Translations under genes and position numbers: made by a program
Notes under the pieces: generated by a model
Database searches by the model: none
What the model was told of the DNA's origin: nothing
The model's input: the letters and a program-made list of their open reading frames with translations, nothing else
Origin: Betaproteobacteria bacterium
Lineage (GTDB): Bacteria > Bdellovibrionota_B > Oligoflexia > Silvanigrellales > Silvanigrellaceae
DNA length: 36,292 bases
Assembly: GCA_016868315.1 (NCBI GenBank)
Contig: VGHE01000018.1
Coordinates: 1 to 36,292, forward strand
Direction of reading: 5' to 3'
Shown: positions 1 to 36,292 of the stretch, piece by piece
How positions within the stretch are numbered: the stretch's first letter is position 1
How the letters are laid out: every line of letters begins with the position of its first letter

Positions 1-129
1 CGCCACCTCGAAGACGATGGCGAGAAGAAGAAAGCAGAAGAGGCCTACGGGGATGCCCAGAAGAAATTCAACAAGCTCAAAAAGAAGTGTGAAGACAAAA
101 ACATGCTTGAGCCATTGAAGCGTATTTAA
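1..129 (+). CDS. C-terminal end of a Lys/Glu-rich protein (5' end outside window)
   Basis: Frame 1 is open from the first base to a TAA at 127-129 and encodes 42 residues. They are very rich in Lys and Glu (for example DGEKKKAEEAYGDAQKKFNK), with one Cys near the end. The composition suggests a charged helix or coiled coil. The start and most of the gene lie outside the window, so no function can be named. It converges on the minus-strand barrel gene that follows. Confidence 0.6.
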   Translation, partial: RHLEDDGEKKKAEEAYGDAQKKFNKLKKKCEDKNMLEPLKRI

Positions 130-139
130 ACAAAAAAAA

Positions 140-162
140 CAGCATCCCTTTTGGGGATGCTG
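140..162 (-). terminator. Rho-independent terminator of the minus-strand barrel gene
   Basis: A perfect 9-bp stem (CAGCATCCC / GGGATGCTG) is preceded on the plus strand by an A8 run at 132-139. Read on the minus strand this is stem followed by T8, the right order to end the gene that stops at 218. Two more perfect short hairpins, at 167-180 and 183-199, lie between it and that stop codon. Confidence 0.75.
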
Positions 163-217
163 CAGACCCGTTTACACGGGCACCACACGTCCTGTGTGGC
201 GAATGAGGAAGACCCTA

Positions 218-1492
218 TCAGAACTTTGCAGTGACTTCGACTTTTCCAAGAATTTTTTCTGTGAAGCCGAGGTTGCCCGTTCCATCTTGTGCGAGAGTGG
301 CATCAACCATGTAGTTGCCAAACTTGAAGCCAACACCCATGGTGGGTGAACTCAAGCTACGCATTACGTATGTGGATTTTTCGGTGTTCGACTCTGACTT
401 ACCTTTTCGTCCTGCCGTTTCATAGACAGTCTCTTTTGATTCGGTCACTCCCACGATGCTCGCCTGAAAACCAGCACGCAGTGCAACCCAAGAAGCTGCC
501 TCAACCTCAACACCATGAGCACTTGAAACTGACGTGTCTGTGGCTTCAGATAGCGTTTTGATATCGTTGTCGGTGAACTTCAAATAGGTCAGCCAGGACT
601 TACTGTAGAGCTTGATACCCTCGGAGAGGGTGTCGTTGCGCTCACCACCCAAGGCAAGGCGCATGGCTTTTCGAGCATCTTTCGCGTCGTACTGGGTACC
701 GCCGGTCTGTGCGTCGTTGCGATCCCACAGTTTGAGATCAGATACCTGCTGCGTGTAATCCAGAAACCACTGTGCACCCTTGGTTTGGTAGCGGGTCAGC
801 AAATTATAGTATGTGGTGCTTTGAGCAGAAACAGCATCTTCGAGGTAAACCGTTCTCTTATCTGCTGTGGCCGTATTGCCATCGTGAGTGCTCTGGCTTG
901 TGCCGAGTTTCCAGTCGCCCTTCGCCCAGCTCAATGTCGCTTCGAGATCGCCCATGATCATACCCGCGCTCAAACCACCGGACGAGTACGTTGGGTAGTA
1001 GGCCGTGTAGGTGGCCAGCAATTTTCCATCGGAGTCACGAGTGTCTGTGATGACTTCCTCGTTGCGCTTGATGCTCTGGTAACCAAGCTCAAGTCCCCAT
1101 TTGATATCGCCCGAGGTTGAGCCCAACGTTAACACGAAAGGAAGACCATCTCTTGCCAATTCTTCCGCTGTTTTCCGAAGTATTGTCGTGGTCGCGGCAA
1201 AATTCTCTGGCGCTCCCTCTACGGAATAGCTTCCAGTGACAACGGCCAGCTCTTGAGAAGCGCCAGCGCGAATGCCCAGGCCGTAGCCAGCAGCGTTAGT
1301 GATGAGCTGCAGGCCAGCTTCCTTACCCAATCGCAAAGAACTTTTATCGCCTCGGTCGTTCACTGCTGCGGGGTTTTCCCGCACTCTATCAAAGAGGTCG
1401 CGTGTCGCTCCGGAAAGAGATTCCGTTGCTGTAGAAGCAAAGGACATGCTGGGTGCGAGAAGTGAAACGAACAAAAAACCCTTATGCAACAT
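218..1492 (-). CDS. Outer-membrane beta-barrel protein, family not recognised
   Basis: The 424-residue product starts with a Sec signal peptide (about 1-19, MLHKGFLFVSLLAPSMSFAS). The rest alternates polar and hydrophobic residues as in transmembrane beta-strands, and it ends in KVEVTAKF, the terminal Phe used for outer-membrane barrel insertion. The start is supported by AAGGAG eight bases upstream of the ATG. It is transcribed divergently from the maltoporin-like gene with 113 bp between the two starts, so the two may share control. No named porin family is evident. An outer-membrane location is confident; the substrate is unknown. Confidence 0.75.
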   Translation of the reverse strand: MLHKGFLFVSLLAPSMSFASTATESLSGATRDLFDRVRENPAAVNDRGDKSSLRLGKEAGLQLITNAAGYGLGIRAGASQELAVVTGSYSVEGAPENFAATTTILRKTAEELARDGLPFVLTLGSTSGDIKWGLELGYQSIKRNEEVITDTRDSDGKLLATYTAYYPTYSSGGLSAGMIMGDLEATLSWAKGDWKLGTSQSTHDGNTATADKRTVYLEDAVSAQSTTYYNLLTRYQTKGAQWFLDYTQQVSDLKLWDRNDAQTGGTQYDAKDARKAMRLALGGERNDTLSEGIKLYSKSWLTYLKFTDNDIKTLSEATDTSVSSAHGVEVEAASWVALRAGFQASIVGVTESKETVYETAGRKGKSESNTEKSTYVMRSLSSPTMGVGFKFGNYMVDATLAQDGTGNLGFTEKILGKVEVTAKF

Positions 1493-1605
1493 CTACCGTT
1501 CTCCTTGTGGCTGGGTTGCACGGAAGTGTTATCATGACAATTTGAAGCGACAAAACAATCGTGAGAGAAGACAGAGTCTCGAATCACTCAAGAGAGGAAT
1601 GGAAC

Positions 1606-2964
1606 ATGAGAATCCGCACCCATCACACAGCTCTCAGTGTCCTTGCAGCATCAGCACTTTTCACTTTTCCTGCAAAAGCCAACGAGAACAAACCTACTCC
1701 ATTTGAATTTCATGCGTATGGTCGACTTGGGGTCATCACAACTGAAAAACTCACACGTGCGGGTCAGGATCAAGGCGACGGATCGTTTGGCCTCCCCACA
1801 AGCCGCCACATCCGCGACACGAACTATCTGCGCCTGCAGTTCGTGGGAAACCCTGGCAATGGCAATTCTCTCAATGTTGAAACCCAGCTTGGAAATCTCC
1901 CGCACCTCGACAACAGCTGGGGCAATCCGAACATCGATGTGCGCAATGCCTATTTTCAAACCACCGTTTCGCCCGATGCGGAACTCTGGTTTGGTGCGCG
2001 CAGGCTTGAGTTTGAAGACGTGCGCCTGTTCGACAAATTTCCGCTCAGCGATACAACCTTCTACGGCGCTGGCACCAAGTTTCCATTGGCAGGTGCACCC
2101 ACACACGTCGCCATTGGCTTCAAAGAGCGCAGCAGCACGGCGCTGCTTGCTAACAATCCGGCAAATGCCGCGCTGGGCAACGTTGAGAAAACTCTGAAGG
2201 GTCGCGATACCTCGCTTTTCCTTCGCCACGAGCACTCCTTGGGCTCAAATCTTTCCATCCGTCCCACACTCATTTTGAGCCAGGGCGGCGACACTCTCGT
2301 TGATGGCACTCCCATCACGTCATACAAAGTTGCGAACGCAGAAAAAACCGAATTTCAAAGCACCACACTCCCCGAAAAAACACTCTCCGGAAAAGTGGGC
2401 GCTGTGCTCTCACACTGGGGCGATGCAGGCGGCGGCTGGGGAAATCACTTCCTTTGGTTGGAGCAGCGCGCAGCAGCAGGAACAGCTGGTGGCAGCAAAA
2501 AAGACAGCATCATTGGGTTGGCCAGCTCAGGCGACTACGAGGGCTTTGCCACAGAGAATGTCGGCCTGATGTATGGCCTTCTGATTGAACACACTCTGTT
2601 CAAGAACGAGCAAACAAAGTTCAAGCTGCAGAACGATGCCCTTGTGGCGGATGGCAAAGGAAAGTCCAATACTGTGGTGGCTCTTGGTCTGCAGCCGGTT
2701 TACTACATCAGCGATCGCCTGCACGCAGCACTTGACCTCAACCACACCCTCACCACCAAAGTGGGAGCTGGTGCAGATAAACCCAACATGACCTTCGTCA
2801 CACCCATCTTGCGCTATGCCTCCAACAAAAACGCTCTCGCCACTCCACAGTTCTTCACTTCGGTGACGTACGGCGTCTACGAGACCAAGACTCGCCAGAG
2901 CTCATCAGGCGCAGCCAGCAAGACCTCCATCACCACCCAAACGGGCTGTGAATTCTGGTTCTGA
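1606..2964 (+). CDS. LamB/maltoporin-like outer-membrane porin
   Basis: The 452-residue protein has a signal peptide ending near the AKA at residues 23-25. The mature N-terminus carries FEFHAYGRLGV, like the FHGYARSG-type start of maltoporins (LamB family), and it ends in an aromatic GCEFWF. A central segment, RNAYFQTTVSPDAELWFGAR, matches the family pattern of an aromatic strand followed by a WxGxR turn. LamB porins form trimeric sugar channels in the outer membrane. The length is close to the usual 420-450. The ATG at 1606 is preferred over an upstream codon because AGAGAGGAA lies just before it and the signal peptide begins there. The sugar specificity cannot be read from the sequence. Confidence 0.7.
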   Translation: MRIRTHHTALSVLAASALFTFPAKANENKPTPFEFHAYGRLGVITTEKLTRAGQDQGDGSFGLPTSRHIRDTNYLRLQFVGNPGNGNSLNVETQLGNLPHLDNSWGNPNIDVRNAYFQTTVSPDAELWFGARRLEFEDVRLFDKFPLSDTTFYGAGTKFPLAGAPTHVAIGFKERSSTALLANNPANAALGNVEKTLKGRDTSLFLRHEHSLGSNLSIRPTLILSQGGDTLVDGTPITSYKVANAEKTEFQSTTLPEKTLSGKVGAVLSHWGDAGGGWGNHFLWLEQRAAAGTAGGSKKDSIIGLASSGDYEGFATENVGLMYGLLIEHTLFKNEQTKFKLQNDALVADGKGKSNTVVALGLQPVYYISDRLHAALDLNHTLTTKVGAGADKPNMTFVTPILRYASNKNALATPQFFTSVTYGVYETKTRQSSSGAASKTSITTQTGCEFWF

Positions 2965-2967
2965 GGC

Positions 2968-3097
2968 GGCCGAAATCCAGCACCTCCGACCGCGACACAC
3001 GCCGGGCACTTGGCTGAAATCCAGCCATGGCTCGGCTCATTTTTTTACCTGCCAAAAATATTCCAAGAATTCCGGGCACCCTGTCTGAAATCCTAAC
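2968..3097 (+). promoter_or_regulatory. Candidate enhancer sites for a sigma-54 activator (three GAAATCC copies)
   Basis: Three related motifs lie upstream of the sigma-54 promoter: GGCCGAAATCCAGC at 2968-2981, TGGCTGAAATCCAGCCA at 3011-3027 and GTCTGAAATCCTAAC at 3083-3097. The middle one is a perfect dyad (TGGCTG / CAGCCA around AAATC), about 100 bp upstream of the -24 element, a usual distance for bacterial enhancer-binding proteins. Related motifs occur at 24789-24805 and, reversed, at 24835-24844, between two other sigma-54 promoters. The role as an activator site is inferred. Confidence 0.5.
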
Positions 3098-3108
3098 CTC
3101 AGCTTCGC

Positions 3109-3125
3109 TTGGCACACTCCGTGCT
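3109..3125 (+). promoter_or_regulatory. Sigma-54 (RpoN) promoter of the RiPP-like cluster
   Basis: TTGGCACACTCCGTGCT has the invariant GG (3111-3112) and GC (3123-3124) separated by exactly 10 bases. It matches the TTGGCAC / TTGCT consensus except for one base of the -12 box. The ATG of the first gene is 53 bases downstream of the -12 element, which fits a short leader. Such a promoter needs an ATP-dependent activator, so the cluster is probably off by default. Confidence 0.75.
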
Positions 3126-3177
3126 CAAGGCAACTCATGGATGAATTTTCAACCGCCTTCACACCAAGGAGATCGCC

Positions 3178-3495
3178 ATGACGTTTGCTGCACTGAATTC
3201 TTGCCCACACGCCTCTGCCACCTCAATTCAAGCAAGTCCCTCACCCGCCAGAGCGCTCAAACTGCGTCGGAACTCTAAAACCTCCGCGCAGACCGAGCCA
3301 ACCTTGAAGCGCATGTCCTCGCACCGCCGTCTCCAATCCGTTCCCCAAAACCTTGCACCTGTGGATTTGCTGATGATCAAACACGGCCAGTTCGAGTGTG
3401 GGCCAGGTGCTCGCCCCATTGTTCCACGCTGCATGACTGCACTCCCCGAGAACATCACTGAATTCCTCGAATCACTTCTGCCCCACGGCTACTAA
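3178..3495 (+). CDS. Candidate RiPP precursor peptide
   Basis: The 105-residue product has no family I recognise. The start is strongly supported by AAGGAG six bases upstream of the ATG, in the leader CACCAAGGAGATCGCCATG. The first half is Ser/Ala/Arg-rich and looks unstructured (net positive). Residues 61-74 are more hydrophobic (PVDLLMIKHGQFEC). Two Cys, C74 and C85, enclose GPGARPIVPR, and the tail is TALPENITEFLESLLPHGY. It is the first gene after a sigma-54 promoter and is followed by a methyltransferase, an ABC exporter and a radical SAM enzyme, all tightly packed. That is the usual place for a ribosomal peptide substrate. The core could be the Cys-bounded segment or the C-terminus. Precursor status is inferred from position and size; an accessory protein is possible. 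Confidence 0.5.
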   Translation: MTFAALNSCPHASATSIQASPSPARALKLRRNSKTSAQTEPTLKRMSSHRRLQSVPQNLAPVDLLMIKHGQFECGPGARPIVPRCMTALPENITEFLESLLPHGY

Positions 3496-3540
3496 CTCCA
3501 CGAAGTCATAAGCTCTCTCGTTTTTCTAAAAGGTGTCATC

Positions 3541-4347
3541 ATGAAACTTTCATTGATTGGGCGTGGTCTGCGCCCCTGGGAACATCTCACTCTCGCTGGG
3601 CTGCGCGCCATCAAAAAAGCCGATGTGGTTTTAGGAATTGAACCCGACCACGGTGCATGGCAGGCGCTCACACAGGAATTCGCAATTCCTGCCATCAAGC
3701 CCATCGACTTCCTCTACCGCGATGGAGCTACCGACGAGGCCAACTACCGCGCCTTTGAACGGTTCATACTGGATGTTTGCGATCACTACGATCACGTCGC
3801 GTTCGTGGTTGCAGGTCACCCGCGCCTCGGCGTGAGCATTGCCCGCTGGCTCTCTGAAAAATCACTGCCCGAGCATATTGAACTTGAAGTGATTGAAGGC
3901 ATCTCGAGCTTCGACACCATGTTCAACGACCTAGCGACAGACCCTCTCGAAAAGGGCACAGCAGTGCTCGATGCAAACAGGCTAGTGTTGTTCCGCTATG
4001 CCCTCGAGCCCACTCTCGATACATTTATTTACCACGTGTCGGCCGTGGGAAACACACGCACCGATTATGTGAACTGCAGTGCACGCAACCAACTCGAAAT
4101 ACTGGTCGAACACCTGCGCAGCTTTTATCCCAAACATAAAAAAATGACCCTCTGCAAGGCTGCAAACCTCACCGGAGGAGTCTCCGAATACATCGACGTG
4201 ACCCTGGAAACACTCATCGATCACGCTCTGCTCATCGATCCCGGAACAACTTTGTTCATCCCGGGTGAAAAACCAACGTCCATCAACACTCAATTCCTGA
4301 CACTTCTGAGGTCGAGCCATGTTACTGCGCAAACTTATTCTTTCTGA
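3541..4347 (+). CDS. Tetrapyrrole-methylase-fold SAM methyltransferase, borosin N-methyltransferase-like
   Basis: The 268-residue protein has the TP-methylase layout: GRGL at 7-10, GHP at 92-94, EGISSFD at 119-125 and CKAANL at 205-210. Corrin and porphyrin methylases share this fold. The stretches LATDP (131-135) and NQLEILVEHLRSFYP (183-197) instead recall the DLxxDP and LQILVEQLNxWYP regions of split borosin enzymes such as SonM. Borosin enzymes methylate backbone amides of a peptide. From memory, Tyr of the catalytic R..TY motif aligns with Y69 here, but the Arg and the Tyr of YGHPG appear replaced. The target may therefore differ or the chemistry be altered. AAAAGG supports the ATG. The gene overlaps the next by 29 bp, implying translational coupling. 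Confidence 0.7.
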   Translation: MKLSLIGRGLRPWEHLTLAGLRAIKKADVVLGIEPDHGAWQALTQEFAIPAIKPIDFLYRDGATDEANYRAFERFILDVCDHYDHVAFVVAGHPRLGVSIARWLSEKSLPEHIELEVIEGISSFDTMFNDLATDPLEKGTAVLDANRLVLFRYALEPTLDTFIYHVSAVGNTRTDYVNCSARNQLEILVEHLRSFYPKHKKMTLCKAANLTGGVSEYIDVTLETLIDHALLIDPGTTLFIPGEKPTSINTQFLTLLRSSHVTAQTYSF

Positions 4348-5713
4348 ATCCTGGTTCAAAGCAGCCGCTGCTGCTGCTTTTATTCAACAACTTCTGGTTG
4401 CTGGCGGGACTTTTCTGCTCGGCGAACTCACAACCCGTTTGCCAGGCGAAGGTGTGCTGTGGCCACAGGCTCTGCTGATGCTCGGCTGCATGGCGCTTTC
4501 CGGAAGTGTGGCTTTTTACGTGCTGCAGCTCTTTTCACTGCGTGCCGAGCGCGCATCGTTGAAGAATTTTTTCGAACGCTATTTTCAAAATACCTTCAAC
4601 CAACCTTTGTTTTGGCGCAGTGCGGAAGAGCGCACACGGCGTCATGATATGATGTGCCGCGAGGCACAGGAGGCTATTCAAGAGGGCAATGGCTTCTTTC
4701 TCGACATTTGGACAACCGGCTGGAACATCGCACTCAATACAGCTGCTGTTGTGCTTGTGATTGGCCTCGAATCGGGAGCCGTTATTTTAGCGACCGGTAT
4801 TGCCAGTTCTCTTCTGGTACACTTTGCAAGCCAACGCCTCTCCAAGCATGCCATTGATGAAATCGACGATCAAAACCAGCTCAATGGCCATCTCAGCTCA
4901 AGTTGGGACAACCTCATTCTCGGCAACAGGCTCTCGTTTGGGCTTTGGAAAAACAGCTTCAACACACTGTTTCAGCGCGCCAGCCACTCTGCCGAGCGCA
5001 GCCTCAGTGCCCGCGAAAAGCTTCTGGCCACGGGCAGTTTCCTGACCACAGCAGCGGTTGTAGCTTCAGTGCTTGTGCAGGCCTGGCTGAATCAAAGCAA
5101 CATCACCGCCGTAATTGCCTTGTTCGCAATGCTTCCGCGCACGCTACAAATCAACATGCATGTTCAGATCGTTCACTCCTATTGGGCCGGTTGGCAGCGT
5201 TTGCGTGAGCGCTTGAATGCAGCCGCGCAATGCCTGGCTCCCTTTCCCGAGGCCTCCGCTTTGGAACTCATGCAGCCCGAGAAAATTCAGATTTCCGAAA
5301 AGCTCAATTCCAACCCATGGCAGACAGAAGAGCTCATCAAGAATATCGCATCGCTCCATTGTGGACGTCTCACCATCCGCGGAGCAAACGGTGCCGGAAA
5401 ATCGGTTCTGCTCTCGCTTTTGAAAAACACTCTGGCCGAAAAAGCATTCTACTTGCCTGCGCAACACGAGCTTGAACTTCCAGGAGTGCACTCTGGGCTC
5501 TCGCACGGTGAAAAGGTGATTGCAGCCCTCAACACACTCGCTGCTTCGCAAAGCGATGTGCAGGTTCTGTTGCTCGACGAATGGGATGCCAACCTCTCAC
5601 CCGAGAACCGCAGGCTGCTGAGCGCACGCATCGAAACCATCGCACAAAGCAAAGTTGTGATTGAGGTGCGCCACAATCACGAAACTCTCTCATTGGTGCA
5701 CAGCAATGCATAA
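4319..5713 (+). CDS. ABC exporter, fused membrane domain and short ATPase
   Basis: The 464-residue protein has an N-terminal membrane region (about 1-290) with hydrophobic segments near 15-35, 48-68, 135-180 and 240-275. The ATPase domain contains Walker A GANGAGKS (355-362), the signature LSHGEK (394-399, a variant of LSGGQ), Walker B VLLLDE (416-421) and a switch His at 452. The nucleotide-binding domain is only about 130 residues, against about 220 in normal exporters, so it is unusually reduced, but every catalytic motif is present. Two copies would make one transporter. Placed between the methyltransferase and radical SAM genes, overlapping both, it most likely exports the modified peptide. 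Confidence 0.8.
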   Translation: MLLRKLILSESWFKAAAAAAFIQQLLVAGGTFLLGELTTRLPGEGVLWPQALLMLGCMALSGSVAFYVLQLFSLRAERASLKNFFERYFQNTFNQPLFWRSAEERTRRHDMMCREAQEAIQEGNGFFLDIWTTGWNIALNTAAVVLVIGLESGAVILATGIASSLLVHFASQRLSKHAIDEIDDQNQLNGHLSSSWDNLILGNRLSFGLWKNSFNTLFQRASHSAERSLSAREKLLATGSFLTTAAVVASVLVQAWLNQSNITAVIALFAMLPRTLQINMHVQIVHSYWAGWQRLRERLNAAAQCLAPFPEASALELMQPEKIQISEKLNSNPWQTEELIKNIASLHCGRLTIRGANGAGKSVLLSLLKNTLAEKAFYLPAQHELELPGVHSGLSHGEKVIAALNTLAASQSDVQVLLLDEWDANLSPENRRLLSARIETIAQSKVVIEVRHNHETLSLVHSNA

Positions 5714-6377
5714 CAGCCCTGTGCACACACTGATGATCACCTCGCGCTGCTCGGCAGGTTGCCGACCCTGCCCGTTCGGTCAGGGGACACTGCCGCAGCG
5801 CTACCTGGGGGCAGCCGAGGTGATTGCAGCGATCGCTGCGAGTACAGCTGAGCTCGTGGTCATCACCGGAGGAGAGCCGCTTGAGCATCCGGATTTCGAC
5901 GCCATCGTGCGCGGCAGCGCAGTGGCTCCGGGAAAAGCGCTGCTCCGCATTGCCACGGGTGGGCATGTTCCTCTCGGGGAGCTCCCTGAGCTAATCCGGC
6001 ATAACCCGCGGTTCTCTGGATTTTCCGTGGGCACGGATGTTCTCACGGATGCCACACCTCACAGAGAAGAGCTGACACGCATGTGGCAGCAAAACATCCA
6101 GACATTAAACGAGCAAAACCTGCGCTATTCGCTGACACTCACACTGCACAGCAGCATCCAGAATGCAGGAGAGGCCATTGCAAACTCGGCTCCAGCTTCC
6201 GAGAGCACTTCACCGGTTCAAGAGGCGCTCTTCCCCCTCCGCGCAGCCGCAAATCTCGGAGCACGGCCGGAGTTTATTTACCTGCGCCATAGGGAAAATG
6301 AGGAAAGCGCTGCTCATCTGCGTAAAGAAATCGAAGAGATCTTTGAAAATGCCGTTATCCTGTGCGAATCATTGTGA
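5706..6377 (+). CDS. Small radical SAM enzyme of the RiPP-like cluster
   Basis: The 223-residue protein carries the iron-sulfur motif CxxxCxxC as CSAGCRPC (C15, C19, C22), and the SAM-binding motif TGGEP at 54-58. There is no C-terminal Cys-rich SPASM or auxiliary-cluster region, so only the one 4Fe-4S cluster is expected. The barrel is short, closer to minimal radical SAM proteins than to sactipeptide maturases. The ATG at 5706 overlaps the exporter stop by 8 bp and places the Cys motif near the N-terminus, as usual. It probably modifies the adjacent peptide; the reaction (crosslink, epimerisation, methylation or other) cannot be read from sequence. No separate RRE-type peptide-binding domain is obvious. 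Confidence 0.8.
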   Translation: MHNSPVHTLMITSRCSAGCRPCPFGQGTLPQRYLGAAEVIAAIAASTAELVVITGGEPLEHPDFDAIVRGSAVAPGKALLRIATGGHVPLGELPELIRHNPRFSGFSVGTDVLTDATPHREELTRMWQQNIQTLNEQNLRYSLTLTLHSSIQNAGEAIANSAPASESTSPVQEALFPLRAAANLGARPEFIYLRHRENEESAAHLRKEIEEIFENAVILCESL

Positions 6378-6420
6378 GCTGCCACTTGCCCAAAGAGCGG
6401 CGTACACATTGGAGACTCCC

Positions 6421-6798
6421 ATGGACACCTTTTGGACTCTTGAGAACATCGAAGAGAAGGCGCGTGCCGAACTCGGAGCAGAGCTCTCTGTTGTGGCTGA
6501 CCTCTTCCCGCGCGTGGTGCAGGCTATTTACGTTCAAATGCACAACGGTGACCTGCAGCAAGCCTCTATGTTCACAACCACCGAGTACAAATCACGAGTA
6601 CTCGCAGAGCTTCCCAAAAGCTGCGCCGAGGTGCTGCCGTTTTTTGTTCGCATGGTTTGGAACCGCAAGTGGCACCCACAAACTCACGCCCACGAGGTCA
6701 CGCAACTCGCAGGAACGTTTGCGCACGTTGTTGAACTTGCCGGTGGAAAAACATCGACTCAAGAACTGATGGATGAGTGTCTGAAGGCATTCAACTGA
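6421..6798 (+). CDS. Small helical protein closing the RiPP-like cluster, unknown function
   Basis: The 125-residue product has no recognised domain. It looks all-helical and soluble, with a Trp/Phe-rich start (MDTFWTLENIEEKARAELGA) and hydrophobic helices around 22-45 and 65-85. GGAG six bases before the ATG fixes the start. It lies 43 bp after the radical SAM gene on the same strand with no terminator between. Precursor-binding partner, immunity protein and second substrate are all open possibilities. The next gene is on the other strand, so this is the last member of the cluster. Confidence 0.6.
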   Translation: MDTFWTLENIEEKARAELGAELSVVADLFPRVVQAIYVQMHNGDLQQASMFTTTEYKSRVLAELPKSCAEVLPFFVRMVWNRKWHPQTHAHEVTQLAGTFAHVVELAGGKTSTQELMDECLKAFN

Positions 6799-6831
6799 AC
6801 ACGCTAGGTGCAAAGCCTGGCGCAGGATATT

Positions 6832-8304
6832 TCACTTCTCAAGTTTCCCAACAACCTCGAGAACCTCGGCTCGGGTCAAGCCAAAAGTGCTCGAGTACCA
6901 TGCTGTAGCTGCAGAATTCTTTGGATTCAGTTCAGCGCAACGGCTAAAGTTCTCCGCTCCCTCTTTTGACATCTCGCTGGTGCGTACCGCTTGGCAAAAT
7001 TTATCTGCCGTGGTCAATGCAAGCTTCTGAACAAACTGATCTGCAAGTTTAATATAGTGCTCCTTCAACCAGTCGGAAACCACCATAAACTTTGGCTCGA
7101 GCCGCCTAAGCCCAATATGTGGAAGGTTTTCTTCGTGAGTCACAAAGTTATTGTCTTTGTCTTGTGCGTATCCCATGCTGAATTCCTGCGGAGCCCTGGA
7201 GGCAAGGGTCAAGCTGAGCCGTAACCTCTCGTTATGCTGCACAGCAAGATAACGGTGCGTGCGATTTTCAGTGCGGTATTTTTTGACCGGACGGGTCTTC
7301 TTCACTGTGCGTGGAACGCTGCGCGCAACACCGTTTTCCACCTTCTGCACGTACTCCACGTCTTCGTATTCTTCCATCTCTTTGTATTCGACATTCTCTG
7401 TATAGGAATGTGCCATTCTGGTTTGCCGCGCTTGGTAATCGCGCACAAAGTCGCCCCTGAGCTCGGTGCTCAGCACAAGCGGTGAAGGGCCAGAGAAAAG
7501 ACCGACTTTCTTCAAGCGTTCATCAAGCAAATCAACAATGATTTTGCCCTGAGCATCCGCGGTGGATTCGTATTTGCGCACGTTTAATCGGTTGTCGAGG
7601 TCGATTTTCGAAAAACGATAGTCCTGCTTAAAATCAAGCTCAATGGTTTTCTCTGGAGCACCGTAGTAGGCACAAACCCCTTTGTAGACACTGTTGAAGG
7701 AAAAGCTTGTGGCAGAAACGAGCCCGTGCAGACGTTCACACAACTTCTGCCCCTCGGATTCAATGTCATTGTAAATAGCCGACGAGTGCGAGCCAAACTG
7801 CTTGACCTCACGCACGCGGTTGAATTTATTCCAGTAGAATGATGCAACCACGGGTTTCTTGTCGTTGAGCTGCTCGCGGATCATTAAGTCGAGAACGCGT
7901 CGACCATTGCGGACTTCTTCCTCGGCCGAAACCAAATCACCTGACTGGAAACGACTCAAATCCCAGGCCGCAGTTCTTTCCAGCAATTCCTCGAGCCGCT
8001 CCAGCGACCCCTTACCGTTGCCGGACATACGCATCAATCGAATTGAAACAAGCTCCTTCTTCCACAACTCAGCGCGTGCCTTGGCGAGCCCAATTTTTGC
8101 ATCGCCGTTGTCGGGGTCGTTTGCCAAAATCTTCTCGTAGGCGTTGGCTGCATCAAGATACAGACCCTCTTCGAGCAATTTTTTTGCTGCAGAAAGCTTC
8201 GTGGTGCAGGCAACGAGCCCCAGAACAAGCAGTACGCCCAAGCCCCTCAGCAAACTGCGGGAGCCACTGCTAAGAATTCTTCTCTGCCATTTTCTCAAAA
8301 TCAT
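6832..8304 (-). CDS. Lipoprotein with N-terminal TPR-like repeat
   Basis: The 490-residue protein has a basic N-terminus, a hydrophobic segment and the lipobox LVAC with Cys33, so it should be lipidated after Sec export. Residues about 40-75 look like a TPR hairpin (KKLLEEGLYLDAANAYEKIL, then NPDNGDAKIGLAKA). The last 50 residues include another TPR-like stretch (CAELNPKNSAATAWY). Between them is a charged Glu/Tyr/Val-rich segment near 320-370. The start at 8304 is chosen because GGGGAG precedes it and the lipobox follows at a normal distance; earlier in-frame codons run into the region upstream of the divergent gene. Function unknown. Confidence 0.7.
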   Translation of the reverse strand: MILRKWQRRILSSGSRSLLRGLGVLLVLGLVACTTKLSAAKKLLEEGLYLDAANAYEKILANDPDNGDAKIGLAKARAELWKKELVSIRLMRMSGNGKGSLERLEELLERTAAWDLSRFQSGDLVSAEEEVRNGRRVLDLMIREQLNDKKPVVASFYWNKFNRVREVKQFGSHSSAIYNDIESEGQKLCERLHGLVSATSFSFNSVYKGVCAYYGAPEKTIELDFKQDYRFSKIDLDNRLNVRKYESTADAQGKIIVDLLDERLKKVGLFSGPSPLVLSTELRGDFVRDYQARQTRMAHSYTENVEYKEMEEYEDVEYVQKVENGVARSVPRTVKKTRPVKKYRTENRTHRYLAVQHNERLRLSLTLASRAPQEFSMGYAQDKDNNFVTHEENLPHIGLRRLEPKFMVVSDWLKEHYIKLADQFVQKLALTTADKFCQAVRTSEMSKEGAENFSRCAELNPKNSAATAWYSSTFGLTRAEVLEVVGKLEK

Positions 8305-8441
8305 GACCTGCGGGCTCCCCAAGAAATTGCGTATGCCAAAAGCCCTGTCATCATAGGTCTGCCCTGGGGTGCTCGTAAAGCGCAGCAACATGTCGTAAAA
8401 TCCACGCAACACTCCTTCGACTCTGCACCAAGGAATGCGCC

Positions 8442-8933
8442 ATGCTGAAACATTCAACCCTGCTGCTTTCAAAGGCAATGCTCTTGCTTCTTGCAGGGTG
8501 TCAGCGCGCGTACACACCTGATATCTCTCAGGGTACCTACAAACTCTCTTCTGCAACTTTGAATCAAGGTGGAAAGTTCCGTGAACTCACATGCAAGGGC
8601 GAGTTCAAGTTCTCACTCAAAAAAGCAGAGGTTGGCCTTATTACACTCGAACCCGATGGTGAGGCTGAATGTGCCTCAGAGAACCCAGCCTCGTTCAAAG
8701 AAATTTTGGGCGGAGAGTGCGACTTGGGTTTCGTCAACTTCTTCAACAACGGCCAGGGTGAGAGCTACATTCACAATGGCAGTTCTCTCACCTGCTTCTC
8801 CGCGAGTGGTTCACAGGTGAAGTTCACCATGCAGCCCATCAATGGCAAAATTATCCGTATCAATCGTTCGAGCAGCAACGATATCGACGTCCAAAGCGAA
8901 ATTCTGTTTGAGCGCATTAGCGATGGTGTGTGA
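8442..8933 (+). CDS. Small lipoprotein, unknown function
   Basis: The 163-residue protein has a short signal and the lipobox LLAGC with Cys20. The mature part is mostly beta in appearance, with four Cys (in LTCKGEF, AECAS, GGECD and LTCFS) that could form two disulfides in the periplasm. AAGGA upstream, in the leader CACCAAGGAATGCGCCATG, supports the start and resembles the leaders at 3178 and 24952. The stop overlaps the start of the PAP2 gene, so they are probably co-transcribed. Confidence 0.7.
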   Translation: MLKHSTLLLSKAMLLLLAGCQRAYTPDISQGTYKLSSATLNQGGKFRELTCKGEFKFSLKKAEVGLITLEPDGEAECASENPASFKEILGGECDLGFVNFFNNGQGESYIHNGSSLTCFSASGSQVKFTMQPINGKIIRINRSSSNDIDVQSEILFERISDGV

Positions 8934-9666
8934 TGCTTTACCGTCGCCTCCTCCGGCGGCCGAATGTTTCATTTACCGCCCGGGCGATTGGCGTCAGGAC
9001 CTGTACACCATTCCTCTGGAAGCCGCAGTCGTCACCTGGATTAGCCAGCAACCTCCGCCTGCAACGCCGCGTTGGCCTTTTAACAAAGAAAGCGCGACCG
9101 AGTTCCGAAATCCATCGCGCCAGCCCGGATTGTTTTCTGCAGCACTGGCAATGGGGTCGCTCGTCCCATTGGCAGGGAGCATTGCTGCGGATAGACCTGA
9201 TTATCCTTTTCTCACGCACCTGCGTGGCATGATTCACTCGCATCTTTGGACGGAATTCTTCACCTCAAGTGCCAAGGTTTATTTTGGCCGTAAGCGTCCT
9301 TTTTACGACACTGTGAAGAGGCGTGGCGAAGAGCGACGCGATGACAAACTCTCGTTCTTCAGTGGGCACGCATCTCATTCATTTGCATTTGCCGCCTACA
9401 CATCGCAATTGGCATTCGATGCCCTCAAAGATGAATCGCTCGCTTGGACGTACTCAGCACTCCTGCAGGGCACCGCTGCGTGGGTTGCGGCATCACGCGC
9501 CGTGGATAAGCAGCACAACTGGTCTGATGTGATTGCAGGAGCTGCCGTAGGCGCCACTGTAGGATATCTGACCTTTGAGCGAGTTAAGGCGGTCAACAGC
9601 TTGCCTGTGCGTGTTTCGCTCGCACCTGGGCAGGTCACCTTCCACTTAGAACTTGATCCGCGTTGA
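8923..9666 (+). CDS. PAP2-superfamily phosphatase
   Basis: The product (247 residues from the ATG at 8923) has all three motifs of the PAP2/acid phosphatase family: K118-x6-R125-P126 (KVYFGRKRP), SGH at 147-149, and R192-x5-H198-x3-D202 (SRAVDKQHNWSD). Members remove phosphate from lipids such as undecaprenyl pyrophosphate or phosphatidic acid at the membrane. Moderately hydrophobic segments lie near 70-90, 155-172 and 200-217. The chosen ATG overlaps the upstream lipoprotein stop by 11 bp. A more upstream ATG at 8842 would add residues that look only like the other frame of that gene. The 3' end overlaps the convergent barrel gene by 21 bp. Confidence 0.8.
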   Translation: MVCDALPSPPPAAECFIYRPGDWRQDLYTIPLEAAVVTWISQQPPPATPRWPFNKESATEFRNPSRQPGLFSAALAMGSLVPLAGSIAADRPDYPFLTHLRGMIHSHLWTEFFTSSAKVYFGRKRPFYDTVKRRGEERRDDKLSFFSGHASHSFAFAAYTSQLAFDALKDESLAWTYSALLQGTAAWVAASRAVDKQHNWSDVIAGAAVGATVGYLTFERVKAVNSLPVRVSLAPGQVTFHLELDPR

Positions 9667-10725
9667 AATCCAAAACTGATTTTTAACACGCACAAGTTTG
9701 CGTTTGCCGTCGTCGTCGCGTTTGGAAAGAAGCATGTATTTGGGCGTGGCGGAATATTCGAGACCCGTACCGAGCTGAGTCATGAAGAGCGGGTTTTCTG
9801 CTTCAATGGCCGCAGCGAATTGCGAATCGTTGCCGCCCCCTTGACGGAAGAAGCGTTCATCTTCAGTGCCATCGTGCAGCCGCGGTGCTGTGCGCGAAGC
9901 CCACGAGAGCATCAGCCAGTCTTTGTTGGTGCCATCACGGTCGAGGAGAAACTTAGCCTGAGCTGCAACCCGGTAATCATTGAAAGACCGAGGCAGAGTC
10001 GTGTCCACGGCACCAATCTTCACCTCGCCCCAGGTGTCATCGATTTTTGTGAGCGTGCGTTGCAGTCCCTGATTCATGAGTTGAAACAGACCCTCCACTT
10101 CGAAGGACTCTGCACCGGTCTTCAAAGCAACTTCAGCTTCCTGGGTGTGTGCTGCACGCTGCGAATTCACTATTTCACCCTCGGGGGAAACTAACAGGTA
10201 GTTAGAAATTTTATCGCGTTCGCCGCGGTAAAGAAGCGAGAATTTGGTTCTGCCAAAACTGTGTCCGAGCGCAAAACCAAGTACCCACGGACCACCGGCA
10301 AAAGCACTCACCCGGGTCTCAGAAATTAAGGATTCGAAACGCAAGCCATCGACGAACGGTTCACTGCGCAAAAAAGTTTTGGAAAGTTCATTGAGACTGC
10401 TTGATTCAGGCCGCACCAGCACACGCCCCGCATTGAACGTACCCTCTTCAAACTCAAGCGAAACTGAAGCCTCTTTGACCCTCAAGCTCAGCTGTGCCTG
10501 TGGATCGCTGATTTTCAGCTGCGGCAAGCGGAGCTGTGTGCGTGCACTCCAAGCCGAGCGCACAGGGGTTGCAAAAGAGAACTCTGCAGAAGGCGAAAAG
10601 CTCCAGCCCTTAGATGCCTCAGTGTCGAGAACAGGTGAATAAATTTTTAATGCACCTTGAGCAAAGGCTTCAGTAGAAGTGAATGCAGCGGCTGCGAGAA
10701 AGGCAAGTTTGAAAGAATTTTTCAT
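9646..10725 (-). CDS. Outer-membrane beta-barrel protein, unknown family
   Basis: The 359-residue protein has a clear signal peptide with cleavage likely after AFA at about residue 22. It is rich in alternating strands and ends in FWISTRIKF, the terminal Phe signal of outer-membrane barrels. It is the last gene of a three-gene minus-strand operon, and its ATG overlaps the stop of the UPF0178 gene (ATGA). Its tail overlaps the convergent PAP2 gene by 21 bp. No ligand or transport role can be assigned. Confidence 0.7.
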   Translation of the reverse strand: MKNSFKLAFLAAAAFTSTEAFAQGALKIYSPVLDTEASKGWSFSPSAEFSFATPVRSAWSARTQLRLPQLKISDPQAQLSLRVKEASVSLEFEEGTFNAGRVLVRPESSSLNELSKTFLRSEPFVDGLRFESLISETRVSAFAGGPWVLGFALGHSFGRTKFSLLYRGERDKISNYLLVSPEGEIVNSQRAAHTQEAEVALKTGAESFEVEGLFQLMNQGLQRTLTKIDDTWGEVKIGAVDTTLPRSFNDYRVAAQAKFLLDRDGTNKDWLMLSWASRTAPRLHDGTEDERFFRQGGGNDSQFAAAIEAENPLFMTQLGTGLEYSATPKYMLLSKRDDDGKRKLVRVKNQFWISTRIKF

Positions 10726-11192
10726 GCTTGTGCTTTCTTCTCTTTCAAGATGAGACGCGTGAGAAGACGATCAAAAGTCTCTGCAAATTTCTTCTTATCG
10801 TTTGTGCCATAGGACGGTGGCCCGCCGGTAATCATTCCACCACCACGCAGCGTTTCCATGAGATCGCGGGTGGCAAGGCGCTCACCAATGTTACCTTCAT
10901 CGAACTCCTGGCCACGGCGGCTGAGAGTTGCAATTTTCTTTGTGACACAGCGGTGTGCGAGGGGAATGTCGTCGGTTATAACCAGGTCAGCCTCGGTGGC
11001 GTTGTCGGCGATGTAGTCGTCGGCAGAGTTGAAACCTTGGTTCACCACAATCATTTCCAAATGAGGATGCGGAGGGGTTTTGACCCAGCGATCGGCCACA
11101 AGAATCACAGGAATTTGTGTGCGCAGTGATGCCTTGTAGACACACTCCCGCACATCATGCGGACAACCATCGGCATCGAGCCAAATCTTCAT
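10722..11192 (-). CDS. yaiI: UPF0178 (DUF188, YaiI/YqxD family) protein
   Basis: The 156-residue protein matches this widespread family in length and motifs: LDADGCP at 5-11, NQGFNSADDYIAD, the acidic VITDDIPLA, SRRGQEFDEGNI and the C-terminal GGPPSYGTNDKKKFAETFD. The conserved Asp residues suggest a PIN-like metal-binding nuclease fold, but I know of no firmly established role. It overlaps the genes on either side by 4 bp each, so the three are translated as a unit. Why a conserved cytoplasmic protein sits between a cyclase and a barrel protein is not explained. Confidence 0.88.
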   Translation of the reverse strand: MKIWLDADGCPHDVRECVYKASLRTQIPVILVADRWVKTPPHPHLEMIVVNQGFNSADDYIADNATEADLVITDDIPLAHRCVTKKIATLSRRGQEFDEGNIGERLATRDLMETLRGGGMITGGPPSYGTNDKKKFAETFDRLLTRLILKEKKAQA

Positions 11193-12691
11193 GCCGACTC
11201 CTCATCTCTCGGATCGATTCTCTCGCCCCGCAATTCATAAACAGCCACAGATTTAGATTTTCCTTTAAGCACAACATCTTCCAGATGCTTGGTTTGAAAG
11301 TTCGCACCCAAGCGCTCAGCCGTTGAGGCACTGATAAGAATACTGGTTTCATATTTTTTATTGAGCGCTTCAATGCGGCTCGCCATGTTCACAGCATCTC
11401 CAATGGCAGTGTAACTCAATCGGCCTTCATGGCCGATATTCCCAACCATGGCAATACCTGTGTGCAAGCCAATGCGAATATTTAAACCCACCGAGCCCTG
11501 TTGCGTGTGTTCGTTGTTCAGCGCCTTTATGCGATCGGCAATGCGGATTGCGGCACGGCAAGCCAACTCCGGATGATTTGGAATATCCGACGGAGCATTC
11601 CAAAAAGCCATGACTGAATCGCCAATGAATTTATCGACCGTACCTTGATATTGTTCGATGGCTCGTGTGATTGCCTCAAAATAAATATTGAGGAGCTGCA
11701 CGAGCTCATCGGGTGGCAACTTCTCTCCAAGTGTGGTGAAGCCTTCGAAGTCGGTAAAGAGAAGCGTGATTTCGCGTTTCTTTGCACCCAATCTTGCTTC
11801 CACCTGTGAAGAAACAAGCTGGGAAGCAACGTCGCCAGGTATGTACTTCTTGAATGAGCGCAATCCAACACGTGCTGCTTCAAGAGCATTGTTGAGTTCA
11901 TTGAGCTCGCGGATGCGGGTTTTGATGAATGTGGTTGAGTTGAGATCGAAGTCACGTAATCGGTGGAGTTCGGCTGCCATGCGAAAAAGTGGGCGGGTGA
12001 CCGTGTGGGTCGCGTAGTAAAGGAAAGGCATGAGTCCAATGCTGATGAGCAGCGAGGAAATCAGCCCCACAAACAGGTACTGCTTTTCTAGCTCAAGCAC
12101 CTGCTTGGCAGAAATATCGACACCCACAATCCCTTCAACCACTCCGTTGCGCTTCACCAGGGGCGCATAGCCTGAGAGCCAAACGCCCCAGCGATCCATT
12201 GCGAATTCAGATTCGGCTCTCGGTTTTGCGTCCGATACAAAAGCAGCGCGCATGGCTGGAGTCTCATGAGCATAAACCTCACCCAGATGACTTTTGAACT
12301 GGCTTTCGTCGGAGTCGCCAACAAAAACCATTTTGTTGTTTTTGTTCAGGCGGAATGTGTACACGTAGCGGGCATCAGGGATGCGCTTTTGAATCTCGCG
12401 GAGCTGAGCCTGCAGGGCTTTGTATTCCGCATTGGGTTGTTTTTTGTCGAACGAGATTTTGGCGTGGCGCTCGGCATCAATAATCAGCGCGGCTGTTCCG
12501 GCAGCCGTCAGTAGGCGTTCGCGAATTTCTTCGCGTGCGAGGCGGCGTGCCTGGAGGTAGGTGACAAGTGTCACTGCGACCACGGAAATAATCACAATGA
12601 CCATCAGAAAAAGAGAGACAGCCCCCCGAAGACCAATGCCGCGCGTTCTCTCGCGAGGATGTGGCTGTCTGCTGTCAGCGGCCAATTCCAT
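11189..12691 (-). CDS. Membrane-bound class III adenylate cyclase
   Basis: The 500-residue protein has a cytoplasmic basic start, a transmembrane segment (about 24-46), an extracytoplasmic sensor region (about 47-200, Cache-like with WLSGYAPL and VVEGIVGVD), a second membrane segment (about 205-226), a HAMP-like linker and a C-terminal cyclase domain (about 303-488). Both metal Asp are present (FTDFEGFT, D314; GDSVMAFW, D358). So are the substrate Lys (DKFIGD, K354) and the transition-state pair in GDAVNMASR (N435, R439), so it should be active. The Lys and the following motif favour ATP over GTP. The ATG at 12691 is supported by GGGGAGGAG just upstream. It heads the operon with yaiI and the barrel gene. 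Confidence 0.88.
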   Translation of the reverse strand: MELAADSRQPHPRERTRGIGLRGAVSLFLMVIVIISVVAVTLVTYLQARRLAREEIRERLLTAAGTAALIIDAERHAKISFDKKQPNAEYKALQAQLREIQKRIPDARYVYTFRLNKNNKMVFVGDSDESQFKSHLGEVYAHETPAMRAAFVSDAKPRAESEFAMDRWGVWLSGYAPLVKRNGVVEGIVGVDISAKQVLELEKQYLFVGLISSLLISIGLMPFLYYATHTVTRPLFRMAAELHRLRDFDLNSTTFIKTRIRELNELNNALEAARVGLRSFKKYIPGDVASQLVSSQVEARLGAKKREITLLFTDFEGFTTLGEKLPPDELVQLLNIYFEAITRAIEQYQGTVDKFIGDSVMAFWNAPSDIPNHPELACRAAIRIADRIKALNNEHTQQGSVGLNIRIGLHTGIAMVGNIGHEGRLSYTAIGDAVNMASRIEALNKKYETSILISASTAERLGANFQTKHLEDVVLKGKSKSVAVYELRGERIDPRDEESA

Positions 12692-12869
12692 TGGCGCTCC
12701 TCCCCTTTTTAATCCTTCAAAAAGCAGTGCCTTTGAGGGTACGGCAAGGCACTCCGGGCTGGCAAGCCACATCGTCAGGAAGGGAAGCGGCGAAGAGCCC
12801 AAATCTCGTTTGCCGGGCGCCTGGAATGAGGGCATATAGAAGGTCGTGACGCACACATGTGGAGATCCT

Positions 12870-14447
12870 ATGAGCCAGACTGGTTGGAATTTTGAACACA
12901 CTTATGCAGAACTGTCAGATATTTTCTACAAACAGGTACAGCCATCTCCCGTGGTTCAACCCAAGCTTTTGGTCTGGAATGCTGCACTCGCAGAGGCTCT
13001 GGGGCTGCGCAGCGAACCTCCCGAAGATGCCGCAGCTCTGTTCGCTGGCAACATTATCCCAGAAGGTGCAAAGCCGCTCGCCCAGGCGTATGCCGGGCAT
13101 CAATTTGGCAACTTCACCATGCTTGGTGATGGCCGGGCTATTTTGCTGGGCGAACAGGTGACTCCCTCGGGGCTGCGCTTCGATGTCCAACTTAAGGGAT
13201 CAGGCCGCACACCATTCTCGCGGCGCGGTGATGGCCGTGCCGCACTCGGCCCCATGCTGCGTGAGTACATTATCAGCGAAGCCATGAATGCACTCGGCAT
13301 TCCCACAACTCGTAGCCTTGCGGTTGTCAGCACAGGTGAGGCAGTGATGCGCGAGCGCCCACTTCCAGGGGCGATTCTCACTCGAGTTGCATCGAGCCAC
13401 ATCCGTGTTGGAACCTTCGAATATGCTGCTGCGCAGGGTGATGCTGCGGATATTGCGTCGCTGACGCTGTATACGCTCGAGCGGCATTTTCCGGATTTTC
13501 CAGAGGAAGTTCCCCCAGCATTCACCCTTTTGCAAAGGGTTGTGGAGCGCCAAGCAGAGCTCATTGCGCGCTGGATGCACGTGGGCTTCATTCATGGAGT
13601 GATGAACACCGACAACATGGCTCTCTCAGGCGAAACCATCGATTACGGTCCGTGTGCGTTCATGGACACCTATCATCCGCAAACAGTTTTTAGTTCCATC
13701 GACGAGCAAGGGCGCTATGCCTACGCCAATCAGGCGCGCATTGGGCTTTGGAATCTCGAGCGCTTTGCGGCCACTCTGCTCCCTATTCTGCATGAGGACG
13801 AAGAAACAGCCGTTGAGATGGCGCAAGATGCGCTTGAAAGCTTTGCCGAGATTTACAATGCCACGTGGCTGGCTGGGATGTTCAACAAAATTGGATTGGG
13901 TGGCGATGCCTCTGCAGGCGGCGCGGGTGGTGTGGCTGGCGCAGGCAGCGATGCCGCCGCGGGTGGTGTGGCTGGCGCAGGCAGCGGGGCTGTCATTGCC
14001 ATCGTGGAGGGCGATCAAAAGCTCGTCACCGATCTCATGGCTCTCATGCAAAAGAGCGAATGCGACTACACCAATGCGTTTCGTGCATTGCCGCAGTTGC
14101 TCGACCCCTCACGAACGGATGCATTTGGTACTGCCGAGCTGAATAAGCTGCGCGCCCAGCCAGAGTTTTCCGCTTGGCTGGAGGCTTGGACTGAGCGCTT
14201 GAAGGTTCAGAGCTCTGGGATTCCCGGAGCCATTGAGCTCATGAATAAACGCAATCCAAATGTGATTGCACGCAATCATCAGGTCGAGGCGGCGCTGCGT
14301 GCTGCGGAGGTTTCTGGGGATTTGACACTCCTTCATCGCCTGGTGGCAGTGCTACAAAGCCCGTACGACGACTCTCCCGAGCACGATGCGTTCCGCGCGC
14401 CCCCGCTTTCACACGAGCGGGTTCTTGCGACGTTTTGCGGAACTTAA
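12870..14447 (+). CDS. selO: SelO-family protein adenylyltransferase (YdiU)
   Basis: SelO proteins are pseudokinases that transfer AMP from ATP to Ser, Thr or Tyr of other proteins. Hallmarks present include YAGHQFGNFT, DVQLKGSGRTPFSRRGDGRA, EAMNALGIPTTRSLAVVSTG, SSHIRVGTFEY, the active-site HGVMNTDN and the metal-site DYGPCAFMD. The 525-residue length exceeds the usual 480 or so. The excess is largely a Gly/Ala insertion near residues 345-375 built from a 12-residue repeat, placed where other SelO proteins have a variable loop. The ATG at 12870 is chosen because GGAGA precedes it. The bacterial protein lacks the C-terminal Sec of eukaryotic SelO and ends TFCGT. Confidence 0.93.
   Translation: MSQTGWNFEHTYAELSDIFYKQVQPSPVVQPKLLVWNAALAEALGLRSEPPEDAAALFAGNIIPEGAKPLAQAYAGHQFGNFTMLGDGRAILLGEQVTPSGLRFDVQLKGSGRTPFSRRGDGRAALGPMLREYIISEAMNALGIPTTRSLAVVSTGEAVMRERPLPGAILTRVASSHIRVGTFEYAAAQGDAADIASLTLYTLERHFPDFPEEVPPAFTLLQRVVERQAELIARWMHVGFIHGVMNTDNMALSGETIDYGPCAFMDTYHPQTVFSSIDEQGRYAYANQARIGLWNLERFAATLLPILHEDEETAVEMAQDALESFAEIYNATWLAGMFNKIGLGGDASAGGAGGVAGAGSDAAAGGVAGAGSGAVIAIVEGDQKLVTDLMALMQKSECDYTNAFRALPQLLDPSRTDAFGTAELNKLRAQPEFSAWLEAWTERLKVQSSGIPGAIELMNKRNPNVIARNHQVEAALRAAEVSGDLTLLHRLVAVLQSPYDDSPEHDAFRAPPLSHERVLATFCGT
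13922..13986 (+). repeat. 36-bp-period tandem duplication in selO
   Basis: A 29-bp block at 13922-13950 recurs exactly at 13958-13986, giving a 36-bp period. It encodes two copies of a 12-residue unit, AGGVAGAGSDAA then AGGVAGAGSGAV. The period is a multiple of three, so the frame is kept. It forms the low-complexity insertion that makes this SelO longer than relatives. Confidence 0.9.
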
Positions 14448-14458
14448 GTGCTCGGTCG

Positions 14459-14485
14459 CCTCAGTCAGTCAGGCTGAGGGCTTTT
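14459..14485 (+). terminator. Probable terminator after selO
   Basis: CCTCAG (14459-14464) pairs with CTGAGG (14474-14479) across a 9-base loop, followed by GCTTTT. It lies 12 bp past the selO stop and overlaps the last codons of the convergent regulator gene. The T tract is short, so strength is uncertain. Confidence 0.4.
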
Positions 14486-15032
14486 CCTCCAGTTCTGTCG
14501 TGTGGTGTATCTCACTCGAGAAATCTTCATCCTCTTCGCAGAGATTGGACTCCGCTGTTGGGTCTTCTCCCTCGCAGAAGTTGGCCTCCGCTGTTGGGTC
14601 TTCTTCCTCCGCAAGCCAATTCAGCCTTTTCGAATGCGACCGTAAAGGCGAATTCAAAGGTTTCCTCATGAACATGGCCTGCTTTTCCTCCGGCCTCAGT
14701 GAATTATAGTAAGATTTTATGGATTCAATGAGCGGGGGAATCCAGGGCTTACTGCGATCAAATGAATAAAAAACTGCCCGACCATAATTCTTCCGAACAA
14801 CCACCCCGGCACTTTCCAGACGACGCAGCTGAGCACCAATCGCCTGATGCCCATATCCCGTATAGCGCGACACAAACGCGCTAAAGCTGTCGTCTTCTCG
14901 ACTCAGAAAGAGCAACACAGCCTCTGCAACCTCCGAACCAGTCAGACCAGCAAGATAGGTTGTAACAGTGAACTCACGCTTCTCTCGGCCCTTTTGTGCA
15001 CGACGATAAATGGGAGGTGGTGATGGAAGCAT
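14469..15032 (-). CDS. Winged-helix transcriptional regulator with acidic repeat tail
   Basis: The product (187 residues from the ATG at 15032) has a central winged-helix region about 25-105. It includes AVLLFLSREDDSFSAFVSRY, the recognition-helix part GYGHQAIGAQLRRLESAGVV and the wing VVRKNYGRAVFYSF. This resembles small MarR/ArsR-like single-domain regulators. GGAG eight bases before 15032 favours this start over longer forms. The tail, about 140-187, is strongly acidic and contains a 12-residue repeat (EDPTAEANFCEG, EDPTAESNLCEE). The target is unknown; autoregulation through the long upstream region is plausible. Confidence 0.7.
   Translation of the reverse strand: MLPSPPPIYRRAQKGREKREFTVTTYLAGLTGSEVAEAVLLFLSREDDSFSAFVSRYTGYGHQAIGAQLRRLESAGVVVRKNYGRAVFYSFDRSKPWIPPLIESIKSYYNSLRPEEKQAMFMRKPLNSPLRSHSKRLNWLAEEEDPTAEANFCEGEDPTAESNLCEEDEDFSSEIHHTTELEEKPSA
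14550..14621 (-). repeat. 36-bp tandem duplication in the regulator's acidic tail
   Basis: CTCCGCTGTTGGGTCTTCT begins at 14550 and again at 14586, a period of 36 bp, in frame, giving two imperfect 12-residue acidic units. The period is the same as that of the duplication in the neighbouring selO about 600 bp away, although the sequences are unrelated. Confidence 0.85.
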
Positions 15033-15555
15033 TTCATTTTCTCCATTGGCTTCAGATTGGAAAATAGGGGCGATTTGATTTTTAGAGTGAGTGTGAATCA
15101 ACGCCCTTGAGAGGGACATAAACAGGAGTTTTTTGTTCAAACAATCCGCGGGATTTTTTGGATCGAAAACAAGACCAAACTGTCTGAATTTTAGTCTTCC
15201 TCTCTGCCTCTCTGCCTGTTTTCCTGTCTCCCGAAATTTAGCGCTGCAGAATTTTTGGATTACTGAATCCGCAACCGAAGCAAGTACACGTCATTAGAAA
15301 GATAGGTAGAACTTAAAATTGCGAATTTTTAAGATTCTTTGAGGCAATAATTGTGAGCAACTCCCCATATAATGACTTTCATTGAAAGAATAAATTTCTC
15401 TTTTAAAAGGGCTGCCTCAGTAAAATCAGCACAAATAAATTTCGCATCTGAAGAAAAGCCAACACCAAAAACAGGGAAACAACAAATTTCGCGTCTCATC
15501 TTTCCCGCTCTCGCAGGGGTGGCCAAGATCCCGGCATTATGCTATCCCCCGAAGC
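15033..15555. other. 523-bp intergenic region, no supported gene
   Basis: This region lies between the regulator and the protease genes, which are divergent. It is more A+T-rich than its surroundings, especially at 15250-15440. It holds a pyrimidine microrepeat (CTCTGCCTCTCTGCCTG near 15200-15220). I see no coding segment with a convincing ribosome-binding site and no clear tRNA or riboswitch fold. It presumably holds the promoters of both flanking genes, but I could not fix a -35/-10 pair. Confidence 0.5.
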
Positions 15556-16371
15556 ATGAAAACACACTCAATGTCACAAATTGGGCTCGTCGCACTCTCG
15601 GCAATCCCGCTTATTTTGTCCTGCAATACTCATTCGTTGAGCACGTTTTCAACAAGTTATCCACACAGCCATTCAACCGTTGCGGAGCAAAATATAGCTC
15701 CAGACAAGAAAACAGCTTCAGACCAGAAAGCGACTCACGACCAGGAAAAAATCATCGGCGACAACGACCTCACTCCCGTGAGCGAGAACGGCGAAAATCT
15801 CCCAGAAGCTCTGCGCCCACTCATCGCCGCCATCGGCCAGGTGAGTATTGGCTGCACTGCAACTCACATTGGCAACGGCTTGGTTCTGACTGCCGGACAT
15901 TGCATCCTGACTTCTCCTCGCAGTGGTCCAACATACTGCCGGGGCGTTGCGGTGGTTTGGGGAAATTATCCGGGATCCACGGGCCAAACTGTTTCGAAGT
16001 GCCGCGAAGTTGTGTTCCGGAACTACACATCTGCGTCCGATATCGCACTCATTCGTGTTGAGAATCCACCTAAATCGTTCATTCCTCTGGATTTGAAAAC
16101 GGGCTCCTCTTCACTTGCTCTCCCGCGCTCAAACATCACCATGCTGAGTTTTCCGCGCATGCGCCCGCTCGAGTGGTCGCAAGAGTGCGAGATGTCCGAA
16201 TATAAGGAAAAGAAATTCCTGCACTCCTGTGACACTGAACCCGGCAGCAGCGGTGCGGCGCTCATCGACACCACCACACTCAAAATCATTGGTGTCCACG
16301 GCGGTGCGAGCGACGAGCTCAACTACGGAAGCTTTCTCGACGACCTCCAATTTCACTGGAAAGAAAAATAA
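15556..16371 (+). CDS. Trypsin-like (S1) serine protease, lipoprotein
   Basis: The 271-residue protein has a signal peptide with lipobox LILSC (Cys23), a Ser/Thr/His-rich linker to about residue 80, then a chymotrypsin-fold domain. The catalytic triad is visible: H115 in LTAGHC, D162 in SDIALIRV, and Ser232 in EPGSSGAAL. This is an N-terminally tethered, probably periplasmic or surface protease. The G-S-S-G serine motif resembles V8/glutamyl-endopeptidase-type enzymes more than the GDSGG of trypsin, so the cleavage preference is not predicted. C100/C116 and other Cys pairs could form disulfides. The stop is followed after 3 bp by the exporter gene. Confidence 0.85.
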   Translation: MKTHSMSQIGLVALSAIPLILSCNTHSLSTFSTSYPHSHSTVAEQNIAPDKKTASDQKATHDQEKIIGDNDLTPVSENGENLPEALRPLIAAIGQVSIGCTATHIGNGLVLTAGHCILTSPRSGPTYCRGVAVVWGNYPGSTGQTVSKCREVVFRNYTSASDIALIRVENPPKSFIPLDLKTGSSSLALPRSNITMLSFPRMRPLEWSQECEMSEYKEKKFLHSCDTEPGSSGAALIDTTTLKIIGVHGGASDELNYGSFLDDLQFHWKEK

Positions 16372-16374
16372 AAC

Positions 16375-16698
16375 ATGGGCTGGTTGTACCTCATCCTGGC
16401 CGGGCTCTTTGAAGTCGGCTGGCCTCTCGGAATGAAGCTTGCTCAAACGAGCGAAAAACATCGAATTCCTGCAATTATCTTTTCAATATTTTGCCTCGCA
16501 ACCAGCGGCTGGCTGCTTTGGCTCGCACAAAAAACAATTCCCATGGGCACAGCCTATGCAGTGTGGACAGGGATTGGCGCTGTGGGCGCATTTGTCGTCG
16601 GTGTGATTTACTTCGGCGACCCACAATCCTTGCTGCGCTGGCTCGGAGCTGCGCTGATCGTCGCTGGAGTTGCCCTTCTCAAATTAGGTGGCAGCTGA
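16375..16698 (+). CDS. sugE: SMR-family exporter, Gdx/SugE type
   Basis: The 107-residue protein has four transmembrane helices as in small multidrug resistance transporters. The essential helix-1 Glu is in the GLFEVGWP segment. The signature GTAYAVWTGIGAVGAFVVG is that of the SugE/Gdx subgroup, which exports guanidinium by proton exchange as an antiparallel dimer. Only one SMR gene is present here, as expected for homodimeric Gdx. It begins 3 bp after the protease stop with no obvious own ribosome site, so it is probably coupled to it. No guanidine riboswitch is seen upstream. Confidence 0.87.
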   Translation: MGWLYLILAGLFEVGWPLGMKLAQTSEKHRIPAIIFSIFCLATSGWLLWLAQKTIPMGTAYAVWTGIGAVGAFVVGVIYFGDPQSLLRWLGAALIVAGVALLKLGGS

Positions 16699-16831
16699 TT
16701 GAGGCCTCCTGCCACCGGAATCTTCCAACCGCCGTGTCAGCCAATGCCTCAGCTCAAACAGCCAGAATCCCCATCTATTTTTTGAATAATGCAAAATTTA
16801 CCGCACATCGATTCGATGGGCGAGAAACCGC

Positions 16832-16894
16832 AAAGTTCAAGATATGAACTTTCGTTCCGAAAGTAGACACAGATTGATAGTTGAGAAATCTGTG
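16832..16894 (+). promoter_or_regulatory. Leader with three dyads, two mutually exclusive
   Basis: Just upstream of the CxxCH lipoprotein gene are three perfect inverted repeats. AAAGTTCA pairs with TGAACTTT (16832-16852). ACTTTCG pairs with CGAAAGT (16848-16864) and shares bases with the first. CACAGATT pairs with AATCTGTG (16868-16894) directly before the AAGGAAA ribosome site. The shared middle segment means the first two hairpins cannot coexist in RNA, as in an attenuator or translational switch. They could equally be protein-binding dyads. No known riboswitch class is recognised. Confidence 0.4.
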
Positions 16895-16916
16895 ACAAAG
16901 GAAACAGCTTTTTCTT

Positions 16917-18269
16917 ATGCGTCTTTTGAAGCTCAAAAAAGCGGGCGTTGTTAGACTAGCTCGGAAGTTCTCGCTGAGCTTCTTGAGCGTTTCCGTGCTC
17001 GTTCTCCTGAGCTGCTTTCGCGCAGCACCACCCATCGAAAAGGGTGACTATTGGGACACCACGGATGCATCGCAACAACCAACTACCGACCCTAGCACAC
17101 TTCACCCGCAAGTGAGACGACGTAAATCTCCATTGGAAGTGTCGACCTGGACACCACCCCGTACGCCTGTGAGCCCTCAAGCTTCCTCGTCCAAACCTAT
17201 CCCTCGCGCACCCGAAGACTACTTCCCAGCACCTGGCGCAAAACCCACGGTTGCACCCACAGGTGCCCCTGCACCGCGTTTGTTGAACGTGGCCATTCTG
17301 ACAAAGTCAGTCGAGTGCGTCTGGTGCCACATGAACATCTATGGGGATGTTGGTGGCCTCGATTTCTCAGCGGGATCGAGCGTGAATAACGTCAATATCT
17401 TTGGAAAGGTCTATGGCACCAAAGGCATCCCGAGCGCCATGAAATCCGGAGCTCGCGATGGATACGATGAATTCTACCAAAACAGCAATCTGAAGATCTT
17501 CCCACTGACGGTCGACGCTTCTGGTACGCCCGTATTTCCCAATCCAAAAGAATCCGAAATTGAGTCAAAAGTCTCGGGACGATTCCGATACAATTCAAAG
17601 ATCAACGGCCCCGTGGTGAATGAGTCTCTCTACATTCCGCCCAACACACATTTTGAAATTGCCGGCGACATTCTCGTCAAAGGCGACCTGGTGATTGCAG
17701 GAACATTCTCGGGACAAGGCACGCTGTACGCGCGGAATATTTTCATTCCGGGGGATATCATCGCGCAGAAAAATCCATATCCTTTCTCGGAAACATACTC
17801 CACGGCGCTCGAAGAGGCGCGGGCTTCAATTGCAAGAGCGGATGACTCGCTTCACTTCTACGCTCTAGGACAGATCACTGTTGGAAGTATTCAAAACGGA
17901 TTGAGTGGGATAGTAGATAGGGATCGCAACACCACTGGACACGAGGCTTCACCTTACACAGCTGCTCAGCCGGCAGATACGAGCAAAATCTCAGCTTACA
18001 CGCAACAGCCTCCCGGAAACTGCACAGCACATCATTACAATCCCCACGTCAAACGCGTTGATGCGTTTCTTTATGCAGCCGACTACATCACCTGGCGTGC
18101 ATGTGGTGGGTACCAACTGAACGGCGGATTTGTTGCACCAATTGTGGTGATCTCTTCGAACTGGACACCTGCAGCTCAGAACATCACCCGCTATGACTAT
18201 CGTTTTCGCGTCGGCTCAACCGGCTTTCTGGCATTGCAGGACTATTTTAACTCAGCGAGTTCACCATGA
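16917..18269 (+). CDS. Lipoprotein with CxxCH motif and probable beta-solenoid region
   Basis: The 450-residue protein has lipobox LLSC (Cys33), then a Pro/Ser/Thr-rich linker (about 38-120). The globular part starts with VECVWCHMNIYGDVGG, whose C134-x2-C137-H138 is the heme-c attachment pattern. A possible solenoid follows (FEIAGDILVKGDLVIAGTFS), with regularly spaced I/V-x-G-D turns resembling bactofilin-like or polymer-forming repeats. No second heme ligand or cytochrome domain is apparent, so the CxxCH may bind a metal or be a disulfide instead. AAGGAAA upstream supports the start. It overlaps the next gene by 4 bp. Function unknown. Confidence 0.65.
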   Translation: MRLLKLKKAGVVRLARKFSLSFLSVSVLVLLSCFRAAPPIEKGDYWDTTDASQQPTTDPSTLHPQVRRRKSPLEVSTWTPPRTPVSPQASSSKPIPRAPEDYFPAPGAKPTVAPTGAPAPRLLNVAILTKSVECVWCHMNIYGDVGGLDFSAGSSVNNVNIFGKVYGTKGIPSAMKSGARDGYDEFYQNSNLKIFPLTVDASGTPVFPNPKESEIESKVSGRFRYNSKINGPVVNESLYIPPNTHFEIAGDILVKGDLVIAGTFSGQGTLYARNIFIPGDIIAQKNPYPFSETYSTALEEARASIARADDSLHFYALGQITVGSIQNGLSGIVDRDRNTTGHEASPYTAAQPADTSKISAYTQQPPGNCTAHHYNPHVKRVDAFLYAADYITWRACGGYQLNGGFVAPIVVISSNWTPAAQNITRYDYRFRVGSTGFLALQDYFNSASSP

Positions 18270-18889
18270 TGTCAGGATTCCTAAAAAAGATGCTCCTGAA
18301 AAAATCCAATGCGCTTGCTGCGCTGCTTCTTCTGCAGAGCCCGCAAAGTGCCCTAGCCGTGATGGGTGACACCAACTTCACTCCACGCATCGGTTATGCG
18401 CTCACAGAAGGAAATCTTTCACGCGATAAAGATCATCAGGCCTACATGTTTTCTTTCACAAGAACATTTACAGATACGAAGTCATTTTTGGGAATCGAAT
18501 TCTCTCACCAGTTTAGCTTGGTATATGAGTCTTTTTACACGCTCGGTGCTGAAAATCTCTATTTCCCACTTGTTCCCCATGTACAGACACGCGCCATAGA
18601 ACCCACAATTTCGCTGGAAATGTGCCTGTTCGGAACCAAGCGTTTACGCCCCTGCCTGGCGGGTGGAATGGGCGCGGTCTACCTCTTCAGCAATGTTCAA
18701 AATTATCAGATCTATGGGGTAGCGCCGGCGCAATTTCGCATCGCCTACTACTCTCCTGACCAGCTTTTCTACTACGAGCTCGGTGCCCGATATCGTCAGA
18801 TCCAGAACCGGATGGAGGGATTTGTGGCCAAACACAAAACCATAATGCCGTTCTTCGGCATTGGACTTCATTGGGGCGGGGAATTTTAA
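18266..18889 (+). CDS. Small outer-membrane beta-barrel protein
   Basis: The 207-residue protein has a signal peptide ending near SALA (about residues 28-31). The mature region has alternating strands (FLGIEFSHQFSLVYESFYTL and similar) and a C-terminal GIGLHWGGEF ending in Phe, typical of an 8-stranded barrel. The start codon overlaps the stop of the CxxCH lipoprotein gene (ATGA), so the two are translated together and may act as a surface lipoprotein-barrel pair. No family recognised. Confidence 0.7.
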   Translation: MMSGFLKKMLLKKSNALAALLLLQSPQSALAVMGDTNFTPRIGYALTEGNLSRDKDHQAYMFSFTRTFTDTKSFLGIEFSHQFSLVYESFYTLGAENLYFPLVPHVQTRAIEPTISLEMCLFGTKRLRPCLAGGMGAVYLFSNVQNYQIYGVAPAQFRIAYYSPDQLFYYELGARYRQIQNRMEGFVAKHKTIMPFFGIGLHWGGEF

Positions 18890-18922
18890 GGGACTTGCTG
18901 TGAGAGCACCCCAAGCGCAGTC

Positions 18923-20260
18923 TCACGCAGAGAACCGAGCAAGCAACGCACAGAGCAAAACCACAGACCAGGATGGCGCACGACCGAAGAACATCAGTCC
19001 CAGGCCCGTGAGGACTATGACAACATCGGAAGTTGCTTTAATAGCTGTTGAACCCACCGGGTGAATAAGCGCCGCGAGCAACAAACCCACCACTGCAGCA
19101 TTCACGCCCGTCAGTGCTCGCCGCATCCAATGAAACTCTTTGAGCCGCTGCCAGAAGGGCAAAACTCCAAAAACAATCAAAAATGAAGGCAGAAAAACAG
19201 CAATCAGGGCTACAACACCGCCCAACCAGGGTAGGCCATTCCGAAACGCATGCATTGCTGCAATGCCATTTGCCTCGGTGAAGAACTGCGCAGGAACGGC
19301 AGCTGCGGAATGCTCAAAAAGACTTGTTGCTCCCAAAAATCCCGCGAAGGAAAAAAGTGGTCCAGGAAGTGCCTGAGCTGCGCCATATCCCGCAAGAAAA
19401 ATGTCGTGGGATATCCATTTTTGCTCCAAGAACTCTGAGGCCAAAAGCGGCAGCACGACATGACCACCGCCAAAAATCAGAGTTCCAGTGCGAAAAAGTT
19501 TGTCGAAAAGGCTGACAACAATATTGCCTGTTGCTGCCGAAAGCATTGGAAGCGCAATGAGCAAGAAAGCTAACAGAGAAAGGCACAGAAGCCCCGTGCG
19601 ACCGCTCAGCGACAAGGCGTTGCCCTCTGCAGGAATTTCGCTGGAATGAGCGGGAGCTGCGCCGCTAGCGGAATCTGTGCTCTGTGCTGAGCCACCATCT
19701 TCGGCGCAAGCAGAATTGCCCGCAGGAACACTGCTCTCAGGAAGCCACCGGGCACCCACAAAACCGCCCAGAGCAATCAGCAAAATCTGCAACCCAGGAT
19801 GATTCCAAAACACAAGGGGCGCAGCAACCACCAGCGCAAGCAGCTTGCGTTTTACATCTGGACACAATGATCTTGCCATGGCGACCAGCGCATGAATCAC
19901 CACAACAACAGCAGCAAGCTTCAAACCTCGCAGCACTGCTGGATTCACCAAAGGCTGTAGGTTGTGGGTGAACAAGGCCAAGAGGATCATCAGCAGTGCC
20001 GATGGCAGAGTGAATCCTAGCCAGGCAGCCACGGCACCTCGCACACCACCTCGCATGAGGCCAATCGACATGCCGACCTGGCTACTCGCAGGTCCGGGGA
20101 GTACCTGACACAGCGCCACAATATCGGCATACCTGCTTTCTGAAAGCCACTTCTTGCGCCGCACAAAAGCTTCGTGAAAGTAGCCCAGATGCGCAACAGG
20201 CCCACCAAAAGAGGTGAGCCCCAGACGCAGGAAAGTCAGAAACAGTTCAAAGATTTTCAA
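18923..20260 (-). CDS. chrA: Chromate transporter, two-domain ChrA
   Basis: The 445-residue protein has two homologous CHR domains. The first begins with FLRLGLTSFGGPVAHLGYFH and has LPGPASSQVGMSIGLMRGG. The second has FGGGHVVLPLL and QALPGPLFSFAGFLG. ChrA proteins are inner-membrane carriers that extrude chromate, probably competing with sulfate. The loop between the domains (about residues 170-215) is a Ser/Ala/Gly/Glu-rich low-complexity linker. The initiation codon is TTG, overlapping the rfbC stop as TTGA, so chrA is coupled to rfbC, an unexpected partner. Substrate assigned by family only. Confidence 0.88.
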   Translation of the reverse strand: MKIFELFLTFLRLGLTSFGGPVAHLGYFHEAFVRRKKWLSESRYADIVALCQVLPGPASSQVGMSIGLMRGGVRGAVAAWLGFTLPSALLMILLALFTHNLQPLVNPAVLRGLKLAAVVVVIHALVAMARSLCPDVKRKLLALVVAAPLVFWNHPGLQILLIALGGFVGARWLPESSVPAGNSACAEDGGSAQSTDSASGAAPAHSSEIPAEGNALSLSGRTGLLCLSLLAFLLIALPMLSAATGNIVVSLFDKLFRTGTLIFGGGHVVLPLLASEFLEQKWISHDIFLAGYGAAQALPGPLFSFAGFLGATSLFEHSAAAVPAQFFTEANGIAAMHAFRNGLPWLGGVVALIAVFLPSFLIVFGVLPFWQRLKEFHWMRRALTGVNAAVVGLLLAALIHPVGSTAIKATSDVVIVLTGLGLMFFGRAPSWSVVLLCALLARFSA

Positions 20261-20805
20261 AACAGCCGCTCTTTGGCGATGTCGCGCAGAAGGGGAGCCT
20301 GTGCATCTTTGCCGGAGAGCTGAGGCTCAAAATTCATGAGCCACTGGATGCCGACATCGGGATCGTTCCAACGCAGCGAGCCCTCTGTTTCAGGATGATA
20401 AACATCGGTGCACTTGTACGAAAAAAGCGCCGTTTCAGAGGTCACCACAAAACCATGGGCAAAGCCCGGTGGAACATAAAATTGAGTTTTAGCTTCAGAG
20501 TCCAAGAACAATCCAAACCATTTGCCGAATGTGGGCGAAGATGTGCGCAGATCAACTGCAACATCCCACACCTGGCCTTGGATAACACTCACGAGCTTAC
20601 CTTGTGTAAATGGCTTTTGATAATGCAGCCCGCGCAGAACTCCACGCTGGGAGTAGGAGAGGTTATCTTGAACAAAAACCTCATTGAGCCCCTCGGCAGC
20701 GTATCTTTCGTGATTGTAGGTCTCGAGGAAAAAACCGCGGCTATCACCAAAGACTTTAGGTTCAATGATGAGCAGGCCTTCAATCTCTGTTCTACGAACT
20801 TTCAC
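20257..20805 (-). CDS. rfbC: dTDP-4-dehydrorhamnose 3,5-epimerase
   Basis: RfbC epimerises dTDP-4-keto-6-deoxyglucose at C3 and C5 on the way to dTDP-L-rhamnose. The 182-residue product shows the family landmarks: EPKVFGDSRGFFLETY, QDNLSYSQRGVLRGLHYQ with the catalytic His, VDLRTSSPTFGKW, YVPPGFAHGF and RWNDPDVGIQW. GTG at 20805 with GGGG seven bases upstream is the likely start; a TTG two codons earlier is also possible. It lies about 7 kb from rfbD and rfbB, and no rfbA is in the window, so the rhamnose pathway is split in this genome. Confidence 0.93.
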   Translation of the reverse strand: MKVRRTEIEGLLIIEPKVFGDSRGFFLETYNHERYAAEGLNEVFVQDNLSYSQRGVLRGLHYQKPFTQGKLVSVIQGQVWDVAVDLRTSSPTFGKWFGLFLDSEAKTQFYVPPGFAHGFVVTSETALFSYKCTDVYHPETEGSLRWNDPDVGIQWLMNFEPQLSGKDAQAPLLRDIAKERLF

Positions 20806-20909
20806 GCGCAACCCCGTTTTGAATCAACATTCCAGAGCGCCAGGTTAAAAGGAAATGTGCGTGGAGTCCAGTTGGAGCGCAGCCAAGCAGCGCGGAACTG
20901 ATCCTGCAC

Positions 20910-21431
20910 TCAATCAAGGTCGGGTTGCTCTAATGTGTGCCATTCAACATGATAGTTAGCTTCCTTGCGGAACCTCGCAATCATCTCCTGGCCTCGTTCG
21001 TTGGCCAGGATTTCTTCAAAAACAAGAACGAACGATTCAAAATCGAACCCGGCCAGGTCGGCATCTTTTCTCACGAAGCGTTGAAAAAGATCTTCAATGA
21101 ACTGATAGCCTGTTTCATCGCCCAGCTGTGCCATGGCTGCAGCTGTTGAAAGTTTTAAATCAGATTTCTGTGTTGTTCCAAGGAACTTCACCATCCAGGG
21201 CAGGATCTCCCGATGATTCCCTTTTGCGAAGATAATAAAAACGCACTCTTTGGAATATTCTTTTTCGGGAGAACCCATCAATTCCTCAATTTCAGTATCG
21301 AGAAATCGGCTATCAGGGAGAGCTTTTGCGGCCTCCGACATCGCGCTGAAATACTCCTCGCCAGAGTCAAACAGGTCTTCTGTAATGCCCCTGATGTCGT
21401 TCATAGATTTTACATGCTGGCTTCTGTTCAT
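20910..21431 (-). CDS. Putative immunity protein (HEAT-like) for the EndoU-type toxin
   Basis: The 173-residue protein has no signal peptide, is acidic and looks all-helical. The segment FAKGNHREILPWMVKFLGTT, then DLKLSTAAAMAQLGDETGYQ, resembles HEAT/Armadillo-type helical pairs, a fold common in immunity proteins of polymorphic toxin systems. AAAGGAT precedes the ATG. It starts 65 bp downstream of the toxin-like gene on the same strand with no terminator between. Position and fold suggest that it neutralises the upstream nuclease domain in the cytoplasm. The role is inferred from context. Confidence 0.55.
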   Translation of the reverse strand: MNRSQHVKSMNDIRGITEDLFDSGEEYFSAMSEAAKALPDSRFLDTEIEELMGSPEKEYSKECVFIIFAKGNHREILPWMVKFLGTTQKSDLKLSTAAAMAQLGDETGYQFIEDLFQRFVRKDADLAGFDFESFVLVFEEILANERGQEMIARFRKEANYHVEWHTLEQPDLD

Positions 21432-21496
21432 TGCGGATATCCTTTCACTTCGTTCTCATAGTCGATTGCACAGGAGAGCAACAGCGTTTCTTTTGC

Positions 21497-23485
21497 TCAT
21501 TGCTCCCACCGGGGGAACGCACTTTTAACTTTTCCATCCGCCCCAATGTTCACAAGCACCGTGACCCCATCGTGTTGGATGACCTTGCGAAATCCCCTTT
21601 CCCCACTGCTCACAATCTCACCTTCTTTGATTGCCTTCTGAATGGCGGCTTCGATGTTCTCAGGAGTCCAGCTGGCCGGGAATAGTGTTTTACCATTGGG
21701 AACGCCAAATCCGTGCTCAGCAGCTCTCCGCGTGTCGCTGATGCTTTTTCCAGTCAGAGCCGAATCCGGAAACACAACACGCTCAACCCCATTGGGCAAC
21801 AGTTCGCGCGACACAGGCGTGTTCTCTAGCGGAGCTTGAGCCAAATACTTTTTCAATCCCTCCTGCGTATGCAGGCCACCATCGATACGCACCTTGAGAT
21901 GGTCGGCACTCACACGAATCTCACCGAACCAAATGTGTTTTTTGGCGTAGGGGGTGAGACTTGTGTGAGACATGAGTGCAGGTGCAGTGCGCTCAATTTC
22001 CGTAGCAACAGCAACAGTTTCTTCGAAAACCTTGGCACCTGCCGCAGCGCCATGAACAGTGACCGACTGCTCCTTAAAGGCTCTTAGAACTTTGCCCACT
22101 GCAGCCGCGACAATTGCAACCGGTGCAGCACCCACAAGCACACCGCCTGTTGCGAGCACCAAGGTTCCGAGCGCGAACCCTCGTTCAAGCGACGAACAAT
22201 CGCGCAGAACAATCTGGCCCTCAGCATTGAGGTCGATAGTCTTGCCAGAGAACGCCTCCATCACGCTCAAGGGCAAATCGACGACCTTGGCAAGCCGAGC
22301 AACATCAATGGCTGCATGCAGCAGTGCCTTGGCCATATGCGCAGATGTGTCTGCCAGGCGTGGCAAACCCTGAGCATCGAGACTCTTTGCACCAACGCTC
22401 AGCTCCAAAGCAGCCTTCAGTGCCAGCGGCTCGGTGGTGCCTTTGTGCTGGGAGGCCGCTGCAAAAGCTCGAGCCGCCTCAAGACGCACATCGAAGCTCT
22501 CGAGCTGGCCGTGCTCCGCGCTCGCCTCAGCAAGCTCTGCGAAAGTTTCGGCACTGTCGTTGAGTGCTGTGTTGAACGATGTGGCGCGCAACAGGGAGTT
22601 AGCCTGCTTGAGCCTATTGACCTCAAGCTGGTAGGGCGTTGCGGGGCTAAGAGAAGCATCGCCCTGAGGTGCGACAGGTGCACCTTGATGCGGGTCGAGC
22701 CCGAGCTCTGTGTAGATCTTTTCAGTTTGCTGATTGTGATTTTGAATGAGTTCTTTTTGAATTGATTCACTCAACCGATTCTCGTCACGCGCAGTGTGAA
22801 TGGCTTCATCTACTGAGCGTTCCACATCTGCAAGAAGCTCCTGCTGCTCCTTTGCAACCTGGGCCTGCTTCTCCCGTGCTGCAGCCCTAATTTTCTTCCA
22901 ATTTTCCTGCTCTGCTTCAAGCGCCTGCTCGAGACGTTCGATTTCTCTCAATACATCTTCTTTGGTTCTCAGCTGAGTGCGCGCACCAGGATCCACACCA
23001 TCTCGACCCACCCGAATTGAACCGGGTGATGCGGTATCGAGTCCAGCAATGCCATCGCAATTGATTGCCCGACAGGCCTCCCGCGCCTCTTCGAGGCGCT
23101 GCGCATGACCACGCAGATATTCACGCTGTTGCTCGGCCAGAGTTCCTTCTTCATTCATCTCGGCGTAAGCACGAGGGAGACTTCCGGGCATAGGTTCAGT
23201 GTTGGCTTCATTGCCTTCCGGAATATCAAAACTCAGAGTTCTGTTGCCGTTCTCGTCCACGGAATCTTCCACGAGCACAGGAGAAACTTTATTGACTTCT
23301 CCACGCGCGGCTCCAGTTTCATCATGCACATACTTTTCAATGAAGTTGGAAATTGAATTCTTTCCACTCTTTTCTGCTCGAACTCCACACGCGGTGTTGA
23401 GAAGTAATGAAAAGGCCAAGCCGGCGGAGAAGACTCTCTTTGAAAGCGAATATTTTGGCTTTTTGATGAATATATTTTTCTTCAT
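21497..23485 (-). CDS. Large lipoprotein with C-terminal EndoU-like RNase toxin domain
   Basis: The 662-residue protein has a lipoprotein signal (LLLNTAC, Cys33), a charged helical region with coiled coil (about 170-265), a helical region (about 285-430), a hydrophobic Gly/Ala-rich stretch (about 435-470) and a C-terminal domain (about 517-662). The last resembles bacterial EndoU/CdiA-type toxins: KHIWFGEI, GGLHTQEG (H539), then GKTLFPASW (K599) and a final DGKVKSAFP. EndoU toxins cut RNA using two His and a Lys. The ATG at 23485 follows GAGGTGG and gives the signal peptide. A lipid-anchored protein carrying a toxin tip is unusual; contact-dependent delivery or prey-directed release are options. 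Confidence 0.68.
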   Translation of the reverse strand: MKKNIFIKKPKYSLSKRVFSAGLAFSLLLNTACGVRAEKSGKNSISNFIEKYVHDETGAARGEVNKVSPVLVEDSVDENGNRTLSFDIPEGNEANTEPMPGSLPRAYAEMNEEGTLAEQQREYLRGHAQRLEEAREACRAINCDGIAGLDTASPGSIRVGRDGVDPGARTQLRTKEDVLREIERLEQALEAEQENWKKIRAAAREKQAQVAKEQQELLADVERSVDEAIHTARDENRLSESIQKELIQNHNQQTEKIYTELGLDPHQGAPVAPQGDASLSPATPYQLEVNRLKQANSLLRATSFNTALNDSAETFAELAEASAEHGQLESFDVRLEAARAFAAASQHKGTTEPLALKAALELSVGAKSLDAQGLPRLADTSAHMAKALLHAAIDVARLAKVVDLPLSVMEAFSGKTIDLNAEGQIVLRDCSSLERGFALGTLVLATGGVLVGAAPVAIVAAAVGKVLRAFKEQSVTVHGAAAGAKVFEETVAVATEIERTAPALMSHTSLTPYAKKHIWFGEIRVSADHLKVRIDGGLHTQEGLKKYLAQAPLENTPVSRELLPNGVERVVFPDSALTGKSISDTRRAAEHGFGVPNGKTLFPASWTPENIEAAIQKAIKEGEIVSSGERGFRKVIQHDGVTVLVNIGADGKVKSAFPRWEQ

Positions 23486-23496
23486 GTTGCACCACC

Positions 23497-24666
23497 TCAG
23501 CGTTCCGAAACTGTTGTGGAGCGGCTTGCATCTTCCAACCAACGGCTCAGTGCTGCACGGCGCTGATAGAGCGCAATCTCCAAGCCCGAGTGGATAGCCT
23601 TGTTTTTGTTTTGCTCAGCCCAAGCAGGGTTTGCATAGACTTCTTTTAGCCGTGCAATAAAGGAATCACAGTTGGCCACAGCGAGGCGCAAAGTTTCTTG
23701 TGCTTTTAAAGCGTTTTCTTTTTCGCCAGAAAGGTACCCACGCGCTGCACCATTCTCCACGCTTTCCTCGAACCACCACCTTTCAATTTCAGTGCGCAAG
23801 CTCAGCTCAGCCAGCGAGGCATTCAACCTGAGCACAAGTTCATCGGCCTTCTGACCTGATGCTTGTGCCAGCTGAGCAGCAAACTTCTTTTGGAAACCCG
23901 AGGTCAGCGAGCCCAGAATGCGAGAACGCTTGAGCTGTAGTTCAGAAATCAGCGCGCGCGCTTTTTCGAGATTATTGAGAACCTTCACGCCCACATCGAG
24001 AAGTGTTGTGTGCTTTTCAATGAGGTGTGGCGCACATTGTTTGGCACTTTCGAGCCCACGCCTGGCAGATGCACCGGCACGCTGGAGGCGCTGCATTGTT
24101 GCGCTGACATCAGCAAGAAAAAGCATTTCTTCATTGGCTTGAGTTCGGAATTCATTTCTGAGGTTTACGGTGAGCTCGGAGGCTTTTTCAATGATGCGGG
24201 AAACCTCTTCGTTTTCGCCTGCTCGTGCAAGATCGGGATTACCCATGAGGAGCAGACCCTGCTTGGAAAAATCATTGAGTGTATCGAAGAAAGCAGCATG
24301 CTTTTTCACAAGGTCACGGGTGCGATTGGCCACGGATGCCACGCTGCTGCGGTCGCTGAGAGAATCAATTTGCTGCGAGAGTGCCTTCAAACCAGAATAT
24401 ACATTTCCCAAGCAGCGGTTAATTTCTTGCGTTTCTGTAATGGACTTGAGGGTGGTGTCGGTTTCGCCCTTGATATTTTCGATTTCAGCTTTGACCTTCT
24501 CGATGCGAGCAGCCGCAGATGCAGGAGCATCCGATGTGTTTGAGGGTGCTGCAGAGGCAGAGGTGTTGGCATATGCGCCGTGTGAATTCAAAAGTGGAAG
24601 AGTAGAAGTGAACGATGCAGAGGCAAGAAGGGTAGAGAGGCTAACAAGGCGAACATGTCTTTTCAT
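23497..24666 (-). CDS. Secreted coiled-coil protein, first gene of the toxin operon
   Basis: The 389-residue protein has a signal peptide (about 1-33, cleavage near AYA), then an Ala/Ser-rich linker. The rest is almost entirely helical with heptad patterns (IEKVKAEIENIKGETDTTLK and onward). There are only a few Cys. It lies 11 bp upstream of the toxin-like gene and is the first gene after a minus-strand sigma-54 promoter. A role as periplasmic partner, chaperone or delivery component of the toxin is plausible but has no direct support. GGAG precedes the ATG. Confidence 0.65.
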   Translation of the reverse strand: MKRHVRLVSLSTLLASASFTSTLPLLNSHGAYANTSASAAPSNTSDAPASAAARIEKVKAEIENIKGETDTTLKSITETQEINRCLGNVYSGLKALSQQIDSLSDRSSVASVANRTRDLVKKHAAFFDTLNDFSKQGLLLMGNPDLARAGENEEVSRIIEKASELTVNLRNEFRTQANEEMLFLADVSATMQRLQRAGASARRGLESAKQCAPHLIEKHTTLLDVGVKVLNNLEKARALISELQLKRSRILGSLTSGFQKKFAAQLAQASGQKADELVLRLNASLAELSLRTEIERWWFEESVENGAARGYLSGEKENALKAQETLRLAVANCDSFIARLKEVYANPAWAEQNKNKAIHSGLEIALYQRRAALSRWLEDASRSTTVSER

Positions 24667-24709
24667 GAGCGGGCTCCAGTGAGAGGGTTTTCACAATCTG
24701 CAGCCCCTT

Positions 24710-24727
24710 TTGCAGGAACCGTGCCAG
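24710..24727 (-). promoter_or_regulatory. Sigma-54 promoter of the toxin operon
   Basis: On the minus strand CTCTGGCACGGTTCCTGCA has GG and GC separated by exactly 10 bases and a full TGGCACG -24 box, with TGCA at -12. The ATG at 24666 is 46 bases downstream. It is divergent from a second sigma-54 promoter at 24877. Confidence 0.72.
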
Positions 24728-24788
24728 AGAGTTTCCCCTTTGATTTCCGCTCCGCACCCTGTTTGAAAGATGAGTCCCAGCCAAGCTG

Positions 24789-24844
24789 TGGCCGGAAATC
24801 AGCCAGGCTCTGCCTGAAAATGGTCGGATTCTGACTGGATTTCG
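24789..24844. promoter_or_regulatory. Candidate shared activator sites between two sigma-54 promoters
   Basis: TGGCCGGAAATCAGCCA (24789-24805) resembles TGGCTGAAATCCAGCCA upstream of the RiPP-like cluster, matching at 13 of 17 positions by hand count. CTGGATTTCG (24835-24844) is the exact reverse complement of CGAAATCCAG found at 2971-2980. Both lie between the divergent sigma-54 promoters. Binding by one enhancer-binding protein is inferred. Confidence 0.45.
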
Positions 24845-24876
24845 ATCACCCCCTACAAAATCACCCGCGTTTTTGA

Positions 24877-24894
24877 TTGGCATAGAACGTGCAT
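24877..24894 (+). promoter_or_regulatory. Sigma-54 promoter of the Cys-repeat lipoprotein gene
   Basis: TTGGCATAGAACGTGCAT has GG (24879-24880) and GC (24891-24892) separated by 10 bases, with a good TTGGCA -24 box and TGCAT at -12. The ATG is 60 bases downstream, a spacing very like that at 3109-3178. Confidence 0.68.
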
Positions 24895-24951
24895 TGCGTG
24901 GGCTCACACAGCCGTCTTGGCCCCCGCAACTCTCTCGCAAGGAACCTCGCC

Positions 24952-26217
24952 ATGTTTCTGAACCATACCCCCTCCGCAACCATTGCCCTCCTCACTTCCC
25001 TCGCAAGCACACTCTTCCTCGCGGGCTGCGGTGGCCGTGGCGAGAATCATCTCGCTCAACCTCAACCGAAGCCCGAAACTCAAGTTGAAAATGATTCCCA
25101 CACACCGGAAAAGAAGAGAAAAACAACAGTCAGTGCGCGTTCGCTGCGTCGTTTGAGCTCCACTGAAATCGAGGCTATCAAACCCATTGAAAAAAAGGCC
25201 GGACGCTTCGCTGAGTGCGGCGTTGAAGAATATCAGGAACGTGCCGATGTTCTCTGTGGCGTGCAGAGTTACCACCTGCGCAGCAGTTCCGCGTGTGCAC
25301 CTATCATCAAGGAAGACTCTCAGTTTGGTGCGGCCGAGTTCCGCATGGGAACAGGCGAGGCCTGCGGGGTGGCTGAATACTTCTCCAAACCCGATGAAGC
25401 CTGCGGTGTAGATAAAGAAGAATTTTGGTCGGAATGGGATGCACGTTGCCCTGCAGGATACGCCGGGGGCTCTCTGTTCACGGCGCTCTCCAACACCGAA
25501 ACACGTATCCACCGCGTCTCATGGACGGACGTTCGTGTGCAAACGCGTCACCGCTGCCTCAAATCCACACCCAAAACCTGCGCTCTGCCACAATTCGGTG
25601 TGAAGCAATTCAACAGCTGCCGCAACTCCACATTCGGAGTTGAACGCTATAACACCGGTATTGTTGGCTTCGAAGCGTGCCGCAGCGAGAGCCATGGGGT
25701 GGAGAGCTACAACTCGTGCCGCCATGAGACATTCGGTGTCGAAAAGTATAAATCTTGCAAACTCTACATGACCCAACCCGAACTCGATGGCTATCTCAGA
25801 GCACAGAGCGATGTGCTTCCGGCTCTCAGCAGTTCGATGATCGACTCCGCAGCCATCTTTTATTCAAATGCTGGCAAGCAAAAGGCGCTCGCATGTCTTG
25901 TGAAAGAGATTGTCGAAAATCCGCAACATCAAGAGCTCGCCGACGATCTCAAAAACCGCTACTTCATTCTAACCGACAGGTTTTGGTCAGAAGCAGAAAC
26001 GCAAGAATGTGCGCGCGGGTTTGTTGAAATCGACAATGCCGAATGCGCCGACAACGACGTGGGTATCACCTGCACAGCTCTCCGTTCATTTCGGAGCGTG
26101 CGCAACGCACTGCTCACCACGCGCAAGAACCTGACCCTGCTGAGCCAGGAGGCGCGCGAGCGTGGCAACGCTGCGGCCGCCGAGGCAGTCAGCAACTTGC
26201 TTAAGGCTGCGCGATAA
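24952..26217 (+). CDS. Cysteine-rich repeat lipoprotein, unknown function
   Basis: The 421-residue protein has lipobox FLAGC (Cys26), a basic/Pro linker, then a Cys-rich region (about 88-270). A motif of the form [FHC]-G-V-x-x-[YF] followed by Cys recurs about nine times. The clearest copies are FGVKQFNSCRN (216), FGVERYNTG (228), HGVESYNSCRH (248) and FGVEKYKSC (261), with steps of about 13 to 20 residues. The C-terminal 140 residues are helical. The many Cys point to a disulfide-stabilised periplasmic or surface protein. I recognise no named family. AAGGAA before the ATG fixes the start. It has its own sigma-54 promoter, divergent from the toxin operon. Confidence 0.72.
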   Translation: MFLNHTPSATIALLTSLASTLFLAGCGGRGENHLAQPQPKPETQVENDSHTPEKKRKTTVSARSLRRLSSTEIEAIKPIEKKAGRFAECGVEEYQERADVLCGVQSYHLRSSSACAPIIKEDSQFGAAEFRMGTGEACGVAEYFSKPDEACGVDKEEFWSEWDARCPAGYAGGSLFTALSNTETRIHRVSWTDVRVQTRHRCLKSTPKTCALPQFGVKQFNSCRNSTFGVERYNTGIVGFEACRSESHGVESYNSCRHETFGVEKYKSCKLYMTQPELDGYLRAQSDVLPALSSSMIDSAAIFYSNAGKQKALACLVKEIVENPQHQELADDLKNRYFILTDRFWSEAETQECARGFVEIDNAECADNDVGITCTALRSFRSVRNALLTTRKNLTLLSQEARERGNAAAAEAVSNLLKAAR

Positions 26218-26250
26218 GGCGAGATAACACCCCGACCTCACTGGCTTTAG

Positions 26251-26293
26251 ATGCATCCATCGCCCCCCTTATGAGGCGCGTGGATGCATTTTT
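26251..26293 (+). terminator. Rho-independent terminator after the Cys-repeat gene
   Basis: ATGCATCCA (26251-26259) pairs perfectly with TGGATGCAT (26281-26289), with an inner CGCC/GGCG pairing, followed by a T5 run. It ends the gene that stops at 26217 and separates it from the ATPase gene. Confidence 0.85.
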
Positions 26294-26301
26294 AATGTCA
26301 T

Positions 26302-26330
26302 CCTGTAAATTTGCATTGCAAATTTACAGG
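26302..26330. promoter_or_regulatory. Perfect 29-bp palindrome, likely operator of the DUF4143 ATPase gene
   Basis: CCTGTAAATTTGCA is followed by one T and then its exact reverse complement, giving 14+1+14 bp. A plausible sigma-70 promoter overlaps it: TTGCAA (26316-26321) inside the palindrome, 16 bp, then TAAAAT (26338-26343). A protein bound here would block RNA polymerase. There is no T tract, so it is not a terminator. Confidence 0.6.
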
Positions 26331-26373
26331 AAAATGATAAAATTTCATAAACACAACACTTTCGGTGCTTTAC

Positions 26374-27564
26374 ATGTTCAAACCGCGCGTTTTAGAGCTC
26401 CCCAATAGTTCATTCTTCCTGTTTGGACCCAGAAACACGGGAAAAAGCACCTGGCTTAAAAACACGCTTCCGAAGAATTCTCTCATCATCGACCTTCTCT
26501 CGCACAACAATTTCCTGGAACTCTCGCGCAACCCATCGCTCCTCGAAGCACGCATTCCGCAACAAACAAAACCTGACTGGATTTGGATTGATGAAGTTCA
26601 GCGCATTCCCGAGCTACTCAATGAAGTTCACCGACTGATCGAAGAAAAGGGCTACCGGTTTGCGCTAAGCGGATCCTCTGCGCGAAAGCTCCGACGCGGT
26701 GGAGCAAATCTCCTTGCAGGGCGCGCTCAAAGTAGACGCATGGAAGGGTTTTCTTACAGAGAACTCGGAGACTCATTTGAAATCAGCAAAGCGATTCAAT
26801 GGGGCTGCCTGCCATTTTTGTGGACGCAAACAGAGGACAAAAAAATTCCACCAGAGGAATTTTTGAGCTCATACCTGAACACTTATATCAAGGAAGAAAT
26901 TCGTGAGGAGGGACTCGTTCGCAGGCTCGAACCGTTTCTGAGATTCCTGGAAATCGCCGGCCTGCTCAACGGACAAATCATCAATGCTAATGCTATTGCT
27001 CGAGAAGCCTCTATTCCACGCAGCAGTGTCGACAGCTACTTCTCGATTCTTGAAGACACACTGATGGGAAATTTCCTCCCGGCATACGCGCCCGGGGCTC
27101 AGGTCAGAGAAGTGTCTCATCCGAAATTTTACTGGTTTGACAACGGTGTGGCTCGAGTTGCAGCTGGCCTGCACCGCCAGAATCTGGACAATATCACTCA
27201 AGGGACTCTGCTCGAGACCCTCATTTTCCATGAACTCCGCGTTTACATGGAAGCGAAGCGAAAAGAGTGGCCCATCCGCTATTACGCCGTCCCTTCCGGG
27301 GGTGAAATCGATTTCGTCGTTGAAACGAGCCGAAAGACACTCAATTCACCGCCTGAGGTTGCATTGATCGAGGTCAAGCTTGCTCAAAAGTGGAAACGCG
27401 AGTGGGAAAAGCCATCGCGTACGCTCGCGTCAAGTCAAAAAATCAGGGTCACAAAAATGATTGGAATCTATTTGGGCGAAAACGAACTTCAATTCGAAAA
27501 TTTCAGGGTGCTGCCCTTCCAGAAATTCAGTGAAGAACTTTGGAACTCCCAGCTTCTGGGATGA
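26374..27564 (+). CDS. AAA ATPase with C-terminal DUF4143 domain
   Basis: The product (396 residues from the ATG) starts with an AAA_14-type domain: Walker A FGPRNTGKST, Walker B WIWIDEVQRIP and the sensor region FALSGSSARKLRRGGANLLAGR. A winged-helix-like linker and the DUF4143 domain follow, ending in a restriction-nuclease-like pattern (GGEIDFVVE, then ALIEVKLA). The family is widespread and patchily distributed and is often found in defence or mobile neighbourhoods; its biochemical role is unsettled. A GTG three codons earlier is an alternative start; neither has a strong ribosome site. A perfect palindrome overlaps the promoter, suggesting tight, possibly auto-, repression. Confidence 0.85.
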   Translation: MFKPRVLELPNSSFFLFGPRNTGKSTWLKNTLPKNSLIIDLLSHNNFLELSRNPSLLEARIPQQTKPDWIWIDEVQRIPELLNEVHRLIEEKGYRFALSGSSARKLRRGGANLLAGRAQSRRMEGFSYRELGDSFEISKAIQWGCLPFLWTQTEDKKIPPEEFLSSYLNTYIKEEIREEGLVRRLEPFLRFLEIAGLLNGQIINANAIAREASIPRSSVDSYFSILEDTLMGNFLPAYAPGAQVREVSHPKFYWFDNGVARVAAGLHRQNLDNITQGTLLETLIFHELRVYMEAKRKEWPIRYYAVPSGGEIDFVVETSRKTLNSPPEVALIEVKLAQKWKREWEKPSRTLASSQKIRVTKMIGIYLGENELQFENFRVLPFQKFSEELWNSQLLG

Positions 27565-27626
27565 TACTTTTGCTTTAGATTCAAGGCTTCTCTGACACTT
27601 TCAGACATTCGAATGATTCAAAACTA

Positions 27627-28619
27627 TCAACTTTTCTTTTGCGCAGCCTGAACCAGGGCGAGCTGGAGCTTCCAGTCGGGCAATTGGATGCCGAAGGTCG
27701 CCAAACACTTTTCATTTGAAAGTACAGAATTCGCAGGCCGCTTCGCAGGTGTTGGGAAATCTGCAGTTGTGATGCGCGTTACCGTTTTGCATTTATGCTC
27801 AGCTGCGCGCGGATCGGTGGCCACAATCTCGCGTGCGAATTCATACCACGAGCACGCACCGGCGGCGCTCATATGATAAATGCCACTGCGTTCGCGCACG
27901 AAATCAACCAACGCTGTTTTCACAGCAGCTCCTGTCGTTCCTGTCGCTCCTGCAAGGCCAGCGCCTCCAGCGACCCCAGCGACCCCAGCTCCTGCCTGCG
28001 GCACGCTTGCAGCACGCAGCCCCTGCGCAACAATCTGCGAGGTCGCAAGCGCAATCATGTAGCTCCAAGTGGGTGAGCCCATCTGGTCGCCCACCACCCG
28101 CAACTCCTCGCGTTCGCGCGCCAGGCGGTTCATGGTCTTGTAAAAATTCGCACCGAAGTGGCCATAAACCCAGGCTGTTCTGAAAATAAAATGCGCACAT
28201 CCGGAGGCTCGAATAGCCTCCTCGCCGTCAAGCTTGGTGCGCGCATACACGCCTTGCGGCCCCGTGGAGTCGGTCTCAAGCCAGGGACGAGTACCGCTGC
28301 CATCGAAGACATAATCCGTGGAGTAGTGAATCAGTGGGATGTTGCCAGATTTTGCCAACTCAGCGAGCAACGCCACCGCGTCCACATTCAAGGCCTGAGC
28401 CGCAGCGGGCTCGCTTTCAGCTTTGTCGACCGCGGTATAGGCCGAGGCATTGATAATCAGATCTGGCCGAAAATCCTGAACAAGTGCGCGCACCTTGGCA
28501 GGTTGAGTGGCATCGGCGAGCTCGCGGCCGGCACACAACACCTCTCCCAATGTTGGCAGAGTCAAAGCCAATTCGCTTGCCACCTGACCATTGCGCCCCA
28601 CCACCAGTATCCGGCTCAT
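27627..28619 (-). CDS. rfbD: dTDP-4-dehydrorhamnose reductase
   Basis: RfbD makes dTDP-L-rhamnose using NAD(P)H in the last step of the pathway. The 330-residue product has the Rossmann start ILVVGRNGQVASEL, NASAYTAVDKAE, STDYVFDG, the catalytic YARTK and FRTAWVYG. It is about 35 residues longer than usual. The excess includes a Gly/Ala/Thr/Val insertion (from about residue 215, for example GAGVAGVAGGAGLAGATGTT) in a surface loop. The ATG at 28619 has GGAGG eight bases upstream and is preferred over the GTG at 28625. It is divergent from rfbB with 75 bp between starts. Confidence 0.92.
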   Translation of the reverse strand: MSRILVVGRNGQVASELALTLPTLGEVLCAGRELADATQPAKVRALVQDFRPDLIINASAYTAVDKAESEPAAAQALNVDAVALLAELAKSGNIPLIHYSTDYVFDGSGTRPWLETDSTGPQGVYARTKLDGEEAIRASGCAHFIFRTAWVYGHFGANFYKTMNRLAREREELRVVGDQMGSPTWSYMIALATSQIVAQGLRAASVPQAGAGVAGVAGGAGLAGATGTTGAAVKTALVDFVRERSGIYHMSAAGACSWYEFAREIVATDPRAAEHKCKTVTRITTADFPTPAKRPANSVLSNEKCLATFGIQLPDWKLQLALVQAAQKKS

Positions 28620-28694
28620 TCTCACTGCCTCCCCAAATTTGGCTCAAACTTTGCCATGTGGTAGTGGAACTGTCACTTTTTGTGGGGAATTCAC

Positions 28695-29741
28695 ATGAAC
28701 AAGACTATTCTCGTGACCGGCGGAGCAGGATTCATTGGTTCAGCGGTTGTGCGCCATCTCATGGCCAACACAAGCTACAACATTGTCAACGTCGACAAGC
28801 TCACCTACGCCGCATCGCCCGAATCAGTAGGCCCCGCAGCACAAAGTTCGCGCTACACACTTCTTCAAACGGACATCTGCGATCTCGCTGCACTGCGCAA
28901 AGCTTTCTCCACCCACCGCCCCGCTGCGGTCATGCATCTCGCTGCAGAAAGCCACGTGGATCGCTCCATTTCAGGCCCAGGTGCGTTCGTGCAAAGCAAT
29001 ATTGTGGGCACCTACAACATGCTCGAAGCGGCGCGCGAGTATTGGAATGCTTTGTCCGAAGGCGACAAAAAGGCATTCCGCTTCCATCACATTTCCACCG
29101 ACGAAGTCTTTGGTACCCTCGGTGATACAGGCTTCTTCACTGAAACCTCGCCCTACCAGCCGAATTCTCCCTACTCCGCAAGCAAGGCGTCCTCCGATCA
29201 CCTGGTACGCGCGTGGCACGAAACCTTCGGATTGCCCGTGCTCGTCACCAACTGCTCCAACAACTACGGTCCTTGGCAGGCACCCGAGAAGCTCATTCCG
29301 GTGGTGATTCTCGCATGCCTCAATGGCAAACCCATCCCAGTGTATGGCGAGGGCAAGAACGTACGTGATTGGCTTTTTGTCGACGACCACGCACGTGCAC
29401 TTGTTACGGTCGTTGAGAAAGCAACGCCAGGCAGCACTTGGAATATTGGATGCCACAACGATGTGCCCAACCTCACCATCATCCGTAAAATCTGCGCACT
29501 GATGGACGAACTTTCACCCAACAAAGCGAAATTGAAAAAGCACGAAGACCTTATTTCTTTTGTGAAAGATCGCCCCGGACACGACTTCCGCTATGCGATT
29601 GATCCCAAGAAAATCGAAACTGAGCTTGGCTGGAAACCACTTGCCGATTTCGACACGCATCTGCGCACAACGGTCAAGTGGTATTTGGAGAATCAGGCGT
29701 GGTGCGAAACTGCACTGGCACGCATTAAGGCAGCTCACTGA
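28695..29741 (+). CDS. rfbB: dTDP-glucose 4,6-dehydratase
   Basis: RfbB converts dTDP-glucose to dTDP-4-keto-6-deoxyglucose, bound to NAD. The 348-residue protein has [30 protein letters not shown], the catalytic STDEVFG with its Asp-Glu pair, [14 protein letters not shown] with the YxxxK motif, and [10 protein letters not shown]. Length and motifs are normal. GGGGA seven bases upstream supports the ATG at 28695. It is followed directly by a strong terminator, so it is transcribed alone, divergent from rfbD. With rfbC elsewhere in the window, three of the four rhamnose-nucleotide genes are accounted for. Confidence 0.95.
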
Positions 29742-29755
29742 AGCTGCTTTTTTTT
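29730..29755 (+). terminator. Rho-independent terminator of rfbB
   Basis: GCAGCT (29730-29735) pairs with AGCTGC (29742-29747), followed by T8. The stem begins inside the last codons of rfbB, so the stop codon lies in the loop. Confidence 0.85.
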
Positions 29756-29860
29756 GCTCTGGGGAGAACTCTTTTTCTGCAGCGCATGAACAGCGGCCGT
29801 AAAAACTCTACTTCCAGCGTGCATCAGCAGCGGTCTGGAGAATACTCGTTCTGCTGAAAA

Positions 29861-30064
29861 TCATTTCTGGCGAAAAAACCAAAGCAGGAAGCTCAGGATC
29901 AGGCTCAACAGCAGGCTGGTGGCGAGTGGAAAGTAGAACGTTACATTGCCTTTTTTGAACTCAAAATCGCCTGGCAACGATCCCAAACCAAGGCTGCTGC
30001 GCCAGTGCCAAAGAAGCCCGATTAAAAACAGAGCTCCTCCTAAAATCATAAGCATCTTTCCCAT
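29861..30064 (-). CDS. DUF2905 small membrane protein
   Basis: The 67-residue protein has two transmembrane helices (about 3-20 and 44-64) joined by a loop with SLGLGSLPGDFEFKKGNVTF, the hallmark of DUF2905. The family is short, conserved in many bacteria and of unknown function. GGGAG five bases before the ATG at 30064 makes this start better than a TTG four codons earlier. It stands alone on the minus strand. Confidence 0.85.
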   Translation of the reverse strand: MGKMLMILGGALFLIGLLWHWRSSLGLGSLPGDFEFKKGNVTFYFPLATSLLLSLILSFLLWFFRQK

Positions 30065-30230
30065 GACATCTCCCAAGATACTTTAAAATCGCGCCTCATC
30101 CTCTTCAGCCCACGCTCTATCGAAACGATCAATTTCGTATTTTAAAAGTCCCACTCTTTTAAGCGCGCATCACATAATTGCGATACGAGCACCAATTTTC
30201 AATCAAAGAAAATGAAAATAGAAATAGAAA

Positions 30231-31655
30231 TTGGAAATCCAAACAATCAACGCACGCAGCTCACCGCCGGAGGGCGTTGCTGTGTCGACCGACGGAGCCG
30301 AAACGTTTTCGTTTGTGAAGGGTCAAGATGGCCGTCCGGCGCCCATTGCCAAGCGCATAACCACAGACGCGCGGCGCATTGGCATCGCTACAACCAACAA
30401 CGGCCTTTTGTTGAGTAAAGATGAAGGAAAGACCTGGAAGGTCGTGACGACTGCCTACGGCCTACCCTCAAATTCAATCGAACAGATAGCCCTCTCTGGA
30501 GATAAAGTTTTTGCTGCCACAAGCAACATCTTGGGAATTTCGAGGGATTTTGGCGACACTTGGCAGAATGTTTCGCTGGCAGAGAAATTGCCAAGTGCAT
30601 CCATTGGCGGAGTGCATTTCCCTTTGGGGATGATTGTTGTGTCCTTCACTCGGCTTGAGAACGTGAACGGCAGCAACTACATCAATTCGTATTCAGCAAT
30701 TTCAACCGACGAAGGACGAACTTTCACCGAGGTTCCCGGAGGATTCGGGGGTGCAACCCGATGGCAGAATGAAGTTTATTTCATCGGGAAGGGTGGAATT
30801 TATAAGATATCCCCGGATTTGAAGAAAGTGAGTTTGGTTGAGAGCTTTCCATCGGAACTCACGGGAATAAGCAGTTCGGAAAGTGGTCTTTATGCTTCCT
30901 CATTCGGTGGTCTTTTTGGCCTGGGAAATTCCATTCCGGTAACGACTGACGCGTCGCCTGGTGTGATTCAAAAGCCGCTTAGCATAACACTCACGGAATG
31001 CGGCGAAACTTGCCCCAATGACAGCCCGAACTCATCCGTAGGAAATTCAGATACAACAGGAACATCCTCGGGCAGCACCACGCCCACGGTGAGGGTTTCC
31101 GGATGTGAATTTAATTTTCGCACAAGCAAGTGTGATTTCATTGTTACCTGGACGAACGCCCCTGCCAGCAGTTGTCTTTGGGTCGATATTCCACCCAATT
31201 CCGCGCGGATTTTTGAGTGCGCCACGCCCTCACAGCCTACGTCTGGTCGTGCTGTAGTTGGCTGGCTCACTCCGGGAACGGCATCGAGCTTCTTCCTGGC
31301 ACGTGAGGTTGCTCCGAAGCAATTCGGTACAAAAATGGCGGCATTCAGAATAGAAATGCGAACAGAGCTGGTTGTTTCGCGCTGCCATGCCTTTGCTGAA
31401 AGCAATTGTACGGCAAAGATCGCGTGGAAAAATGCACCGGTGAATTCGTGCCTTTGGGGAATTAATCCTGAGACTGAGCAGGTGTTTCTCGCTGCCTGTG
31501 CAACAACCAACCCCACGGCGCACAGTTTCAACGCACCTTGGATCAAATACGGCGTTCGGAATAAATTTTTTCTTGCCGTCCAATCAGAAGATCCTAATAT
31601 TCCGCGAGCTGAGCGTTCCATTGAGGCCGAGAGCGCTGTTGAAGCTCGCCCATAG
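30231..31655 (+). pseudogene. BNR/Asp-box beta-propeller protein, probably 5'-truncated
   Basis: The open frame (474 codons) follows a stop at 30225-30227 and has only TTG or GTG as early start codons, no ribosome site and no signal peptide, although its content is of a secreted type. Four Asp-box (S-x-D-x-G-x-T-[WF]) motifs occur at about 19-26, 62-69, 104-111 and 159-165, indicating a beta-propeller. After a Ser/Thr-rich linker come two Cys-containing repeats of about 95 residues (TWTNAPASSCLWVDI and AWKNAPVNSCLWGIN). The first propeller blades and export signal seem to be missing. It may be a remnant, or expressed from TTG as a cytoplasmic protein. Confidence 0.55.
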
Positions 31656-31696
31656 AGAGGTGCAAAATCTCAAAGAGAAACGCACCGAGCCACACA

Positions 31697-31725
31697 TTGA
31701 CCTCACGCACCACCACGCCTAAGAT
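31697..31725 (+). promoter_or_regulatory. Sigma-70 promoter of the LTA-synthase-like gene
   Basis: TTGACC (31697-31702), a 17-bp spacer and TAAGAT (31720-31725) match the housekeeping consensus at five and five of six positions respectively. The gene start is 58 bases downstream of the -10 box. Confidence 0.6.
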
Positions 31726-31782
31726 ACGCATCCTAGAATCTCTAATTCCTTTTCATTCATCGAATCTGCTGCTGACATTGGA

Positions 31783-33849
31783 ATGAGCCTCTGTCCTATT
31801 GGAATCCGCCAAAATATGAGCCCGCTGTTGCGCCTCCGAAAAACACTCTTTCTGATTGCCCTGCTGGTGGCTCTCTTTGCCTTCCACCGCCTGATGATCA
31901 AAGAATACATTGGCCTCGATCTCGCAGGTGGGCTCCCCACCCAGCTTCAAGCTTACGGCATTGGATTGTTATCGGATCTGTGGATTGCCACTGTGCTGAC
32001 TTTGCCCTATTTTTTCACCCTATCGCGTATCTACTTCAACACGATTTTTGCCATCATTGCCATATCCCTGGCCACCCAGGTGCCTTACGTTGAGTTCTTT
32101 CGCACCAACATGCGTTGGATACACCTCTCTTACCTCGTTGATTTCGAGTTCCTGCGTTCCTCAGGCTCGTTCTTGGGGCGCCCCCGGTTTTGGTTGTCGC
32201 TGCTCTTTGCCTTGGCAATTTTTGTTCCTGTGAGCAGTAAAATCGCAGACACAAGCACAGGCGATCAGCCCCGCGCAAGCGCCTCCAAGGTACAAACCTT
32301 CGGCTATTTTCTCGCACTGCTCGCTCTCGGCATTGGTGCCAATGCCCTCTCCCAGAAATGGACACGCAACTTCAATTTCTCGGTGAAGCTTACTCAGAAT
32401 CTTGTTGTTCAGCTGGTACTCGATGGCATTGAAACCACCAAAGTCGGGCGCTCAATAAAATTCGACGAAACCGATCTTAAAACTCTTAGCGATGCCCATG
32501 CACGCGTCGCCCATCAGAGCTTCTCCCCCGCACAGGCGGCTCCAGCCCAACTTTTGCGCAATGCTGCACTCCCTGCCGAAAACCCAGCCGCGCTCGAGTT
32601 CATCGCTCAAAAACTCAGGCAGGAATTCACCGAGAACATTCTCAAATCACAGAACCGCTATTTCTTTGTTGCGATTCTTGAAAGCATGCGCGCTGCAGAA
32701 AGCCGCCTGCTCACCCCCGGTACGCGCGGCTATACAGAGAATCTCGATAAGCTCAGTGCACAGGGAATTTCTTTTGCCGCGGGCTATTCTTCGAGTGTGG
32801 TGTCGCGCTCGGGAGCGGAAAGCTCGGTCTGCAATTTTGTTTCGACCATTGCTCTCAATACCATGCGCGATACTCCGATTGAAAAAGCAAAGTGTGCACG
32901 CGAAGTTTTTCAGGAGCAGCTGGAAGGCCAGGGAATCAAATCAACATACTCGTGGTTGCATGGCGGCTATCATGGTTTCGACAACCAGGGGCTCTTCTAC
33001 AAAACCGCAGGATTCGAGATCCCGTTCGATATCTTGAAGCTCCCGCGTGAGCTGCCGTGCACCGATTGGGGGCTTTCCGACAAAGCCCTGTTTGCGCTCT
33101 CGAATGATTGGCTCAAGAAGAAAGACAAAGAATCCAAGGCAGGGCTTCATTTCTCAACAATCGTGACAGTCTCCAACCACACGGCGTGGGATTTACCTTC
33201 CGATGCCGACCCAGCCCTCACGGAGTTTCAAAAGCAGAGCACGGCGCGTCATTTCGCGACTGTGAAGTACAGCGATGCCGCCGTAGGGCAGTGGGTCGCT
33301 CAGCTCAAGGCCGATGGCCTGTGGGAGAAGTCGGTTGTGGTGTTTGTGGGAGACCATGGCATGCAGGATCCGGCCGATGGTGTTGGGCCTATTCCAGGTT
33401 TTGGCCACGGGAGTGCATCGGATCGGGTCACTGCGGATCACCTGACCCGCGTTTATTTCAGTATGTCGGGCGGGCTGGTGGAATCGGCCGTGAGTGAGTG
33501 TCGAGGGCAAAAGCTGTGTGACTCGAATGTGCATATTAAACACCCGGTGTCGCAGATCGATATTCTCCCAACGCTCGCTCAGCTTCTGCCGCAGGCCAGC
33601 ACACAACCTTGGTTTGGTGTGAGCCTCCTGAGCGCGCGGCGGCTCTGGCCTGTGTTTGCTGACCTGGGAGATTTCTATTTCGTTCCTCAGGCACAGCAGC
33701 CAATTGTTTCAAAACAGGCGCTGCATGCTGCGCCCGAGGCGGGAGAGCTTGCTCCCGAGTGGAGAGACCTCCGCGCTTATTTGAATGTTTATTCCACGCT
33801 CGTGCGCCAGGGGAGACTCAGAGACTCGCTGTATGGCGGAATCAGGTAA
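31783..33849 (+). CDS. LTA-synthase/sulfatase-family membrane phosphotransferase
   Basis: The 688-residue protein has about five N-terminal membrane helices (about 20-190) and a C-terminal alkaline-phosphatase-fold domain (about 290-640). The domain starts with YFFVAILESM; the family nucleophile position is within VSRSGAESS (S343, where Gram-positive LtaS has Thr), and metal ligands lie in VVVFVGDHGMQD and FGHGSAS. Gram-negative relatives add phosphoglycerol or phosphoethanolamine to glucans or lipid A in the periplasm. The start could also be the ATG at 31816. The last two codons and stop (ATC AGG TAA) lie inside a 131-bp repeat that recurs at 35413, so the natural C-terminus may have been replaced. 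Confidence 0.8.
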   Translation: MSLCPIGIRQNMSPLLRLRKTLFLIALLVALFAFHRLMIKEYIGLDLAGGLPTQLQAYGIGLLSDLWIATVLTLPYFFTLSRIYFNTIFAIIAISLATQVPYVEFFRTNMRWIHLSYLVDFEFLRSSGSFLGRPRFWLSLLFALAIFVPVSSKIADTSTGDQPRASASKVQTFGYFLALLALGIGANALSQKWTRNFNFSVKLTQNLVVQLVLDGIETTKVGRSIKFDETDLKTLSDAHARVAHQSFSPAQAAPAQLLRNAALPAENPAALEFIAQKLRQEFTENILKSQNRYFFVAILESMRAAESRLLTPGTRGYTENLDKLSAQGISFAAGYSSSVVSRSGAESSVCNFVSTIALNTMRDTPIEKAKCAREVFQEQLEGQGIKSTYSWLHGGYHGFDNQGLFYKTAGFEIPFDILKLPRELPCTDWGLSDKALFALSNDWLKKKDKESKAGLHFSTIVTVSNHTAWDLPSDADPALTEFQKQSTARHFATVKYSDAAVGQWVAQLKADGLWEKSVVVFVGDHGMQDPADGVGPIPGFGHGSASDRVTADHLTRVYFSMSGGLVESAVSECRGQKLCDSNVHIKHPVSQIDILPTLAQLLPQASTQPWFGVSLLSARRLWPVFADLGDFYFVPQAQQPIVSKQALHAAPEAGELAPEWRDLRAYLNVYSTLVRQGRLRDSLYGGIR

Positions 33850-33971
33850 AGGCGAGAGGTATCGCATTTCATTGCTGCGGCGAAAATTTTTGAGTGTGAC
33901 AGGGTATCGCATTAAATTGCTGCGGCATTCGAAGAGTGGGAAAAGAAAATCGCGAAATTTTGAGTTGCGAT
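33841..33971 (+). repeat. 131-bp direct repeat, copy A
   Basis: This copy matches 35413-35543 at 122 of 131 positions by hand alignment, with no gaps. It overlaps the last codons and stop of the LTA-synthase-like gene. Inside, GGTATCGCATT-x-x-ATTGCTGCGGC occurs twice (33858-33881 and 33903-33926). The two copies bracket the HEPN-MNT module. The remaining 34000-34120 stretch before the toxin gene holds no gene I can support. Confidence 0.92.
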
Positions 33972-34126
33972 GGCGCGTATCCGAGAGGCAAGGGGTTCCA
34001 ACCAAAATCGCACCACAATTCAATGTCAAAGTGAGGTCAAAGCGACGTCAAAGATAAAGATCAACCTGCCCAGGGCGGAATGGGACTTTCTCCAGCACCA
34101 CTCCCCTTTTCCGCACCCTCGTGCTA

Positions 34127-34132
34127 TATAAT
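34127..34132 (+). promoter_or_regulatory. Possible -10 box of the HEPN-MNT operon
   Basis: TATAAT, a perfect -10 hexamer, lies 40 bp upstream of the HEPN ATG. No good -35 hexamer is found at 16-18 bp, so it would need an activator or be weak. Confidence 0.35.
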
Positions 34133-34172
34133 CCATTCAAACAGGCATGTTTGCATAGAAAGGCTCTCTCCG

Positions 34173-34604
34173 ATGACCGAAGCCTACGCCAATCTTCTCG
34201 AAGACCTCCACAAAAAGCTAGAAAGAGCTTTGAAGCACCTCGAGTACTCCGCACAGAAAACAGCAAATCTTTCCACCGATGTAGCAAGCCTATCCGAGCA
34301 GGAACTCTCTGACTGGGAGGGCTTCACGTCACGATTCTCAAGAGTTTCTGAGATATTTCTGCAGCGCTACATGCGAACCTGGGTACTCATCCGAGACCCC
34401 GGATTTTTAGGCTCCTTCCGAGATTTTCTCAATGCTGCCCATAAACATGGACTCATCGATTCAATTGAACCTTGGCTGAAAATCAGAGAAATGCGAAACC
34501 GGATGGCACATGAATATGAGGATTCTCGCCTTCAAATTCTTTTCGAAGAAGTGCGACTTCGTGCCTCTACGCTGTTAACCATAAGAGATATTCTTTCCCG
34601 ATGA
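34173..34604 (+). CDS. HEPN-domain toxin (HepT-like)
   Basis: The 143-residue all-helical protein carries RNRMAHEY at 108-115, which fits the RX4HXY motif of HepT toxins exactly (R108, H113, Y115). HepT proteins are RNases. In the studied Shewanella system the Tyr is adenylylated by the partner nucleotidyltransferase, which neutralises the toxin. The conserved order here (HEPN then MNT, overlapping as ATGA) fits that type VII system. The ATG at 34173 has AAAGG upstream. Small size and context make the call strong. Confidence 0.88.
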   Translation: MTEAYANLLEDLHKKLERALKHLEYSAQKTANLSTDVASLSEQELSDWEGFTSRFSRVSEIFLQRYMRTWVLIRDPGFLGSFRDFLNAAHKHGLIDSIEPWLKIREMRNRMAHEYEDSRLQILFEEVRLRASTLLTIRDILSR

Positions 34605-35158
34605 GACTCACTGATTTCGAAATAGATGCCATCAGAAGTGCGGCCGTACAAACGTTTGGCTCTGCGGTTTCTGTCTGGCTCTTTGGCAGTCGTGTTGATG
34701 ACAGCAAACGTGGTGGCGATATCGACCTGTTGATTATCGCCGAATCCGATCAGACCCGTCTGGCCATTTTAAAACGTGAAACTGATTTTCTAGTTGCACT
34801 GAAGCAGCTCATTGGAGAACAAAAAATAGACCTTGTTGTTGCAACTTCAGGGAGTTTGGTGTCCGACCCCTTCCTGCGCACCTTAGCTTCACGAGTACCT
34901 TTGACAGGGACTCATGCGATAAAAATAACTTTCGAACTCATCGAAACATGCCGTGGCTTTTTGAAAACACATAGCCTTGCCCGCGATGCCTCCCTTCTGG
35001 ATAACTACCTGATTTATTCCGACGGCCGAGCCGTTGCATTCGTTGAGGTCGGCCAAACCAATGATGCTGGCGCGAGTGTAACCGCGGTTCTCACACAGTT
35101 GGCAGATCAAGCAGAACACTTCAAATCACTGGTTTTTTCTGAGTTAAGTAAGAAATAG
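34601..35158 (+). CDS. MNT-domain nucleotidyltransferase antitoxin (MntA-like) with C-terminal extension
   Basis: Residues about 1-105 are a minimal nucleotidyltransferase: VWLFGSRVDDSKRGGDIDLL with G29-S30 and D40-x-D42, plus a third acidic strand KIDLVVA. The family transfers AMP to the Tyr of the partner HEPN toxin. The protein is 185 residues, well above the usual 100-140. The extra 80 residues (THAIKITFELIETCRGFLKT onward) are not part of the core fold, and the IYSDGRAVAFVEVG segment could be a small beta domain. The start overlaps the toxin stop by 4 bp. Confidence 0.85.
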   Translation: MRLTDFEIDAIRSAAVQTFGSAVSVWLFGSRVDDSKRGGDIDLLIIAESDQTRLAILKRETDFLVALKQLIGEQKIDLVVATSGSLVSDPFLRTLASRVPLTGTHAIKITFELIETCRGFLKTHSLARDASLLDNYLIYSDGRAVAFVEVGQTNDAGASVTAVLTQLADQAEHFKSLVFSELSKK

Positions 35159-35259
35159 AAATTCAACTAAATTTAAATTTGAAAAGAGAGTTCTGCTCCG
35201 TTGACTGGCTTTGTTCCAAGCACCAACCGCGAGCCAATCCGGGTGGAATTTCTGAAATC

Positions 35260-35421
35260 ATGAATGATGAAGGAATCTATTTGTATGAATATCCGAAGCG
35301 TGAACGCATTTTCAAAAAGAGCTATGCGCGAGAGCTTGTAGGCATTGCGAAGGGAGATCTCGATGCAGCCATCAAGATTACCGAAGACGTCCTCACTTGC
35401 GCAAAATCACACATCAGGTGA
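35260..35421 (+). pseudogene. Short open frame, possible remnant of a second HEPN gene
   Basis: This 53-codon frame contains SYARELVGIAKGDLDAAIKI, which resembles the first helix of some HEPN proteins. There is no ribosome site and no RX4-6H motif. Its last two codons and stop (ATC AGG TGA) are the first bases of repeat copy B. Past that stop, the same frame stays open for 37 codons (ending at a TGA at 35533-35535) and reads EVSHFIAAAKIFECDRVS, then AAFEEWEKKIAKF, which looks protein-like. The piece is therefore probably a broken gene. The HEPN assignment is weak. Confidence 0.3.
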
Positions 35422-35543
35422 GGGCGAGAGGTATCGCATTTCATTGCTGCGGCGAAAATTTTTGAGTGTGACAGGGTATCGCAACTGATTGATGCGGCAT
35501 TCGAAGAGTGGGAAAAGAAAATTGCGAAATTCTGAGTTGCGAT
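35413..35543 (+). repeat. 131-bp direct repeat, copy B
   Basis: This is the partner of 33841-33971: same length, 9 differences by hand alignment, five of them clustered around position 75-82 of the repeat. Like copy A it starts at the last two codons of an upstream open frame (Ile-Arg-stop in both). In copy B, TATCGCAACT (35475-35484) pairs exactly with AGTTGCGATA (35535-35544). Confidence 0.92.
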
Positions 35544-35567
35544 ATCGCACCCATAAATTTCGCAATT
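35520..35567. repeat. Nested inverted repeats at the end of copy B
   Basis: AATTGCGAAATT (35520-35531) pairs exactly with AATTTCGCAATT (35556-35567). In the loop is a perfect 12-bp palindrome, TGCGATATCGCA (35538-35549). The left arm belongs to the repeat and the right arm lies outside it. The structure could be an operator pair, a recombination site or a hairpin; the rest of 35568-35622 shows nothing I can name. Confidence 0.7.
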
Positions 35568-35622
35568 CTCCAGACCCACTTTTTTTCTATCGCTACAAAC
35601 ACACGCGAATAGCCGCAGAGCC

Positions 35623-36292
35623 TCAAACGTAATCCGTATAGCCCTTCTCATCTGCCGTGTAGAACGTATCAGGGCTCGCAGGTGTGAGTTCGACGCCAGC
35701 CTTGAGCTTCTCCACCAAATTTGGATTGGAGATAAAAGGACGTCCAAACGCAATCAGGTCACCTGCCTCGCTCGAGAGATCAGCCTCAGCGCGCTCCCGA
35801 TCGTAGCCTCCCGAGAGAATCAGGGTGCCACGGAAGTTTTTGCGGATATTGGCCTTGAGTTCGTCGCTGACCTTGGGTGCTCCCATCGAGCTGTGGTCAA
35901 CAAGGTGAATGTAGGCAATGCGCAGGGCGCTCAGTTCCTTGGCGAGGTGAATATAAAGCTCGTCCATGGCGGGATCGGGGCTCATGCCGTTGAACACACC
36001 ATAGGGCGACAAACGGATTCCCACCTTGGAGTGACCAATAGCCGCCACCGCAGCCTTTACCACCTCGAGGGCGAAGTGTGCGCGGTGCTTCACGGAACCA
36101 CCCCAGGCATCTTTGCGCTGATTCGATGCAGTATTGAGGAATTGATCGATCAGGTAGCCATTGGCACCATGCAGCTCTACACCATCGAAGCCCGCTTCCA
36201 CGGCCAGTTTGCAGGCATGGGCATATTCGCCGATGGCGATTTTGATATCGTTCTCGGTCATTTCGCGTGGCACCGGATATTCCTGTGGGCCT
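35623..36292 (-). CDS. Old Yellow Enzyme family flavin oxidoreductase (5' end outside window)
   Basis: The visible 222 residues are the C-terminal two thirds of an FMN-dependent ene-reductase of the NemA type. Seen are GFDGVELHGANGYLIDQFLN, TASNQRKDAWGGSVKHRAHF, the Arg in VGIRLSPYG, LILSGGYDRERAE and the FMN-phosphate region DLIAFGRPFISNPNLVEKLK. This class reduces activated C=C bonds or nitro groups with NAD(P)H. The C-terminal YTDYV is also typical. The frame stays open to the window edge, so the start is missing; the internal GTG at 36273 is not the true start. Confidence 0.9.
   Translation of the reverse strand, partial: GPQEYPVPREMTENDIKIAIGEYAHACKLAVEAGFDGVELHGANGYLIDQFLNTASNQRKDAWGGSVKHRAHFALEVVKAAVAAIGHSKVGIRLSPYGVFNGMSPDPAMDELYIHLAKELSALRIAYIHLVDHSSMGAPKVSDELKANIRKNFRGTLILSGGYDRERAEADLSSEAGDLIAFGRPFISNPNLVEKLKAGVELTPASPDTFYTADEKGYTDYV

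Follow-up and report, generated by a model that had tools for sequence, protein, structure and literature searches.

A candidate RiPP operon with a divergent borosin-like methylase, a radical SAM enzyme and a mini-ABC exporter in a Silvanigrella-type bacterium

A block of five genes from a freshwater Silvanigrella-type bacterium is probably a RiPP operon: a divergent borosin-like methylase (P0002) and a radical SAM enzyme (P0004) would modify the conserved C-terminal half of a small precursor (P0001) before export. That the block is a peptide-modifying operon, with nothing further specified, is held with greater confidence. A RiPP-like operon with an unusual combination of exporter and radical SAM enzyme had been proposed in the first-pass annotation of the sequence, and the analysis supports it.

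Gene block, small ORF and radical SAM enzyme

The window is the whole stretch of DNA that was analysed (36,292 nucleotides) and comes from contig 18 in a draft genome of 3.24 Mb (G000). According to the ORF list and the sequence, positions 3178-6798 hold five co-directional, partly overlapping genes, P0001-P0005. The features of the region are as follows.

1606-2964, plus strand: left neighbour of the block, a porin-like gene (named by appearance only)
3166-3172, plus strand: Shine-Dalgarno-like AAGGAGA preceding the small ORF, read straight from the sequence
3178-3495, plus strand: P0001, candidate precursor peptide, 105 aa (ORF; ortholog adjoins the methylase in G001)
3358-3492, plus strand: conserved C-terminal 45 residues of P0001, PVDLLMIKHGQFECGPGARPIVPRCMTALPENITEFLESLLPHGY (alignment with G001; dN/dS)
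3541-4347, plus strand: P0002, TP-methylase-fold methyltransferase, 268 aa (PF00590, 55 bits; PDB and Foldseek matches)
4319-5713, plus strand: P0003, mini-ABC exporter, a transmembrane half and a reduced ATPase domain (profile and motif evidence)
5706-6377, plus strand: P0004, radical SAM enzyme, 223 aa (PF04055, 35 bits; alignment with G001)
6421-6798, plus strand: P0005, all-helical protein, 125 aa (alignment with G001; confident structure model)
6832-8556, minus strand: right neighbour of the block, a convergent gene (ORF list)

P0002 and P0003 overlap by 29 nt, and P0003 and P0004 by 8 nt. All five tightly packed genes of the first-pass annotation were found, and they recur in identical order in the MAG of an uncultured Silvanigrella sp. 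(G001, locus L011). Protein identity between the two genomes is 50% overall for P0001, 77% for P0002, 65% for P0003, 52% for P0004 and 66% for P0005. In a third congener, G002, orthologs of both flanking genes sit side by side, their matches ~34 bp apart, which corresponds to an empty site. This makes the 3.9-kb block a discrete insertion or loss that behaves as one unit. Its GC content (54.2%) is like that of the rest (52.2%), so a recent foreign origin is not evident. There is no protease gene within the cluster. The five-gene system is very rare among the genomes sampled; the complete clusters known are two, those of the window and G001, both from one genus.

The codon substitution pattern of P0001 indicates a genuine gene with a conserved C-terminal half. 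Specifically, dN between G000 and G001 is 0.16 and dS about 2 over the C-terminal 45 codons, while dN is 0.85 and dS is saturated over the N-terminal 60 codons. Purifying selection acts on the last 45 residues and not on the first 60. His69, Cys74, Cys85 and an LMI[KR]HGQ stretch are conserved in this half, which is probably the recognition and core region. Conservation of the small gene beside the modifying enzymes, on which the first-pass annotation had let its reading depend, is observed on two genomes of one genus, as the P0001 ortholog adjoins the methylase in G001. P0001 has no Pfam or NCBIfam match and no convincing PDB relative, and a borosin-binding domain search gave no match between P0001 and SonA, the precursor of the type IV split borosin of Shewanella oneidensis.

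P0004 contains a CxxxCxxC motif (C15, C19 and C22) and a GGEP-type motif. These three are the only cysteines conserved between G000 and G001, and the Cys-rich C-terminal domain of SPASM/twitch enzymes is missing, in agreement with the earlier description of a radical SAM enzyme without SPASM. No close PDB or NCBIfam family was found for P0004.

The structure model of P0005 is confident (pLDDT 88) and all-helical, with no meaningful PDB fold match. Homologs of P0005 exist in G002, which is free of the cluster, and in G003, where the gene lies away from it. P0005 is therefore not clearly part of the system and is probably a passenger; it is likely no dedicated component, despite its earlier listing with the other four genes. 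A borosin-binding domain or RRE was considered for P0005 and rejected, given that no PDB fold matched and that homologs exist without the cluster. Both homologs (L023:7415-7807 in G002 and L024:7016-7390 in G003) lie near ABC-F ATPase genes.

The methylase clade and its active site

Both the sequence and the fold of P0002 are nearest to borosin enzymes. The best PDB sequence is SonM (5e-14), the methylase partner of SonA, followed by MroMA and OphMA, and borosin methyltransferases fill all top 50 places of a Foldseek search with an AlphaFold model of low confidence (pLDDT 51.5), which was for that reason left out of active-site geometry. P0002 has Tyr59, Asp65, Asn68, Tyr69 and a GHPR segment at residues 92-95, and the methylase carries no extension.

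The active site departs from that of classical borosins. In SonM, the Tyr58/Tyr71 pair holds the peptide backbone, and kcat/KM falls about 14-fold in Y58F and about 100-fold in R67K (PMC8429565). The P0002 clade has four members (the window, G001, G003 and Serratia plasmid p2-125), and at the columns of SonM Tyr58, Arg67, Tyr71 and Tyr93 all four have Y, D, Y and A/P, followed by an invariant Arg (Arg95) after GHP. Eight classical borosins have Y, R, Y and Y (one E) at the same columns, with G, L or M after GHP, and YabN has Y, F, Y and P, with L or F after GHP. The Tyr pair is thus common to the clade, the classical enzymes and YabN, whereas the position of Arg67 (OphMA Arg72) is Asp in 4/4 clade members and Arg in 8/8 classical enzymes. 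Tyr93 is also missing from a classical enzyme, Bradyrhizobium 2. The first-pass annotation had called the methylase borosin-like, and this stands insofar as P0002 is nearer borosin N-methyltransferases than corrin enzymes, but not for the replaced Arg67 and Tyr93.

Because P0002 is borosin-like in fold and Tyr pair but fails at the Arg, we keep it apart from the borosins. None of the cluster proteins showed a borosin-binding domain; backbone N-methylation by P0002 is therefore only one possible outcome and cannot be assumed. Some described borosin architectures also do without this domain (PMC11395268 Figure 1).

A tree places the four members apart from classical borosins and YabN, with support of 98/97. 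Rooting on the very distant RsmI moves the clade next to YabN (97/96); the RsmI branch measures 9.7 changes per site, which makes this root unreliable. P0002 has neither the equivalog score nor the pathway neighbours of a cobalamin/porphyrin C-methyltransferase, and the sole other PF00590 match in the genome is RsmI, consistent with the absence of a corrin pathway from the genome. The data do not support a role of the block in cobalamin or porphyrin metabolism, and the cobalamin neighbourhood that the first-pass annotation had named as the contrary outcome was not encountered.

A genome-contig scan for P0002 gave no match with a single-sequence query and G001 and G003 only with an alignment query. 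The enzyme of Serratia liquefaciens p2-125 emerged from a plasmid search as a close relative, at 34% identity (8e-37); the search also returned classical enzymes of borosin type, either split or fused, in Sinorhizobium, Bradyrhizobium, Legionella, Haloarcula and Burkholderia; those of Bradyrhizobium and Haloarcula adjoin prolyl oligopeptidases. No more clade members were found in viral contigs, phages, E. coli genomes and 383 sampled genomes. Two candidate members were rejected, as the match in G140 proved a classical split borosin and that in G097 a YabN-like enzyme. Locus L073 holds a classical split borosin in which a BBD-type precursor gene (6114-6326, minus strand) is divergent from the methylase (6432-7223, plus strand).

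The Serratia cassette has the following layout.

Serratia liquefaciens p2-125 (L026), 8705-8938: repeat peptide gene; 8992-11441: methylase, HExxH-motif protein and oxygenase

The 77-aa ORF directly upstream of this methylase repeats a unit of about 20 residues, HPRLQAAAPMNLAKVIGGF, three times in near-identical form, with DSTK[SA]L as the joining segment. Downstream, the cassette encodes a protein in which an HExxH motif was recognised by sequence, as well as a 2OG-Fe(II) oxygenase. Since the methylase adjoins a multi-core peptide gene, it provides good support for peptide substrates in the P0002 clade. On S. marcescens pE17 (L027), a copy of the cassette has decayed, with the repeats preserved and the methylase truncated. 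P0001 bears a weak likeness to the Serratia repeat, reached by 9/2000 shuffles in local alignment and by about 10% in an identity count; the common pattern, PRxxxxxPxN[LI], is a weak lead for homology. The p2-125 cassette is a sister to the block of the window and belongs to a species that can be cultured.

In G003, the genes after the methylase and a mini-ABC encode a class I methyltransferase, whose best NCBIfam profile is daptide_MTase (76 bits, below the cut-off of 175), and a protein in which an HExxH motif is seen in the sequence, with no family match. G003 showed no radical SAM gene like that of P0004. Its contig ends inside the methylase, so a precursor gene would fall outside it.

Proposed pathway and alternative readings

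Here we infer that P0001 is the substrate, and likewise the site and type of its methylation, the radical SAM reaction, the export and any bioactivity. P0001 would be a precursor with a variable, disordered-looking N-terminal segment of 60 residues and a conserved C-terminal segment of 45 residues that contains recognition and core. P0002, as a distinct catalytic clade, would methylate P0001, most likely at backbone amides in the hydrophobic LLMI/PIVP stretches and possibly at a side chain instead. P0004, a minimal radical SAM enzyme, would add a further modification within this same segment, which retains two Cys and one His, and P0003, presumably a homodimer, would then export the product. 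This pathway is favoured by the overlap and order of the genes, the empty site in G002, selection on the P0001 C-terminus, the relationships of the methylase, and the cassettes of Serratia, G003 and the mini-ABC family. Points against it are the Asp and Ala/Pro at the SonM Arg67 and Tyr93 positions, the missing borosin-binding domain, the weak likeness of P0001 to the Serratia repeat, the truncated contig of G003, the lack of a protease gene and the rarity of the system. Tentatively, and with less confidence than the pathway itself, the system may represent a third lineage of TP-methylase-fold peptide methyltransferases besides classical borosin enzymes and YabN, with an Asp/Arg95 site replacing Arg67/Tyr93, no borosin-binding leader, a partner radical SAM enzyme acting on the same precursor, and export by a RiPP-cassette-marking mini-ABC family scattered across bacterial groups.

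The changes at the active site bear on where the methyl group would go. Methylation of P0001 off the backbone, at a side chain such as His69, Cys74 or Cys85 or at a carboxylate, is an unlikely but serious alternative: in 4/4 clade members an invariant Asp stands for the catalytic Arg, Tyr93 is lost and Arg95 is new, and the candidate substrate offers a conserved His and two Cys. The backbone-holding Tyr58/Tyr71 pair is nevertheless retained, although its presence in YabN makes it weak evidence either way. The amide-deprotonating base in borosin backbone N-methylation is itself described as unresolved (PMC8429565). We consider it improbable that the same changes reflect simple misalignment of the catalytic residues in a plain split borosin of a defined type (IV-X). 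The nearest PDB sequences and folds do belong to borosin enzymes, and the order of precursor and then methylase is typical of split borosins. Like the window, SonM/SonA (PMC8429565) combines a TP-methylase fold over 250 aa, a separate small gene upstream of the methylase, the equivalents of Tyr58 and Tyr71, and an IxHG-like stretch in the candidate core (LLMIKHGQ in P0001, YLVISHGN in SonA); this likeness of the cores (LMIKHG and LVISHG) is at chance level in shuffles and was rejected as not significant. In contrast to SonM/SonA, the window has Asp for Arg67 and Ala/Pro for Tyr93, with Phe in YabN at the former position, no borosin-binding domain in the precursor or the fifth protein, and radical SAM and mini-ABC partners, and the split between the clade and classical borosins in the tree also argues against a plain split borosin.

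It is very improbable that P0002 is a YabN-like or corrin/porphyrin enzyme with a small-molecule substrate and unrelated neighbours. YabN is the best NCBIfam profile of P0002, at 50.9 bits against a cut-off of 525, and the clade lies beside YabN under the RsmI outgroup. The methyltransferase domain of YabN also shares with P0002 the superfamily, the Tyr pair and, in some members, a P-GHP loop (A-GHP in P0002). However, P0002 is a 268-aa single domain lacking the fused MazG-type pyrophosphohydrolase domain of YabN, has another residue at the Arg67 position and is encoded in an operon of RiPP-like genes; its gene overlaps that of the exporter and follows a conserved small ORF, its Serratia sister follows the three-repeat peptide gene, and the genome has no corrin methylases. 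It is likewise doubtful that P0001 is a regulator or chaperone-like partner and that another protein is the true substrate. The conservation of P0001, with a variable N-terminus and a conserved C-terminus, reverses that of typical RiPPs, and its last 20 residues resemble, by eye, an amphipathic helix. Against this, P0001 has no domain match and its gene opens the operon, P0005 is the one further small gene conserved in the block, and related cassettes also have small ORFs upstream.

On the favoured reading of a peptide-modifying methylase, a natural clade with the Tyr pair intact and Asp for the key Arg offers either a direct test of those residues or a new peptide methylation reaction. In the open literature searched, from which the main split-borosin surveys were missing, we found no report in which a radical SAM enzyme accompanies a borosin-like methylase. 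The published TMcin RiPP proved unrelated.

The mini-ABC exporter family

Like canonical RiPP ABC exporters of the MsbA/PCAT type, P0003 has a transmembrane half and one ATPase domain on a single chain, with Walker A (GANGAGKS, aa 355), signature (LSHGE, 394), Walker B (LDEWDANL, 419) and switch His (RH, 451-452). It was described from the start as an exporter with all motifs but a short ATPase, and the spacing bears this out: the stretch between the Walker A lysine and the signature motif measures 33 residues, and 30-36 residues in seven relatives, whereas canonical exporters have about 100 residues between the two. The chain ends at the switch histidine or just beyond, and there is no peptidase domain. 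The best NCBIfam match of P0003 is far below the cut-off.

A profile built on seven mini-ABC members found further members, beyond those already known, in 4 of the 383 sampled genomes (G031, G033, G100 and G174) and one in a viral contig. In G031, G033, G100 and Acinetobacter, the mini-ABC is preceded by a TIGR04267 HExxH peptide beta-hydroxylase, each match being above the curated cut-off, and small ORFs lie upstream. HEXXH enzymes are known from RiPP pathways, e.g. PflC/PosC (PMC12636437). In Methylophaga and Moraxella, a DUF6875 protein and small ORFs precede the mini-ABC, while no obvious modifying enzyme was seen beside it in Psychrobacter, G174 and the viral contig. Because it recurs, often beside HExxH peptide hydroxylases and small ORFs, the mini-ABC marks RiPP-like cassettes. 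The window shares this exporter family with the alpha-KG HExxH hydroxylase cassettes (TIGR04267) and differs from them in that the methylase and the radical SAM enzyme replace the HExxH enzyme. The mini-ABC signature DEW[DS][AS][NH] could serve as a genome-mining handle for small RiPP cassettes, which may lack standard markers.

The HExxH hydroxylase and mini-ABC cassettes lie at L085:2763-5000, L086:2757-5015, L087:2542-4780 and L043:4876-7375. The small upstream ORFs of L085, L087 and L043 have MIA[FYI] near the C-terminus (FNMIAI, LRMIAF and LRMIAY), which resembles LLMIK of P0001, a post hoc and unproven likeness. The DUF6875 and mini-ABC pairs (L042:6122-8335 and L041:4138-6329) are preceded by short ORFs with Trp-rich tails (CGWGGGWSW and PRPPVTPWRW). 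A divergent second mini-ABC-like protein, with an ATPase that has no clear signature motif, is encoded on contig 150 of G003 (L025:4301-6508) and adjoins lipA-like and LpxL-like genes, both named by appearance.
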